Origin: Clostridia bacterium
GTDB lineage: Bacteria; Bacillota; Clostridia; Oscillospirales; Acutalibacteraceae
Assembly: GCA_017503135.1 (NCBI GenBank)
Contig: JAFVTQ010000002.1
Location: 1 to 64,000, forward strand
Length of the DNA stretch: 64,000 nt
Reading direction: 5' to 3'
In this document: piece after piece, positions 1 through 64,000 of the stretch
How the letters are laid out: each line of letters starts with the position of its first letter
Position numbering within the stretch: the first letter of the stretch is position 1
The notes under the pieces: model-generated
The model's database searches: none
What the model saw: the letters and a program-made list of their open reading frames with translations, nothing else
Told to the model about the DNA's origin: nothing
Position numbers and translations under genes: made by a program

Positions 1-1025
1 ACGTCTGTTGTTCTGAAGTAGAACTGAGGTCTGTAGTTGTTGAAGAAAGGTGTATGACGGCCACCTTCATCCTTTGTAAGAACGTAAACCTGACCCTTGA
101 ACTTTGTGTGGGGCTTGATTGAACCGGGCTTACAGATAACCTGACCACGTTCGATTTCTGTTCTCTGAACACCACGAAGAAGAGCGCCTACGTTGTCGCC
201 AGCTTCTGCGAAGTCGAGCATCTTTCTGAACATTTCAAGACCTGTACAAACTGTCTTTCTGCTTTCTTCCTTGATACCAACGATTTCAACTTCTTCGTTA
301 ACGTTGATGCGGCCTCTTTCAACTCTACCGGTTGCAACAGTACCACGGCCTGTGATTGTGAAAACGTCTTCAACAGGCATAAGGAAGGGCTGGTCAGCCT
401 TTCTGTCGGGTGTGGGGATGTAGCTGTCAACAGCTGCCATGAGTTCCCAGATGGGAGCACAAGCAGGATCATCAGCTGAAGTTGCTTCAAGAGCCTTGAG
501 AGCTGAACCCTTGATGATGGGTGTATCATCGCCGGGGAATTCGTACTCATCAAGTGTTTCACGGATTTCCATTTCAACGAGTTCAAGAAGTTCTTCGTCG
601 TCAACCTGGTCAACCTTGTTCATGAAAACGATGATGTAAGGAACGCCAACCTGACGAGCAAGAAGAAGGTGTTCTTTTGTCTGAGCCATAGGACCATCTG
701 TTGATGCGATAACAAGGATAGCACCGTCCATCTGAGCAGCACCAGTAATCATGTTCTTGATGTAGTCAGCGTGGCCTGGGCAGTCAACGTGAGCATAGTG
801 ACGAGCTGCTGTCTCGTACTCAACGTGAGCTGTGTTGATTGTAATACCTCTTTCTCTTTCTTCAGGAGCCTTGTCGATGTTTGCGTAATCAACGAAGTCA
901 GCCTGACCTTTAGAAGCGAGTGTTTTTGTGATAGCAGCTGTTAATGTTGTCTTACCGTGGTCAACGTGACCGATAGTACCAATATTAACGTGTGGTTTAG
1001 TTCTTTCAAATTTTGCCTTTGCCAT
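1..1025 (-). CDS. tuf: Translation elongation factor Tu (3' part outside window)
   Basis: EF-Tu carries aminoacyl-tRNA to the ribosome as a GTP complex. The gene starts at 1025 with a strong ribosome binding site (GGGAGG, 7 bases upstream) and reads [20 protein letters not shown]. The G1 loop [10 protein letters not shown] is followed by DCPGHADY and MNKVDQV (the G4 NKxD motif), so the whole GTPase domain and most of domain 2 are present; about 341 of roughly 400 codons lie in the window and the end is cut off at base 1. It is the last visible gene of the rpsL-rpsG-fusA-tuf string and also has its own promoter just upstream. Identification is secure. Confidence 0.98.
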
Positions 1026-1079
1026 TGGAATTTCCTCCCTTTATTTTTGAAAATAATTTACAAAATATTTGTGATACTT

Positions 1080-1108
1080 ATTGTATCAATAAACTTGAAA
1101 AAATTCAA
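1080..1108 (-). promoter_or_regulatory. tuf promoter (sigma-A type)
   Basis: Minus-strand TTGAAT (1103-1108), 17-bp spacer, TACAAT (1080-1085), lying between the fusA stop and tuf. The -35 region overlaps a small inverted repeat CTTGAA/TTCAAG. It would let tuf be made independently of the rpsL-fusA transcript. Confidence 0.65.
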
Positions 1109-1126
1109 GTCTTTTGCAAGATTTTA

Positions 1127-3205
1127 TTAGTCTCTCTTGCTTCTTTCAGAAATGATGCTTTCAGAAATTGACTTAGGAACTTCTTTGTATCCGTCTGGTT
1201 CCATTACGTACTGACCACGGCCCTGTGTCTTAGAACGGAGGTCTGTTGCATAACCGAACATTTCTGAAAGTGGAACTCTTGCGTTAATCTGCTTAACGCC
1301 TGAGCGGTCCTCAAAGCCCTGAATTTCGCCACGACGGCTATTAAGGTCACCGATAACGTCACCCATATATTCTTCAGGAGTAATAACTACAACCTTCATA
1401 ATAGGTTCAAGGATAACAGGGTTTGCCTTCTTAGCAGCATCTTTGAATGCCATTGAACCGGCAATCTTAAACGCCATTTCAGAAGAGTCAACTTCGTGGT
1501 ATGAACCATCGTAAAGAGTAACCTTTACGTCAACAACGCCATAGCCTGCAAGTACACCTGACTGCATAGCACCCTGGATACCGTCGTCAACTGCTTTGTG
1601 GTATTCCTTAGGAATAGCACCACCAACGATGTTGTTTACGAACTCGTAACCGCCATCTGGATTTGGTTCAATATTAATCTTAACGTGACCGTATTGACCT
1701 TTACCACCTGACTGACGAGCATATTTTGTGTCAGAAGATGAAGCTGAACGGATTGTTTCTCTGTAAGCAACCTGTGGTTTACCTACGTTTGCTTCAACTT
1801 TGAATTCACGAAGAAGACGGTCAACGATGATTTCAAGGTGAAGTTCACCCATACCAGCGATGATTGTTTGTCCTGTTTCTTCATCTGTATAGCTACGGAA
1901 TGTTGGGTCTTCTGCAACAAGTTTTGAAAGTGCGATACCCATTTTTTCCTGACCAGCTTTTGTTTTTGGTTCGATAGCAACGCTGATAACTGGTTCTGGG
2001 AAGTTCATTGATTCAAGGATAATTGGGTGTTTCTCATCACAAAGAGTATCACCTGTTGTTGTGTTCTTAAGACCAACAACGGCAGCAATATCACCAGCAT
2101 AAACTGTTTCAATGTCTTCACGGTGGTTAGCGTGCATCTGAAGAATTCTACCCATTCTTTCTTTGTTGTCTTTAACTGTGTTATAAACAGATGTACCAGC
2201 ATTAACTGTACCTGAATATACACGGAAGAAACAAAGTGTACCAACGAATGGGTCGTTAGCAATCTTAAATGCGAGAGCTGCAAATGGCTCGTCGTCTGAT
2301 GAGTGTCTAACTTCTTCCTCTTCTGTATCTGGGTTAACACCCTTGATAGCTTCGATGTCTGTTGGAGCAGGCATGAAGTCAACGATAGCATCGAGAAGTG
2401 GCTGAACACCCTTGTTACGATATGAAGTACCGCAGCAGATTGGAACGATTTCGTTAGTAAGTGTAGCCTTACGGATAACTGACTTGATTTCGTCAACTGT
2501 GAGTTCTTCACCGTCGAAATATTTCATCATAAGTTCCTCGTCGAGTTCAGCAACTGATTCGATAAGGTTGTTACGATATTCTGCAGCTTTATCAACCATA
2601 TCAGCTGGAATTTCTTCAATACGAACATCTTTACCCATATCATCATAATAAACGATAGCGTTATTATTGATAAGGTCGATGATGCCCTTAAATGAGCTTT
2701 CTTCACCGATTGGGAGCTGAATTGGAACTGCGTTACAGTTAAATCTTTCTTTAACCATGTCAAGAACACGGTAGAAGTTAGCACCTAAAATGTCCATCTT
2801 ATTAACATAAATCATTCTAGGAACTTTGTATTCGTCAGCCTGACGCCAAACTGTTTCAGACTGAGGCTCAACACCACCCTTTGCGCAAAGAACAGTTACA
2901 GAACCGTCAAGTACGCGAAGTGAACGCTGAACTTCAACTGTGAAGTCAACGTGTCCAGGAGTGTCGATGATATTGATACGATGGTCTTTCCAGAAACATG
3001 TTGTAGCAGCAGATGTGATTGTGATACCACGTTCCTGCTCCTGAGCCATCCAGTCCATTGTTGCTGAACCGTCATGAGTCTCACCGATTTTGTGGTTAAC
3101 ACCTGTGTAATAGAGAATTCTCTCTGTTGTAGTTGTTTTACCAGCGTCGATATGAGCCATGATACCAATATTTCTTGTTTGTTCAAGAGATACTTTTCTT
3201 GGCAT
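1127..3205 (-). CDS. fusA: Translation elongation factor G
   Basis: EF-G drives GTP-dependent translocation of tRNA and mRNA on the ribosome and ribosome recycling with RRF. The 692-residue product has the usual full length. It begins [20 protein letters not shown], with G1 [13 protein letters not shown] near residue 17, DTPGHVDF (G3) near 82 and NKMD (G4) near 136, followed by domains II to V ending in the conserved region around [13 protein letters not shown] strong site, TAGGAGG, precedes the ATG. The gap to rpsG is 27 bp, consistent with one transcript in the order rpsL, rpsG, fusA, tuf. Nothing looks degenerate. Confidence 0.98.
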
Positions 3206-3232
3206 AATGTCCTCCTAAATGTCTCTAATAAA

Positions 3233-3703
3233 TTACCATCTGAAATGTGCGAAAGCTTTGTTAGCTTCTGCCATTCTGTGCATTTCTTCCTTCTTCTTGA
3301 ATGCTCCACCCTGTGAGTTGATAGCATCAAGAATTTCGTTAGCAAGTCTTTCTTTCATTGTTCTTTCTGAACGCTGACGAGCATAAAGAGTAATCCAACG
3401 AAGACCAAGTGTCTGACGTCTTTCTGGGCGAACATCCATTGGAACCTGGTATGTTGCACCACCGATACGACGAGCCTTACACTCGAGAACTGGCATAACG
3501 TTTTCCATAGCGGCATCGAAAACTTCTAAAGCTTCCTTGCCTGTTTTTTCAGCGATGATGTCAAATGCATCATAAACGATTTTCTGAGCAACGCCCTTCT
3601 TACCGTCTAACATAACGCTGTTGATAAGTCTTGTTACAAGCTTTGAATTATAAAGCGGATCTGGCAAAACATCACGTTTTGCAATCTGGCCTCTTCTTGG
3701 CAC
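3233..3703 (-). CDS. rpsG: 30S ribosomal protein S7
   Basis: S7 binds 16S rRNA in the head of the small subunit and nucleates its assembly. I place the start at the GTG at 3703, giving the family-typical [10 protein letters not shown] and 156 residues. The in-frame ATG six codons upstream (3721) lies inside the ribosome binding site itself (AAGGAGGG), so it cannot be the real start. Conserved stretches include [27 protein letters not shown] and the C-terminal AFAHFRW. It lies between rpsL and fusA; the 162-bp gap to rpsL contains two inverted repeats that could be a control site. Confidence 0.97.
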
Positions 3704-3764
3704 TGCGCTTCCCTCCTTCATATTAATGATATCATAGGTACTCGAGTGACAAAACCCCGTGGCA

Positions 3765-3828
3765 CCAACGAAAAGGCATACATAAATATATATACACTCT
3801 CGTTGGACAAATATTCGTTTCGAATATT
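3765..3828 (-). promoter_or_regulatory. rpsL-rpsG intercistronic hairpins
   Basis: Two inverted repeats lie between rpsL and rpsG: CCAACGA (3765-3771) with TCGTTGG (3800-3806), and AATATTCG (3810-3817) with CGAATATT (3821-3828) around a 3-nt loop. In E. coli the same interval holds the S7 autoregulatory site. The similarity here is of position only; neither structure has a U-run that would make it a terminator. Confidence 0.4.
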
Positions 3829-3865
3829 GCCTTTCAAGAAGATTCTGTCTTTTAACATTAACCTA

Positions 3866-4288
3866 TTATTTTTTTGCTGCCTTAGGACGCTTTGCACCGT
3901 ACTTTGAGCGGCTCTGCATTCTTCCGTTAACACCCTGAGTATCGAGTGTACCACGGATAATGTGATAACGCACACCGGGAAGGTCCTTAACACGGCCGCC
4001 TCTGATAAGAACAACAGAGTGTTCCTGAAGATTGTGTCCTACGCCTGGGATATAAGCTGAAACTTCGATACCATTTGTAAGACGAACTCTGGCAAGTTTT
4101 CTAAGAGCTGAGTTAGGTTTCTTAGGTGTATCTGTTTTAACAACAGTACAAACACCTCTCTTTTGTGGAGAATTGTTATTTGTCATAACATTCTTCTTTG
4201 AGTTGAGACCCTTACCGAGAGCTGGAGCCTTAGACTTCTTAACGAGAGTTTCTCTTCCGTTACGAACGAGCTGGTTAAAGGTTGGCAT
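3866..4288 (-). CDS. rpsL: 30S ribosomal protein S12
   Basis: S12 sits at the decoding centre and is the target of streptomycin-resistance mutations. The start at 4288 gives [20 protein letters not shown] and 140 residues. An in-frame ATG six codons upstream (4306) overlaps the G-rich sequence that looks like the ribosome binding site, so it is less likely. The conserved [10 protein letters not shown]-type segment appears as [17 protein letters not shown] and the loop modified by RimO as [16 protein letters not shown]. Lysines at the two classical streptomycin positions (KKPNSA and the K of [12 protein letters not shown]) look wild type. rimO, which modifies this protein, also lies in this window. 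Confidence 0.97.
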
Positions 4289-4357
4289 TCTTTGATTCAC
4301 CCCCATACATATTTAGTTGCATTACAAATGAGCAGACGCAAGTCCGCATGCTCGAAT

Positions 4358-4387
4358 AGTTTATCACAATTAAACAATATTTGTCAA
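4358..4387 (-). promoter_or_regulatory. rpsL operon promoter
   Basis: Minus-strand TTGACA (4382-4387), 18-bp spacer, TAAACT (4358-4363), about 70 bases upstream of rpsL. The leader includes a small stem GCGGAC-TTGC-GTCTGC. This makes the rpsL-rpsG-fusA string independent of rpoBC. Confidence 0.75.
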
Positions 4388-4418
4388 TAGTTTTTTTGCA
4401 AAATAACGAAAAAAGTAA

Positions 4419-4447
4419 AAACGGTGAGAATGGAACTCCCACCGTTT
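4419..4447 (-). terminator. Terminator after the membrane-protein gene
   Basis: Minus-strand hairpin with arms AAACGGTG and CACCGTTT, followed by TTACTTTTTT. It begins five bases beyond the stop of the gene at 4452 and closes that one-gene unit before the rpsL promoter. Confidence 0.8.
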
Positions 4448-4451
4448 ATTT

Positions 4452-5303
4452 CTACTTTAAATTTTCGAAAATTTCAACCCATTCATTTATTCGTGTTTCA
4501 GGGTCAATTTCTATATAAGGCTCCCAGTTTTCTTCAATATAAAGCACCTTATTACCATCTTGCATACAAACATCAATAAAGTTATTACGCTCACATTCAA
4601 TATATCTGTACACAATCTTTATACCATCAATTTTAGTTTCGTTATGTGTGGTTTCATAATCATCGCCACCCTCAACATGATATGAGATTATAGTTGACAA
4701 GCTATCAACTTTATCTTTATATATAAATGATGATACATAGAAAGGTATTTTTTCACCATATTCAAAATTAATCTTGGCTATTTCTTGTTTTGTTTCAGTT
4801 TCTTTCACAGATAGACCACCAGAAACTGCATACATTGACAAGAACGAACATTCCCTACCCTTTCCTAAACTTTTTTCAGTTGCAAGTTCAATGTTGTCCA
4901 AAAAAGAATAATCAGATATTTCAGCTTCTATAAATCCAACTTCTTCTTTAAACTTAATTGATTCACTATCTGATTTTGTATAGAATACTCCTACCGACAC
5001 AGTATGTAAGATAGCAAGAACGGAAACGCTTATCAAACAAGCAATTGAAAAAGCTTTTTTTATTTTGCTTTTATATTGATTAGTAAAATAAACTTGTTCT
5101 CCCCTATGTTTATAGCAATATACATAATATGTTATACAATTATATGTATGATAAGCAATTAGCCAAAGCATCAGTGGATATAAGAAAGCGTTAAACAATA
5201 CTGTATATGCAATATCGTTGGTAACAACACCTGTTGGGAATAACAAGATAATAAAAACAAAAACAAATATATTCCATATAGTTTTTAAAATAATTTTACC
5301 CAT
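4452..5303 (-). CDS. Hypothetical membrane protein between rpoC and rpsL
   Basis: I do not recognise this family. The 283-residue product has hydrophobic segments at about residues 8-28, 35-55 and 85-108, the last preceded by a basic stretch (KSKIKKAF), then a soluble acidic domain of about 170 residues that probably lies outside the cell. No lipobox or enzyme motif is visible. It has its own promoter (5338-5366) and terminator (4419-4447), so it is a self-contained unit. Many Firmicutes keep a small L7Ae-type ribosomal protein gene at this place, and that gene is absent here. The product bears no resemblance to it, so this looks like an insertion or replacement in a conserved locus. Confidence 0.8.
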   Translation of the reverse strand: MGKIILKTIWNIFVFVFIILLFPTGVVTNDIAYTVLFNAFLYPLMLWLIAYHTYNCITYYVYCYKHRGEQVYFTNQYKSKIKKAFSIACLISVSVLAILHTVSVGVFYTKSDSESIKFKEEVGFIEAEISDYSFLDNIELATEKSLGKGRECSFLSMYAVSGGLSVKETETKQEIAKINFEYGEKIPFYVSSFIYKDKVDSLSTIISYHVEGGDDYETTHNETKIDGIKIVYRYIECERNNFIDVCMQDGNKVLYIEENWEPYIEIDPETRINEWVEIFENLK

Positions 5304-5337
5304 AAATCACACCACTTTCTGTATATTATTTAATTCC

Positions 5338-5366
5338 AATATATCATTAAATGAAATATTTGTCAA
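5338..5366 (-). promoter_or_regulatory. Promoter of the membrane-protein gene
   Basis: Minus-strand TTGACA (5361-5366), 17-bp spacer, TATATT (5338-5343), 35 bases upstream of the start at 5303. Confidence 0.7.
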
Positions 5367-5430
5367 TATTTTGCATTTTACAACGCAGTTACATTTTTTC
5401 ACTATTCATATTTATGCTTAACTAAAAAAT

Positions 5431-5456
5431 AAGAGGACTGATTTCTCAGTCCTCTT
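5431..5456 (-). terminator. rpoBC terminator
   Basis: Hairpin with 11-bp arms AAGAGGACTGA/TCAGTCCTCTT and a 4-nt loop, followed on the minus strand by a T-rich tract (TTATTTTTT). It lies 13 bases past the rpoC stop. Confidence 0.9.
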
Positions 5457-5468
5457 TTAATTTGTTAT

Positions 5469-8400
5469 TTATGCTTCTGTTGAAACTAAATCAGCGATTG
5501 ATTTATTGAGTTCAACTTCTGAGTAGCACTTCATACCAGTACCTGATGGAAGAAGTTTACCGATAATAACATTTTCTTTAAGGCCCATAAGTGGGTCAAT
5601 CTTACCCTTGATAGCTGCATCTGTAAGAACTCTTGTTGTTTCTTGGAATGATGCTGCTGACAAGAATGAATCTGTTGCAAGAGATGCCTTTGTGATACCA
5701 AGAAGCACTGGTGTGCTTGTTGCTGGAACAAAGATTGAACCTGTTTCTTCTGCACGAAGACGAGCTGCTTCATTTGCCTGAGCAAGTTCGCGCTTATCTG
5801 TTGATGCACCTGGAAGAAGGTCTGTTGTACCTGCATCTGCAACCTTAAGTTTTCTCATCATCTGACGAACAATAACTTCGATATGCTTATCGTTGATGTC
5901 AACACCCTGCATACGATATGTTCTCTGAACTTCCTTGATAAGATAGTCATGCACAGCGTCAACGCCGTTGATTGCAAGAATATCGTTTGGATTTGGAGAA
6001 CCGTCTGTAAGTGCTGTACCCTTCTTAACGAAGATTGGATTACCATTTTCGTCTGTTTCTGAGTTAAATCTCTTATGGAAGCCATAAGGAATCATATATG
6101 CACGTTCATCACCGTTTTCGTGGTCAGTAATAACGATATGCTCGTTACCCTTGATTTCACGGAATGAAAGAACACCATCGATTTCTGAAAGAATTGCAAG
6201 AGTCTTTGGCTTTCTTGCTTCGAACAATTCTTCAACACGAGGAAGACCCTGTGTAATATCCTGGCTTGATGCAACACCACCAGTGTGGAATGTTCTCATT
6301 GTAAGCTGAGTACCAGGTTCACCGATTGACTGAGCAGCGATAATACCAACTGCTTCACCAACTGTTACAGGATTACCTGTTGCAAGGTTTGCACCATAGC
6401 ACTTGATACATACACCGTGTTCTGAGTCACAAGTAAGAAGTGAACGAATCTTAATCTTACGGTCTGCAGGATTTTCTCTTGCGTTAACCATTTCTGCAAC
6501 GACTTTAGCCTTTTCTTCTGTAATCATTTCATCCTTAGATGCAATAACATTACCGTCAGCATCAACGAAATCTTCAAGAAGGAAACGACCTGTAAGTCTT
6601 TCGTACAATGGTTCAATCATTTCTTTGCCTTCTGTGATATCGTAAACTTCGATACCGTCATGGCAATGACAATCTTCTTCACGGATGATAACATCTTGTG
6701 AAACGTCAACAAGACGACGAGTAAGGTAACCTGAGTCAGCTGTACGAAGAGCTGTATCGGCAAGACCTTTACGAGCACCACGAGAAGAAATGAAGTATTC
6801 GAGAACGTTAAGACCTTCACGGTAGTTAGCACGAATTGGAACTTCGATTGTTTTACCTGCTGTATTAGCGATAAGACCACGCATACCAGCAAGCTGACGA
6901 AGCTGAGCCTTAGAACCACGGGCACCAGAGTCAACCATCATATAGATTGGGTTTGTTTCGCCAAGTCCTTCAAGGATACCTGAAGAAACTTCATTTGTTG
7001 TTTCTTCCCAAACCTTGATAACTGCTCTTGAACGTTCTTCTGAGCTATAAAGACCCATATTGTAGTAATCATTGATAACGTCAACCTGAGCTTCAGCATT
7101 TGCGAGCAAGTCTTTCTTTGTTTCAGGAATCTTTGCGTCACAAACAGCAACTGTAATACCACTCTTTGTTGAGTATTTAAGACCTTGAGCCTTAATCTTA
7201 TCAAGCATTTCAGCAGCAACTGTTACGCCGTGAACTTTGATACATTTATCAATAATCTTACCAAGTCCACCCTTCTTAACAAGGAAATCAACTTCAAGAG
7301 CAAATGCATTTGCTGGGTCTGTTCTGTCGACAAAACCTAAATCCTGTGGAATTGGGTTATTGAAAATCACACGACCAAGAGTTGTTTCTACGAGCTTAGT
7401 TACCATCTCGCCTTCAACTTCTTTAGTCATACGAATCTTGATTTTTGCGTGAAGTGTAATGTCGCCTTCATCATAAGCCATTGTAGCTTCGTCAACATTA
7501 CGGAATACTTTGCCTTCACCTGGTTCGCCTTCCTTAACCATTGTGAGATAGTATGAACCAAGAATCATATCCTGTGTTGGAACTGCAACCGGTTTACCAT
7601 CTGATGGTTTGAGAAGGTTGTTAGCAGCGAGCATGAGAAGTCTTGCTTCTGCCTGTGCTTCTGCTGAAAGTGGCACGTGAACAGCCATCTGGTCACCGTC
7701 GAAGTCAGCGTTGAACGCTGTACATACGAGTGGGTGAAGTTTGATAGCTCTGCCTTCAACGAGAACAGGTTCAAATGCCTGAATACCAAGTCTGTGAAGT
7801 GTTGGAGCACGGTTAAGCATAACTGGATGGTCTTTGATTACTTTTTCAAGTGCATCCCAAACCTCTGTTCTTGCACGTTCTACCATCTTCTTAGCAGACT
7901 TCATATTGCCTGTTGCACCTGTATCAACAAGGTTCTTCATAACGAATGGTTTGAAGAGTTCAAGTGCCATTTCTTTAGGAAGACCACACTGATAGAGTTT
8001 GAGTTCAGGACCAACAACGATAACTGAACGACCTGAATAGTCAACACGTTTACCGAGAAGGTTCTGACGGAAACGACCCTGCTTACCTTTAAGCATATCA
8101 GAGAGAGATTTGAGTGCTCTGTTGTTTGGACCTGTAACAGGTCTGCCACGACGACCATTGTCGATAAGAGCGTCAACTGCTTCTTGAAGCATTCTCTTTT
8201 CGTTTCTTACGATAATATCAGGAGCATTAAGCTCTAAAAGTCTCTTAAGACGGTTATTTCTGTTAATAACACGTCTGTAAAGGTCGTTAAGGTCAGATGT
8301 TGCAAAACGACCACCGTCAAGCTGAACCATTGGACGAATATCTGGTGGAATAACTGGGATTACTTCCATAATCATCCAAGATGGTTTATTACCTGACTGT

Positions 8401-9047
8401 TTGAATGCTTCAGCAACTTCAAGTCTCTTGAGAATTCTTGTTCTCTTCTGACCTGTTGCATCTGCAAGCTCTTCACGAAGTTCTTTGCAAAGTGCTTCAA
8501 CATCAACTTCTTCAAGAAGAGTTTTGATTGCTTCAGCACCCATTGCTGCTTTGAACTCGTCATCATATTTTTCTACCATATCAAGATACTCTTTTTCGCT
8601 GAGTATCTGATTCTTTTCAAGTTCTGTATCGCCTGGGTCAGTAACGATATATCTTGCGAAATAAAGTACTTTTTCAAGGTCTCTTGGAGAAATGTCAAGA
8701 ATGAGACCCATTCTTGATGGAATACCCTTGAAATACCAGATATGAGAAACAGGAGAAACGAGTTCAATGTGTCCCATTCTTTCACGACGTACTTCTTTTC
8801 TTGTTACTTCAACGCCGCAGCGTTCACAAACTTTACCCTTATAACGGATTTTCTTATATTTACCGCAATGACATTCAAGGTCCTTCTGAGGTCCAAAAAT
8901 TCTTTCGCAGTAAAGACCGTCTTTTTCGGGCTTTAAGGTACGATAGTTTATTGTTTCGGGCTTTTTAACCTCACCGTAAGACCACTCTCTAATCTGGTCA
9001 GGAGAGGCAAGACCGATTTTTATTGCTTCAAATGGTTTCTTTTCCAT
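5469..9047 (-). CDS. rpoC: DNA-directed RNA polymerase subunit beta'
   Basis: Largest catalytic subunit of RNA polymerase. The 1192-residue product shows the N-terminal zinc ribbon ([20 protein letters not shown], residues about 59-78), the active-site loop NADFDGDQM (about 450) that chelates the catalytic magnesium, the trigger-loop region ending in [16 protein letters not shown], and the second zinc site with C-x(6)-C-x(2)-C ([11 protein letters not shown]) before it. Length and domain order are those of other Firmicutes. It follows rpoB by 44 bp with a ribosome binding site (GAAGG) upstream of the ATG, and is terminated at 5431-5456. Confidence 0.98.
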
Positions 9048-9091
9048 TAAATATAGCCCTTCTTCCTTTATCTAAAATGAGATTAAGTCAA

Positions 9092-12000
9092 TCAAAATTC
9101 TTCGTCCATCATATCGTCATCGTCGAAATCTGGCATATTCTGTGCATAGAAATCAGAATCGTCATCTTCGTCAACTTCACTGCCGTCTTCGTTATCAAGA
9201 ACGAATCCGTTATCATAAGTTGCGTCATTGATTTCTTCAAATTGGATATCGGAATCTGCTGGTGGAACGAAATCAAAATCGTCATTATCGAAACCATTCT
9301 TGATGTCGATATCTTCACCATTTTCGTCAAGCACATGAACATCGAGTGCAAGTGCCTGAAGTTCTTTGATAAGAACCTTGAATGACTCCGGAACTCCGGG
9401 TTTCGGAATGTTGAGACCCTTAACAATAGCCTCATATGTCTTACGACGTCCTGTAAGGTCGTCAGATTTAACTGTAAGAATTTCTTGAAGTGTATAAGCT
9501 GCGCCGTATGCTTCAAGTGCCCAAACTTCCATTTCACCGAAACGCTGACCACCGAACTGTGCTTTACCACCAAGTGGCTGCTGTGTAACGAGAGCATATG
9601 GACCAATTGAACGAGCGTGAATCTTATCATCAACAAGGTGATGGAGCTTCAAGTAATACATAACACCAACAGTAACAGGGTTATCGAACTTCTGACCTGT
9701 TCTACCGTCAGTAAGGATTGATTTACCATCTTCGCGGTAACCTGCTTCTTTCAAAGCTTCACGGATATCAACTTCGTGAGCACCGTCGAATACAGGAGTT
9801 GCAATCTTCTGGCCAAGTTTTCTATATGCGAAACCAAGATGCACTTCAAGAACCTGACCGATGTTCATACGAGATGGAACACCCAATGGGTTAAGAACGA
9901 TGTCAAGTGGAGTACCATCATCAAGGAATGGCATATCTTCTTGTGGAAGAATACGGGAAACAACACCCTTATTACCGTGACGACCAGCCATTTTGTCACC
10001 GACAGAGAGTTTTCTCTTCTGTGCAATATAGCAACGTACAATCTTATTAACACCAGGACTTAATTCGTCGCTGTTTTCTCTTGTGAATACTTCAACGTCA
10101 ACAACGATACCATATTCACCGTGAGGAACGCGAAGAGAAGTATCACGAACTTCTTTTGCTTTTTCACCGAAGATAGCACGAAGAATTCTTTCTTCTGCAG
10201 TTGCTACATCAGTTTCACCCTTTGGTGTCACCTTACCAACAAGGATATCACCTGAATGAACCTCAGCACCAACACGGATGATACCGTTTTCGTCAAGGTC
10301 TTTAAGAGCATCTTCACCAACGTTTGGAATGTCTCTTGTGATATCTTCTGGTCCAAGTTTTGTATCTCTTGCTTCGATTTCGTATTCTTCAATATGAACA
10401 GATGTATAAACATCATCACGAACAAGTTTTTCGTTGATAAGAACAGCGTCTTCGTAGTTATAACCTTCCCAAGTCATAAAGCCGATGAGAGCATTCTTAC
10501 CGAGTGAAATTTCACCGTTTGCTGTTGCAGGACCGTCAGCAATAACCTCGCCTGCTTCGATTTCCTGACCTAAGTCAACGATTGGGCGCTGGTTAATGCA
10601 AGTGCCTTGGTTAGAACGCATATACTTGATAAGTTCATAAGTATCAACTTCACCATCAGCAGTTGTGATAGCAACAGTTTTTGCGTCAACCTGTGTAACT
10701 TTACCTGCACGTTTTGCAAGAACAACTGTACCTGAGTCAACAGCTGCCTTATATTCCATACCTGTACCAACGATTGGAGATTCTGTTTTAAGAAGTGGAA
10801 CTGCCTGACGTTGCATGTTTGAACCCATCAAAGCACGGTTAGCGTCGTCGTTTTCAAGGAATGGAATCATTGCAGTAGCAACTGAAACAACCATCTTTGG
10901 AGAAACGTCCATATAATCTGCTTCTGTTGTTGCAACTTCAAGGAAGTTATCTCTGTGACGAGCTGTAAGTTTTGGATTGATGAACTTGCCTTTTTCGTCA
11001 AGTGGTTCGTTAGCCTGAGCAACGATGTAGTTATCTTCTACATCAGCTGTCATATATTCAACTTCATTGAGAACTGTACCTGTCTTTTTGTCAATTCTTC
11101 TGAAAGGTGCTTCAATGAAGCCATATTTATTGATTCTTGCGAATGTTGCAAGATAAGAGATAAGACCGATGTTTGGACCTTCAGGAGTTTCAATTGGACA
11201 CATTCTACCATAGTGTGAATAGTGAACGTCACGAACTTCGAAACCTGCACGGTCACGTGAAAGACCACCAGGACCGAGAGCTGAAAGTCTTCTCTTATGT
11301 GTAAGTTCTGCAAGTGGGTTTGTCTGGTCCATAAACTGAGAAAGTGGAGATGAACCAAAGAATTCTTTAATTGCAGCCATTACAGGACGGATATTGATAA
11401 GAGCAGCAGGAGTAACCTTATCTGGCTCTTGTCCCTGAAGAGTCATTCTTTCTTTAACAACTCTTTCCATTCTTGCAAAACCAATTCTGAACTGGTTTTG
11501 AAGAAGTTCACCAACTGAACGGATACGACGATTACCAAGGTGGTCGATATCGTCTGTCACACCAACGCCTGCTGCGAGACCGTTAAGGTAGTTGATTGAT
11601 GCGAAAATGTCGTTAATAATAATGTGCTTTGGAATAAGGTCATCTGCACGAAGAGCCATCTCTTCTGCGAGTGCATCTTTATCGTCGCCACATTTGTCAA
11701 GAACTTCCATAAGAACTGGGAAGCTAACTTTTTCGTTGATACCGAATTCTTCAAGTTCATCTTCTGTGAACATTGGAACATATTCTGCAATGTCAACCAT
11801 TCCGTTAGAGTAAACTTTAACTTCTTTACCGTCAACATCAAGAATTACTGTATCAACACCTTCTTGCTCAATTCTGTAAGCAAGTTTTTCGTCAATCATA
11901 TCACCAGCGTCTGCCATAATTTCACCGGTGAGCTGGCTAACAACTGGTTGTGCAACCTTATGACCTGCAATTCTGTCTGAAATTGCAAGTTTCTTGTTGT

Positions 12001-12826
12001 ATTTATATCTACCTACGCGAGAAAGGTCATAACGGTGTGCATCAAAGAACAAACTATCAAGGTGAGCCTGTGCTGTTTCAAGTGCAGGTGGTTCACCTGG
12101 ACGAAGCTTTTTATAAACTTCGATAAGTGCCTGTTCTGTATTAACTGTTGTATCCTTTTCAAGAGTAGCTTCGATTCTATCATCATAACCGAAGAATTCA
12201 CGAATTTCATCGTTTGAGCTAAGACCCAATGCACGAATGAAAGTTGTGATATAGATTTTTCTATTCTTATCTATTCTTACATAGAAAAGGTCATTCTGGT
12301 CTGTTTCGTATTCGAGCCATGCACCACGGTTTGGAATTACAGTTGTTGTGTAAAGTTCCTTACCTGTTTTGTCATGAGTCATACCATAGTAAACACTAGG
12401 TGAACGCACAAGCTGTGAAATGATAACACGCTCTGCGCCGTTGATAACGAAAGTACCACTATCTGTCATAAGTGGGAAGTCGCCCATATATACTTCGTTT
12501 TCTTTAACCTCGCCTGTCTCTTTGTTGAGAAGACGCGCAGTTACTCTGAGTGGAGCTGCATAAGTTGCATCTCTTTCTTTACACTCTTTAACTGTGTACT
12601 TTGGTTTATCGTCCATGCGATAATCCACAAAGGTCAATTCGAGATTTCCTGTGTAATCGGTGATTGCATCGATATCACGGAACACCTCTTTAAGTCCTGT
12701 TTCAAGGAACCACTTGTAAGAGTTTTTCTGAACTTCAATAAGGTTAGGCATCTGCATAACTTCATTAATCTTTGAGAAACTCATACGGGTATTTCTGCCA
12801 AGTTTTACCGGTTTGACATTTACCAT
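9092..12826 (-). CDS. rpoB: DNA-directed RNA polymerase subunit beta
   Basis: Catalytic beta subunit of RNA polymerase, 1244 residues. The rifampicin-pocket cluster reads [20 protein letters not shown] and continues to [12 protein letters not shown]; the C-terminal clamp segment [24 protein letters not shown] is intact. As in many Clostridia, the C-terminus runs on in a strongly acidic tail of about 70 residues (runs of D and E, ending [10 protein letters not shown]). The position that matches the Ser/His of the resistance cluster is wild type (THKRR), so no rifampicin-resistance change is visible. The gene is first in its transcript, with a consensus promoter at 13012-13040 and a leader of about 180 nt. 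Confidence 0.98.
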
Positions 12827-12919
12827 AGGGCTTAATCACTCTCCGTTCGTTTTTTTATTCCTGAGCCTTATATTATAAGTATAATATAAAGGCGTGGAGA
12901 TTACTAAATTTTTAAAGGT

Positions 12920-12986
12920 GCATACGCTTGATTTTCAAGGTGTTTTGTGGTACACTTTTCGATACACAAAATACTCCAGCGTATAC
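12920..12986 (-). promoter_or_regulatory. Long hairpin in the rpoB leader
   Basis: In the transcript, GUAUACGCU pairs with AGCGUAUGC (one G-U) as the outer stem, and GUAUUUUGUG pairs with CACAAAACAC (one mismatch) inside it, giving a 67-nt imperfect hairpin between the promoter and rpoB. There is no U-run directly after it, so it is not a simple terminator. It could be an RNase site or a control element. Confidence 0.6.
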
Positions 12987-13011
12987 AATTCCACTTTAAT
13001 AGCAGTTTATT

Positions 13012-13040
13012 ATTATAGACCAGTCAAGTCAATATGTCAA
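13012..13040 (-). promoter_or_regulatory. rpoBC promoter, consensus sigma-A
   Basis: Minus-strand TTGACA (13035-13040), spacer of exactly 17 bp, TATAAT (13012-13017). This is a perfect match to both consensus hexamers and fixes the 5' end of the rpoBC transcript near 13005. Confidence 0.9.
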
Positions 13041-13112
13041 TAGTGAATTTGAAAAAGTTGGAATTTTTTTCAAAGCCGTTTTCTCCCATTTTATAAAGTT
13101 TTAATTTTGCTA

Positions 13113-13141
13113 TTGTCGAATGCTATTATATAATGTATAAT
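13113..13141 (+). promoter_or_regulatory. lacZ promoter
   Basis: TTGTCG (13113-13118), 17-bp spacer, TATAAT (13136-13141), about 50 bases before the lacZ start. It is divergent from the rpoB promoter; the two -35 hexamers are 72 bp apart. The -35 contains TGTCGAA, the 0A-box heptamer, probably by chance. Confidence 0.75.
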
Positions 13142-13178
13142 ATAGATAATATTTTTGTTAACATAAATTTCCAGATAA

Positions 13179-16322
<3,144 letters not shown>

Positions 16323-16333
16323 TTAGCATAAAG

Positions 16334-16364
16334 AAAGCGGACAGATATAAAATCTGTCCGCTTT
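16334..16364. terminator. Bidirectional terminator between lacZ and the phosphoesterase gene
   Basis: Hairpin with 13-bp arms AAAGCGGACAGAT/ATCTGTCCGCTTT and a 5-nt loop, with a T-run on the plus strand. It serves lacZ and probably also the convergent operon ending at 16377. Confidence 0.9.
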
Positions 16365-16376
16365 TCATTTTAATAA

Positions 16377-17723
16377 TTACCACTCTATCGTTTCGTTATA
16401 GTCATCATAGCCGTAGTTGCCTGCTGTGTTTATGAGCAATTCTGCAAGGTCAACCTTTTCACCATAAGGGTCTTTGACGCTGATTTTTTTAAGAATTGGT
16501 TTAATTCTGTTAACGAATGCGATGAATACATCACCTTCAGGTGTGCCTTTGTTATAAGTCTGATTACCACGAAAAACATTTCGCACAAGTACAGTTGCGA
16601 AATCTATGAGTTTCACTTTTCTTATTCTCTTGTCACATTTAATAAAGAGCAATTTTGCAAGTGTGCCAAGTTTTACTGAACAAAGGATTTTACCTACTGT
16701 GCGAAGTGCAAAAACAAGTCCTTTACTCTCTTTGATATGGAACTTTCTCATTGCTCTTGTTGTGTCATCACGCAAGTCAAGAAGAATATTTCTAATCATA
16801 GCGTCAAATACACTTGTGAGATATTCTTTGCAAGTCATACCCTTTGTATCATAGTCGAAATCAGGTGTTGCAATACTCTCAATTTCTGCTTTGTTTTCGT
16901 CGAGAGTTACAAGTCTTATGTATGATGGGTCGGCAATAATTGAGCCCGTTGTTACATCAAAGAATTTATTGCCCTTTTCTGTTACAAACTCGTTGATACT
17001 TTGGTTGTGCATATGTCCTGTGAATACAAGATGCACACCTTCGTCTGCAAGAAGTGTTGCTATTGATTTATAATCATACATAAGTGCTGATTTAATTATT
17101 GAGAAAAGTGGTTGAATCGGAAGCACAGGATAGTGACAGATTGCAAACATTGTTTGATTGTCTTCTCTCGCCTTTTTAGTTTGCTCTTTAATCCATTCAA
17201 CCTGTTTTTCGGTTAAACTGAATTGACCTTTTGTTTTAATATCTGCATTGATAGCTAAAAGTCTTACTCCGTCACTTAACTGAGCCACATAAGAGAGATG
17301 CTCTTCATCCACTGCGATTGCATCTGCAAAGCCAAAGTCGTTATATAAATTGATAAGTTCTTCCTTTGCGGTTGGCTCGGGCATATATCGACCATTCTCA
17401 CCAAATGCGAATGGGTCACCCTTCCAGTCGTGGTCAGCAGTAATAAGATAAACCTTTTTGCCCTTTGCCTTAATATCATAAAGAAGTTTTATAAACTTTT
17501 CGTGGCTTTTTCTTTCGCCATTCTGCGTCAAGTCACCTACGATTAAAACTGTATCAGCTAAATCTGTTTCACCCAAATATTTAAACACTGCATTATTGAT
17601 ACTTTCTGTTTCTGCAAAGCATTTCTGCTCATAGTGCATAAAGTCATCATAATCAGCACCAGAGCAACCTAAATCAGTATCAAAAAAATGTGGGTCTGTT
17701 AAAACTAAAAATTTAAAGCTCAT
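16377..17723 (-). CDS. Calcineurin-like metallophosphoesterase
   Basis: Metal-dependent phosphoesterase of the calcineurin-like family; the substrate cannot be told. Dinuclear-metal motifs appear in order: DPHFF (D-x-H, about residue 11), GDLTQNGER (GD-x(n)), ADHD in place of the usual GNHD (about 100), CHYPVL and GHMHNQS (GHxH). The rest (448 residues in all) is a helical C-terminal extension with many basic residues. No signal peptide is seen, so it is probably intracellular. It is the last gene of an operon with the GPH transporter and YhhN-like protein, with a hairpin (17740-17766) between it and the transporter gene that may reduce its expression. Confidence 0.88.
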   Translation of the reverse strand: MSFKFLVLTDPHFFDTDLGCSGADYDDFMHYEQKCFAETESINNAVFKYLGETDLADTVLIVGDLTQNGERKSHEKFIKLLYDIKAKGKKVYLITADHDWKGDPFAFGENGRYMPEPTAKEELINLYNDFGFADAIAVDEEHLSYVAQLSDGVRLLAINADIKTKGQFSLTEKQVEWIKEQTKKAREDNQTMFAICHYPVLPIQPLFSIIKSALMYDYKSIATLLADEGVHLVFTGHMHNQSINEFVTEKGNKFFDVTTGSIIADPSYIRLVTLDENKAEIESIATPDFDYDTKGMTCKEYLTSVFDAMIRNILLDLRDDTTRAMRKFHIKESKGLVFALRTVGKILCSVKLGTLAKLLFIKCDKRIRKVKLIDFATVLVRNVFRGNQTYNKGTPEGDVFIAFVNRIKPILKKISVKDPYGEKVDLAELLINTAGNYGYDDYNETIEW

Positions 17724-17739
17724 AATATCACCTATAAGT

Positions 17740-17766
17740 AAGACCTACATATAAAATGTAGGTCTT
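17740..17766 (-). terminator. Weak terminator or attenuator after the GPH gene
   Basis: Stem AAGACCTACAT/ATGTAGGTCTT (11 bp) around a 5-nt loop, eight bases past the transporter stop. The following tract (ACTTATAGG) is poor in T, so readthrough into the phosphoesterase gene is likely. Confidence 0.6.
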
Positions 17767-17773
17767 TGCTTGT

Positions 17774-19279
17774 TTATTCTGTAACTACAAATCCTTCTGA
17801 CTCACGCTTTGCTTGAAGTTGTGCAATCATATCTTTTTTCTCTTTGCCCGCAATCTTATAGAAGAACATTGGGATTGAGCAGAGAAGCATACTGATGCCA
17901 GGTACGATTGAAACGAGTGAGAACATTGCAAATCTCATTTCAGGTGGCATATCAAGTGCTGACACAACTGATGTTGAAGAAAGCATCTGAGCTGGGTCAA
18001 GACCGATTACCATATACATAATAACGATACCTGATGTTGCGAAAGCATTACCGATTTTATTGATGAAACCTTGGCAAGCAGCACCGAGAGCATTGTCACG
18101 GAAGCCTGTTTTAAGCTCCATAAAGTCAAGACAGTCGCCAATCATTGCAAGTGAAACTGTGTTGATAACGCCAAGTGGAATACAAGAAATAATGATGAAT
18201 GGAATGCAAGCATAGAGATTCATTGTAAACCAACCAACAATAGTTGTAACAATACTTGCTACAAAACCTGCAAGGCAAGTTGTGATGACAAGTTTCTTAT
18301 AGTCAAACTTTTTCATAAGTTTTGGCATAAAGAGTGTTGCTCCGAAAAGACCAACGATTGAACTAATCTGGAAAACAGTTTTAACTGTTGAGATACTTGA
18401 CTCAATGGCAGCAATTCTTTCTGCTTCTGTTGCAAGAGTTGCAAGGTCAGGGCCTATGTAGAATGAGTAACGTGCAACGTGAATAGCAGCTGCTGAAACC
18501 ATATAACGTCCACTTGAAAGAACACCCATTAAGAGAACGAGAACAAGTGGTTTGCATTTGAATACACGAGCAAGCTGTGATGGTTCATCTGGTTGACGCT
18601 TGCGAACAGGCATTTTAACTCTTTCTTTAACACCTGTGCAAACACGTGAATAAAGAATTGTGCCAAGGCCTACTGTTACGATTGCCATAATGAGATATTT
18701 TCTCTTTTGAACCATAAGTGGGTCTGGAGCAACTTCTTGATTTTTAACCCAAGCAGCAATTACAAGACCAACTACAAGGAAAAGAACTTCAGGTACTGCT
18801 GAACCGATTGAGTTATAAATTTTACTTACAGAAATTACTGAACTACGCTCTTCTGAATCAGGTGTGATAACATTTGGAAGACCCCAGAAAGAAACATCAC
18901 CAATTGTATAAATCATACCCCAAGCGACATAAACGATTGCTGAATAAATCATCAATTCAGTTTTTGGGAGATTGGGGCTTAAATACATAAGCAATGTTAC
19001 GGCAGCAATTGGAACAAGTGCAAATCTGATAAATGGAATCATTTTGCCACTTTTAAGTTTGCTTCTGTCAACAATCATACCCATAAGTGGGTCGTTAATT
19101 GCGTCCCACACACGAGCAAGAAGCATAAGCAACAATACGAACATTGGTGTTAACTGCAAAACGTTTAGATAATAGTCACTGATATAACTTGACATTAAAG
19201 CATATATCATACCCTGACCTAAACCAGCAACACAAAAAGCAGTTAATTCTTTTTTAGGAACATATTTTTTGTTTTCCAT
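17774..19279 (-). CDS. GPH-family (MFS) sugar:cation symporter
   Basis: A 501-residue, about 12-helix inner-membrane transporter of the glycoside-pentoside-hexuronide:cation symporter type (melibiose carrier/LacS relatives). The diagnostic helix-2/loop segment RVWDAINDPLMGMIVDRSKLKSGKMIPFI is present near residues 57-86, including the D-x(3)-DP acidic residues used for cation coupling. No C-terminal EIIA-like domain follows, unlike LacS. Next to lacZ, a beta-galactoside is the most likely substrate, but this is inferred from location. It starts 12 bp after the upstream YhhN-like gene with TAAGGAG before its ATG. Confidence 0.9.
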   Translation of the reverse strand: MENKKYVPKKELTAFCVAGLGQGMIYALMSSYISDYYLNVLQLTPMFVLLLMLLARVWDAINDPLMGMIVDRSKLKSGKMIPFIRFALVPIAAVTLLMYLSPNLPKTELMIYSAIVYVAWGMIYTIGDVSFWGLPNVITPDSEERSSVISVSKIYNSIGSAVPEVLFLVVGLVIAAWVKNQEVAPDPLMVQKRKYLIMAIVTVGLGTILYSRVCTGVKERVKMPVRKRQPDEPSQLARVFKCKPLVLVLLMGVLSSGRYMVSAAAIHVARYSFYIGPDLATLATEAERIAAIESSISTVKTVFQISSIVGLFGATLFMPKLMKKFDYKKLVITTCLAGFVASIVTTIVGWFTMNLYACIPFIIISCIPLGVINTVSLAMIGDCLDFMELKTGFRDNALGAACQGFINKIGNAFATSGIVIMYMVIGLDPAQMLSSTSVVSALDMPPEMRFAMFSLVSIVPGISMLLCSIPMFFYKIAGKEKKDMIAQLQAKRESEGFVVTE

Positions 19280-19290
19280 TTTAGTTCTCC

Positions 19291-20016
19291 TTAGTTAAAT
19301 AAAAGTGTACTTGCGAACATAAACTGTGCTAAATAATAAAGTGTATGGTTTATAATAACATTCACTTTTGTGTTCTTGCCTTTTTCGAAATAGATTGATG
19401 AAAGAACAAGGTCTGAAAGCACGAATGCAACTGAACCAATCATCAAAATCAAGAATTTCTTTGATTGTCCGAAAAGGAAGAAACCGTTAATTGAGCAGAA
19501 CATTGTTGCTGCCACAAAGAGTGCATAAACCAATGTAATTAATCTAAATTCACCATAATCAAGATTCTTATTGATTTTTTCCATAAGACCTGCTACAACT
19601 GCAAAAATCACACAAGAGCCAATAAGGTGTGGAACCATCCACCATTCATATTCTGCAAAGTTCAATAAAATTGCAGGAATGAAGAATGTGTGACCAATCA
19701 TAAAGCAGATGAATCCTGCATAAGTATAAGGTCTTGTGCATTCTTTATGTACATATTTAAGGTCGAGCCAGATGTCACCCAACAAGCTGAAAATAAAACC
19801 TAAAAGCATTAAAATTCCATATTCAAAATTATGCTGGTCATAACCATTTTTCTCAATGTTATAGGCAAAGGTAATGAATGCCGTACCGATAAAGCACGCA
19901 GATGCACCTGCTTTAACAAACATTGCACCCAAGCCACCCTTTGTAACTCTCAATGCCAAGAAAAATATAGTAACTATAACACCTAATGCAATTACACCAA
20001 TTACTAATCCTTCCAT
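19291..20016 (-). CDS. YhhN-like membrane protein
   Basis: A 241-residue protein with about eight transmembrane helices. The pattern LLGDIWLDL...GFICFMIGHTFFI and FVLSDLVLSSIYF...LYYLAQFMF matches the YhhN family, in which the animal member TMEM86B is a lysoplasmalogenase; the bacterial role is mostly unproven. First gene of the transporter/phosphoesterase operon, with a very strong ribosome binding site (AGGGGG) and a promoter overlapped by an inverted repeat (20054-20079). I am fairly sure of the family and unsure of the activity. Confidence 0.8.
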   Translation of the reverse strand: MEGLVIGVIALGVIVTIFFLALRVTKGGLGAMFVKAGASACFIGTAFITFAYNIEKNGYDQHNFEYGILMLLGFIFSLLGDIWLDLKYVHKECTRPYTYAGFICFMIGHTFFIPAILLNFAEYEWWMVPHLIGSCVIFAVVAGLMEKINKNLDYGEFRLITLVYALFVAATMFCSINGFFLFGQSKKFLILMIGSVAFVLSDLVLSSIYFEKGKNTKVNVIINHTLYYLAQFMFASTLLFN

Positions 20017-20045
20017 AAAAAGCCCCCTAAAAATCTCTAAAAGAT

Positions 20046-20079
20046 ATTATACCGATAATTGAGAAAAAATTCAATTATC
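20046..20079 (-). promoter_or_regulatory. Promoter of the YhhN-GPH operon with overlapping inverted repeat
   Basis: Minus-strand -35 TTGAAT (20069-20074), 17-bp spacer, -10 TATAAT (20046-20051). GATAATTGA (20054-20062) and TCAATTATC (20071-20079) form a 9-bp inverted repeat that covers the spacer and the -35, the position of a repressor operator. Confidence 0.65.
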
Positions 20080-20093
20080 AGTATAAACAAAAA

Positions 20094-20273
20094 CTAATTC
20101 TGTTTTTTGACAATTCCGTACTCATCATAGAGTCTGTAATAAGGACATTGATAGTTTGATGAAGTCAAAAAGCGCACCATTTCGTCTTCATCAAGATTAA
20201 TGTCACAGCAATATTCTTCTAACTCATCGTCGTAATAATAATTTACACAAGTTTCACAATTTGTTTTTGCCAT
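20094..20273 (-). CDS. DUF6472 family small Cys-rich protein
   Basis: A 59-residue protein starting MAKTNCETCVNYYYDDELEE. The start at 20273 has GGGAG seven bases upstream; longer versions from upstream starts would lack a ribosome site. Four cysteines in the pattern C-x(2)-C...C...C (CETC, CCDI, QCPYYRLYDEYGIVKKQ) and the acidic DLDEDEM-like stretch fit DUF6472, a family of unknown function found in Clostridia. The cysteines could bind a metal. It stands alone. Confidence 0.8.
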   Translation of the reverse strand: MAKTNCETCVNYYYDDELEEYCCDINLDEDEMVRFLTSSNYQCPYYRLYDEYGIVKKQN

Positions 20274-20350
20274 TTTAATTCTCCCTGAAATTATAAATAT
20301 TTCATATATAAATTTTAACATGTAAGTTAAAGAATAGCAATAATAAAATA

Positions 20351-20378
20351 GAACTGACTATAAAACTATAGTCAGTTC
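20351..20378 (-). terminator. Terminator of the OPT/PqqD operon
   Basis: Perfect 12-bp stem GAACTGACTATA/TATAGTCAGTTC with a 4-nt loop, followed on the minus strand by TATTTTATT; starts six bases after the PqqD-like stop. Confidence 0.85.
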
Positions 20379-20383
20379 ACATT

Positions 20384-20731
20384 TTATTCTTTCCAGATTA
20401 TAAATCCATAGCTTTCAAGAATTTGAAAGTATTGTGCAAGACGGTCATAAAGAGGCTCGGTTTTGTCACCAAATTTTTCTTTTACAAGTTTGCCTAATTT
20501 ATAAACATTTTGCTCACCGTCAATAAGTGGCCAAATGAAGTTGCCCATTTTATCAAGGTGAATAAAGCTCACTTTTGGCTTTTTGAGAATAGTTTGTGCC
20601 AATTTATTTGCAAGTCCCCTATTCTCAACTTCAAGAGTTATTTCACCATTTTCATCAACTGTCCAGTTGAGTCCGTCTTTGTGCACAGGGATTTTATCAA
20701 GATAATTTTCAGTAGCTAATTTACGGCTCAT
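20384..20731 (-). CDS. PqqD-like peptide-chaperone domain protein
   Basis: 115 residues with the PqqD fold signature: HLDKMGNFIWPLIDGEQNVYKLGKLV followed by the helical FQILESYGFI. PqqD proteins bind ribosomal peptide substrates for radical-SAM enzymes; no such enzyme or precursor peptide is nearby. Instead the ATG overlaps the stop of the oligopeptide transporter gene by four bases (ATGA), so the two are translationally coupled. Such OPT/PqqD pairs occur in other Clostridia as far as I recall. A role in handling imported peptides is only a guess. Confidence 0.85.
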   Translation of the reverse strand: MSRKLATENYLDKIPVHKDGLNWTVDENGEITLEVENRGLANKLAQTILKKPKVSFIHLDKMGNFIWPLIDGEQNVYKLGKLVKEKFGDKTEPLYDRLAQYFQILESYGFIIWKE

Positions 20732-22641
20732 GATTTTTTCTCACGCTTTTTCCAAAGTGAAAATTTAAGAACTGTGAAAATAATAATCGCAAAAAGAACA
20801 ATGCCACCGATTGTAAGAACTGGTGTTGGAATATTAAATCTTGAACCAAGGTCAACAAATTTATCTACACCAAATACTGCAAGAAGGGCTAAAAGAATAC
20901 CAACAAGTCCTTCACCAGCAATCATACCTGAACAGAAGAGAACACCATCGTTAATGATTTCTTTCTTTTCGTCTTCACTCTTTTTGAGTTTTTCCATAGC
21001 AAGACGAATAACGCCACCAATCATAATGCAAGCGTTAAGCTGAACAGGAAGATAAACACCGATTGCAAATGGAAGAACAGGAATACCAATAAGCTCAACA
21101 ACAAGTGCGATACAAACGCCAATGAGAACAAGTCCCCAAGGAAGATTGCCACCCATAACGCCTTCGATAATAAGTTTCATAAGTGTTGCTTGTGGGGCAC
21201 CGAGTTCATCTGAACCAAATCCCCAGGCACTATCGAGAATATAGAGTGTTCCACCGATTGCAAGAGCAGCAGAAGTTACGCCTAAAATTTCACCAAACTG
21301 TTGTTTCTTTGGTGTTGCACCGAGAATATAACCTGTTTTAAGGTCTTGTGATGTGTCACCTGCAATAGCAGAAACTATACAGATAATTGAGCCGATTGCA
21401 ATAGCACTTGCCATGCCAGCAGCACCCTGGGCACCTGTTACTTTAAGAATGAGTGTAGCAATAAGAAGAGTTGCGATTGCCATACCAGAAACTGGGTTGT
21501 TACTGCTACCAACAAGACCAACCATTCTTGAAGAAACTGTTGCAAAGAAGAAACCGAATATAACAACAATAAATGCACCTAAAAGTGAAACAGGAATTGC
21601 AGGAATAATCCACACAAGAAGTGTGAGAACAAGAATTGCGATAATAACAATTTTAATATTGATATCTTGTGCTGTACGCTCATTTGATGCAGCGCCTGCG
21701 CCTGAAATGCTCTTCATTGCGCCCGCAAATGTTTTAACGATAAGTGGTAATGATTTGATAAGACTGATGATACCACCCGCTGCCAAAGCACCTGCACCGA
21801 TATATCTGATATATGTGCTCCAAATTCCGCTTGCGCCACTCTCGGCAAACATTTCTCCGATTGAAACAGTGCCAGGATAAAGCACGATTTCAGAGCCGAA
21901 AAGTACAATTAATGGAATAATAACCATCCAGCTAAGGAGACCGCCCGCAAACATATAAGAAGAAATTCTTGATCCGCAGATAAAACCAACGCTCATAACA
22001 GCGGGATAAATCTGTGTACCAATTTCACCTGCATAGCCTTTGAATTTAAGTGAGATTTCACCCGACACAACTTTAAGTCCGTCGATAATAAATTTAAAGA
22101 GTGCTGCGAAGCCCATACCCGCGAAAACAGTGCCTGCATTTGCGCCACCTTTTTCACCAGCAAGAAGAACTTCTGCACAAGCTGTGCCTTCTGGATAAGG
22201 CAACACACCGTGTTCCTTAACAATCAAAGCATTGCGAAGTGGAACCATAAAGAAAACGCCCAACAAACCGCCGAGAAGTGCGATAAGAGTGATTTCAATC
22301 ATACTTGGCTTGTCCATTTTACCTTCTGCTGCCCAAAGGAAGAGCGCAGGAAGAGTGAAAATTGCACCCGCTGCAAGTGATTCACCTGCAGAGCCAACTG
22401 TTTGTACAATATTACTTTCAAGAATTGAGTTTTTACGCATAATAATGCGAATAACTCCCATTGCGATAACAGCTGCAGGAATTGAAGCTGAAACCGTCAT
22501 ACCTACTCTGAGTCCTAAGTAAGCATTTGCTGCGCCAAATACAACTGCTAAAAGAATACCCATTACAATAGATGCTACTGTTATTTCAGGGGTAACTTTG
22601 TTTGCAGGAATATAAGGTTTGAATTCGTTTTTGTTGTCCAT
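20728..22641 (-). CDS. OPT family oligopeptide transporter
   Basis: A 637-residue integral membrane protein with about 15 hydrophobic helices. The N-terminal AYLGLRVGMTVSASIPAAVIAMG is the bacterial OPT-family hallmark, and VLPYPEGTACAEVLLAGEKGG and NPVSGMAIATLL follow. It probably imports oligopeptides with protons; the family also includes iron-siderophore carriers. Downstream it is coupled to a PqqD-like gene and upstream lies pepD, whose product cuts dipeptides, which supports peptide use. Start: ATG after TTGGAG. Confidence 0.93.
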   Translation of the reverse strand: MDNKNEFKPYIPANKVTPEITVASIVMGILLAVVFGAANAYLGLRVGMTVSASIPAAVIAMGVIRIIMRKNSILESNIVQTVGSAGESLAAGAIFTLPALFLWAAEGKMDKPSMIEITLIALLGGLLGVFFMVPLRNALIVKEHGVLPYPEGTACAEVLLAGEKGGANAGTVFAGMGFAALFKFIIDGLKVVSGEISLKFKGYAGEIGTQIYPAVMSVGFICGSRISSYMFAGGLLSWMVIIPLIVLFGSEIVLYPGTVSIGEMFAESGASGIWSTYIRYIGAGALAAGGIISLIKSLPLIVKTFAGAMKSISGAGAASNERTAQDINIKIVIIAILVLTLLVWIIPAIPVSLLGAFIVVIFGFFFATVSSRMVGLVGSSNNPVSGMAIATLLIATLILKVTGAQGAAGMASAIAIGSIICIVSAIAGDTSQDLKTGYILGATPKKQQFGEILGVTSAALAIGGTLYILDSAWGFGSDELGAPQATLMKLIIEGVMGGNLPWGLVLIGVCIALVVELIGIPVLPFAIGVYLPVQLNACIMIGGVIRLAMEKLKKSEDEKKEIINDGVLFCSGMIAGEGLVGILLALLAVFGVDKFVDLGSRFNIPTPVLTIGGIVLFAIIIFTVLKFSLWKKREKKS

Positions 22642-22723
22642 ATATACTCCAATCTTTCACGGTTGAATAATCAACGCTTTTTGAGCGTTTATTCTATCAT
22701 ACCATCAAAATAAAATCAATAAA

Positions 22724-24166
22724 TTATTTGCATTTTTTGAGAAGTGAAATCAATACATTGAAAATCTTCTCAACTGATGAGATGCAAAGCTTTTCGTTGA
22801 CTGTATGCACATCATATAAAGCAGGTCCGATTGCAATGCAGTCAAGTCCTTTTATAGCTGATGTGAAAATGCCACACTCGAGCCCTGCGTGGATTGCTTC
22901 AACCTTTGGCTCAAATCCGCAGATGTCTTTATATACTTCTTTATAAACTTCTTGAAGAATTGAATCTTCTTTGAATTCCCAAGGTGGATAATGACCTGAT
23001 GTATAAACTTTGCAAGGAATTGTTTTAAAGAATGTTTTGAGTTTTTCTTCAAGGAAACGCAAAGCAGACTTCTTATTGCTGCGAAGTGTGAAAAGTAAAG
23101 TGATTTTATCGTCTTCTGTTGAAAGCACGCCTAAATTAAGTGAAGTTTCAACAAGATTTTTGATATCTGCACTCATTTCAACGATTCCGTTTGGCACACA
23201 AACCAATGTAAAAATGAGTTTTTCACGCAAGTCAGAATGTAAAACATCATATTCTGCTTTTTCGCCCATTTCGATAATTGGTGCAAAATCATTTTCACGC
23301 TCGTTGATTTCTTTTTTGAGAATTTCAAAATACATCTCAGCATTTTTGGTGAATGTATCAGGATTTTTTACACAAAGTTCAATTAGACAAAGATTTGGAA
23401 TTGCATTACCCTTGTCGCCACCATTGATAGCAATAATATCAAAATCAGCAAGATTTGACATATGATTTAAGAATCGGCCAGCAAGAATATCTGCATTAAC
23501 TCTGCCCTTGTCGATTTCAATGCCTGAATGTCCACCTTTAAGACCTTTGAGTGTTACTGCGATTTTTGTGCCTGTTTGTTTAACACGGTTAAGTGGCACA
23601 ACTGCCTTAAAATCACTGCCACCTGCACAAGAAACAGTTATCGTGTCATCTTCTTCGGCATCAAGATTAATCATTTTTTTCGCTGTAAGCACACTCATAT
23701 CAAGCTTGCCTGCACCAATCATACCGATTTCTTCGTCAGTTGTGAAAACTGCCTGAATTTCAGGATGAGCAAGGTTGTCGCTTTCAAGAATAGCAAGAAT
23801 CATTGCAACTGCGATTCCGTTATCTGCACCCAAGGTTGTGTTATGTGCCTTTACAAAATCGCCATCAACATACAAATCGAGTCCATCATTCATAAAATCA
23901 ATGGTTGAATCTTCTGTTTTTTGACAAACCATATCAAGATGGCCCTGTAAAATAACAGGCTCTGCATTTTCATAACCGGCAGTTGCAGATTTGAAAATTA
24001 TTACATTGTTTGCGTCGTCACGGATATATTTAAGTGAATGTTTTTCAGCAAACTTTACGCAATATTCAGAAATTGCATTCATATTCTCTGAGCCGTGTGG
24101 AATGTTGCATATTTCTTCGAAGTATTTAAACACATTTAACGATTTAAGACTATCTAATTTTGCCAT
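22724..24166 (-). CDS. pepD: Aminoacyl-histidine dipeptidase (M20 peptidase PepD)
   Basis: Cytosolic zinc dipeptidase of the M20 family (480 residues, usual PepD length). Metal ligands: VILQGHLDMV (H and the catalytic D, about residue 79), GADNGIAVA (D about 117), TTDEEIGMIGA (catalytic E and ligand E about 147), DAEE and the C-terminal HAGLECGIF; the lid domain with GGHSGIEIDKGRVNA lies between. It should release free amino acids, including from Xaa-His dipeptides. It has its own promoter at 24198-24226 and a strong ribosome site (CGGAGG). Confidence 0.93.
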   Translation of the reverse strand: MAKLDSLKSLNVFKYFEEICNIPHGSENMNAISEYCVKFAEKHSLKYIRDDANNVIIFKSATAGYENAEPVILQGHLDMVCQKTEDSTIDFMNDGLDLYVDGDFVKAHNTTLGADNGIAVAMILAILESDNLAHPEIQAVFTTDEEIGMIGAGKLDMSVLTAKKMINLDAEEDDTITVSCAGGSDFKAVVPLNRVKQTGTKIAVTLKGLKGGHSGIEIDKGRVNADILAGRFLNHMSNLADFDIIAINGGDKGNAIPNLCLIELCVKNPDTFTKNAEMYFEILKKEINERENDFAPIIEMGEKAEYDVLHSDLREKLIFTLVCVPNGIVEMSADIKNLVETSLNLGVLSTEDDKITLLFTLRSNKKSALRFLEEKLKTFFKTIPCKVYTSGHYPPWEFKEDSILQEVYKEVYKDICGFEPKVEAIHAGLECGIFTSAIKGLDCIAIGPALYDVHTVNEKLCISSVEKIFNVLISLLKKCK

Positions 24167-24197
24167 TGTTTATTCCTCCGTTATTTGAATAATGCAT

Positions 24198-24226
24198 ATT
24201 TTATCATAATTTAAAGTTCTAGACAA
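24198..24226 (-). promoter_or_regulatory. pepD promoter
   Basis: Minus-strand TTGTCT (24221-24226), 17-bp spacer, TAAAAT (24198-24203), about 30 bases before the start. Confidence 0.6.
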
Positions 24227-24287
24227 GAAAAGTTAAAAAATTGACAAGATTTACTTGTATTTTTTATTATTACCCGAAAATGGAAAA

Positions 24288-24309
24288 AGACGCGTTAAAG
24301 CGTCTTTTT
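24288..24309 (-). terminator. Terminator at the end of the DUF4434 operon
   Basis: Stem AAGACGC/GCGTCTT with a 6-nt loop (minus strand: AAGACGC-TTTAAC-GCGTCTT) followed by T-rich sequence. It overlaps the last codons and stop of the gene ending at 24295. Confidence 0.6.
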
Positions 24310-25233
24310 ATAGTCTTCATATAAAACCTGTGAATTTTCGTGACCTGCAAAGGCGTTGGATTCAGGTGGATTCATTAAACCTAAATACTGATAGCCTAAA
24401 ATTTTATCTGCATAAGGTGCGACATTCTCAATTTGCTTTTGAATTCGCTCAAATGACGCTGGGATTAATGCACTTTTATAAACCATACCTTCAAAATCGA
24501 AAAGTTCAATGTCTGCCCAAAGCTCTGAACGGCCTGCTTTGTCGTGAGCGATGCGCAATTTTTCGAATAGTCGTTTAGTGTTATCCACCTTTGTTTTGTG
24601 AACACCAACTTCGTCCTGATATGCGATAAAATCTACATCAAGTTCGGTCAATTGACGAATGAATTTATTATTTGCTCTAACGAGATTTGTGCCATAAGGT
24701 GCTATTAGTGTTTTCTTGTCAGGTGTGAGCAAACGGCAACGAGCAGAGCACAAATTTACATAATTCATAAAATCTTTTGAAAATCTCAAAATTATGCAGG
24801 TTTCGTCGGGAAAATACCAACCATAAAAGCTTTTGTGATGAGCATAAAGTGTTGCGATTTCTTCCATAGCCCTGAATGAACGGTCGATGACTTCTTGACT
24901 TGTGATATTCTGATTTGCTTTTCGCCAATCGCCGTAAAAACCGTTGCCTAAAAAGACTTTGATATTGCATTTATCGGCTTCTAAAAGCAATTCTTCAATA
25001 GGGTCAGCGCAAGAAATATCTGCAAAGGGAAAAACAGACGATTTGAAATAGCATTTTTCATAAAGTGCTGTTGCCATAACAACTATATATTCCATTCCAA
25101 GTGCTGAAATTTCACGCACTTTTTCGCGCCAGTTTTCACCTGTGAATTGGTCGATAGCTGGATTCCAATATTTACCCTCAGAAGTATTGTGATGATGAAA
25201 CTCAAAAAATGTTCCGTCAATTTTTCTGTTCAT
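24295..25233 (-). CDS. DUF4434 domain protein
   Basis: 312 residues, beginning MNRKIDGTFFEFHHHNTSEG. The sequence has the rhythm of a TIM barrel, with WREKVREISALGMEYIVVMATA, VFLGNGFYGDW, SFYGWYFPDE (a possible catalytic acid) and DFIAYQDEVG; these are typical of DUF4434, which resembles glycoside hydrolases but has no proven reaction that I know of. There is no signal peptide. It is the last gene of a tight operon (9 bp from the GNAT gene). Function remains open. Confidence 0.8.
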   Translation of the reverse strand: MNRKIDGTFFEFHHHNTSEGKYWNPAIDQFTGENWREKVREISALGMEYIVVMATALYEKCYFKSSVFPFADISCADPIEELLLEADKCNIKVFLGNGFYGDWRKANQNITSQEVIDRSFRAMEEIATLYAHHKSFYGWYFPDETCIILRFSKDFMNYVNLCSARCRLLTPDKKTLIAPYGTNLVRANNKFIRQLTELDVDFIAYQDEVGVHKTKVDNTKRLFEKLRIAHDKAGRSELWADIELFDFEGMVYKSALIPASFERIQKQIENVAPYADKILGYQYLGLMNPPESNAFAGHENSQVLYEDYKKTL

Positions 25234-25242
25234 TTTTTCACC

Positions 25243-25725
25243 TCACAAATCATATTTAAGATAAATTAAATTATCCATAGGGCTATTGTTATAGCTTTCG
25301 ATTTCATAAAAGCCATAGTTTTTATACATATTTATTGCCGTTTCAAGAAATGGCAAGGTATCTAACAAGATATGTTTATACCCGATTTTTCTTGCTTCTT
25401 CAATAATATGTTTCACAAGAAAACTTGCTATTTTCTTACCACGAAACTGCGGTTTCACATAAAGGCGTTTCATTTCGCTGTTTTCACTATCAATTTTTCT
25501 AAGACCGATACACCCTGCTAAAACACCGTTATAAAAAGCAAGATAAAGACGACCATATGGCAATCCATATTTATCTTCTAAATCTTCTAATTCGTGGTCG
25601 TAATTTTGAAGTTCTAAATAGTCTTTAAAACTATTGTCACCATCAATCAGCATTTGTGTATATTCATTAAACAGTGCTTTGACTTCGTCCTTATGTGTAT
25701 ATGCTTCAACTAACTCAATACTCAT
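25243..25725 (-). CDS. GNAT family N-acetyltransferase
   Basis: 160-residue GNAT-fold acetyltransferase. The acetyl-CoA loop is KRLYVKPQFRGKKIASFLVKHI (Q/R-x-x-G-x-G/A variant: QFRGKKIA), after the beta-4 strand AGCIGLRKI, and beta-5 is YKHILLDTLPFLETAINMYKNYGF. The substrate is unknown. It lies third in a four-gene operon with 9-bp spacing on both sides, between a methyltransferase-like gene and DUF4434. Confidence 0.9.
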   Translation of the reverse strand: MSIELVEAYTHKDEVKALFNEYTQMLIDGDNSFKDYLELQNYDHELEDLEDKYGLPYGRLYLAFYNGVLAGCIGLRKIDSENSEMKRLYVKPQFRGKKIASFLVKHIIEEARKIGYKHILLDTLPFLETAINMYKNYGFYEIESYNNSPMDNLIYLKYDL

Positions 25726-25734
25726 AGTTTTTCC

Positions 25735-26406
25735 TTACCAGATAAATGGGATTAATCGATATTTTACTTTTTGCTTGTATTCTTTATATCCATTTAACTC
25801 TTTTTCCAAAAATTCTTCTTCGTGCTTGATTCGTTTTGCGATTATAAATGGATAAACCAAGAAAATGATAAATGAATAAATTGAGCCTAACACAAGTGGC
25901 ATTGACAAGAATAAAAGCAATGTTACACTATACATTGGGTGTCTAACTATACCATAGAGCCCTGTGTCAATAACTGTTTGACCTTCTTGCACTTCAATTG
26001 TGCGACTGAGATATGTATTTTCTCTTAACACTTCGGCATAGAGAATGTATGCAATTAGAAATATGATTGCAGATGCAATAACAACAGGTTTTGGCAAGGT
26101 GTACCAACCAAAACGAACGCCAAGTCCTGCAACAATGAACCCTGCAAGAAACATAAGTCCGCTGAGTTTAACGACAAGGCTTTGCTCTGATTCTTTTTCT
26201 TTCGCATCAAGTCGTGACTCTAACAATTTTGGATTTTTTGCCATCATAACAAGTCCTGCTAAAAACATTGGGATAAAGAGAATTCCCATAAAGAGCCAAC
26301 CGTTGAAATATTCAAATGTGCCGGCAGGCAAAAAGATTAAAGTTCCTACTAAAACTGCGCCCAATGAAAATTTAAGTATTGCACTTATAAATAACTTTGC
26401 TGTCAT
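25735..26406 (-). CDS. Isoprenylcysteine carboxyl methyltransferase-like membrane protein
   Basis: 223 residues with about five membrane helices. The C-terminal GIVRHPMYSVTLLLFLSMPLVLGS, followed by RIKHEEEFLEKELNGYKEYKQKVKYRLIPFIW, is the ICMT/PEMT-type SAM-binding signature (RHPxY and EE). Bacterial members are usually of unknown substrate; small-lipid or thiol methylation is possible. Second gene of the EFR1-led operon. Family assignment is good, substrate unknown. Confidence 0.85.
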   Translation of the reverse strand: MTAKLFISAILKFSLGAVLVGTLIFLPAGTFEYFNGWLFMGILFIPMFLAGLVMMAKNPKLLESRLDAKEKESEQSLVVKLSGLMFLAGFIVAGLGVRFGWYTLPKPVVIASAIIFLIAYILYAEVLRENTYLSRTIEVQEGQTVIDTGLYGIVRHPMYSVTLLLFLSMPLVLGSIYSFIIFLVYPFIIAKRIKHEEEFLEKELNGYKEYKQKVKYRLIPFIW

Positions 26407-26414
26407 AAAATCAC

Positions 26415-27161
26415 CTATTTATTGCAAGTATATCTTTTTTTACTTACTGTTTTTTTGCCATATTCAATGGCGCTTGTAGGACAATATGAAATGCACGCCA
26501 TACAATGTGTACAGTTGTTGTTCCATACTGGTTTATTATTTTTGATTTCAATATTATTAAGTGGGCAAACTTTTACACATTTGCCACAGTTTATGCATTT
26601 GTCATCGGCATAAAAATCTTTTGCTTTCACAAACATTGGGTAAAAAAGCATATTCACAGGTCCACTCATAACTTTATCTTGCAAACTATTGCACGGAGTC
26701 GGGAACTGCTTATTTCGAACAAAAACTTCTGTGATATTTTTGATTTCTTTATCTGCTTGTGAAAAGATTTCTTCGATTTCGTCGTCTTTTGGTGAATTAA
26801 ACATAGCAATATAGTTTTCAGGCATAACAATCCCAACTGAGCCCATATAGATAAAGCCTTTTTTGTTGCAGAGTTGTTTATTATATTTTTCTGCATTGCC
26901 GATTTCGCCACCACAAGTCATTACAAACCAAGTATTTTTTGAGCCTTTAAAGTTTGTTTTCATAATCCAGTCACGGACAATTCTCGGAATTCGCCACGCA
27001 TAAGTTGGAACTACAAAAATGAGTCTGTCGTCCACCAAAACATCACTTGTATCGTTGTTTTTGAGTTTGTTATTGATACTAATAATCTCATCAGAAGTAA
27101 TTTTAGCAATTTGCTCTGCTACATATTTACTGTTACCTGTACCGCTGAAATATAAAATCAT
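26415..27161 (-). CDS. EFR1-type flavodoxin-ferredoxin fusion protein
   Basis: 248 residues combining an N-terminal flavodoxin-like domain (MILYFSGTGNSKYVAEQIAK is the FMN phosphate loop) with two C-terminal 4Fe-4S motifs, CINCGKCVKVCPLNNI (about residue 190) and CTHCMACISYCPTSAI (about 216). Proteins of this EFR1 type are common electron carriers in anaerobic Firmicutes; partners are unknown. It is the first gene of the operon, divergent from chbG, with its own promoter at 27192-27220. Confidence 0.92.
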   Translation of the reverse strand: MILYFSGTGNSKYVAEQIAKITSDEIISINNKLKNNDTSDVLVDDRLIFVVPTYAWRIPRIVRDWIMKTNFKGSKNTWFVMTCGGEIGNAEKYNKQLCNKKGFIYMGSVGIVMPENYIAMFNSPKDDEIEEIFSQADKEIKNITEVFVRNKQFPTPCNSLQDKVMSGPVNMLFYPMFVKAKDFYADDKCINCGKCVKVCPLNNIEIKNNKPVWNNNCTHCMACISYCPTSAIEYGKKTVSKKRYTCNK

Positions 27162-27191
27162 ATTTTCACCAACTAAATAATTTATATTTTA

Positions 27192-27220
27192 ATTATATCA
27201 CTCAATTTCAACTACTTCAA
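27192..27220 (-). promoter_or_regulatory. Promoter of the EFR1 operon
   Basis: Minus-strand TTGAAG (27215-27220), 17-bp spacer, TATAAT (27192-27197), 31 bases upstream of the start at 27161. Confidence 0.7.
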
Positions 27221-27230
27221 TCCCTGACTG

Positions 27231-27259
27231 TTGAATTTTGGTTAGTTTTATAGTAATAT
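27231..27259 (+). promoter_or_regulatory. chbG promoter
   Basis: TTGAAT (27231-27236), 17-bp spacer, TAATAT (27254-27259). It is divergent from the EFR1 promoter, with the two -35 elements only 10 bp apart, so one regulator could affect both. Confidence 0.6.
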
Positions 27260-27287
27260 GAATATGTAAAATGTTGGAGGTGTTATT

Positions 27288-28163
27288 ATGGGTAAATATC
27301 TTTTAGTCAATGCAGATGATTTTGGAATGTGCCACAGTGCAAATGAGGCTATTTTTGACCTTTTTAAGAGTGGGTGTCTTAAATCTTCAACAATTATGAT
27401 GCCCTGCCCCGCCGCAAAAGAAGCAGTTGAATTTTCTATAAAGAACCCAGAATATGCTATTGGTGTTCATCTTACCACAACTGCAGAGTGGGATACATAT
27501 CGTTGGAAATCTTTAACAGGTGGCAAAAGTTTGCACGATAGCGACGGATTTATGTATCAGTCAGGTGTTGATGCTACAAGAAAGGGCAAATATAAAGAAA
27601 TCGAAAAAGAAGTGAGAGCACAAATTGATTATGCTCATTCACTTGGTATGAAGCCGTCACATCTTGATAACCATATGGGCACCTTGTATGGTCATCTGAC
27701 AGGTCGTTTTTCAATGCTTAAAATGACACTTCGCGTCTGTGGTGAATATGGTTATGCTTTTCGTATGTTTACCTCTCACGACAAGCGCATTTGCCCAAGG
27801 GGTGTTCCCTATTTTGCATATAAATGGTGTACCAATCTTTCAAAAAAATGGGGCAAGAAATATAATGTAATTATGCCTGATTTCTTGCTTTTTCCTGATT
27901 GGGATGTTATGCCCACTGATTCTTATGAGAATTATAAAAAGCGTATTTTAGAAATTTGGTGCGATATTCCCGATGGAATTACAGAAACCTATGTTCACCC
28001 TGCAATAGAAAGCGACGAGCTTAAATCTATTGTGCCACCTTGGGAGCAAAGAGTTTGGGAATATCGACTTATGAAAGACCCTGAAACTCACGAAACACTT
28101 AAAGCACATGGCATTGAGCTTATCAGTTATCGTGATATTATAAGAATTAAAACAGAAAATTAG
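27288..28163 (+). CDS. ChbG/YdjC-family carbohydrate deacetylase
   Basis: 291 residues starting MGKYLLVNADDFGMCHSANE; NADDFG is the metal-binding signature of YdjC/ChbG proteins, which remove N-acetyl groups from oligosaccharides such as diacetylchitobiose. Further ligands: IGVHLTTTAEW and KPSHLDNHMGT (H-x-D-x-H type). ETYVHPAIESDEL is the C-terminal conserved stretch. It is cytosolic (no signal). The substrate in this organism is not shown by the sequence. Strong site TTGGAGGTG before the ATG, single-gene unit with a bidirectional terminator downstream. Confidence 0.9.
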   Translation: MGKYLLVNADDFGMCHSANEAIFDLFKSGCLKSSTIMMPCPAAKEAVEFSIKNPEYAIGVHLTTTAEWDTYRWKSLTGGKSLHDSDGFMYQSGVDATRKGKYKEIEKEVRAQIDYAHSLGMKPSHLDNHMGTLYGHLTGRFSMLKMTLRVCGEYGYAFRMFTSHDKRICPRGVPYFAYKWCTNLSKKWGKKYNVIMPDFLLFPDWDVMPTDSYENYKKRILEIWCDIPDGITETYVHPAIESDELKSIVPPWEQRVWEYRLMKDPETHETLKAHGIELISYRDIIRIKTEN

Positions 28164-28171
28164 TAAAAGAA

Positions 28172-28204
28172 AAATCCTTGAGAGCGTGATAATCTCAAGG
28201 ATTT
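28172..28204. terminator. Bidirectional terminator chbG / merR
   Basis: 12-bp stem AAATCCTTGAGA/TCTCAAGGATTT with a 9-nt loop, between convergent stops at 28163 and 28209. Confidence 0.85.
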
Positions 28205-28208
28205 CCTT

Positions 28209-28934
28209 TTATCTGCAATAATATTCAACTGCTTTGCTTATAAACTCTGCTGTGCCGCGTGAGTGTTTATCAATGTTATTCTTAAATCTTTCGTCGGCTA
28301 CATACATTTGACCGAGTCCATAAAGAATTTCATTTGTGCAAGTGTAGAAATTCTCGGTTATATAACTCTGTAATTTCTTCACAAGGTTTTGAGCATCAGT
28401 TGAGTCAACACTAAACCCACTATTCATACACCCTGCAAATTCTTGCATTAGGCTATCCATTCCATCCGTTAAAGAATCGAACTTTTCTTTTGAATAGCCC
28501 TGTGTTTTTTGAGAATATTCGTTATAGGCTTCAGTCTGACCCCATTTTTCTTTTACTTCTTTTTTATAGTTTTCAAATTCTGTGTTATCAAATGCGTTCA
28601 TAATATTTTCTCCTTTCTTGGCACTATCTATGGCAGAAATCAATTTTTCTAATCGTTCTTTTTTAAGAATTAAAAGTTTTTTCTGCTCGTCAAGTGCCTT
28701 TCCTTTATCATAATCGGGAGATGATAAAACTTTCATAATGCTTTTTAGAGAAAAATCCAGTTCACGATAAAACATAATCTGTTGCATTTTTTCAAGAGAA
28801 ACTTCGTCATAAAATCTATAGCCAGTCCACTTATCAATCTCGGCAGGTTTTAAAAGTCCTATTTCATCATAATAATGCAGTGTGCGCACACTTACTCCCG
28901 TGAGTTTGGCAAACTCATTTATTTGCATTTTCAT
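28209..28934 (-). CDS. MerR-family regulator with TipAS effector domain
   Basis: 241 residues. Residues 1-70 form the MerR winged helix (MQINEFAKLTGVSVRTLHYYDEIGLLKP...GYRFYDE), then a coiled-coil dimerisation helix (about 75-110), then a TipAS-like domain with WGQTEAYNEYSQKTQGYSKE and the C-terminal FISKAVEYYCR. In TipAL and Mta this domain binds drugs or peptides. An alternative ATG two codons in would change little. It probably regulates itself: its promoter has the long 19-bp spacer and a central dyad typical of MerR targets. No efflux gene lies next to it, so other targets are probably elsewhere. Confidence 0.92.
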   Translation of the reverse strand: MKMQINEFAKLTGVSVRTLHYYDEIGLLKPAEIDKWTGYRFYDEVSLEKMQQIMFYRELDFSLKSIMKVLSSPDYDKGKALDEQKKLLILKKERLEKLISAIDSAKKGENIMNAFDNTEFENYKKEVKEKWGQTEAYNEYSQKTQGYSKEKFDSLTDGMDSLMQEFAGCMNSGFSVDSTDAQNLVKKLQSYITENFYTCTNEILYGLGQMYVADERFKNNIDKHSRGTAEFISKAVEYYCR

Positions 28935-28954
28935 TTTATCACCTCACAAACAGG

Positions 28955-28985
28955 AGTATATACTATAACGCAACGTAAGAGTCAA
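28955..28985 (-). promoter_or_regulatory. MerR-type autoregulated promoter (19-bp spacer)
   Basis: Minus-strand TTGACT (28980-28985), 19-bp spacer (28961-28979), TATACT (28955-28960). The spacer carries the imperfect dyad TTACG-TTG-CGTTA. MerR regulators bind such over-long spacers and untwist them to activate. Confidence 0.75.
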
Positions 28986-28996
28986 GAGAAATTATT

Positions 28997-29971
28997 TTAT
29001 TCAAGATTATCATAGTTAAGTCCCATTTGCATACGAATTTCGTCGAGAAGATGCATAACATCTGATGTATGTTTTAATGTTACCATTCGGCTTTCTTTGA
29101 GCCCTTCACGGATTTCTTTTGCTACTGTATCAAACTCGTCAAGATAAGAGTTCATTTTTGGTCCGTTACCCTTAAATGTTTCTTTTTTGAATATAGATTT
29201 TTTAAATGTGACACCATTCATTGCGTGATAAAGGGTTGCTTTTATTTCGCCATTTTCACCTTTGATAGACATTTTTTCAAAGCCTTTGAAATCGGCAATA
29301 GATGCACTAATATTAACTTTAAATTCGGGATAAGTAAACACAATTTCTTCACTTATATCAATGCCATTTTGAACATTGCCTTGAGTTTCAATTTTCTGTG
29401 GGATACCCCAAAGGCGATAAGCATAAGTTACGGGATAAATTGTTATATCAAGAAGCGCTCCCCCTGCTCTTTTAGGGTCTCTCACACGCTCTGCACCATT
29501 GATAATATTCACATGATATGTGAAATCAGCTGAATGGATTTTACCGAGTTTCTGTTCATCAATCCACTTTTTAGTCTGATTTGCAGATGGTGAAAACCAA
29601 GTCCACATTGCTTCACAAAGATATAAGTCTTTTTCGCGTGCAAGAGCTATAAGTTGGTCAGTTTCTTCTGCTGTTACTGTAAATGATTTTTCACAGAATA
29701 CGGGTTTTTGGAGTTCTAACGCAAGTTTTGCATAACGGAAATGTGCATTATGGGGCGTTACAATATAAACACCGTCAACGCCATCTGCCGTGATTGCTTC
29801 TTCGGGTGTTTTATATGCCTTGCCACCGTATTTTTTTGCGAATTCAACGCCTTTTTCATAGTTTCGGGTATAGCAAGACACAATTTCGTGACGACCACTT
29901 CTATTAAGCTGAAACGCAACTGTTTTTGCAAGAGAGCCCGTACCTATAAAGCACCATTTAAATTTGTTCAT
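28997..29971 (-). CDS. Gfo/Idh/MocA-family NAD(P)-dependent oxidoreductase
   Basis: 324 residues. N-terminal Rossmann fold (FKWCFIGTGSLAKTVAFQL, G-x-G-x-x-A), then YIVTPHNAHFRYAKLALE and the catalytic-region lysine motif KPVFCEKSFTVT (EK-P equivalents), and a C-terminal alpha/beta substrate domain with DPKRAGGALLDITIYPV. Such enzymes oxidise or reduce sugars, sugar acids or inositols. Last gene of the operon EamA-sulfatase-AKR-this gene; together with the neighbouring reductase it could process the sugar released by the sulfatase, but the substrate is not known. Confidence 0.92.
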   Translation of the reverse strand: MNKFKWCFIGTGSLAKTVAFQLNRSGRHEIVSCYTRNYEKGVEFAKKYGGKAYKTPEEAITADGVDGVYIVTPHNAHFRYAKLALELQKPVFCEKSFTVTAEETDQLIALAREKDLYLCEAMWTWFSPSANQTKKWIDEQKLGKIHSADFTYHVNIINGAERVRDPKRAGGALLDITIYPVTYAYRLWGIPQKIETQGNVQNGIDISEEIVFTYPEFKVNISASIADFKGFEKMSIKGENGEIKATLYHAMNGVTFKKSIFKKETFKGNGPKMNSYLDEFDTVAKEIREGLKESRMVTLKHTSDVMHLLDEIRMQMGLNYDNLE

Positions 29972-29983
29972 AACAATACTCCT

Positions 29984-30895
29984 TTATGGCAATTTGTTGC
30001 CCGCTGCACAATAAATTTCATACCATTCTTCACGAGTGATTTGAATGTCGCTTGCCTTTAAGCAATCTGCAAGCCTAATAAGATTTGTTGTGCCTGTTAC
30101 AGGTTGCATTTTTGCAGGGTGGCGAAGAATCCACGCAAATGCCATAGTAGTTTTTGAAACACCATATTTATTACCAATATCTTCAAGCACTTTATTAAGT
30201 TCAGGGAACTTAGGATTATCAACAAAGCAACCCTCAAAAAATCCGTATTGCATTGGTGACCAAGGTTGAATTGTGATTTTATTAAGTCGGCAATAGTCAA
30301 GCACACTTCCGTCACGATTAACACCTGACTCGTTATACATATTCACATTAATTCCTGATTGAATCATTGGTGCGTGCATAATAGAAAACTGTAACTGATT
30401 TGCACAGATTGGCATATCCATTGAATTCTGCAAAAGTTCCATTTGATAAGAATTTTGATTTGACACACCAAAATGACGAACTTTGCCTGAATTTTTAAGG
30501 TAATCAAATGCTTTTGCAACTTCTTCAGGCTCCATTAATGCATCAGGTCTGTGAAGAAGCAAGACGTCAATATATTCTGTGCTGAGTCGTTTAAGACTGC
30601 CGTCAACGGAATTTACAATATGGTCATAAGAAAAGTCAAATTGGCCTTTACGAATGCCACATTTTGTCTGAATTATTAAATCTTCTCTATTTAAAGATTT
30701 AATTGCCTTGCCGAAAACTTCTTCACTTTTGCCACCACCGTAAATATCGGCATGGTCAAAGAAATTTGCACCATTTTGAAGTGCTGTGTCAACAAATGCT
30801 GACACTTCACTTTCACTCATATCACTAATTCGCATACAACCAACTGCGATAGTTGGCACTTGTAATCCGCTTTTACCAAATTCTATTTTACGCAT
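29984..30895 (-). CDS. Aldo/keto reductase
   Basis: 303 residues from the start at 30895 (AAAGGAG nine bases upstream; an upstream in-frame ATG at 30967 lies within the sulfatase gene and lacks support). The catalytic tetrad is visible: FFDHADIYGGGKSEEVFG (D, Y), LIIQTKCG (K) and DVLLLHRPD (H). The C-terminal NADPH site TTNLIRLADCLKA (RL-x(3)) is present. It resembles YdhF-type oxidoreductases. Situated 13 bp after the sulfatase and 12 bp before the Gfo/Idh/MocA gene. Confidence 0.93.
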   Translation of the reverse strand: MRKIEFGKSGLQVPTIAVGCMRISDMSESEVSAFVDTALQNGANFFDHADIYGGGKSEEVFGKAIKSLNREDLIIQTKCGIRKGQFDFSYDHIVNSVDGSLKRLSTEYIDVLLLHRPDALMEPEEVAKAFDYLKNSGKVRHFGVSNQNSYQMELLQNSMDMPICANQLQFSIMHAPMIQSGINVNMYNESGVNRDGSVLDYCRLNKITIQPWSPMQYGFFEGCFVDNPKFPELNKVLEDIGNKYGVSKTTMAFAWILRHPAKMQPVTGTTNLIRLADCLKASDIQITREEWYEIYCAAGNKLP

Positions 30896-30908
30896 AATAA
30901 ATTCTCCT

Positions 30909-32315
30909 TTAAAATCTCCCCCAGAAGTCAACGCCCCAAGGGTGTGATTGTTCTTCCCAATCGTCACGATGTTTTAATATTTTTTCTCTCATTTCATTGA
31001 CTTTCTCTTTATATTCGTCAAGATTTGCAAGGTTTTTAGTTTCCCAAGGGTCATTTTTAATATCATAAAGGAATGTCCATTTATCTTCTTCACTATCGCC
31101 GTTACGGTATTCAATGAGTTTGTAGTTTTCGTCTTTTACCCCGCGAACAAATTTATCAAAAATAAGATATAATTCGTCACGGAAAGTTTCTCCGTGTTCA
31201 CCGTCAAGAAGATGTGCAAAACTTTTTCCGTCAACTGACTTTGGAATTTCTATTCCCACTTTTTCGCAAAGGGTTGGGAACACATCATAAAGATAAACAT
31301 AGGCATCGTTTCGGGTATTTTTTGCAATTCCAGGTCCTGCCATAATAAGCGGTATTCTCACACCGTGCTCATAAATATCTTCTTTGCCAAGCCAACCGTG
31401 TTGACCGACAGCAAGACCGTTATCCCCTGTGAATACAATTATTGTGTTATCTTCTTCACCTGATTCGTGCAAGGCGTCGAGCAATCTGCCGATTTCAAAG
31501 TCAAGATGCGTTATCATTGCAAAATATTCTGCGATATGGCGTTTTATTTCTTTTTCATCTCTTGGATAAGCTGCAAGATGCTCGTCACGGTGCACCATCA
31601 AAGGATAATTTGTATCAATAATCTTTTGAAAATTCACAGGTAATGTAATTTTTTCAGGGTTATACATTTGACGGAATTCATCAGGCATTGTGCGTGGGTC
31701 ATGTGGTGCTAAAAAAGCAAGATACATAAAGAAAGGTTTTTCTCCATCCACATTTTTATTGAGCATTTCAATAGCAGTATCCGTAAGCAATGTGCTTGAA
31801 TGAACACCCGGTACAAACTCGTCACAATGTTGCTGTTGTGGGTGATTATCGTTATAAAAATCCACTACGAAATTTATAACATTATCATATTCGCCCGTTG
31901 GGTCATAACGGCAAGTGGGTACATTCCAATGGTCCCACATACCACCAAAAAAGATTTTAGCGCCTTGAGTGAAACTTCGTGCATATGCAGGGCATCCGTT
32001 ATGCCATTTGCCCATACCAATAGTTTCATAACCGTTATTCTTAAAGGTTTCTGCAAGGGTTTTATGGGAGTCGGGAATATTGCCACCCAATTCTTCAAGG
32101 TGAAATGGATTTCGACCAGACATAATCATAGCACGGCTCGGCATACAAACTGCTCCGCAAGTGCCACCCGCAATGTGTGCACGGACAAATGATGTGCCAC
32201 GAGCTACAAGTTTATCAAGATTTGGTGTAATGATTTCATTATTACCCAATGCGTGAATTGTATCAAAGCGCTGGTCATCAGTAACAATAAAAATAATATT
32301 CGGTTTTTTAGTCAT
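30909..32315 (-). CDS. Type I sulfatase, cytoplasmic
   Basis: 468 residues. Metal ligands DD in NIIFIVTDDQRFDT (residues 13-14), the modification site C57-M-P-S-R61 (Cys converted to formylglycine) with SGRNPF after it, FLAPHDP, and the C-terminal VFTGDNGLAVGQHGWLGKEDIYEHGVRIPLI (D, N and H-K motifs). The Cys-x-Pro-Ser-Arg form can be matured by FGE-type or radical-SAM (anSME) enzymes; neither is in the window. There is no signal peptide, unlike many glycan sulfatases, so the substrate must be imported. It sits in an operon with an EamA-like protein and two sugar-type oxidoreductases. Confidence 0.93.
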   Translation of the reverse strand: MTKKPNIIFIVTDDQRFDTIHALGNNEIITPNLDKLVARGTSFVRAHIAGGTCGAVCMPSRAMIMSGRNPFHLEELGGNIPDSHKTLAETFKNNGYETIGMGKWHNGCPAYARSFTQGAKIFFGGMWDHWNVPTCRYDPTGEYDNVINFVVDFYNDNHPQQQHCDEFVPGVHSSTLLTDTAIEMLNKNVDGEKPFFMYLAFLAPHDPRTMPDEFRQMYNPEKITLPVNFQKIIDTNYPLMVHRDEHLAAYPRDEKEIKRHIAEYFAMITHLDFEIGRLLDALHESGEEDNTIIVFTGDNGLAVGQHGWLGKEDIYEHGVRIPLIMAGPGIAKNTRNDAYVYLYDVFPTLCEKVGIEIPKSVDGKSFAHLLDGEHGETFRDELYLIFDKFVRGVKDENYKLIEYRNGDSEEDKWTFLYDIKNDPWETKNLANLDEYKEKVNEMREKILKHRDDWEEQSHPWGVDFWGRF

Positions 32316-32334
32316 TAAAACCCCACCTTTTCAA

Positions 32335-32748
32335 TTATAATACCATAATCAATGTGCCGATGCCTATTAAAATACAACCGATTAATGATTTGAATGTGAA
32401 TTGTTCGTGCAAGAATACAAAAGCCAGAACAAGAGTTATAACAACGCTCAATTTATCAATAGGCACAACCTTTGATGCATCACCAATCTGTAAGGCTTTA
32501 TAATAGCAAAGCCATGATGCACCTGTTGCAAGGCCTGACAAAATCAAAAACAACCAACTTTTGCGACTTATATCACTTATTCCGCCTTGTGCATTGGTAA
32601 GGAATACCATCCCCCAAGACATTATCACAACAACAACGGTTCTTATAGCAGTTGCAAGGCTAGAGTTAACACCATCAATACCCACTTTGGCAAGAATTGA
32701 TGTAAGGGCCGCAAACACCGCTGACAACAATGCAAAAACAAACCACAT
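32335..32748 (-). CDS. EamA-like small membrane protein (DMT superfamily)
   Basis: 137 residues with five hydrophobic helices and one EamA repeat: N-terminal FALLSAVFAALTSILAKVGI and C-terminal TLVLAFVFLHEQFTFKSLIGCILIGIGTLIMV. This half-size form must work as a dimer if it is a transporter. First gene of the sulfatase operon (19 bp ahead), so it may move the sulfated substrate or a product, which is only an inference. Confidence 0.85.
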   Translation of the reverse strand: MWFVFALLSAVFAALTSILAKVGIDGVNSSLATAIRTVVVVIMSWGMVFLTNAQGGISDISRKSWLFLILSGLATGASWLCYYKALQIGDASKVVPIDKLSVVITLVLAFVFLHEQFTFKSLIGCILIGIGTLIMVL

Positions 32749-32873
32749 ATTACCACATCCAATAAGAATTTTGTCGAATATAGTATAATTATATCATTCC
32801 TTATTTTACCAATCAATATTTTTATTGAATATTGATTTTGTTAATTCACAAAATACTGAAAAGGAGTGTTAAT

Positions 32874-33179
32874 ATGAACGATAATTCAAACAGCATAACT
32901 GGTAATGAACTTGTTAAAAACACACTTGACCAGATTCCAGAAGCAAAAGATAATGCAAAACGCATCACAGGGCTTGTTAAAGAAAACGGACGAGTAACAG
33001 GATATCAACTTTCTGACAACACAATAGTTGAAAAGCCACAAGCAGTTCAAATGGCAAAACAAGGTGAAATCTCGGGCGTTGGTATTGCTCACCGCGGTGA
33101 TAACGAATACCTTAAATCAATCCCCAACAGTAAAGAAAACGATAATCTTGGAAATTTGCCAGCAGTTACAAAAGAATAG
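32874..33179 (+). CDS. DUF3892 domain protein
   Basis: 101 residues starting MNDNSNSITGNELVKNTLDQ, with AAAAGGAG seven bases upstream; the longer reading from 32832 has no ribosome site. The segment RITGLVKENGRVTGYQLSDNTIVEKPQAVQMAKQGEISGV is the DUF3892 core, a small beta-rich domain of unknown function. Charged and soluble. Lone gene followed by a clear terminator. Confidence 0.8.
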   Translation: MNDNSNSITGNELVKNTLDQIPEAKDNAKRITGLVKENGRVTGYQLSDNTIVEKPQAVQMAKQGEISGVGIAHRGDNEYLKSIPNSKENDNLGNLPAVTKE

Positions 33180-33183
33180 AAAA

Positions 33184-33210
33184 AATGCCTTGGAGTAAAT
33201 CCAAGGCATT
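33184..33210. terminator. Bidirectional terminator DUF3892 / rhodanese
   Basis: 11-bp perfect stem AATGCCTTGGA/TCCAAGGCATT with a 5-nt loop between the convergent stops at 33179 and 33214. Confidence 0.85.
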
Positions 33211-33213
33211 TAA

Positions 33214-33612
33214 TTATTCCACTATTTCGTAAGGCCAGTCAATTATGCCACCGAATTCTTTAATATTAGTGTATCCTAAATCCACAAGGGCTTGAGCTGC
33301 GATTTTGCTTCGGCGACCACTTCGGCAATAAACCAAAATTAGTTGGTCTTTATCGGGTAACTCTTTCTCTGCTCGAGCTGATACTTCGTATTCTGGAATC
33401 ATAATTGCACCATCAATATGTCCCTCATCAAATTCTTCCTGTGTGCGAGCATCGAGAATAATATAATCTTTTTCGGTGTCCATTAATTCTTTTGCTTTTT
33501 CGGCGCTAATCTGCTCATATTGTAGAGTTGGAGTTTTATTCTCTCCCCCACAAGCACATAGCCCGAAAAGTGATAATGAAATCATAAGCATTATAATCAG
33601 TCCTTTTTTCAT
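33214..33612 (-). CDS. Rhodanese-domain lipoprotein
   Basis: 132 residues. The N-terminus is a lipoprotein signal ending in the lipobox L18-C-A-C21, so the protein is anchored on the outside of the cytoplasmic membrane. The rhodanese domain follows, with YIILDARTQEEFDEGHIDGAIMIP and the active-site loop LVYCRSGRRS (catalytic Cys). It could carry or transfer sulfane sulfur; donors are unknown. A start with AAAGGTGA upstream; 22 bp after the GH78-type gene, so probably co-transcribed with it. Confidence 0.9.
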   Translation of the reverse strand: MKKGLIIMLMISLSLFGLCACGGENKTPTLQYEQISAEKAKELMDTEKDYIILDARTQEEFDEGHIDGAIMIPEYEVSARAEKELPDKDQLILVYCRSGRRSKIAAQALVDLGYTNIKEFGGIIDWPYEIVE

Positions 33613-33634
33613 AGTATCACCTTTGAATTAAAGT

Positions 33635-35989
33635 TTATTTATTATCAAGTGCTTTTTCGATAATCTCCACATAACTAATTTCGTTGTTTAAATATTCGCC
33701 GTTTTGGTAGTATAGTTGAGAATTAATATTAACAACAGCACCATTTGGCACATATAAAACAGCATTCATATCTTGTGGGAGATTAAGGTTGATAACATAG
33801 TTATCGCCAACTTTTTCATAATCCAGATTGATTAACCCTTTTACGCTTGGAACGGTACAGTTCATAGTGTTATACAAGTCATACTGAGGGTCAATTTCAA
33901 CCTTTTCATAGCCAGCTTTGAGTGGAGTTATACCTGCAAAATGCTTACTCATTATAACAAGAGGTCCACCAGTCGACGCGTGATTTTTAGAGCCTTGCCA
34001 AGCGGGCCAAAACTCCCATAAGGTTGAATAATCCTTGCCTACCATACTTTCATATCTGTCTTTTATTCTGTCTTTGGCAAGTTCATATTCTCCCATTTTG
34101 CAAAGAGCTTCAAGAACATAATATTCCATGTACGGACCTGAATTTTGAGTAGTTGCGAGTACATTCTTGATAGTGTCATACTGCTCTTTGTCTGCAAGTC
34201 CTGACAAAACTGCAAGAGCATTGGCTCTGTCGTCAGGCTTTTTCGTATCATCACTTTTAAAGCCATTTTCTGTCCAAAGATTTTTATATCCTTTTGCAAT
34301 TATTTCTTTTCTTTCGGTAATAAACGGGAGGTCATTATCTTTTTCTAAAATTTTTGCCATTTCTTCTGTTGCAGAGAGAGCATAGTAAACCCATGCGTTC
34401 TCAATGGCGGTCACATCTGCTTTGTAGCCCCAGTCAACCCAATCCCATGAGCCCTCACGATGAACAACAAGATTATTTTCTCCCATTTCCCAAAGCTTCA
34501 GGTAGTCAACAGATGCATCATAAACCTTTTCGATAAATGCCTTGTCACCTGTATACTCATAGTAAGTATAAAATCCGACAATACCTGCAAGCTGCTGAAC
34601 AGGGAGTTCAAAATAGTCACCACTAATAGGTACAACCGTCTGTAACACCTTTGACTCGTCAACGTGGGAAAGCATAGTATCTACGCCTTTTTGATAGAGT
34701 AAGTAAGAATTGCTATCCATAGAGTACATTGTCATATTCATTTCTATTGTGACATCGCCCCACCACTGTGCTCTTTCTCTGTCGGGACAATCCATAAGAT
34801 TATCACGCATATTGACATAGAGTGTACGCAAGGACTTTTGCCACAAAGAATTCAAAAATTCGTCATCGCATTTGAAGTCACCACAGAATGAACTGTCATA
34901 TCCTGTTTCACGGTATTTGAGAGCAACAACTGTAACGCCGTGAGGTATGTCATAAGTAATATGCTCACCGTTAACCCAACCTAATGCCTCAAACTCCTGC
35001 TCGCCCTCTTTGGTTATATATGTAGTTGAAACTGCACCGATTGGAGTGTTCTCTGTTATTATGCGAATCTTTTTGCCTTTAGGTGCTATAACTTTAAGAT
35101 ATGTAGTAACTTGTGCGTTGTAAGGAATATCAACTGTGATTTTTTCGCCGAAAAGATTTTTTACAGTATAGTTTTCGTAAATATTTGAATTCTCATAATC
35201 TTTAAGACCGTAATCCTTCACGAATGGTATTCCTCTCGGATAAAGTTTGCCATAAGCACCTTCACCACCGTTAGCATATTCAGTTGCATTCTTCCAAGAA
35301 GATGCATCATAATCTAACTTTGTCCAGTCACCCAATTCTTTTCTTGCATCGAAATAAATGCTGTGTTCAGGGAGTCTATAATTTGGCTTATAAAGAATGG
35401 TGTCACCGTAAGCATCATTCTTTTTTACCTTCCAACTGTTGTCGGAAAGTATGGTGATGTCCTCGCTTTTAGCTTCAAAAAGGAATCCACCCTGACCACT
35501 GCTGTTATATGAATAGCTTGTTTCATCATCCCAATACCACACTAAAGCACAAATCGAGTTTTCGCCTTCTTTAAGATATGGTGCAATATCTATACTGTCA
35601 TAATAACAACTGTTTTCAGAGGGACCACGTTTCACACTACCCTCAAAAACAACTGTTTCTCCGTTTATGTAAAGCCAATATTTTGAATCAGCTGAAATAT
35701 GAGCAAGAAGTTCTTGAGGAATATTTTCAAGACTTACCTTTTTATTAAAGCACATCCATGTATTTTCTTCTGTAAGATTTTCTTTGTCCCAAATCCAATG
35801 AGCCTTCCAATCAGCTTTTTCGCCCGTAGAAATCACTTGGTATTCAGGAATACTTTCGGGAATCTGGTAATCATTTGTATAAGGTGTGTTCGTCATATTC
35901 CCCCAAAATAAAAGTGGTGAATAATACGAAAAAATAAGACTTGCCACTATTAAAACAGCGGGAATGATTAATAACAGTATTTTTTTCAT
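33635..35989 (-). CDS. Membrane-anchored alpha-L-rhamnosidase-like glycoside hydrolase (GH78)
   Basis: 784 residues from the ATG at 35989 (AAAGGAGATG upstream; an upstream start at 36013 is unsupported). Residues about 4-25 are a hydrophobic signal anchor, so the enzyme is extracellular. Beta-sandwich domains (SADSKYWLYINGETVV) come first, then an (alpha/alpha)6 barrel with the GH78 hallmarks MDCPDRERAQWWGD (catalytic acid region, about 410), SWDWVDWG, and TLWEFWPAWQGSKNHASTGG, and the C-terminal domain GITPLKAGYEKVEIDPQ. Expected to release terminal L-rhamnose from plant or bacterial glycans; related six-hairpin hydrolases cannot be excluded. It follows two tandem terminators, then precedes the rhodanese lipoprotein. 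Confidence 0.87.
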   Translation of the reverse strand: MKKILLLIIPAVLIVASLIFSYYSPLLFWGNMTNTPYTNDYQIPESIPEYQVISTGEKADWKAHWIWDKENLTEENTWMCFNKKVSLENIPQELLAHISADSKYWLYINGETVVFEGSVKRGPSENSCYYDSIDIAPYLKEGENSICALVWYWDDETSYSYNSSGQGGFLFEAKSEDITILSDNSWKVKKNDAYGDTILYKPNYRLPEHSIYFDARKELGDWTKLDYDASSWKNATEYANGGEGAYGKLYPRGIPFVKDYGLKDYENSNIYENYTVKNLFGEKITVDIPYNAQVTTYLKVIAPKGKKIRIITENTPIGAVSTTYITKEGEQEFEALGWVNGEHITYDIPHGVTVVALKYRETGYDSSFCGDFKCDDEFLNSLWQKSLRTLYVNMRDNLMDCPDRERAQWWGDVTIEMNMTMYSMDSNSYLLYQKGVDTMLSHVDESKVLQTVVPISGDYFELPVQQLAGIVGFYTYYEYTGDKAFIEKVYDASVDYLKLWEMGENNLVVHREGSWDWVDWGYKADVTAIENAWVYYALSATEEMAKILEKDNDLPFITERKEIIAKGYKNLWTENGFKSDDTKKPDDRANALAVLSGLADKEQYDTIKNVLATTQNSGPYMEYYVLEALCKMGEYELAKDRIKDRYESMVGKDYSTLWEFWPAWQGSKNHASTGGPLVIMSKHFAGITPLKAGYEKVEIDPQYDLYNTMNCTVPSVKGLINLDYEKVGDNYVINLNLPQDMNAVLYVPNGAVVNINSQLYYQNGEYLNNEISYVEIIEKALDNK

Positions 35990-36034
35990 GGTAACATCTC
36001 CTTTACAAGACAATTATACCACTCACACAAAAAA

Positions 36035-36063
36035 AAAAGCAACAGTTTTTAAATGTTGCTTTT
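36035..36063 (-). terminator. Second of two tandem terminators
   Basis: 10-bp stem AAAAGCAACA/TGTTGCTTTT with a 9-nt loop, followed on the minus strand by a run of T. It lies between the LRR gene and the GH78-type gene, downstream of the hairpin at 36113. Confidence 0.7.
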
Positions 36064-36112
36064 TGGAATAGAAATAAAGAATTCGACAAATTCAAATTTT
36101 GCGACAAAAAAT

Positions 36113-36136
36113 CCTCCACACCTTATGATGTGGAGG
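36113..36136 (-). terminator. Terminator of the transporter-LRR operon
   Basis: Stem CCTCCACA/TGTGGAGG with an 8-nt loop, then TTTTTT on the minus strand, a few bases past the stop at 36144. Confidence 0.85.
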
Positions 36137-36143
36137 GAATTTT

Positions 36144-37379
36144 TTATTCAGTTGGCATTGCCTGTCTTTGTGCTGAGAATTTCAAATCAACGTCTTTTTT
36201 GAAGAGAAGATAGTCATATTTAGGGAGCCAGTCATCGCCTACTGTGATAGTATTAAATTCTTCTTCACTTTGAGCAACATTCATTACATTAACGCCCTTA
36301 ATCTGTTTATCTTCTTTATAGCAATCATCCCAGAACGCATGGTGACCAATATTAGTCACGCTTGATGGAATATAAACATATTCTAAGTTCTGGTTGTAGC
36401 TGAATGCGTCTGAACCGATGAATTTAAGACCTTCGGGGAGTGAAAGATAAACTTCACCTAGAGCATCTCTACCTGTGAAATGTGGGTCTGTCACATCAGT
36501 TGCTTTATATGTATAGATATTTGCAAGTGATGGAGTTGTGCCCCACTGGTCAACGCGTTCATGAAGTTTGAAAACAGCAAGTGTTTCAATTGTTTCAAGA
36601 CCTTCAGGAAGATAGATATAACGAAGATTTGCGTAGTTGAAACACATTTCACCAATCTTTTTAACAGATGATGGAACTACATAAGTCTGAATATCTCTTT
36701 CATATTCAGGTGTAACATCATTTCTGTAAAGCTCTGCTTCATAACCATATTTCTGACGAAGATATTCGTCGTGGTCACAAGGATAGCAGAGAATTTCTGT
36801 TTTATCTTTGTTATAAAGAACGCCGTCAACATCACAGTAATTAGGGTTGTTTTCGTCAACTTCGATATTCTGTAATGCCCAGCAAGAATAGAATGCTTTG
36901 CCGTCAATATCCAAAACATTTGCACCGATATTGATTGTTTTAATCTTATCGTCACAGTTGAGAGTGAACTGTCTTACAGATGTGATTGGTTTAGTTGTAT
37001 CTTTTACAACCTTAAAATTTGTTGCAGGGTCATTGTTACCTGCAATATACTCAATATCAGAAACATAGTCAATATCGAGCTCATAGAGATAACCTGTATT
37101 ACTGAATTTTGAGAACTGAATTCCGCTTTCTAATTCTGTATATTCAAATGTTTCATTCTGCAATGCAAGAACACTGAAAAGCATTGAAAGAGAAACTGCA
37201 ACAATAATAACAATTACAAATATTGCTTTTTTCAAGTTATAGTATTTGTAAGGCTTGTTGACATGAGGTGCTGCAAGACCCGGTACCTGAAAAGTCCATA
37301 TTTCGTCTTCAGGAATATCTAACTGAACATCAGTACCCCAGCCATTAGCTTTGTTTTGCTTCTTTTCTTTCTTACTCAT
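36144..37379 (-). CDS. BspA-type leucine-rich repeat membrane protein
   Basis: 411 residues. About 47 cytoplasmic residues precede one membrane helix (about 52-72), so the rest is outside. The outer part carries BspA/LRR_5 repeats, for example VLDIDGKAFYSCWALQNIEV, VPSSVKKIGEMCFNYANLRYIYLPEGLETI and LPEGLKFIGSDAFSYNQNLEYVYIPSSVTNIGHHAF, spaced irregularly. Such repeats mediate binding in other proteins. It follows the large MFS gene by 14 bp and is thus one operon with it; a substrate-binding or accessory role for the transporter is possible but unproven. Confidence 0.88.
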   Translation of the reverse strand: MSKKEKKQNKANGWGTDVQLDIPEDEIWTFQVPGLAAPHVNKPYKYYNLKKAIFVIVIIVAVSLSMLFSVLALQNETFEYTELESGIQFSKFSNTGYLYELDIDYVSDIEYIAGNNDPATNFKVVKDTTKPITSVRQFTLNCDDKIKTINIGANVLDIDGKAFYSCWALQNIEVDENNPNYCDVDGVLYNKDKTEILCYPCDHDEYLRQKYGYEAELYRNDVTPEYERDIQTYVVPSSVKKIGEMCFNYANLRYIYLPEGLETIETLAVFKLHERVDQWGTTPSLANIYTYKATDVTDPHFTGRDALGEVYLSLPEGLKFIGSDAFSYNQNLEYVYIPSSVTNIGHHAFWDDCYKEDKQIKGVNVMNVAQSEEEFNTITVGDDWLPKYDYLLFKKDVDLKFSAQRQAMPTE

Positions 37380-37393
37380 TCAACTCACCTCCA

Positions 37394-39148
37394 TTAACCT
37401 TTATAACCGCCAGCTACAGAAACGCCTTCTTCTTGGGCTTTCTTTTCTGTAACTTCTGCACGGCGTTTAAGAACTTCCATAACCAAGTTCTGTTTTCTGT
37501 TGTCATAATCCCAGAAGAGATATGGAATTGTCATAAGGAAGAAACCGATTGCATCAACAATAATTGGCACAACAACTATATTTCTTCTTGAACCATCGAA
37601 GAAAAGGATTTCCCAGTTACTGTTGAAGCCATATTTTAGCAAGAAGATTGGAATAATAAGACCAACGAATGTTGTGATAGGTCCTGTGAACCAACCAAAG
37701 ATACCTGCGAAACTTTCAAGGCGTTCGCCTGAAAGGTACATCTGATAGTCACCGATACGAACACCCATATCGTGACCTGCTGTTGTTGGGACTGTCTTTG
37801 TCATTTCCATAAAGAAGAGAACTACAACACAGATTGTTCCGCAAAGAGCAAGATTATCACCGAGAGTCCACATTGCAATAGCGATAATAGCATTACCGAT
37901 TGCACGGCTTAACTGATAGAAAATCATAATTTGTTTATATGAGAATCTCTTAAGAAAATATGGTGATAACAAATCAGGTGGTGTGCCTGCGAATGAAATA
38001 AGTGCTACCAACAATGAGTATGGCAAACCGCTGAGACGGAATGTATAGAAGTAAAGGATTGTTGCAAATGGCAACATACCGTTACCGAGTGAGTCTATAA
38101 GACCAACTACCGTATTGATGAGTAAATATTTATTTTTAAGAACACCAAGCATACCGTCCCAGAACTTAATCTGAACTTTCTTTTCAATAGGTGGCTGTGG
38201 AATTCTTTCTTTAATTCTGCCTGCAAGACCCATTGTACACGCAGCTGAGATACAGAATGTTACAGGGATAACCCATCGATAGAAGTTAATATCTGCCCAT
38301 TCGTGACGAAGCATACCAACGATTGCAGGAAGAATAATCGCAAGGATTGAATTGAAAATATGTGAAAGTTTTACAGGATAGCTACGAACAAGAATTCTTT
38401 CCTGAAGGTTAGGGCTGATTCTCTTTGAACATTCTTCGAGAACATTACCGAAACCAAACACATTATATGTAGCAAAGAGAAGGTTTGCAACCCAAACTCT
38501 TGTTGAAACATCAGCAATGTTATAAACAGGAAGCCAGCCGATAAGAATAACCATTATGCACTTTGGAATAACATCGCAGTAAAGGTTATATTTATATCTG
38601 CCGTATTTTGGAATAAGTTTCTTACGCCAGAAGATGTTACGAGCACCTACCCAGCCTGAATATAAGAAATGTGTACCAAAAGTTTTAAAGCACGCCGTAG
38701 CGTTCATACCCTCAAAGCTGTTAAGTGTTGTAATAAACCAGCTTGATTGGTCAAACAATCTTGAATAGTCAAATGCGATGGTTGATATACCAAACAGCAT
38801 CATCAGACCATAAACCCAATAAACTTTTCTTTCTTGTTTTTTAGGCAAGAAGCCCAAATTGTCACATACATACCACCAGATAAGGGCTGTAATATAGCCA
38901 AGAGGCATATTAAGAAGACCGATAACTGAGAATGTAAGATATGGCAACTTATAGTGGTGCATAATGAGGAAACAGCTTGACCAGAAGCCGATATACTCAA
39001 GTGTTTTTGTACCAGTATAGTTTGCGCCGACACCGATAACAACGTCCTTATATTCTTTATAAGGAACATATTTACCTTCTGCCGGAGTATTCCAATGAGT
39101 TTTGATTTCGTTACCGAAATCTTTTACTTTATTAAGTATGTCGCTCAT
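37394..39148 (-). CDS. MFS/GPH-like transporter, long form
   Basis: 584 residues, 12 or so membrane helices. The cytoplasmic N-terminus (about 30 residues) ends in EGKYVPYKEYKDVVIGVGANYTG, a start shared by GPH-like carriers of Clostridia; loops contain RIKERIPQPPIEKKVQIKFWDG and the C-terminus is charged. The GPH helix-2 signature of the lac-linked carrier is not obvious, so I leave it as GPH-like. Operon partner is the LRR membrane protein, and a GH78-type enzyme lies just downstream, which suggests uptake of a released sugar or glycoside. The promoter is overlapped by an inverted repeat. Confidence 0.8.
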   Translation of the reverse strand: MSDILNKVKDFGNEIKTHWNTPAEGKYVPYKEYKDVVIGVGANYTGTKTLEYIGFWSSCFLIMHHYKLPYLTFSVIGLLNMPLGYITALIWWYVCDNLGFLPKKQERKVYWVYGLMMLFGISTIAFDYSRLFDQSSWFITTLNSFEGMNATACFKTFGTHFLYSGWVGARNIFWRKKLIPKYGRYKYNLYCDVIPKCIMVILIGWLPVYNIADVSTRVWVANLLFATYNVFGFGNVLEECSKRISPNLQERILVRSYPVKLSHIFNSILAIILPAIVGMLRHEWADINFYRWVIPVTFCISAACTMGLAGRIKERIPQPPIEKKVQIKFWDGMLGVLKNKYLLINTVVGLIDSLGNGMLPFATILYFYTFRLSGLPYSLLVALISFAGTPPDLLSPYFLKRFSYKQIMIFYQLSRAIGNAIIAIAMWTLGDNLALCGTICVVVLFFMEMTKTVPTTAGHDMGVRIGDYQMYLSGERLESFAGIFGWFTGPITTFVGLIIPIFLLKYGFNSNWEILFFDGSRRNIVVVPIIVDAIGFFLMTIPYLFWDYDNRKQNLVMEVLKRRAEVTEKKAQEEGVSVAGGYKG

Positions 39149-39163
39149 TGTTCACTCTCCCTT

Positions 39164-39210
39164 TCAAAATATATTCATATTATTTTAACATATTTTGAAA
39201 AATTAAACAA
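39164..39210 (-). promoter_or_regulatory. Promoter and possible operator of the transporter-LRR operon
   Basis: Minus-strand TTGTTT (39205-39210), 17-bp spacer, TAAAAT (39182-39187). TCAAAATAT (39164-39172) and ATATTTTGA (39190-39198) make a 9-bp inverted repeat that brackets the -10, a likely repressor site. Confidence 0.55.
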
Positions 39211-39253
39211 TCACATTCCATCTTTTATTTAGGATAAAACTACACAAAAAAAA

Positions 39254-39277
39254 GGATTGTTTATTGTGCAACAATCC
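39254..39277 (-). terminator. Terminator of the mntP-HAD operon
   Basis: Stem GGATTGT/ACAATCC around a 10-nt loop, followed on the minus strand by eight T residues; 11 bases past the HAD-gene stop. Confidence 0.8.
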
Positions 39278-39287
39278 CCATTTGTGT

Positions 39288-39974
39288 CTATTTTATTATA
39301 TTAAGTATTTCATTTATATCTTTGATTTCATAATCAATTTTTAAATCGGTTTTATTTTCAAGGTTAAAGGGGTTATACCAACAACAGAGAATGCCTGCAT
39401 TATTGCCACCTTTTATATCACTTGTGAGAGAATCACCAATAATCATCACTTCGTCATTTTTGAACTCACCTATTTTAGCTTCAACTGCATCAAAAAACTC
39501 AACACTTGGTTTTTCAAAACCAATTTCATCAGAAATAAATATATCATCGAAAATGTCAATGAGTCCTGACTGCTTAAGCTTTCTCTGTTGGGCAATTATT
39601 GTGCCGTTTGTGACTGCATATTGCTTGCATTTACCTTTAAGAGCCATCACAGTTTCAAGGGCATTATCGCAAGGAAAGGATTTGTCACCAAGTCGCATCT
39701 GATATTCGTCGTTAAACTTATCAACATCATTAAACTCGATGTTTTCTGCTTTGAAAAATTCAACAAATCGGTCAGTCAAAACCTGTTGTTTTGTAATTTC
39801 GTTACGTTCTAATCTTTCCCAATATTTACGATTAATTTTTGAATATCTTAAGAGCATTTCGTCGGTGCATTCACCTAAACCGAATATTTCAAAGCATTTT
39901 CTGATGCCATATTCTTCGGCTTTAGAAAAATCAAGAAGTGTTCCGTCAACATCCCAAAGCAAAATTCTTATCAT
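39288..39974 (-). CDS. HAD-family nucleotidase, YjjG-like
   Basis: 228 residues. HAD motif I LLWDVDGTLLDF (DVDGT, nucleophile Asp), motif II VTNGT, motif III lysine in IGFEKPSVEFF and motif IV MIGDSLTSDIKGG. The cap insertion KINRKYWERLERNEITKQQVLTDRF is that of YjjG, which dephosphorylates pyrimidine nucleoside monophosphates including damaged ones. Its ATG overlaps the stop of mntP by four bases (ATGA), so it is translationally coupled to it. The link to manganese is perhaps only transcriptional. Confidence 0.9.
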   Translation of the reverse strand: MIRILLWDVDGTLLDFSKAEEYGIRKCFEIFGLGECTDEMLLRYSKINRKYWERLERNEITKQQVLTDRFVEFFKAENIEFNDVDKFNDEYQMRLGDKSFPCDNALETVMALKGKCKQYAVTNGTIIAQQRKLKQSGLIDIFDDIFISDEIGFEKPSVEFFDAVEAKIGEFKNDEVMIIGDSLTSDIKGGNNAGILCCWYNPFNLENKTDLKIDYEIKDINEILNIIK

Positions 39975-40537
39975 AATATTTCAAGTCCTTCCAAAAAGAA
40001 TTTCACGCCCATAAGTACAAGGACAAGACCGCCTGTGAGTTCTGCTTTATTCTTATATTTAGCGCCGAATTTGTGACCTATGAACACGCCTATTGCAGAG
40101 AGTAACCCTGTGATTACACCTGTTAAAACGATTACTGTAATTGCTTCATTTCTTTCATATTCAAATGCAAAAGTAACACCAACTGCAAGAGCGTCAATGC
40201 TTGTTGCGATTGCAAGAGCTGTTAATTCTTTCAAATTAAGTTTCAAAGCACAACAATCACAATCCTCTTCTTTTTCAAAGGATTCTTTTATCATTTTGCC
40301 ACCGATAAAGCCGAGCAAAATAAATGTAATCCAATGGTCAACACTTGCAACATATTGGGCAAACTGAGAGCCGATAAACCAACCTATAAGTGGCATTCCC
40401 GCCTGAAATCCACCAAAGAAAAGTGCAATTAGCCCCATTTGTTTAACATCAAGTTTTCGCATATTAAGACCTTTGCAAATGGAAACTGCAAAAGCGTCCA
40501 TTGCAAGTCCTGTTGCTATTATCAATAACTCAAACAT
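39971..40537 (-). CDS. mntP: Manganese efflux pump MntP
   Basis: 188 residues, six helices arranged as two repeats: LLIATGLAMDAFAVSICKGL near the start and ATSIDALAVGVTFAF in the second half, each with the conserved Asp (AMDAFA, SIDALAVG) used for Mn2+ export. Between them is a short cytoplasmic loop with the cysteines CDCC. It protects against excess manganese. No yybP-ykoY manganese riboswitch is recognisable upstream; instead the upstream interval is filled by a MITE-like element, so the source of its promoter is unclear. Confidence 0.93.
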   Translation of the reverse strand: MFELLIIATGLAMDAFAVSICKGLNMRKLDVKQMGLIALFFGGFQAGMPLIGWFIGSQFAQYVASVDHWITFILLGFIGGKMIKESFEKEEDCDCCALKLNLKELTALAIATSIDALAVGVTFAFEYERNEAITVIVLTGVITGLLSAIGVFIGHKFGAKYKNKAELTGGLVLVLMGVKFFLEGLEIL

Positions 40538-40555
40538 AGCCTTCTCCCGAATAAA

Positions 40556-40857
40556 AAAGACTCAAAAGGGTGTCTCACATAGGGATTTAACAGCCTTAAA
40601 TCAATGATTTTGGCACAGAACTTCGTTAAAACGCTTGAAACCCGTCAGGGTTCCTACGCATTTATGCCTTATTCTGCACACAAACTAATATGATTTAAGG
40701 TGCAAAGCAGTTTTAATCCATATAATTTTCGTTTAGACAAAACGACAAAAATCTCGCAAGGCTGACGCCTTGTGAGGTTTTTTCGTAAAGTATTAACGGA
40801 AAGAATAGGATTAAAACCTATTCAATCCCTAAATGAGACACCCTAAAATGAGTCTTT
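40556..40857 (-). terminator. spo0A terminator, split by an inserted element
   Basis: Arms AAAGACTCA (40556-40564) and TGAGTCTTT (40849-40857) would form a terminator stem with an A-rich loop and a run of T on the minus strand, if the 278-bp element between them were absent. It lies 68 bases past the spo0A stop. Confidence 0.65.
40567..40844. mobile_element. MITE-like element with terminal inverted repeats
   Basis: The element begins AGGGTGTCTCA (40567-40577) and ends TGAGACACCCT (40834-40844), a perfect 11-bp inverted terminal repeat that extends imperfectly through AGGGATT/AATCCCT. It is flanked by AAA(A) on both sides, a likely short target duplication. Inside are smaller hairpins: CTCGCAAGGC/GCCTTGTGAG (40754-40777), GAATAGG/CCTATTC near 40803-40823 and AACCC/GGGTT near 40650. 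It encodes no protein, so it must have been mobilised by a transposase elsewhere. It is the only copy in the window. Confidence 0.75.
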
Positions 40858-40924
40858 AATTTTTGCATTATTTAAACATTGAAATGATAACATTTACACT
40901 ATTTGTTGTCAAGATAATACCGTT

Positions 40925-41686
40925 TTATGAAATTTTTAAACGAAGTCTTAATTTATCACTTATCATTGCAATAAATTCTGAGTTTGTTGGTTTGCCACGA
41001 GTATTTTGAATTGTATATCCAAAATATGACGATAAAACATCTACATCTCCTCTATCCCAAGCAACTTCAATGGCATGACGGATTGCGCGTTCAACTCTTG
41101 AAGATGTTGTTGAATACATTTTCGCAACAGTTGGATATAAGACCTTTGTAACTGAACTCATCATTTCACGGTCATTGATTGAGAGAACGATTGCTTCACG
41201 AAGATACTGATACCCTTTTATATGTGCAGGGACACCAATTTGGTGCATAATCTCGCTGACCGTCATCTGCAAATCAGTTGTATCCTGAAGCTTGCTCACA
41301 TCACCCTGAGATTTTGACCAGCCTGTAAGTTGATTTATTCTTTGTGCTAACATCTGCACATCAAAAGGTTTTAAAAAGTAATAATCTGCACCTGCTTGTA
41401 AAAGTTCTTGTTCAAATCTTGGATTATCTGCACTTGACATTACCATCATTAGTGGTTTTGCTTCTTTCTCATTTAACTGATTAATTACACCCAATGCGTC
41501 TAAATTGGACATAAAAGCATCCATCACCACAACATCAACATTCGCACTTTCAGCTCGTGAAAGAACCGCTTTACCATCTTTTTGCACAAGGATTACATCG
41601 CATCCATAAGTTCTCAACACATTTGCGCAGTTCTTACCGAACTCACTTCCCTCACCCGTTAATAATACTTTTAAATTGTTGCTCAT
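40925..41686 (-). CDS. spo0A: Sporulation transcription factor Spo0A
   Basis: 253 residues. Residues 5-125 are a receiver domain: phosphoacceptor D56 (VVVMDAFMS), S84 and K106 (FLKPFD) are present. The acidic pair that holds Mg2+ (normally ADD) reads T-G-E (10-12), so one Asp is lost. The C-terminal Spo0A domain is highly conserved: [34 protein letters not shown] (recognition helix) and EVAWDRGD. Phosphorylated Spo0A binds 0A boxes and commits the cell to sporulation; a perfect 0A heptamer lies upstream of its own gene. The ribosome site is ACGGAGGG. spoIVB, the usual neighbour, is not adjacent. Confidence 0.96.
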
Positions 41687-41733
41687 TTTAAAGCCCTCCG
41701 TTTTATTTTAAAATCGTTTCGATTTCTTATTTC

Positions 41734-41767
41734 TGCCATATTTTACCATAAATGGTAAAATATGGCA
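41734..41767. repeat. 34-bp palindrome in the spo0A upstream region
   Basis: Perfect 16-bp arms TGCCATATTTTACCAT and ATGGTAAAATATGGCA around two bases (AA), 48 bases ahead of the spo0A start. It could be an operator for a dimeric regulator, or a hairpin in the leader. Confidence 0.75.
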
Positions 41768-41797
41768 ATAGTGTTTTAAAAAATATTTCAAAAACTT

Positions 41798-41804
41798 TTC
41801 GACA
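41798..41804 (-). promoter_or_regulatory. Spo0A box (0A box) upstream of spo0A
   Basis: Minus-strand TGTCGAA, the exact 0A-box heptamer, about 112 bases upstream of spo0A, on the sense strand. Position suits autoregulation, but the heptamer also occurs by chance elsewhere in the window. Confidence 0.45.
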
Positions 41805-42058
41805 TATAACGAAAGAAATCGAAGGTAATCTAAAATGATGGAATTAAATAAATTCCTGCAAATTTGAGGCAAAAAAACACAAAAATATACAGTCAAAAAC
41901 AAACTATACTGTTTTCTCTTGGTCTTTTTTTAACATTGATTTCAACTTTGATATTGTTGAAAACTCTGTTGAAAATGTTTAAAACTTTGATATTTCAAGG
42001 GTTTCATTTACAAAATATTGGTATTTTTGTAAAGGATTTTGCTTTACAGAACAAATGA
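41805..42058. other. AT-rich intergenic stretch, no gene seen
   Basis: Between the spo0A control region and the MacB-like gene. It has a small inverted repeat GGAATT/AATTCC (41839-41855) and an ACTTTGATATT motif occurring twice (near 41946 and 41984). One short hydrophobic reading frame on the plus strand has no ribosome site and I do not call it. Confidence 0.4.
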
Positions 42059-42069
42059 ACAATAAAAAA

Positions 42070-42099
42070 ACAGTGTATATACAAATGCATATACACTGT
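42070..42099 (-). terminator. Terminator of the MacA/MacB-like pair
   Basis: 11-bp stem ACAGTGTATAT/ATATACACTGT with an 8-nt loop, then seven T residues on the minus strand; 29 bases past the stop at 42129. Confidence 0.9.
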
Positions 42100-42128
42100 A
42101 AATTTTGAAGGATAAATTGCAATTTTAG

Positions 42129-43376
42129 TTAATCTCGGCGAAGCGCTTCGATTGGTGGCATTTTTGCAGCTCTTCTTGCGGGATAAACACCGAAGATTAT
42201 ACCGATTGCAGACGAGAAACCAACTGCAAGTGCTATTGTTGATGGCTCAACTGTCAACGGCACTGCCATAATATATGACACAAATGCTGCCAAGGCAACA
42301 CCCAACAATAAACCTATTGTACCACCTATCAGACAAAGGATAATTGATTCTGTTAAAAATTGAAACATAATTGTTCCGGTTTTAGCTCCTAACGCTTTTC
42401 TGATACCAATTTCACGGGTACGCTCTGTGATGGATACCAACATAATATTCATAACACCGATACCACCAACAACAAGCGAAATTGCACTAACTGCTGCGAT
42501 AAAGATAGTGAACACATTGATAACTGTGTCAAGCAAGTCAATATATGTTGCCATATTTGTAACTGTGTAACAATCCTTATCAAAATTATCGTGAAGTGAA
42601 CGGATATAGTTAATTGCTGCAGTGCCGATACCATCCAACTGACTTTCATCAACAGCAGTAATGTTGATTACATCATATCTTCCCTGATTAGTACCATTTA
42701 TTGTAGATACAACAGGAGCAGGCATAATGACCATGCAACTCATCATCTGCATTCCGCCCATTGACGCTGTCATCTGCTCCATCATATCTTCGGTATCCAT
42801 ATTCATACCTGCCATAATATCAACAACGCCAACAATTTTTATTGAGAATGTCAAATCGTTTGATGTGCAATAAACATACTCACCAACAACGTCTTTGCGT
42901 CCAAAAGCCTGTAACGCGCTTCCGACGTCAATAACACCTACATTTTTTGCCTCGTCATATTCTTCTTGAGTAAAAAATCTACCGTATATACAAGGTGTTT
43001 GCATAAGGCTTTGCATATCAGTATTACCACCTATGCCCATTAAAAAGCCTTTTTGGTCGTTGGCAGTCATTCCACACATTGCCATACTTTGCATTGATGC
43101 ATATTGAACACCGTCAAGTTTTTTAATTGCCTCTATATCAGCATCTGTGAAATAGTCATCATCACTTGCAGTTTTGCTGTTAACTGTTAAAGATATTGCA
43201 CTGTTACCCATATCACGAATCATACCGACAATATAATCACGGCCACCGTTACCAACAGTAACGATAGAAATAACAGAAGCAACACCAATTATAATGCCCA
43301 ACATTGTAAGCAATGAACGCAACAGATTCGTTTTGATGCTGAAAACGGCAATTCTTATGTTTTCTTTAATATTCAA
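42129..43376 (-). CDS. MacB-type ABC transporter permease (FtsX domain)
   Basis: 415 residues, begun by TTG at 43376 with GAGGGG five bases upstream. Architecture: one N-terminal helix (NLLRSLLTMLGIIIGVASVI, about 19-38), an external MacB core domain of about 220 residues rich in Met (repeated TASMGGMQMMSCMV stretches), then three helices in the FtsX domain, with VGGIGVMNIMLVSITERTREIGIRKALGA and the terminal YPARRAAKMPPIEALRRD. This is a MacB/YknZ-type permease. These act with an ATPase that normally lies between adaptor and permease genes; here there are only 14 bp between them. Confidence 0.92.
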   Translation of the reverse strand: MNIKENIRIAVFSIKTNLLRSLLTMLGIIIGVASVISIVTVGNGGRDYIVGMIRDMGNSAISLTVNSKTASDDDYFTDADIEAIKKLDGVQYASMQSMAMCGMTANDQKGFLMGIGGNTDMQSLMQTPCIYGRFFTQEEYDEAKNVGVIDVGSALQAFGRKDVVGEYVYCTSNDLTFSIKIVGVVDIMAGMNMDTEDMMEQMTASMGGMQMMSCMVIMPAPVVSTINGTNQGRYDVINITAVDESQLDGIGTAAINYIRSLHDNFDKDCYTVTNMATYIDLLDTVINVFTIFIAAVSAISLVVGGIGVMNIMLVSITERTREIGIRKALGAKTGTIMFQFLTESIILCLIGGTIGLLLGVALAAFVSYIMAVPLTVEPSTIALAVGFSSAIGIIFGVYPARRAAKMPPIEALRRD

Positions 43377-43390
43377 AGTTTACCCCTCAC

Positions 43391-44965
43391 TTATGAAGTT
43401 TTCTCTTTGACTTTTACGCCGTCTTCCATTTTTGGGTCAGGACTCTTGAGTATAATTTCATTTTCTTGGAGTCCGTCAATAATCTGATAACTTGTGTCAT
43501 CAAGAGTGCCCTTTGTTATTTCGCGTCTTACTGCTACGCTCTCTTCAGCATCAAATACAAATACACTATATTTTCCGTTTTCATATAATACACATTCAAC
43601 TGGTACTTTGAGTACATTTTCAACTGTTGCAAGTTTAATCTTGATGTCAACATCAAATCCGATAACGATTTTTTCATCAGGATTTTTGATTTTAACTTTA
43701 ACAACTGCGCCACTTGCCCCTGTGCCTGTGCCCATAAGAGAGCCAATATTTAATCCATCTGACTCAACCGCAGTTGCACCAACATAGACAACTTCGCCTT
43801 CATACTGAGTATCAAGGCTTATAACTGTTGCTTCCATACCAACTTTAATTTTAAGAAGGTCTGACTTGCCAACTGTTACAGAAACAATCATATCGTCATA
43901 GCTCTCAAGTGTGATACCTGTGCCTGTTGGTGCACTACTTGCACCACCCATCAATGAACTGAGCATATTAGTTGTGTTTGCATCAATTCCTGATGAGCCC
44001 AACAAAGCTGAAAGGTCAAGTGATGATGAATTTGTTGCCACAGGCACAAACTTTTCACCAGCTTTGACATTAACAACAGTAACAATACCGTCATTTTCAG
44101 CATACCAGCCATTTTTCATATCGTCATAAATATTTTTGATATTCTTATATGTGATTTCTTTTGTATCTGCAACCTTTTTAAGTGCTTCAACCATTGAATC
44201 GCTTTCAGTTGTGCTTACAACTGCGTTTTCTGCTTGTAATGATGAAAGTTCAGAATTAAGCTGTGCTAATTCAAGGTTTTTCTGCATTAATTCTTCTGAT
44301 TTTGAGTTGTCAGTTGAAACTACTGGAACTTTTGTGCCTGATGCAGAAGCGATAAATGAATCAATTTCTTCTTGTGTTGCACCATTCTGTGACATTTGCA
44401 TTGCAATAGCATCAATCTGCTCTTGTGGGATACCTGCCATTTCTGTAACAGGCTCATTATTCTCAATCTCTTTTTCAAGCTGTGCTATTTCATTTTTCTT
44501 TGCAGTAATTTCAGCATTCTTCTTATCGATTTCACTTGCCAATTCAACCTTGCGTTTTGAATTGCTATCCGCTGACTGCTTTGCATCATTATAATCTTTC
44601 AATGCTTTTTCATAATCTTTTTTAGCGCTGTCAAGATACTGTGTAGCACCTGAAACATTGAATGTTGCAAGTTTGTCACCTTTATTAACTTTATCGCCCA
44701 CATTCACAAGCACTTCTTCAACTGTTACACCTTCAATAGCTGTAAAGTTTTCAGTAACACCTGATTCAACCTTACCCACAACATCGAGTGAGTCAACGAT
44801 TGTGCCATAAGCCACTTTTGTCATTTCATATTCTGCTGGTGGCTCTGGTTTAAAGTTTGAATAAAGAACATAAGACACCAAAAGCACCATAAACACAATG
44901 AATGCAATGATGCCTATTTTTGCTTTCATACTTTTTTTCTTGAAATTTTTAAGCAAAGAAATCAC
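43391..44965 (-). CDS. MacA/YknX-type efflux adaptor protein
   Basis: 524 residues, begun by GTG at 44965. One N-terminal membrane anchor (about 16-37) is followed by a split biotinyl-lipoyl domain (VEEVLVNVGDKVNKGDKLATF and NDGIVTVVNVKAGEKFVPV), a long helical hairpin in between (about residues 120-255, with heptad-like K/E/A-rich sequence IDKKNAEITAKKNEIAQLEKEIE), and a C-terminal beta-barrel with membrane-proximal domain. It should join a MacB-type permease to move a substrate outward, as YknX does. Promoter at 44990-45018. Confidence 0.9.
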   Translation of the reverse strand: MISLLKNFKKKSMKAKIGIIAFIVFMVLLVSYVLYSNFKPEPPAEYEMTKVAYGTIVDSLDVVGKVESGVTENFTAIEGVTVEEVLVNVGDKVNKGDKLATFNVSGATQYLDSAKKDYEKALKDYNDAKQSADSNSKRKVELASEIDKKNAEITAKKNEIAQLEKEIENNEPVTEMAGIPQEQIDAIAMQMSQNGATQEEIDSFIASASGTKVPVVSTDNSKSEELMQKNLELAQLNSELSSLQAENAVVSTTESDSMVEALKKVADTKEITYKNIKNIYDDMKNGWYAENDGIVTVVNVKAGEKFVPVATNSSSLDLSALLGSSGIDANTTNMLSSLMGGASSAPTGTGITLESYDDMIVSVTVGKSDLLKIKVGMEATVISLDTQYEGEVVYVGATAVESDGLNIGSLMGTGTGASGAVVKVKIKNPDEKIVIGFDVDIKIKLATVENVLKVPVECVLYENGKYSVFVFDAEESVAVRREITKGTLDDTSYQIIDGLQENEIILKSPDPKMEDGVKVKEKTS

Positions 44966-44989
44966 ACTTTCCTATTTTAATATAAAGAT

Positions 44990-45018
44990 ATTTTACTACA
45001 AATTACTAAAAATTCCAA
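44990..45018 (-). promoter_or_regulatory. Promoter of the MacA/MacB-like pair
   Basis: Minus-strand TTGGAA (45013-45018), 17-bp spacer, TAAAAT (44990-44995), 25 bases before the start. Confidence 0.55.
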
Positions 45019-45084
45019 TATATTATTTGTAAAAAAATTGTAAACTTGCATTTATTTTCCACATATATTTATCAGGTGATAAAA

Positions 45085-45567
45085 ATGTTCAAAAAAATGT
45101 TGTTAATAGTTATTTCTATTTCGCTCAGTCTTCTATGTGGTTGTTCAAAAGAGAGCAAATTCGGATTAGAGCAATTCACAAGCAGAATGAATACTCAATT
45201 TGATTATAGTCTAAATACCGCTGACTTTATTCTTCATATTGATGAAAATGAGAATAATAATTTATTCTGCGAAATTGAGTCTTCTCTTATTACCCTTTCA
45301 TTAGATAATAACAATGATATAAAGGGAATTTCTTTGCTTGCAACTGACTCACAGGATATCCCAAATACTATTAATTTCTTTTGCAATATGTGCTGTGTTT
45401 TTACTGGTAATGATTATGATGCGCAAAAGTCAATATTTGACAGTTGTCAGATTAACACAGATACAATAAAATATGCCGACAGTAACAATGTGATTACCGT
45501 CGGCAAATATAAATATACAGTTGTTTGTAACGAGTATTCGATTACACTTTTCTGTGATAGAGTTTAA
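45085..45567 (+). CDS. Hypothetical lipoprotein
   Basis: 160 residues from the ATG at 45085 (AGGTGAT seven bases upstream; the longer frame from 45046 has none). The signal MFKKMLLIVISISLSLLCGC ends in a lipobox (LLCGC), so it should be lipid-anchored outside the cell. The mature part is acidic with no recognisable domain. The gene abuts the stop of cysS without any gap and contains, near its 3' end, what looks like the cysS terminator on the other strand. Function unknown. Confidence 0.78.
   Translation: MFKKMLLIVISISLSLLCGCSKESKFGLEQFTSRMNTQFDYSLNTADFILHIDENENNNLFCEIESSLITLSLDNNNDIKGISLLATDSQDIPNTINFFCNMCCVFTGNDYDAQKSIFDSCQINTDTIKYADSNNVITVGKYKYTVVCNEYSITLFCDRV
45474..45505 (-). terminator. 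Probable cysS terminator inside the opposing lipoprotein gene
   Basis: 12-bp arms TGCCGACAGTAA/TTACCGTCGGCA, one G-U pair on the minus strand, 8-nt loop, followed there by ATATTTTATTG. It lies 63 bases past the cysS stop and within codons of the convergent lipoprotein gene. Confidence 0.6.
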
Positions 45568-46968
45568 TTATTCTCTGTGCCACTTTACACCCTGTGGTGT
45601 ATCTTCAAGAACGATACCTTGTGCTTTGAGCTCGTCACGGATTCTGTCTGCCTCTGCCCAGTTTCTGTCTTTACGAGCCTGAGTTCTTGCTTCAATAAGT
45701 TTTTCGATTTCGTCATCAAGGCTTTCTGTCTTTCTGTTATAAACAAGACCTAACACACCTGTGAGCTCGTCAAAGAGAGTTGTTGCAAGTTCTACAAGTT
45801 CTTTATTAGGAGCATCTGTAATAACAGTTGTATTTATGTCCTTAACAAGCTCGAAAATTGCTGTGATAGCATCTGCTGTGTTAAGGTCATCATCCATTGC
45901 AGTAATAAACTGGTCTTTGCGAGAAAGAAGCTTTGCTTTGATTTCGTCTGCATTTTCTGGAAGAGTATCCACTGCATTCTTCATTGCAAAATCAAGACTC
46001 TCACGGCAATTATAAAGGCGAACAAGTGATGCTTTGCATTGCTCGATAATATCAACGCTATAGTTAATTGGGCTTCTGTAGTGTGAAGAAATAAGGAAAT
46101 AACGAATTGGCTCATAGCCATATTCATTAGCAACATCACGAACTGTAAAGAAATTGCCAAGTGATTTTGACATCTTAACATTGTCAACACTGATGAATCC
46201 GTTATGCATCCAATAATTTGCAAAAGGAACACCATTGCAGCACTCACTTTGTGCAATTTCATTTTCGTGGTGTGGGAATACAAGGTCCTGACCGCCACAG
46301 TGAATATCAATAGTTTCGCCAAGGTATCTTCTTACCATTGCTGAACATTCAATATGCCAACCTGGTCTGCCGTGTCCCCAAGGAGATTCCCAATATGGCT
46401 CACCTGGTTTTGCGCTCTTCCAGAGAGCAAAGTCCATAGGCTCGCGTTTTACTTCTTCAACATTAATTCTTGCACCTGCTTCAAGGTCTTCAAGTGGTTG
46501 ATGAGAAAGTTTGCCATATTCGTCGAACTTTTTAGGGCTGAAATAAACGTCACCGTTATCTACTGCATAAGCATAGCCTTTTTCAATAAGAGTGCTTACG
46601 ATATTGATAATTTCGTCAATATTTTCAGTTGCTTTTGGGTGTACTGTTGCTTCACGCACATTCATACCCTTTGCATCAACCCAAAATTCTTCAATATATT
46701 TTTCTGAAACAGTTTTATAATCTGTTCCTTCTTCATTTGCACGACGAATGATTTTGTCGTCAATATCAGTAAAGTTCTGAACGAAATTCACTTTATAACC
46801 ACGATATTCCATATATCTTCTGAATGTATCGAACACACAGAGCGGACGAGCATTACCGATATGGATAAAGTTATATACTGTTGGGCCACAAGCATAAACT
46901 TTTAATTCATTTGGAACAAGTGTTTTGAGTTCTTCTTTTCTTCTTGTGAGAGTGTTAAAAATTTTCAT
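45568..46968 (-). CDS. cysS: Cysteinyl-tRNA synthetase
   Basis: 466 residues from the ATG at 46968 (AAAGGTGAG upstream). Class I synthetase charging tRNA-Cys: zinc site [16 protein letters not shown] (C plus the HIGH motif HIGN), [21 protein letters not shown] (further zinc ligands) and KMSKSLGN (KMSKS loop) are all present, and the C-terminal DALR-like helical domain is intact. It follows cysE by a single base (TAATATG), so both share the T-box-controlled transcript: cysteine synthesis and charging rise together when tRNA-Cys is uncharged. Confidence 0.97.
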
Positions 46969-46969
46969 A

Positions 46970-47620
46970 TTACTCACCTTTTTCTTCCTTTTCTTTATAT
47001 TTAGCAAGTTCTTTTTCTAACTTATCAATTTTTGCATTAAGTCTGCAGAATTCCTGTGAAACAGGGTCAGGGATATGCACTTGGTCAAGATTATCAACAC
47101 GTTTGCCATTTCTCTTGATGACACGAGCCGGTACACCAACAGCAGTTGAGTTTTCAGGAATTTCATCAAGCACAACTGCACCAGACGCAATATTTGAATT
47201 GTCGCCAACCTTTAATGGCCCCAAAACCTTTGCGCCTGAACCAATCATAACACCATTGCCTATTGTTGGGTGACGTTTGCCTGTATCTTTACCTGTACCA
47301 CCCAAGGTAACGCCCTGATAAATTGTAACATCATCACCGATTTCAGCAGTTTCACCAATCACAACCCCTGTGCCGTGGTCAATGAAAAATCTTCTGCCGA
47401 TTGTAGCACCCGGGTGAATTTCAATATTAGTCTTTTTTACAGCGTGTTGAGATATTGCACGAGCAATAAATCTCATTTTATGACGAAAAAACCAGTTTGC
47501 AACTCGATACATTCTTATGGCTTTAAGCCCCGGATATAAGAAAAGAATTTCAAGAATGCCAGTTGCAGCCGGGTCACGCTCTTTGACTGTCTGAATATCT
47601 TCAATTAGTCTTGTAAGCAA
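46970..47620 (-). CDS. cysE: Serine O-acetyltransferase
   Basis: CysE makes O-acetylserine from serine and acetyl-CoA, the first step of cysteine synthesis. I place the start at a TTG (47620) with GGAGG seven bases upstream, giving MLTRLIEDIQTVKERDPAA and 216 residues. A longer in-frame reading exists, but its first codons are the T-box terminator region and cannot be coding. The left-handed beta-helix repeats (IEIHPGATIGRRFFIDHGTGVVIGETAEIGDDVTIYQGV) hold the catalytic histidine (DHGTG); C-terminal VGVPARVIKR. One unit with cysS. Confidence 0.95.
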   Translation of the reverse strand: MLTRLIEDIQTVKERDPAATGILEILFLYPGLKAIRMYRVANWFFRHKMRFIARAISQHAVKKTNIEIHPGATIGRRFFIDHGTGVVIGETAEIGDDVTIYQGVTLGGTGKDTGKRHPTIGNGVMIGSGAKVLGPLKVGDNSNIASGAVVLDEIPENSTAVGVPARVIKRNGKRVDNLDQVHIPDPVSQEFCRLNAKIDKLEKELAKYKEKEEKGE

Positions 47621-47649
47621 ATATATTCCTCCAAATAAAAATACAAAAT

Positions 47650-47876
47650 AAAAAACGCCTTCATCTGCAAAAACACAGACGAAGGCGAATAATCGCGGTT
47701 CCACTTCGATTTATAACTCAAATACTTTAACGCAGCTAACGGATGTGTATTTCCCCACATCGACTCACGAATGCACTTCACAAGAGCTTTTTAATATGGG
47801 CTTTCAGCCGGTGACCCATAATCTCTGATAAAAACACTATTGCTACTCTTTTCGGTCATAGTCTTTATAAATATTA
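47650..47876 (-). promoter_or_regulatory. Cysteine T-box riboswitch ahead of cysE-cysS
   Basis: The transcript contains the T-box core AGTGGAACCGCG (minus strand, 47694-47705), the Stem I part GGTCACCGGCTGAAAG and a likely specifier loop GAAGTGCATTC with TGC, the Cys codon, followed by A. A terminator hairpin (47656-47687) ends the leader. Uncharged tRNA-Cys should bind and prevent termination. Both target genes belong to cysteine metabolism, which agrees with the specifier. Confidence 0.9.
47656..47687 (-). terminator. T-box-controlled terminator
   Basis: Stem CGCCTTC/GAAGGCG, extended by TCTG/CAGA beyond a bulge, then TTTTTTATTTT on the minus strand. It competes with the antiterminator formed around TGGAACCGCG. 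Confidence 0.9.
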
Positions 47877-47882
47877 TATGGA

Positions 47883-47911
47883 ATTATATCACAAAGATTT
47901 ACAAAATGCAA
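47883..47911 (-). promoter_or_regulatory. Promoter of the T-box/cysE-cysS transcript
   Basis: Minus-strand TTGCAT (47906-47911), 17-bp spacer, TATAAT (47883-47888), 15 bases past the rimO stop. Start of the RNA near 47876. Confidence 0.8.
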
Positions 47912-47925
47912 GATTTTATAAAAAC

Positions 47926-49251
47926 TTATACAACTTCTCCTGTCAATTCACCGTCAATAACATTCATAACTTCAACTTCAATAATGTCACCGTCGTCAAG
48001 CTCATATCCACAAGTGAAATAAATGAGTGTATCAATTTCAGGAGCATCCATTGTTGTTCTGCCGTAATATGAGTCAGAATATGCATCATAGCCCTCAACA
48101 ATTGTTGGGAAAATTTTACCAACAAGGCTTTCGTTAAGCTCGTCAAGAATTACATTTTGTCTTTCGTTGATAATATCGGCACGGTCAGCACGGATTTCAT
48201 AATCCATCATACCGTCAAGTTTTGCGGCAGGTGTACCCTCTTCTTCTGAATAAGCAAAGCAACCCATTCTCTCGAAACGCATTTCTTCAATAAATTCACA
48301 AAGCTCGTTGAATTCTTCTTCAGTTTCACCCGGAAAACCTGCAATGAATGTTGTTCGAATTGTAACGCCATCTATTTTTTCACGAATTTTATTGAGAAGT
48401 GCTGTGAGAGATTCACGGTCACCGTGACGATTCATTCTTTTAAGCACGTTTTTATTGCAATGCTGTAATGGGATATCCATATATTTAACGATTTTTTCGT
48501 TGTTTGCGATTTCGTCGATGAGAGCATCGTCAATTCTTTCAGGATAGAGATATAAAAGTCTAATCCACTCTATGCCATCAACCATTGAGAGCGCTTTGAG
48601 AAGTGGTACAAGTGCGTTTTTGCCATATAAATCTTCGCCGTAGCGAGTTGTATCCTGAGCCACAACAACTAACTCTTTAACACCCTTTTCGGCTAAATCC
48701 TTTGCTTCGGCAATAATGCTTTCACTTGGTCTGCTTCTGAATGGTCCACGAATTGACGGAATTGCACAATATGTGCAATGATTTGAGCAACCCTCGGCGA
48801 TTTTAAGATATGCAGAATAATGTGGAGTTGTGAGTACACGGTCGCCTTCGATTTTAAGATTTTCTTTTGGTGGAAAACTCTCTGCTTTTTCGCCGTTAAG
48901 CATTTTATGGCAAATTTCGCAGATATCTTCGTTTGCACCAATACCGATTACACCATCAACTTCTGGAATTTCTTCAAAAATTTGACCTTGATAACGTTCT
49001 GCAAGACAACCTGTATCCAACACTTTGATTTCAGGATAATCTTCTTTATATGAAATCATATCAAGAATATTTTCGATTGACTCTTTTTTTGCATCTTCAA
49101 TGAATCCACAAGTGTTGACAATAATCAAATCTGCTTCAAGCGGGTCACTGACAATGTCGAATCCACCCTTTTGAAGCTTTGAAAGCATTATTTCAGCGTC
49201 AACCTGATTTTTGGGACATCCAAGGGATATCATACCGATTTTTTTAGTCAT
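47926..49251 (-). CDS. rimO: Ribosomal protein S12 methylthiotransferase RimO
   Basis: Radical-SAM enzyme that adds a methylthio group to an Asp of ribosomal protein S12, whose gene is also in this window. 441 residues from the ATG at 49251. N-terminal MTTase domain: MISLGCPKNQVDAE and NTCGFIEDAKKES; radical-SAM cluster CSNHCTYCAIP (C-x3-C-x2-C); C-terminal TRAM domain with DAPEIDTLIYF. It overlaps the recX stop by 8 bp and is followed directly by the T-box transcript promoter. Confidence 0.95.
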   Translation of the reverse strand: MTKKIGMISLGCPKNQVDAEIMLSKLQKGGFDIVSDPLEADLIIVNTCGFIEDAKKESIENILDMISYKEDYPEIKVLDTGCLAERYQGQIFEEIPEVDGVIGIGANEDICEICHKMLNGEKAESFPPKENLKIEGDRVLTTPHYSAYLKIAEGCSNHCTYCAIPSIRGPFRSRPSESIIAEAKDLAEKGVKELVVVAQDTTRYGEDLYGKNALVPLLKALSMVDGIEWIRLLYLYPERIDDALIDEIANNEKIVKYMDIPLQHCNKNVLKRMNRHGDRESLTALLNKIREKIDGVTIRTTFIAGFPGETEEEFNELCEFIEEMRFERMGCFAYSEEEGTPAAKLDGMMDYEIRADRADIINERQNVILDELNESLVGKIFPTIVEGYDAYSDSYYGRTTMDAPEIDTLIYFTCGYELDDGDIIEVEVMNVIDGELTGEVV

Positions 49252-49870
49252 AAAAATCTTCTCCGTCAAATTCAGAAATAGTGTTAAGAGCACTTTTAAT
49301 ATCAGAATAAGAATAGCCTAGTCGCAAAAGCGCATCAACTGTTCTTTTTTTGCCCTTTTCGTCGCTTAATTTGTTTATATATTTTTTCTTAACTAATATT
49401 ATAATACTTTTTTGTGGGTCATTGTCAAGACTATCTACAGTATTTTCCACTATTTCTCTGTCTATACCACGAAATGCTAATTCTTGTTTGATGCGTTTTA
49501 TGCTATAACTTTTTCTTTCTAACAAATCGTTTGCGAGAATTCTTGCATATTCTTCGTCATTTAAAAGACCTAATTCAATAAGTCGTTCACAAGCTTTTTG
49601 GCTTGCTTCTTTTTCGTGACCTTTTTCGCAGAGTTTTTTGATTAACTCTTTTGTGCCGAATGGACGGCGAGAGAGAAAATCAAGACCTTTGTTATAAGCA
49701 CGACGAAAACTGACCGAGTCAAGCAACTCAGTCAGTTCTTCTTCATTTATTTCTTTTAAGTTTCTGTATTTTTCTGAATACCAATAATCACTATCAACTG
49801 TTGCGCGATATTCTTCGTCAACATAGATGTGAATTTTATTGGCTTTGCCTTGTTTTACAGATAGTTTCAT
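49244..49870 (-). CDS. recX: Recombination regulator RecX
   Basis: 208 residues, mainly helical: three-helix repeats such as YARILANDLLERKSYSIKRIKQELAFRGIDREIVENTV and RRPFGTKELIKKLCEKGHEKE are characteristic of RecX, which binds the RecA filament and modulates it. Its ATG overlaps the recA stop (TAATG), so its level is tied to RecA translation, and its end overlaps rimO. The first 60 residues are the less conserved N-terminal domain. Confidence 0.9.
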   Translation of the reverse strand: MKLSVKQGKANKIHIYVDEEYRATVDSDYWYSEKYRNLKEINEEELTELLDSVSFRRAYNKGLDFLSRRPFGTKELIKKLCEKGHEKEASQKACERLIELGLLNDEEYARILANDLLERKSYSIKRIKQELAFRGIDREIVENTVDSLDNDPQKSIIILVKKKYINKLSDEKGKKRTVDALLRLGYSYSDIKSALNTISEFDGEDFYD

Positions 49871-50970
49871 TATTCGTCATCATCCACAGCAATATCAAGA
49901 GTTGCACGAGCTGCTGCTTTAGTTGTTGGCACTTTTACAAGTTCAGGTTGTGCGATTGGTGCATTTGTTTTTCTTGTGTTTACAACTTCTTGCATTTTTA
50001 CGCGGATTTTTTCTTCAATTTCGTTTGCAAGTTCAGGTTGTTGTTTAAAGAGAATTTTAACATTCTCTCTACCCTGACCAAGACGCTCTTCACCATAATA
50101 GAACCAAGCGCCACTCTTTTTGAGAATATCGAATTTAACACCAAGGTCAACGATTTCACCAATCTTTGAAATGCCTTCGCCATACATAATATCAAATTCT
50201 GCTTCTTTGAATGGTGGAGCAACCTTATTTTTAACAATCTTTGCTCTTGTTCTTGAACCGATAAATTCATTACCAGCACCTTTAAGCTGTTCAACACGGC
50301 GAACATCAATTCTGATTGATGCATAGAATTTAAGAGCACGACCACCTGTTGTAACCTCTGGGTTGCCATAAACAACGCCAACCTTTTCACGAAGCTGGTT
50401 AATGAAGATTACAACTGTGTTTGATTTATTGATTACACCAGCAAGCTTACGAAGAGCCTGTGACATAAGACGAGCATGAAGACCAACATGGCTGTCGCCC
50501 ATATCCCCTTCGATTTCTGCACGAGGAACAAGTGCTGCAACAGAGTCAACGATAATTACATCAAGAGCGCCTGAACGAGCAAGTGCTTCTGCAATTTCAA
50601 GAGCCTGTTCACCATTATCAGGTTGTGAAACAAGAAGTGAATTAACATCAACGCCAAGGTTCTGTGCATATTCAGGGTCGAGAGCGTGTTCAGCATCGAT
50701 GAATGCTGCTTCGCCACCCATTTTTTGCGCTTCTGCAACAACCTGCAAAGCGAGAGTAGTTTTACCTGAAGATTCTGGACCATAGATTTCAACGATTCTG
50801 CCACGTGGCAAACCGCCGATACCGGTTGCTGTGTCAAGTGAGATTGAGCCAGTTGGGATTGCTTCGATATTCAACGCACCACTTTCGCCCAAACGCATAA
50901 CAGCGCCTTTGCCATAATTCTTCTCTATTTGTAATAAAGCAGTTTCAAGAGCTTTTTTCTTATCAGCCAT
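49870..50970 (-). CDS. recA: Recombinase RecA
   Basis: 366 residues. Walker A GPESSGKT (about 66-73), Walker [13 protein letters not shown] (about 140-151), L1 [40 protein letters not shown] including L2 (about 195-215) and the C-terminal domain with acidic end (DIAVDDDE). It catalyses strand exchange and promotes LexA cleavage in the SOS response. A DinR-type box lies in its promoter, and recX follows. The sequence looks fully functional. Confidence 0.98.
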
Positions 50971-50988
50971 ATTTTTGTTCCTCTCAAT

Positions 50989-51002
50989 CGTACAAATGTT
51001 CG
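50989..51002 (-). promoter_or_regulatory. LexA (DinR-type) box at recA
   Basis: Minus-strand CGAACATTTGTACG matches the Gram-positive LexA consensus CGAACnnnnGTTCG except for one base. It lies just downstream of the -10. Confidence 0.8.
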
Positions 51003-51011
51003 TTTGATAGT

Positions 51012-51040
51012 ATTATATATTATTTCATTTAATATTGCAA
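51012..51040 (-). promoter_or_regulatory. recA promoter
   Basis: Minus-strand TTGCAA (51035-51040), 17-bp spacer, TATAAT (51012-51017). The LexA box covers about +3 to +16, where bound repressor would block the start. Confidence 0.8.
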
Positions 51041-51083
51041 GAACTTTTTTATATTTTATTTAAAATATTTTTTACAAAAACAC

Positions 51084-51112
51084 TTGCAATTTGCGAAAGT
51101 TACTGTTATAAT
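51084..51112 (+). promoter_or_regulatory. rpmB promoter
   Basis: TTGCAA (51084-51089), 17-bp spacer, TATAAT (51107-51112), divergent from recA. Confidence 0.8.
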
Positions 51113-51167
51113 GTCTCTTGTTGTAATTTGATTATTTATCCCCGTAATACAAGGAGGTGCCTTTAAA

Positions 51168-51356
51168 ATGGCAAAATGCGAATATTGTGGTAAAGACGTT
51201 GCTTTCGGCATCAAGGTTTCTCACTCACACAGACGTTCAAACAGAACATGGAAACCAAACGTTAAAAGAGTTAAAGCAGTTGTAAACGGCTCTCCTAAGA
51301 GAGTTTATGCTTGCACTCGTTGCCTTCGTTCAGGTAAGGTTGAAAGAGCAGTTTAA
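51168..51356 (+). CDS. rpmB: 50S ribosomal protein L28, zinc-type
   Basis: 62-residue L28 with two CxxC pairs (CEYC near the start, CTRC near residue 49), the zinc-binding C+ form of this small protein. The body SHSHRRSNRTWKPNVKRVKAVVNG is typical. Paralogues without cysteines replace it under zinc limitation in other Gram-positives; none is seen here. A strong ribosome site (AAGGAGGTG) precedes it, and it is a monocistronic unit, terminator at 51373-51396. Confidence 0.97.
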   Translation: MAKCEYCGKDVAFGIKVSHSHRRSNRTWKPNVKRVKAVVNGSPKRVYACTRCLRSGKVERAV

Positions 51357-51372
51357 TTCAAAACAAACGCGA

Positions 51373-51396
51373 AAATTAACGCACATCGTTTGATGT
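51373..51396 (+). terminator. rpmB terminator
   Basis: Stem AACGCACATC/GATGTGCGTT with a 4-nt loop and a T-run just past the rpmB stop; strong intrinsic terminator on the plus strand. Confidence 0.9.
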
Positions 51397-51464
51397 GCGT
51401 TTTTTCATTAACTTTGTGGGCATTATAGACAAAGTAACTGATAAATCTTTGGGGAATAAATCTA

Positions 51465-51493
51465 TTGATTTAATCTCTTAAAAAGAGTATAGT
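51465..51493 (+). promoter_or_regulatory. Promoter of a candidate small RNA
   Basis: TTGATT (51465-51470), 17-bp spacer, TATAGT (51488-51493). No coding frame with a ribosome site follows before the terminator at 51574-51602. Confidence 0.6.
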
Positions 51494-51499
51494 TTAATG

Positions 51500-51602
51500 C
51501 AAGGTCTTGTGACCTTTAGGGATTCGTGTTGTACTTTATACGCAACAGATATGCAAAAGGAAAGGCATATCAGAAAAGCCGACTCATTTGAGTCGGCTTT
51601 TT
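51500..51602 (+). ncRNA. Candidate structured small RNA, about 100 nt
   Basis: Between a promoter (51465-51493) and a strong terminator the RNA can fold into four consecutive hairpins: AAGGTC/GACCTT around TTGT (51501-51516); GTTGT/GCAAC near 51528-51546; GATATGC/GCATATC around the purine loop AAAAGGAAAG (51548-51571); and the terminator stem. It does not match a riboswitch or 6S/SRP RNA that I know, and no gene lies downstream on this strand. The GGA in the loop is the type of site bound by CsrA, a speculation only. Confidence 0.5.
51574..51602. terminator. Bidirectional terminator, small RNA / membrane-protein operon
   Basis: 13-bp stem AAAAGCCGACTCA/TGAGTCGGCTTTT with a 2-nt loop; T-run on both strands. 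It ends the candidate small RNA on the plus strand and the operon ending at 51609 on the minus strand. Confidence 0.9.
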
Positions 51603-51608
51603 GTTTTG

Positions 51609-53315
51609 TTATATTTCACTCCAGACAGAAGTATCTTCTTCAACTGTTACCATACCATCATACAAATCAGATTCATAATAGTCATAGTATTCGTAATCTG
51701 GATAATACCAACCTATTTCTGCTTTATTAAAATGTTTCGTTGCAAAATATTCTGATAATGTAAAACCAAAAGTTGTTTTATAGGTTGCAGTATATGTCTT
51801 GGTTTCATTTTCATCATAGGTTATTTCACTATCATCTACATGCCAATCATAGATTTCATAAACAACTCTTTCTGCATCTTTTTCAACTGTTTCATTACCA
51901 CATTCAGTAAGCTTATAAATATATGGAATTGATGATTCAGAAAGGTCTCCAAGAGTATACAAATCAACATTATCATGCATACCGCTGATATATGCATTCA
52001 CATTATAGTGTGCTACTGTTCGGTCAATGCCACAGAGACAAAGCACCGTGAACAAAGATAATGAAATCACAAATGCATATTTCATTGTATCAAGTTCAGG
52101 ATTAAACACTCTTATTATAAAAGCTACAATAACCACCGCAGTTGCAATCATAAATACAGATGTGCAAAGGCGAAGCACGGTTAGTCCGTATTCACTAATA
52201 TACATCACCATTTTGGAAAGAGCTGTGATAATAAACAAAATGGTAAATACGCTGATAAATGTCATTATTCCTTTAAGTATAGGATTTAGTTTACCATTTT
52301 CACGACGGACTGATTTCCATAATATTCCACCCATAAGCACAAGATTTATAAATGCGATTGCTTCAGTTTCAAAAAATCCGCGTCGGGCATATTGGGCAAA
52401 TGTGAACTCGTATCCCGTTGGCAAAATTCCTGAAAATGCGCTAAAGAAATATGCTGTCTGTGAAAACATATAAACAAGATAAACAAGTGCAATCATACCA
52501 AGGAATGTTACTGCAAATGGTGATTTTAAAGTTCTTGCTCTTTCAAAATTTATTGGTTTTGAATTTGTTTCGTTTAATTCATATTTGCAAGATACTGCAA
52601 AAGACAATATAAAGCCTAACAAAGCAACTGATATTATAAGTTTTAAAATTGTCATACCCAAACTCTCGGCAATTTTTCCAATTAAGCCTTCAAATGCAGC
52701 GTCTGCACTAGCAAGCAAAGGAATAACAATAACCAAAACAGGAATTGCAGCTAAAACTGCTCCACCAATCTGAATTGCTGTTTTGTTTTTATCATTTTTC
52801 AAGAGTGCTCTTATTGGTAACAGAAAATTTTCAAATGGTGTAATTATAATTGAGCGAACAACTTTAATTGTGCCATCAATAGTATCCGCTACTGCATCGT
52901 CAACCATTGAAACTGCACACAGTACCGTTGACGAGAAGAAAATCACAAATGCTATAAATCTTGAAAGCTGGTCACCAGCATAAAGACTGAAAACAAGACT
53001 TGATGCTATCGCCAGAACAAGTGATGAAACAGAAATAAAAGTAAAATCACCATTTTTGAGCATATAAACTGCCAATGCTACAACTAAAGCTATGGCACTT
53101 ATTGAAAAACCTATTGCCATTCCACCAAAAAGTCCAAAGAATACAATGCACAGAGACAATACAGCGAAAATCCCAAAGAATATATAATCGACAGTTTCAA
53201 GCTCAATTTTCTTTTGGGGTTTGGGTTGAATTGGTTTTCCGTAAGGACTTACATAAGGATTATTGTTTAATACTGGTTGATTGGAAGTGTTTGAATTGTT
53301 TTGAATATTATCCAT
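51609..53315 (-). CDS. DUF4153/DUF4173-like multispanning membrane protein
   Basis: 568 residues from the ATG at 53315 (AAAGGAGG upstream). The N-terminal 50 residues are Asn/Pro/Gln-rich and cytoplasmic, then 13 or so hydrophobic helices and a charged external C-terminal part of about 90 residues. The motif YARRGFFETEAIAFINLVLMGGI in the middle is like DUF4153/DUF4173 proteins. The function is not known. Last of a four-gene operon with a DUF2975 protein, an HTH regulator and another membrane protein. Confidence 0.75.
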   Translation of the reverse strand: MDNIQNNSNTSNQPVLNNNPYVSPYGKPIQPKPQKKIELETVDYIFFGIFAVLSLCIVFFGLFGGMAIGFSISAIALVVALAVYMLKNGDFTFISVSSLVLAIASSLVFSLYAGDQLSRFIAFVIFFSSTVLCAVSMVDDAVADTIDGTIKVVRSIIITPFENFLLPIRALLKNDKNKTAIQIGGAVLAAIPVLVIVIPLLASADAAFEGLIGKIAESLGMTILKLIISVALLGFILSFAVSCKYELNETNSKPINFERARTLKSPFAVTFLGMIALVYLVYMFSQTAYFFSAFSGILPTGYEFTFAQYARRGFFETEAIAFINLVLMGGILWKSVRRENGKLNPILKGIMTFISVFTILFIITALSKMVMYISEYGLTVLRLCTSVFMIATAVVIVAFIIRVFNPELDTMKYAFVISLSLFTVLCLCGIDRTVAHYNVNAYISGMHDNVDLYTLGDLSESSIPYIYKLTECGNETVEKDAERVVYEIYDWHVDDSEITYDENETKTYTATYKTTFGFTLSEYFATKHFNKAEIGWYYPDYEYYDYYESDLYDGMVTVEEDTSVWSEI

Positions 53316-53335
53316 AACTATGCCTCCTTTATTCA

Positions 53336-54484
53336 TTACCACACTTTTTCTAATCTTTTGCAAATTTCGTCAGGCAAGGTATAAACAGTATAATAAGAAG
53401 AGTTTGCTCTTAAATGATATTTTCCGTCGAAAGTTTTTACAATTTTTCCATATTCATAATAGAGCGCATCTTCACCATCAAAATACCAAAGAATATCTAA
53501 TTTGCTTTCGCGCTCGTAATACTCTCTGCCATAATATTGAGTTTTCCCCTCTTCATAATTCGGTTCCATTATAAAACGACGAATTTCTTCAATTTCTTTT
53601 TCGGTCAAATCTATAATTATTGCGTCTTCTTTATTATATCCGTTCCCAAAATTTGATGCGAAACATATTTTTGATACTTTGGCAGTTTCAGTGTCAGGAT
53701 ATTTATAATCTGTTCTTATAAGTGTGTGCTCATCAGCTACGTTATCCCAAGTATCATAAAACAGATGATAAACAATATCCAGATTATCTCCTACCATCCA
53801 ATAGTCATCAGTATTGCTGTTGGATTCTAACATTTTTGTTACCGTTACAGTATCTAAATACCAATTACCGCCAAGTTCTTCATAATTGTTTGTATTAAAC
53901 TCATTACATTGTTTTTCTGTCGCCATCTCAGTTGGTAAATCTTTTCGGTATCCTTCTTTTAATTCGTTGACATATTTAATTTCAAAAGGAATTCCACATA
54001 TCATTATTACAGTAAAAAGAATAATCGGCAAAATAAAAAATGCAACTATACTTCCAAATACTGTGTTTATTTTATTATCTGCATTTTCTTTTTCAATAGC
54101 TAACAATTCTTCATGAGTTAATGTGTTAGAAATTACATATTCATTTTTTTCAACAAATGTAAGAACAAGAAGAACAATCGGTGATATCAATGCTAACACC
54201 ATATCTATTCTTATAAAAAGCATAAAAATATTGAACAAGCCACCTAAGAAAAGAATTCCTCTTGTCACATAAATACATTTTTTATTCTTGAATATTGCTA
54301 GAGTATGAAACAGAATTGCAACTATAGTTAGAACAATTGTAAGGATATTTCCATACTCGTCACTACCACCAAGAGAAGCAAAAAGCTGATAACCCATAAA
54401 GAAAAATGAAAAATCTTGTGCAAACGACATAACAAGTGAAATTGCATAAGCAATCATTGAAATGCCATATAATGACTTTCTCAT
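53336..54484 (-). CDS. Hypothetical membrane protein with external C-terminal domain
   Basis: 382 residues. Hydrophobic helices at about 8-28, 50-65, 77-95 and 105-125, and another at about 145-170, then about 210 residues with no recognisable motif, rich in Tyr, Asp and Glu. It is not a family I recognise. The ribosome site and start context (GGAGGCATAACTATG) are nearly identical to those of the next gene downstream (GGAGGCATAGTTATG), 20 bp away, which suggests joint translation control or partial duplication of the start region. Confidence 0.75.
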   Translation of the reverse strand: MRKSLYGISMIAYAISLVMSFAQDFSFFFMGYQLFASLGGSDEYGNILTIVLTIVAILFHTLAIFKNKKCIYVTRGILFLGGLFNIFMLFIRIDMVLALISPIVLLVLTFVEKNEYVISNTLTHEELLAIEKENADNKINTVFGSIVAFFILPIILFTVIMICGIPFEIKYVNELKEGYRKDLPTEMATEKQCNEFNTNNYEELGGNWYLDTVTVTKMLESNSNTDDYWMVGDNLDIVYHLFYDTWDNVADEHTLIRTDYKYPDTETAKVSKICFASNFGNGYNKEDAIIIDLTEKEIEEIRRFIMEPNYEEGKTQYYGREYYERESKLDILWYFDGEDALYYEYGKIVKTFDGKYHLRANSSYYTVYTLPDEICKRLEKVW

Positions 54485-54486
54485 AG

Positions 54487-54726
54487 TTATGCCTCCTTAG
54501 AGTCTAACAGTGTAAGGTTTGCTCCGTCGGTGTATTCTAAAATGTCTCCCGGTTGGCAATTAAGCTCACGACAGATAGCTTCAAGAGTTGAAAAGCGTAC
54601 TGCTTTTGCTTTGCCTGTTTTGAGAATGGACAAGTTAGCCTGAGTGATACCTACTCTTTCTGCTAATTCGCCCGATGTCATTTTTGCTCTTGCAAGAGCC
54701 ATATCAAGATTAACTTTTATCGCCAT
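54487..54726 (-). CDS. Xre-type helix-turn-helix regulator
   Basis: 79 residues, start at 54726 with GGGAG upstream; an in-frame GTG three codons earlier is less suited. MAIKVNLDMALARAKMTSGELAERVGITQANLSILKTGKAKAVRFSTLEAICRELNCQPGDIL is one complete Cro/CI-type helix-turn-helix domain. It lies between a DUF2975 membrane protein and a second membrane protein with 2-14 bp spacing; DUF2975 genes are often paired with such regulators. It probably acts on its own operon. Confidence 0.9.
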   Translation of the reverse strand: MAIKVNLDMALARAKMTSGELAERVGITQANLSILKTGKAKAVRFSTLEAICRELNCQPGDILEYTDGANLTLLDSKEA

Positions 54727-54740
54727 AAATATCACTCTCC

Positions 54741-55184
54741 CTAAACTGTCATATCATTTTCTTCTTTGATTTCGATTGCCTTACTGATTATATTGCGTAC
54801 AACACGAACAATAAGACCGATAAAAAATGCTGAAATTGAAATAATGATAAACATTGTAAATCTTAGTGAAGCAAATCCACTTAAAACGCCAACATAAATG
54901 CAAAGCCAAGAAAGAATGGAAAGATATTTTACGTTTTCTTCTTCAAACACGTTTCCTTTATCAACATTGAGAAGAATTCTATAAAGCAAAATTATTGCGC
55001 CCCACCCTGCTGGAACTGCAAGATATGTAACAACTGTCAGAAATTTTGCCAAATAGTCTCGGTGGAAAAATTCGCACAGGAACTCAACAATCCAAGGTGC
55101 TCCCAAAGTGAGAATTACAAGTGCAATTGCAAAGATTGTTGTAAACGCCAATGACAATGTAAGTGTTCGATTTTTATTTTTCAT
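54741..55184 (-). CDS. DUF2975 family membrane protein
   Basis: 147 residues with four hydrophobic helices (about 8-30, 47-68, 85-106 and 110-130) and short loops. The GNVFEEENVKYLSILSWLCI segment fits DUF2975, a family of unknown function that typically lies next to a small Xre-type HTH gene, as here. It starts with TGGGGGTAACCT before the ATG, first in its operon, promoter at 55219-55247. Confidence 0.82.
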   Translation of the reverse strand: MKNKNRTLTLSLAFTTIFAIALVILTLGAPWIVEFLCEFFHRDYLAKFLTVVTYLAVPAGWGAIILLYRILLNVDKGNVFEEENVKYLSILSWLCIYVGVLSGFASLRFTMFIIISISAFFIGLIVRVVRNIISKAIEIKEENDMTV

Positions 55185-55218
55185 AGGTTACCCCCACAGA
55201 CTGTGTCTATTTTTCTAT

Positions 55219-55247
55219 AAAATACCATTGAATTTATCGTTTGTCAA
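55219..55247 (-). promoter_or_regulatory. Promoter of the DUF2975 operon
   Basis: Minus-strand TTGACA (55242-55247), 17-bp spacer, TATTTT (55219-55224), 35 bases before the start. Confidence 0.65.
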
Positions 55248-55306
55248 TAAATTTTTATCGAAAAACAGAAAAATTACAACATTGTAATAATAGTTACAAA
55301 AAGAAA

Positions 55307-55331
55307 ACGGCGTGGTTACAAACCACGCCGT
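55307..55331 (-). terminator. groESL terminator
   Basis: 11-bp GC-rich stem ACGGCGTGGTT/AACCACGCCGT with a 3-nt loop, followed by TTTCTTTTTG on the minus strand; about 46 bases past the groEL stop. Confidence 0.9.
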
Positions 55332-55344
55332 ATAGGTTTATTCA

Positions 55345-55375
55345 TTTTGCACTTTGCATTTTGCTTTTTGCACTT
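55345..55375. repeat. TGCA-rich short tandem-like repeat
   Basis: Degenerate copies of TTTTGCA/CTTTGCA repeated about four times between the groEL stop and the terminator. I can say nothing certain of its role. Confidence 0.4.
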
Positions 55376-55376
55376 A

Positions 55377-57020
<1,644 letters not shown>

Positions 57021-57030
57021 TTACCTCCAA

Positions 57031-57315
57031 TTATTCAACGATTGCAAGAATTTCTGATTGACGAACGATTGTGTATTCTTCATTGTCCATCTTAACTTCT
57101 GTGCCTGAATATTTGCCTGTGATTACCTTGTCACCGACTTTAACATACATTTTGATTTCGTTACCGTCAATAAATCCACCAGGACCAACTGCAACAACTT
57201 CTGAAACCTGTGGTTTTTCCTGAGTAGCAGCTGTGAGCACGATTCCGCTCTTTGTTGTTTCTTCAATTTCGCATGATTTGAGCACAACTCTATCTGCAAG
57301 TGGTTTAATAGTCAT
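57031..57315 (-). CDS. groES: Co-chaperonin GroES
   Basis: 94-residue cap of the GroEL chamber. MTIKPLADRVVLK at the start, the mobile loop CEIEETTKSGIVLTAATQEKPQ (about 16-37), VGDKVITGKYSGTEVKMDNEEY and ILAIVE at the end are all typical. A strong ribosome site (ATGGAGG) precedes it. It is first in the groESL unit under CIRCE control. Confidence 0.98.
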   Translation of the reverse strand: MTIKPLADRVVLKSCEIEETTKSGIVLTAATQEKPQVSEVVAVGPGGFIDGNEIKMYVKVGDKVITGKYSGTEVKMDNEEYTIVRQSEILAIVE

Positions 57316-57352
57316 TTTATATTACCTCCATAAAGAATTATAAATACAATTT

Positions 57353-57379
57353 TTAGCACTCTCGTGTTTCGAGTGCTAA
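57353..57379 (-). promoter_or_regulatory. CIRCE operator
   Basis: TTAGCACTC, 9-bp spacer, GAGTGCTAA: a perfect inverted repeat, the binding site of the heat-shock repressor HrcA. Confidence 0.95.
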
Positions 57380-57383
57380 TTAT

Positions 57384-57412
57384 ATTTTAGCCACTTTTTT
57401 CCAACTCGTCAA
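57384..57412 (-). promoter_or_regulatory. groESL promoter
   Basis: Minus-strand TTGACG (57407-57412), 17-bp spacer, TAAAAT (57384-57389). The CIRCE element starts four bases past the -10. Confidence 0.75.
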
Positions 57413-57447
57413 GTCTTTTATGTAAATTTAATAGATTTTTAATAATT

Positions 57448-57478
57448 TCGGGCGGGCACAGAGACCCGCCCCTACAAA
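57448..57478. repeat. GC-rich palindromic intergenic repeat
   Basis: GGGCGGG (57450-57456), an 8-nt loop, CCCGCCC (57465-57471), then CTACAAAC, in otherwise AT-rich DNA, between groES and mazF. On the minus strand it reads GTAGGGGCGGG..., the type of sequence found as scattered repeats in many bacterial genomes, as I recall. It may also work as a weak terminator for mazF. Confidence 0.6.
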
Positions 57479-57484
57479 CATATT

Positions 57485-57829
57485 TTATATCAATCCAAAG
57501 CTTACTGTTAATGCTTTATTTATCTTATTCATATCGTTAGTTGACAAATTACCCATTCGTTCTTTAAGTCGTTGTTTATCGATTGTTCTGACTTGTTCAA
57601 GCAACACTACTGAATCTTTACTGAGTCCACATTGGTTACCGTTAACGCTTATATGAGTCGGCAAACGAGATTTTTCTTGTTGGCTTGTAATTGCCGCTGC
57701 AATCACAGTTGGGCTATATTTGTTTCCAACATCATTCTGGACTATAAGTACAGGTCTTACTCCACCTTGTTCCGACCCCACAACAGGACTTAAATCAGCG
57801 TAATATATGTCCCCTCTTTTAACATTCAT
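57485..57829 (-). CDS. mazF: MazF/PemK-family endoribonuclease toxin, no antitoxin next to it
   Basis: 114 residues, all typical: MNVKRGDIYYADLSPVVGSEQGGVRPVLIVQND, then ITSQQEKSRLPTHI and the active-site region VLLEQVRTIDKQRL (Arg/Thr residues). It should cut RNA at specific short sequences. The ribosome site is AAAGGAG. The usual mazE/ndoAI gene is not immediately upstream: only 95 bp separate it from a lipoprotein gene, with no small frame with a proper start. In Bacillus it follows alr and ndoAI; both are missing here. Confidence 0.93.
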   Translation of the reverse strand: MNVKRGDIYYADLSPVVGSEQGGVRPVLIVQNDVGNKYSPTVIAAAITSQQEKSRLPTHISVNGNQCGLSKDSVVLLEQVRTIDKQRLKERMGNLSTNDMNKINKALTVSFGLI

Positions 57830-57924
57830 TTTTCATATCACTCCTTTGTTTTTATTTTTGCCTTTAAAATGCACAATTAAACATTCATAGCAAAAAATTG
57901 GGAGTAATACATATTATGAATTTT

Positions 57925-58446
57925 TTATTCAGTCTGTCCCACATACTGAAAATTTTCAAAAAACAATACATCAGCACCATCAATGGTGAGCTTTATGAAA
58001 TGTTTTGTTTCTTTTTCTGCATATAACTGGCACAGGTGGTTTTCTGTATTATAGGTATATACAAGTTGATTTGTGATATTATCGATTTTTGGTGTTGTAC
58101 CTTGCACATTGTTTATACAAGTTTCAAGAGCATTACAAATCATATTAAACGGTAATTTATCACCTGCAAGTGTTATTGATAAATCATTGAAATCAACTTC
58201 ATATTCACCATTACGACAGACAATTTTTGTTCCGTTTATAGTTTCAGGCGAAACAAAATCAAAATAGAGAGCATCGGACACAACATAACTTGCATTGCCA
58301 CAAATTTCAATATTATTTATTTTTGTTTTTACCACAGTATTAAAGCCACTGATATTCAGTGGCTCTTTTTCTAAATCCTTTGTTTTTAACGTCCTGCATC
58401 CACCAAGCAAAAGAATGCAAAATAAAATGCAAAGGACTCTTTTCAT
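57925..58446 (-). CDS. Hypothetical lipoprotein upstream of mazF
   Basis: 173 residues. The signal MKRVLCILFCILLLGGC is a lipoprotein signal ending in LLGGC. The rest alternates hydrophobic and polar residues in a pattern suggestive of beta strands (LolA/DUF4292-like fold), which is a guess. It follows nnr by 12 bp and may be in one operon with it and mazF. Genes at this place in other Firmicutes also tend to encode small lipoproteins as far as I recall. Confidence 0.75.
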   Translation of the reverse strand: MKRVLCILFCILLLGGCRTLKTKDLEKEPLNISGFNTVVKTKINNIEICGNASYVVSDALYFDFVSPETINGTKIVCRNGEYEVDFNDLSITLAGDKLPFNMICNALETCINNVQGTTPKIDNITNQLVYTYNTENHLCQLYAEKETKHFIKLTIDGADVLFFENFQYVGQTE

Positions 58447-58458
58447 ATTATTCTACCC

Positions 58459-59988
58459 TTATTCAAATTTTGAGAGTACGCTTGGTAATTCGCCAAGCAT
58501 TAAAGATGGAGTGTTACCCATCATTGAATATTTTTCTGTTACTTTATCTCCGACTATTCCGTGAATCTTCACGCCCGCCATAGCGCTCTTAAATGGGTCA
58601 ATGCCTTGTGCTATAAAAGATGCGATTATTCCACCGAGCACATCCCCTGTGCCACCTGTTGACATTCCAGGATTACCCGCATTGTTAACATAAATATCAT
58701 CATATTCTGTGCACCCCACAAGAGTTGATGCACCTTTAAGCACGAGAATAGATTTATGGGCTCTTGTAAAGCTTTTAACTACTGCGTCACGGTTTTCTTG
58801 AATACTCTGGACACTCACACCTGCTATTCTTGACATCTCTTTTGGATGTGGTGTGAGAATCACCGTTGCTTTTGCACTATCTATTATATCTATATTATCT
58901 TTCAAACAATTTATGCCATCGGCATCGAGAATTACGGGTACTTGTGAATTCTTAATCACAAATTCTGTAACGACTTTGGTATCTTCGTCGTTGCCCATTC
59001 CACAACCTATAAGCACACAAGAGCATTTAGAGAGTTCTTTTTCTATGCGCTTAATTGCATTCTGTGAAATTCTACCCATTTTATTGCTTTCAAGGGGAAT
59101 TAAAATCTGCTCATAGGTTTTTGGCGCAATAGCACTATAAGCAACAGCTGGAAAAGCAACTTTTACAAGTCCTGCACCACTATTCACAGCACCTTGTGAT
59201 GCAAAATAAACAGCGTTAGGCATTTCATAACTGCCACCAATTACTAACACTGTACCGAATGTGCCTTTATGACTTTCTGTATCACGTTTAGGGAAAAAGT
59301 CCTTTATTTCATCCGTACTCATTGTGAAAAGAGTTGCATTAACATCTGCAAAGCATTTTTCAGGGATACCGATAGGGGCTACCACAACCCTGCCACAGCT
59401 TTCAATAGATGGTTTTAGCACGTGAACAGGTTTAAGCACCAATACTGCGATTGTCATATCTGCCTTTATATGTGAAGATGTAAGTTTACCGCTATCGCCT
59501 TCTAATCCACTTGGCACATCAATACTAACCACAGTTGCAGAAGCAGAGTTTATTTTATTGAAGAGTTCTGTAATCTTTTCGTTTGGCTCACCTTTAAATC
59601 CAACGCCGAAAATGCAGTCCACAATGATTTGAGCATTTTCAAAATATTTATCAGTTGTTTCATCATAGTGGACAACGGTAATGCCCATTGCTCGGATTCG
59701 TGAAAGCATTTCAGATGATTCTTCATCTGTAGGAAGTCCCATAGTCATCATTACAGTTGGGTTATAGCCATATTCCGAAAGTTTTCGTGCAATTACAAAT
59801 CCGTCACCGCCGTTTTTGCCCTTGCCACACACAACAAGTACATTTCTCTTGTTGGTGTTTTCAAAGGTCTGACGGATAATTCTCGCACAATAAGACCCTG
59901 CATTCTCCATAAGCTGAAGATATGAAATTCCACTTTCGCTTGCAAGGCGCTCAACTTTTCTTGTGTTTTCAACTGTAAGAACTCTCAT
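58459..59988 (-). CDS. nnr: Bifunctional NAD(P)H-hydrate epimerase / ADP-dependent dehydratase
   Basis: Repairs damaged, hydrated NAD(P)H. 509 residues from the ATG at 59988, which has GGAG nearby. The N-terminal YjeF_N epimerase domain (1-210) contains NVLVVCGKGKNGGDGFVIARKL and the GFKGEP segment; the C-terminal dehydratase domain (about 220-509) has GCGMG, ILTPHPKEMSRIAG and the ATP-site NAGNPGMSTGGTGDVLGG. It is a complete fusion of both activities, as in most bacteria. Confidence 0.94.
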   Translation of the reverse strand: MRVLTVENTRKVERLASESGISYLQLMENAGSYCARIIRQTFENTNKRNVLVVCGKGKNGGDGFVIARKLSEYGYNPTVMMTMGLPTDEESSEMLSRIRAMGITVVHYDETTDKYFENAQIIVDCIFGVGFKGEPNEKITELFNKINSASATVVSIDVPSGLEGDSGKLTSSHIKADMTIAVLVLKPVHVLKPSIESCGRVVVAPIGIPEKCFADVNATLFTMSTDEIKDFFPKRDTESHKGTFGTVLVIGGSYEMPNAVYFASQGAVNSGAGLVKVAFPAVAYSAIAPKTYEQILIPLESNKMGRISQNAIKRIEKELSKCSCVLIGCGMGNDEDTKVVTEFVIKNSQVPVILDADGINCLKDNIDIIDSAKATVILTPHPKEMSRIAGVSVQSIQENRDAVVKSFTRAHKSILVLKGASTLVGCTEYDDIYVNNAGNPGMSTGGTGDVLGGIIASFIAQGIDPFKSAMAGVKIHGIVGDKVTEKYSMMGNTPSLMLGELPSVLSKFE

Positions 59989-60032
59989 TAATTTCACTCC
60001 ACATATATTATGAGATAATGATAACATAAAAA

Positions 60033-60056
60033 AGGAGAGTTTTTCAACTCTCCTTT
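60033..60056 (-). terminator. Terminator of the G5/3D gene
   Basis: Minus-strand hairpin AAAGGAGAGTT/AACTCTCCTTT around an A-rich loop, followed by TTTTATG. It lies 15 bases past the stop at 60072. Confidence 0.75.
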
Positions 60057-60071
60057 AATGTTTTTATTCAA

Positions 60072-61325
60072 TTAGAGAATATAAATAGTTACATTTCTTG
60101 AACCCCACTGACGGCACTGACTTGTGCTGTTCATATAAAGGTCAACAGTAAACTTGCCTTTATTAACAAATCCACCTGTGTCAGCAGCGATACAATAACC
60201 ATAAACAATACCATCGTCAGAAATAATCCACATTTCTGTTCCATATGGAATTTGTTTTGGATTAACTGCAATCAATCCCGGTTTAACTGCTTTGCCAGTT
60301 GCTGTTTTTCCACCTGGTTGACAATAAGCAGCCGCTTTGCCCTTGATTGTGTATTTGTAACTTGTTGGAATATTGTTTTCACCGATTGAATATTTTGATG
60401 GTAATGTAAGTTCAGAAATAGGATTACCATTCTTTTCAATCTTGCTGTTGCCCGAACTCTTAACAAGAGTACCAACTGTTGTAACCTGTGCAACAGGGTT
60501 CTTTGTTACAGTTTCACTTACAAATGATGTTTCTGCAACTTCACCATTAACAATCTTGTCTTTATAGACAACTGTTTTTGTTCCGTTTACACCCTTTGTT
60601 GTGATTTTTGATGTACCCTTTGTCATTGATGCAGATTTAACTGTTTTCTTTGAGAATGGAACTTTTTCTGTTGCTTCTCTTGTTACATATTCTACTCTGA
60701 GAACATCAATTGTGAGATTGTGAGAAAGTTCTGTTTCTGCTGTTGGAACAACTTCGTCATCACTATCAAGAATAACACCCTGTTCTGCGAGTAATTCGCC
60801 AACAGTTTTAGCAGTTGATTTTGCTTTTCTTGTTTCGCCGTCAACATTAATTGTGAGGTCATAAGAATTTAAAATCTTAACCTCCATATTGTTCGTCACA
60901 ACAGCTTTTACATTGGCACTTGAAACAAGTTTGTCTGAAAGTACAACGCCTTGACTCTCGATAAGTTCTGCAACAGTTCCTGCAAAAACAGTTTCTACAA
61001 TATTTCCGTCAGCATGAATAAATCTTACTTTACTTGCACGGCAGATAACAATTTCACTCTGGGCACCTGCTGTAAAGTTATCAAGTAAGAGTTTATCTTG
61101 CTCTGACAATTCAATTTTTGCTTCTTCCACAACAGCATAAGCATCTTTTAAAGTTGTTTCTACTCTTGTGATTTGTGAGCCTTCATAGATATCAACTATA
61201 TAAGTCTCACCGCTGGCTGCGAAAACTGTTCCTGCACAGAGAATGACTAACGCCATTATAAGTGCAACCACTCGAAATGTTACACGAGTTGCTTTCGCAC
61301 GCTCAATGATATTTTTTATCATCAT
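60072..61325 (-). CDS. Secreted G5/3D-domain protein, probable cell-wall hydrolase
   Basis: 417 residues. Signal peptide at about 20-40 (LIMALVILCAGTVFA, then AASG). Two DUF348-type repeats (IVDIYEGSQITRVETTLKDAY and further, VNDGETRKAKSTAKTVGELL), a G5 domain (VTREATEKVPFSKKTVKSASMTKGTSKITTKGVNGTK) and a C-terminal 3D domain with the three Asp motif (SDDGIVYGYCIAADTGG...VDLYM). This order is that of YabE/YocH-like resuscitation-promoting and lytic-transglycosylase-like proteins. It probably acts on peptidoglycan. Its mRNA starts with a peculiar leader of about 120 nt. Confidence 0.9.
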   Translation of the reverse strand: MMIKNIIERAKATRVTFRVVALIMALVILCAGTVFAASGETYIVDIYEGSQITRVETTLKDAYAVVEEAKIELSEQDKLLLDNFTAGAQSEIVICRASKVRFIHADGNIVETVFAGTVAELIESQGVVLSDKLVSSANVKAVVTNNMEVKILNSYDLTINVDGETRKAKSTAKTVGELLAEQGVILDSDDEVVPTAETELSHNLTIDVLRVEYVTREATEKVPFSKKTVKSASMTKGTSKITTKGVNGTKTVVYKDKIVNGEVAETSFVSETVTKNPVAQVTTVGTLVKSSGNSKIEKNGNPISELTLPSKYSIGENNIPTSYKYTIKGKAAAYCQPGGKTATGKAVKPGLIAVNPKQIPYGTEMWIISDDGIVYGYCIAADTGGFVNKGKFTVDLYMNSTSQCRQWGSRNVTIYIL

Positions 61326-61445
61326 TCTGCTCCTTTAATAAGTTGTGTCAACCTTTGTTTAATACAAAGTGTTCACCCCAAACATAACTTTGAAAAGCAC
61401 ATTCAAGGCTCACTTAACGCACAACCGTTATTCTCGCTTTGTGAC
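61326..61445 (-). promoter_or_regulatory. Structured leader of the G5/3D gene
   Basis: The leader pairs GTTGTG (from 61434) with CACAAC (near 61340), enclosing about 85 nt with CTTTG/CAAAG (near 61355) and the stretch TTTGGGGTGAAC. The last resembles the GGGGUGAA core of ydaO c-di-AMP riboswitches, but the other conserved parts of that class are not found. Role unknown. Confidence 0.4.
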
Positions 61446-61452
61446 TTTTGAC

Positions 61453-61481
61453 ATTATATTCATCTTGTGTCAAAAAGTCAA
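61453..61481 (-). promoter_or_regulatory. Promoter of the G5/3D gene
   Basis: Minus-strand TTGACT (61476-61481), 17-bp spacer, TATAAT (61453-61458). Confidence 0.8.
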
Positions 61482-61774
61482 ATTTTTTTGAAAATGTTTT
61501 TTGTATAATTTGTCCAAAAACGCAAGTCAATTTTTGACTGAATATCCCAAATGGCCCCCATTTCCCACAATATATAGTGTTTTTACACACCCCTTTTGTA
61601 ATATTTTTTGTGAGATTTTTAAAAAACGAGCAAATTATTACAAAATGGTTACAAAATTTACGGTTTTTGAAAGATTTTCACCTATATTTTATGTGTAAAA
61701 ATTAGAAAATATTCCTGTTTTTTACTATACTATTATATATAGGGTATTTTCAGTAGTTTTTCACATAAAAAAAG
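61482..61774. other. Intergenic stretch without a gene
   Basis: About 290 AT-rich bases between the G5/3D promoter and the azlCD terminator. No frame with a ribosome site, RNA motif or repeat was found. Confidence 0.4.
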
Positions 61775-61797
61775 ACAGGAAATTTATCCTGTCTTTT
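61775..61797 (-). terminator. azlCD terminator
   Basis: Stem AAGACAGG/CCTGTCTT with a 7-nt loop, followed by seven T residues on the minus strand; about 14 bases past the azlD stop. Confidence 0.85.
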
Positions 61798-61811
61798 AGT
61801 CTTTATTCAAT

Positions 61812-62156
61812 TTACACAAAAACTGTCTGTATCAGTATCATATAGAGTATTGTGCCCACACCTATACTCAGAAGATTATTTCGTTTCCACAAATGCAAAA
61901 TTGCTACAACTGCGCCTGCTATAATTTCAGGTAAGCCAAACGGAAACTGAGTTGGTGTGATATTTTTAAGGCAATACACAACCAACAAGCCTATTACTGC
62001 GGATGGCAACACCTTGCCGAGATATTCAACTGATTTTGGAATTTCTTTACCCTCTGGAAATAATATGAATGGAATAGCTCGGGTTATAAATGTTGTTACC
62101 GTAACCAAGGCTATTATAATTACTGAATGCCAGAAAGAAACAGGAAGATTAGTCAT
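61812..62156 (-). CDS. azlD: Branched-chain amino acid exporter subunit AzlD
   Basis: 114 residues, four helices, start ATG at 62156 with GAAGGG upstream. TFITRAIPFILFPEGKEIPKSVEYLGKVLPSAVIGLLVVY is typical of AzlD. Its start overlaps the azlC stop by 8 bp (ATGACTAA), as usual for this pair. With AzlC it exports branched-chain amino acids or their analogues. Confidence 0.93.
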   Translation of the reverse strand: MTNLPVSFWHSVIIIALVTVTTFITRAIPFILFPEGKEIPKSVEYLGKVLPSAVIGLLVVYCLKNITPTQFPFGLPEIIAGAVVAILHLWKRNNLLSIGVGTILYMILIQTVFV

Positions 62157-62883
62157 TTGTTGCATTTCCCTTCTTTTGTTCAATTCTGTGATTTGCAAGT
62201 AAAATAATCATAATAATTATCATTGATGGAAGAATGAAACTATCTTTACCAAAGATAAGCAAACAAATCACACTTGACACTACGCCAACCATTGCAGGAA
62301 AACGATTTTTCTTTTGAAGCCATTGTTCAACGAAGATTACAATAAACAATGCTGTCATTGCAAAATCAATGCCAGTTGAATCAAATGGAATGAGTGTGCC
62401 CGCTACGCCACCTATTATTGACCCTATAACCCAATAAGACTGGTCAAGGGTTGCTATTGCAAACAAGAATTTGCCTTCGTCAACATTTTCGGGTGTTTTG
62501 GTTAAGAAATATAATGAATATGTTTCATCTGTCAACGAAAATATCATATATGGCTTTTTCTTGCCTGACACCTTAAATTTTTCAAGTAATGAAAGTCCGT
62601 AAAAAATATGACGGACATTCACCATAAATGTTAAAAATATGACTTGTAACAGACTAACTGATGGGTCAAAGAAATTAACCGCAAGATACTGCCCTGAGCC
62701 CGCATAAACTAACAGACTCATAAGCCCCGCCCAGAGAAAATTATACCCTTTATCAGCAAACATAACACCAAAGGCTATTCCTATAAAAAGATAGCCTGTG
62801 AGTACAGGTAAAGTATGTGGGAATGCCGCTTTATATGCCGCTCTGTATGTATTTTGCTTCTCCAAGATTATCACCAAAGACAA
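62149..62883 (-). CDS. azlC: Branched-chain amino acid exporter subunit AzlC
   Basis: 244 residues, about six or seven helices. It begins at a TTG (62883) with AAAGGAG five bases upstream. GYLFIGIAFGVMFADKGYNFLWAGLMSLLVYAGSGQYLAVNFF is the typical AzlC repeat, with NVRHIFYGLSLL following. Works with AzlD, which overlaps its end. No leader regulator such as a T-box is seen upstream. Confidence 0.94.
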   Translation of the reverse strand: MSLVIILEKQNTYRAAYKAAFPHTLPVLTGYLFIGIAFGVMFADKGYNFLWAGLMSLLVYAGSGQYLAVNFFDPSVSLLQVIFLTFMVNVRHIFYGLSLLEKFKVSGKKKPYMIFSLTDETYSLYFLTKTPENVDEGKFLFAIATLDQSYWVIGSIIGGVAGTLIPFDSTGIDFAMTALFIVIFVEQWLQKKNRFPAMVGVVSSVICLLIFGKDSFILPSMIIIMIILLANHRIEQKKGNATND

Positions 62884-62968
62884 TTTTACTCCTTTTAATT
62901 ATAAAGTCAATGATAAAATTTAAAATAAGATAATTAGTTAGATAAATTAAAATGTTGGAGAAAATTGC

Positions 62969-63006
62969 AATAAGAAAAGGAGCGATAAATCGTCCCTTTT
63001 CTTATT
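62969..63006 (-). terminator. Terminator-like hairpin after the HTH gene
   Basis: 12-bp arms AATAAGAAAAGG/CCTTTTCTTATT, inside which a second stem forms; total 38 bp. It overlaps the stop of the gene at 63002. The T-run is weak, so it may only slow readthrough. Confidence 0.7.
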
Positions 63007-63784
63007 GTTCAACAAAATCAAAGTCTGTTGCGTGATAATATATATTGGATTTTTCTACAAAAATATTAACAAAATCTTCATCATATATAGGTACGGAATA
63101 ATCAACTTCCATAATCGAAAACTTATATCGTTCTGCGTCAGTTTCGGCAGCAAAAAATATATTGATATTCTCGCCATACCAGCTCGTTGAATATAAACCT
63201 AATTTTGAAATATCCGCACTTGTTTCACCCATAAAATTCATTCTGGTTTCAAACAAATCATTTTGTTTGAAAAATGCCATATATGCTTTTTGGTCATCAT
63301 GATATAGATATGCAGTATACTCACCTTGTACCTCATATTTACTGCAAGCATACTGAAAAACATTCTCAACACCTAACACATCACGGAATACAACCTTAAT
63401 AGCAAAATCATCATTCACAGCTATAGAATTTATGTATTCATAAACAGGATAACTCACTAAAATGCCTATTAGTAAAATCAATGCAAGAATCAATGCCAAG
63501 ATTTTTTTTGATTTAGACTTTTTAAGTGATTTAACAATAATCTCATTTGACATTGCAGGCATTTTATCTTCGCTTATTTTTTCACCGTTAAGAATTTCTG
63601 TTACTGTAACTTCTAATTCTTCGGCAAGTGGAATCAACATTGAAACGTCAGGTGAACTTCTACCCGTTTCCCACTTTGAAACAGCTTTATCGGTAATATT
63701 AAGTTTTTCAGCTAAATCTTTTTGGCTATAACCTAATTCTTTTCTGCGCTCTGCTATGAATCTGCCAGTTTTATTGTTATCCAT
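63002..63784 (-). CDS. Xre-family regulator with membrane anchor
   Basis: 260 residues. Residues 1-65 are a Cro/CI-type helix-turn-helix (GYSQKDLAEKLNITDKAVSKWETGRSSPDV), then about 30 residues, a membrane helix at about 94-115 (KKILALILALILLIGILVSYPVY), and an outward domain of about 145 residues with no recognisable fold. The layout resembles membrane-anchored one-component regulators. Target genes cannot be told from sequence; azlCD, downstream on the same strand, is a possibility. Confidence 0.88.
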   Translation of the reverse strand: MDNNKTGRFIAERRKELGYSQKDLAEKLNITDKAVSKWETGRSSPDVSMLIPLAEELEVTVTEILNGEKISEDKMPAMSNEIIVKSLKKSKSKKILALILALILLIGILVSYPVYEYINSIAVNDDFAIKVVFRDVLGVENVFQYACSKYEVQGEYTAYLYHDDQKAYMAFFKQNDLFETRMNFMGETSADISKLGLYSTSWYGENINIFFAAETDAERYKFSIMEVDYSVPIYDEDFVNIFVEKSNIYYHATDFDFVEQ

Positions 63785-63863
63785 AATATCTACCTCCTGA
63801 CTTTAAAATAACATAAATCAGTTAAAAAGTCACCCTACCATCAGTAGAATTTGTAAAAAAATA

Positions 63864-63886
63864 GCGAGAGACAAAACTCTCGCTAA
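63864..63886 (-). terminator. Terminator of the gene at the right edge
   Basis: Stem AGCGAGAG/CTCTCGCT with a 6-nt loop, followed on the minus strand by ATTTTTTTAC; 18 bases past the stop at 63904. Confidence 0.85.
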
Positions 63887-63903
63887 AAGTTTCCTTTTAT
63901 ATT

Positions 63904-64000
63904 TTATGGTTTTGCTGGTCTTGCAGGTTTGTAACTACAAGTACCACAGATACGGTCACCTGCGTCACCTGCTGCTGTTACGATATAGCCATCTTTATTA
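63904..64000 (-). CDS. Partial CDS, C-terminal end with a CxxC pair
   Basis: About 31 codons of a gene that starts beyond the window, ending at a TAA at 63904. The visible end reads GDRICGTCSYKPARPAKP, with a CGTC pair that could bind a metal or form a disulfide, and a Pro/Ala/Lys-rich tail. Too short to identify. A terminator follows, which supports it being a real gene end. Confidence 0.6.
   Translation of the reverse strand, partial: NKDGYIVTAAGDAGDRICGTCSYKPARPAKP

Follow-up and report, generated by a model that had tools for sequence, protein, structure and literature searches.

We describe a 278-bp mobile element that lies between the two arms of a terminator hairpin in a 64,000-nucleotide stretch of DNA from a Clostridia bacterium of the family Acutalibacteraceae (assembly GCA_017503135.1, contig JAFVTQ010000002.1, positions 1 to 64,000; this whole stretch is called the window below). 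Copies of the element are dispersed in this and related genomes, and orthologous sites occur from which it is absent; many copies are located in terminator loops; and the fold of the element is kept by compensatory change, with opposite strand bias in the two hairpin units that compose it. We consider it probable that these are the properties of a non-autonomous, two-hairpin element that is moved in trans, lands in terminator loops at AA or TT and duplicates those 2 bp. Trans mobilisation, recognition of the fold, homology of the two units and an effect on termination and on mntP are the parts of this reading that we infer from the observations presented here. The features of the locus, in coordinates of the window, are:

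39971..40537, minus strand: mntP-like manganese efflux pump gene, 188 aa; NCBIfam match below cut-off
40556..40564, minus strand: host terminator arm AAAGACTCA (plus-strand letters), the 3' arm in mntP sense, leading into the T-run
40565..40566, no strand: AA left of the element, the same as the AA on its right (40845-40846); presumed 2-bp target duplication
40567..40844, plus strand: mobile element, 278 bp, no ORF of at least 60 aa, drawn with domain A on the left
40567..40577, plus strand: left inverted terminal repeat AGGGTGTCTCA; the closing stem continues to 40587
40592..40701, minus strand: domain A, hairpin unit facing domain B; matched by model R1 on the minus strand at 47.9 bits
40709..40819, plus strand: domain B, hairpin unit, the basis of model R1
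40747..40782, no strand: internal bidirectional terminator-like hairpin (A-run, covarying stem, AAGGC-TGAC-GCCTT tip, T-run)
40834..40844, minus strand: right inverted terminal repeat TGAGACACCCT; the closing stem starts at 40824
40849..40857, minus strand: second arm of the host terminator, TGAGTCTTT (plus-strand letters)
40884..40912, minus strand: promoter-like site TTGACA-17-TATCAT, 11 of 12 bases, with TG before the second hexamer; presumed mntP promoter
40925..41686, minus strand: spo0A, 253 aa

The complementarity of the 11-bp ends is perfect, and from them the inverted repeat widens to 36-nt arms that are 81% complementary. No ORF of at least 60 aa in the list compiled for the window overlaps the element, so that both the sequence and the ORF list agree with the initial annotation, which had reported a 278-bp non-coding element with perfect 11-bp inverted ends. 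Its further proposal, that the sequences outside the element would pair once the element was removed, also holds: the outer arms form a 9-bp stem. AA stands immediately to the left of the element and AAAA immediately to the right. Read in mntP sense, the 304-nt strand folds at -127.8 kcal/mol, as compared with -63.1 +/- 5.0 kcal/mol for 100 shuffles (z -13), and two terminator-like sites are counted at the window locus where 0.9 +/- 0.9 are expected. The window copy contains no Rfam match at or above a gathering score. Elsewhere in the window a T-box leader occurs at 47678-47868 on the minus strand (Rfam RF00230, 93.5 bits).

The description of the sequence as a MITE-like element situated exactly inside a terminator loop was supported by copies at other places and by empty sites. 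A search with the 278-bp sequence retrieved a second copy in the window's own genome (G000, 1.2 Mb and 75% complete), which lies at G000:C4 and is 86% identical, as well as copies at other loci in relatives. In a first survey some match, in several cases a short one, was found in 11 of 59 genomes including the window's own; the genomes surveyed are mostly drafts. One relative, G016, has about eleven copies, a figure estimated from 17 half-copies broken at contig ends plus two complete copies; another, G020, has three, of which two are identical across 278 bp and have unrelated flanks and host stems; and a third, G033, has five copies of 277-278 bp forming a subfamily approximately 67% identical to the window copy. 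A pattern scan of named genomes added 278-bp copies in Eubacterium sp. RGIG3408 and Oscillospiraceae SIG572, together with five further matches that did not resemble the element and were rejected. The pattern GGGTGTCTCAN{1,3}TAGGGATT was found in the window's own genome only among 245 genomes of the order, and neither plasmids and phages (by blastn) nor viral contigs (by pattern) contained a match to the element.

Empty sites were identified first at the spo0A-mntP interval itself. A spo0A match is present in 35 of the 39 genomes of the genus, and the DNA downstream of spo0A was read for 29 relatives; by eye, mntP is the next gene in eight of these, and each of the eight shows a hairpin with T-run from which the element is absent, several of them with closely similar hairpin arms such as AAGACTCATG...CATGAGTCTTTTTT. 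At four further sites, where both flanks were matched and adjacent in another species, a terminator-like hairpin again stands free of the element, and at one of them the stem is nearly identical in the occupied (GGACAGAG) and the empty (GGATAGAG) state. The remaining site pairs had one flank matched only, or other DNA in between. Together with the second copy and the copies at other loci, these empty sites contradict the notion of a fixed 278-bp sequence that every relative would carry at this place and at no other.

A covariance model of domain B, termed R1 (111 positions, 36 pairs), revealed a wider distribution. At an E-value of 0.001 it matches 36 of 394 genomes of the order, representing 23 of 168 genera; 27 of the 36 are matched at E of 1e-6 or lower, and eight contain at least nine matches each. 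The background, judged from 70 other fetched loci (236,072 bases), consists of one strong match and nothing else above 29.5 bits. That strong match, at positions 196-304 of L129 (G010:C59, within the genus; 67.5 bits), is probably a real relative, because the G010 locus had also been partially matched in the first survey. The wider set comprises 86 analysed loci, from which 15 of 80 stretches fetched by place (contig ends) and nine of 30 automatic loci (own or known G033 copies, or contig ends) had been left out; inverted ends were found in 57 loci from 24 genomes and not in the other 29. While the sequence drifts, the length stays within 268-284 bp in 53 of the 57 elements with ends. Some of the loci in which ends were not detected contain short forms without domain A, such as L262 and L312; by eye, L312 too lies within a terminator stem.

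Departures from the usual form were encountered as well. A 53-bp miniature whose ends stand almost back to back lies between convergent genes at G016:C5:34131-34183 (L094, positions 3131-3183), and at L294 (G103:C30:12620-13171) the ends are 552 bp apart, with a second hairpin element apparently nested in domain A. Loci L324, L325, L248 and L329 (G304 and G405) represent a distant subfamily with terminal repeats GGGAA-CTCTGAATAA and a small or missing domain A. In L245 and L321 the terminal repeats resemble tRNA 3' ends (GGGTTCGACTCCCGTCAGCC); ARAGORN detected no tRNA gene in 11 loci.

The placement of copies within terminators was assessed in two sets. Among 15 full-length copies the stem score across the insertion is at least 9 in 13 and at least 10 in 11, the latter level being reached by 4.0% of 20,000 positions drawn at random from the window and fetched loci and by 10.5% of 210 mismatched flank pairs. 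The exceptions that have no stem are the second copy in the window's own genome (G000b), which lies between divergent genes, and the copy in G026. According to ORF calls, ten of the 15 copies are flanked by convergent genes, four by tandem and one by divergent genes. Among the half-copies of G016, five of eight left ones share an arm of at least 9 bases with one of the nine right ones. In the wider set a stem with T-run marks the insertion in 33 of 56 testable copies, compared with 3.1% of intergenic and 1.2% of random positions, a count in which ten of the 57 elements had been trimmed inward as the helix search had entered the outer stem; all ten are among the 33 matches, one of them (L291) was wrongly trimmed, and leaving out all ten gives 23 of 46. 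By the chosen criterion, stem and T-run are missing in the other 23 of the 56 copies.

Equal AA or TT dinucleotides border 11 of the 15 full-length copies on both sides, and equal dinucleotides of any kind border 32 of the 57 elements in the wider set (AA in 15, TT in 14), as against 17% of mismatched pairs in a control computed on untrimmed ends. From these flanks we infer a 2-bp target duplication (AA/TT), with the qualification that equal flanks could reflect loop composition alone, because the pairs of occupied and empty sites all come from different species.

The fold of the element was derived with RNAalifold from 14 copies and consists of 86 pairs, comprising a closing stem and two hairpin domains; 97.7% of cells are paired, and in 36 of the 86 pairs both partners have changed. 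On four of five measures of covariation none of 500 shuffles scored as high; the fifth, which concerns further pair types, is not above the shuffles (84 of 500). Slid structures score far worse than the predicted one, which is itself derived from the alignment on which it is scored. The terminal repeats vary among subfamilies yet stay complementary, and the stem of the internal terminator-like hairpin of domain B likewise covaries.

The two domains fold in opposite senses. Among 52 elements less than 93% identical, the plus strand is the more stable in 49 for domain B, in 9 for domain A and in 27 for the element as a whole, so that the preferred folding strand of each hairpin unit is the one read outward from that unit's end. 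This opposite bias accords with each end being recognised as a folded unit, and one functional RNA across the element is disfavoured because the element as a whole has no strand preference. Among pairs of domain B (70 distinct rows from the first 73 of 124), G-U outnumbers A-C by 209 to 21, an excess that is partly biased in that the model picks the better strand, while the opposite sign in domain A is not biased in this way. In 19 of 87 sources, model R1 additionally recognises domain A, next to domain B and on the other strand. Direct comparison of the interiors of the two halves gives weak similarity, with 8 of 61 elements, the window copy not included, exceeding all 200 shuffles. Domain A is thus probably the inverted homologue of domain B, a statement we put no more firmly because the similarity of the interiors is weak.

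Regarding the host site, the initial annotation had named it the spo0A terminator, and this designation was not supported. The hairpin's T-run directly adjoins the mntP start, and the interval from the spo0A stop codon to the hairpin contains a promoter-like site; we therefore prefer the name mntP leader terminator, a position to which both this site and the loci of relatives assign it. One promoter-like site was counted in the stretch, no more than chance would give (mean of 3.3 in shuffles), and the case for an mntP leader is built on the quality of the site and on the relatives' loci, not on the count. Leaders of L117 and L118, inspected by eye, contain a similar TTGACA...TAT-AT sequence. 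The host hairpin thus seems to be the mntP leader terminator rather than the spo0A terminator, and it may in addition stop spo0A transcripts.

In five of the eight relatives with the spo0A-mntP order, a manganese-riboswitch-like motif, GAGGGAGTAGTCGGC ... GTCAACATACTGACC, was seen by eye before the terminator of the mntP leader; the corresponding spo0A-mntP gaps are L116 (G020), L119 (G016), L120 (G007), L121 (G021) and L123 (G012). By eye the motif is absent from the window's genome and from G014, G027 and G030, in which the terminator is kept. Scores with the Rfam manganese riboswitch are 22 bits for L116, 15.5 for L119 and 22.4 for L120, all below the gathering score of 45, and L121 and L123, judged by eye, have no Rfam match at E 0.1. 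Because the Rfam scores fall under this threshold we call the motif riboswitch-like only, and a true manganese riboswitch in these leaders was not accepted.

The mechanism we propose would begin with two facing hairpin units of about 110 nt each, probably homologous and closed by the inverted terminal repeats, whose folded ends, rather than any fixed terminal sequence, would be recognised by an enzyme acting in trans. Insertion of the element would then take place at AA or TT within the loop of an intrinsic terminator, with duplication of those two bases. Host arms and T-run would remain outside the element, and domain B would add a bidirectional terminator; for these two reasons little harm would be expected at the ends of genes. 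It is plausible that termination survives the insertion, by way of the lengthened outer hairpin and the internal terminator-like hairpin, and in the window, where the element landed in the leader terminator of mntP, fewer transcripts should read through into that gene.

The term MITE-like is used in a restricted sense, because no autonomous partner or intact transposon sharing the ends was found in the genomes scanned, which are mostly drafts. Neither G033 nor four genomes of another genus yielded a longer copy bounded by the same ends. Outside known copies, exact AGGGTGTCTCA gave four isolated, chance-like matches in the 39 genomes of the genus. Across G033, G026 and G061, AGGGCGTGCRGRT with one mismatch allowed gave four pairs in G033 and one in G026, all spaced by about 278 bp, as well as a single end of the fifth G033 copy and unpaired single matches. 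In the four genomes of another genus, GGGCGYGCAAATYAGGGAT with two mismatches gave pairs 266-304 bp apart, one pair at 552 bp (L294) and one tiny pair in G103:C149, and no pairs 1-4 kb apart. Among 1093 ORFs around copies there is no transposase-like recurrent neighbour; the sole ORF cluster shared by four genomes looks like an ABC transporter. PF13751, which we take to be the IS1182-type DDE domain, occurs in one of the 39 genomes of the genus, with ends unrelated to those of the element. The kinship of the ends to those of a known insertion sequence, tentatively suggested in the initial annotation, accordingly found no support. In G020 and G016 (L199 and L201), 250-aa RAYT-like genes are located amid CACAAGGAACCGTCCCC repeats, apparently as a separate REP system.

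Several other origins of the element were weighed against these data. It is possible, though in our view doubtful, that it is a classical MITE of a stem-loop-targeting DDE transposase like that of IS1272 (IS1182 family), with a partner now lost or absent from the drafts. In accounts of the staphylococcal elements IS1272 and TnSha1 (PMC5678879, PMC4923244), stem-loops, several of them terminators, are targeted by structure and not by sequence, the target stem is deleted or replaced with no target duplication, and TnSha1 is a transposase-bearing element of 3,022 bp. Such a choice of terminators and other hairpins resembles the insertion of our element into stem-loops, and perfect inverted ends with apparent 2-bp duplications would suit DDE chemistry. 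Yet the element is gene-free and 278 bp long, and, where IS1272 as so described replaces the target stem, it keeps the arms in most copies and has equal AA/TT flanks in many; the scarcity of PF13751 and its unrelated ends weigh in the same direction, and this origin offers no obvious reason for compensatory change throughout the element or for strand-biased folding.

Rather unlikely, in our judgement, is the interpretation of the element as a giant REPIN, whereby a RAYT (REP-associated tyrosine transposase, HUH/Y1) would bind the strand-specific hairpin of each unit and insert the strand at the single-stranded loop that an extruded terminator presents. Facing units with opposite strand bias and mutual model matches are what it would predict, RAYT-like genes are present in G016, G020 and G033 (NCBIfam REP_Tyr_transpos, 79.6 bits in G016 and 65.7 in G033, against a cut-off of 80), and one G033 copy lies about 2.1 kb from the only Y1 match of that genome. 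The RAYT genes of L199, L201 and L208, however, are bordered by other repeats (CACAAGGAACCGTCCCC..., GTAGGGGCGAGC...) and not by the element, and two RAYT proteins compared with the 1093 neighbouring ORFs had no match there. Copies occur in genomes with no Y1 match (G000, 75% complete; G026; G018), while a Y1 match is present in 23 of the 39 genomes of the genus, many of which have no known copy. To our knowledge, equal dinucleotides on both sides, as with the AA/TT flanks seen here, are not expected of Y1 enzymes, and the sequence evidence that the two units are homologous is weak.

That the sequence is a cellular structured RNA or an mntP regulatory leader, and not mobile, is very improbable: strong covariation and a leader position at which five relatives carry the riboswitch-like motif (by eye, three with sub-threshold Rfam scores) would be in keeping with it, but copies stand beside unrelated genes, 10 of 15 between convergent ones, empty sites exist, the whole element shows no strand preference (27 of 52), and the window copy is under all Rfam thresholds. 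Scarcely credible is a lengthening of terminators on the spot, through local inverted duplication or through gene conversion, in view of the identical 278 bp at two G020 loci whose flanks and host stems are unrelated, the equal dinucleotides at the joins and the element-free hairpins at orthologous places, although conversion among copies seems to occur, because L085 (G033), which shares its site with L082 (G026) in another species, has a centre like those of other G033 copies.

We thus favour a non-autonomous two-hairpin element moved in trans, and note its likeness to known small repeats. EFAR repeats of Enterococcus faecalis, reportedly described by Venditti et al. in 2007, are said to be without ORFs, mostly about 170 bp long and composed of two stem-loops in an L shape, with modular sizes of 42-650 bp in one species; they reportedly integrate into stem-loop targets, part of the target stem being kept and most of the stem-loop deleted. 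By that description they share with our element the want of an ORF, the two hairpins and the stem-loop targets, whereas our element is near 278 bp, keeps both arms and occurs in many genera. REPINs, which are associated with RAYT transposases, are ORF-less arrangements of facing hairpin units dispersed outside genes. The element likewise consists of two facing, strand-specific hairpin units; unlike REPINs, it has units several times longer than REPs, perfect inverted ends, equal flanks in many copies, two units only weakly similar to each other, and no RAYT found beside the copies examined or correlated with them. EFAR repeats, as reported, and REPINs appear nearest in architecture. The element would then be of a structure-targeting, MITE-like kind that differs from IS1272/TnSha1, from REPINs and from EFAR repeats as reported. 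Other small repeats described in the literature (PMC2229807, PMC3049150) are comparable: targets of YPAL/RU-2 in Yersinia span or adjoin dyad symmetry, with duplications of 3-26 bp, and of the pneumococcal SPRITE/RUP, SPRITE resembles a terminator and RUP duplicates at TA. These accounts report no element that carries an internal terminator and is inserted in terminator loops. No description of the element family was found in the open-access literature.

More speculatively, and we regard this as unlikely, the element might exemplify a widespread mobile class for which both substrate and target are secondary structures, and which enters terminator loops as two facing, strand-specific DNA hairpins in folded single-strand form by means of an enzyme outside the known transposase families. 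On this reading, terminal sequences (AGGGTGTCTCA, GGGGTCTCTCA, AGGGCGTGCGG, AGGCGGTTGG and others) would be free to drift while the fold is kept. Annotations may well miss the element, because the window copy falls under every Rfam threshold. Ends that change in sequence and keep their fold would provide a clear test case for structure-directed transposition, and the identity of the enzyme would show whether insertion of hairpin into hairpin is a separate chemistry. Terminator loops would constitute a safe harbour for an element equipped with a terminator of its own and would thereby account for its spread at little harm in compact genomes.
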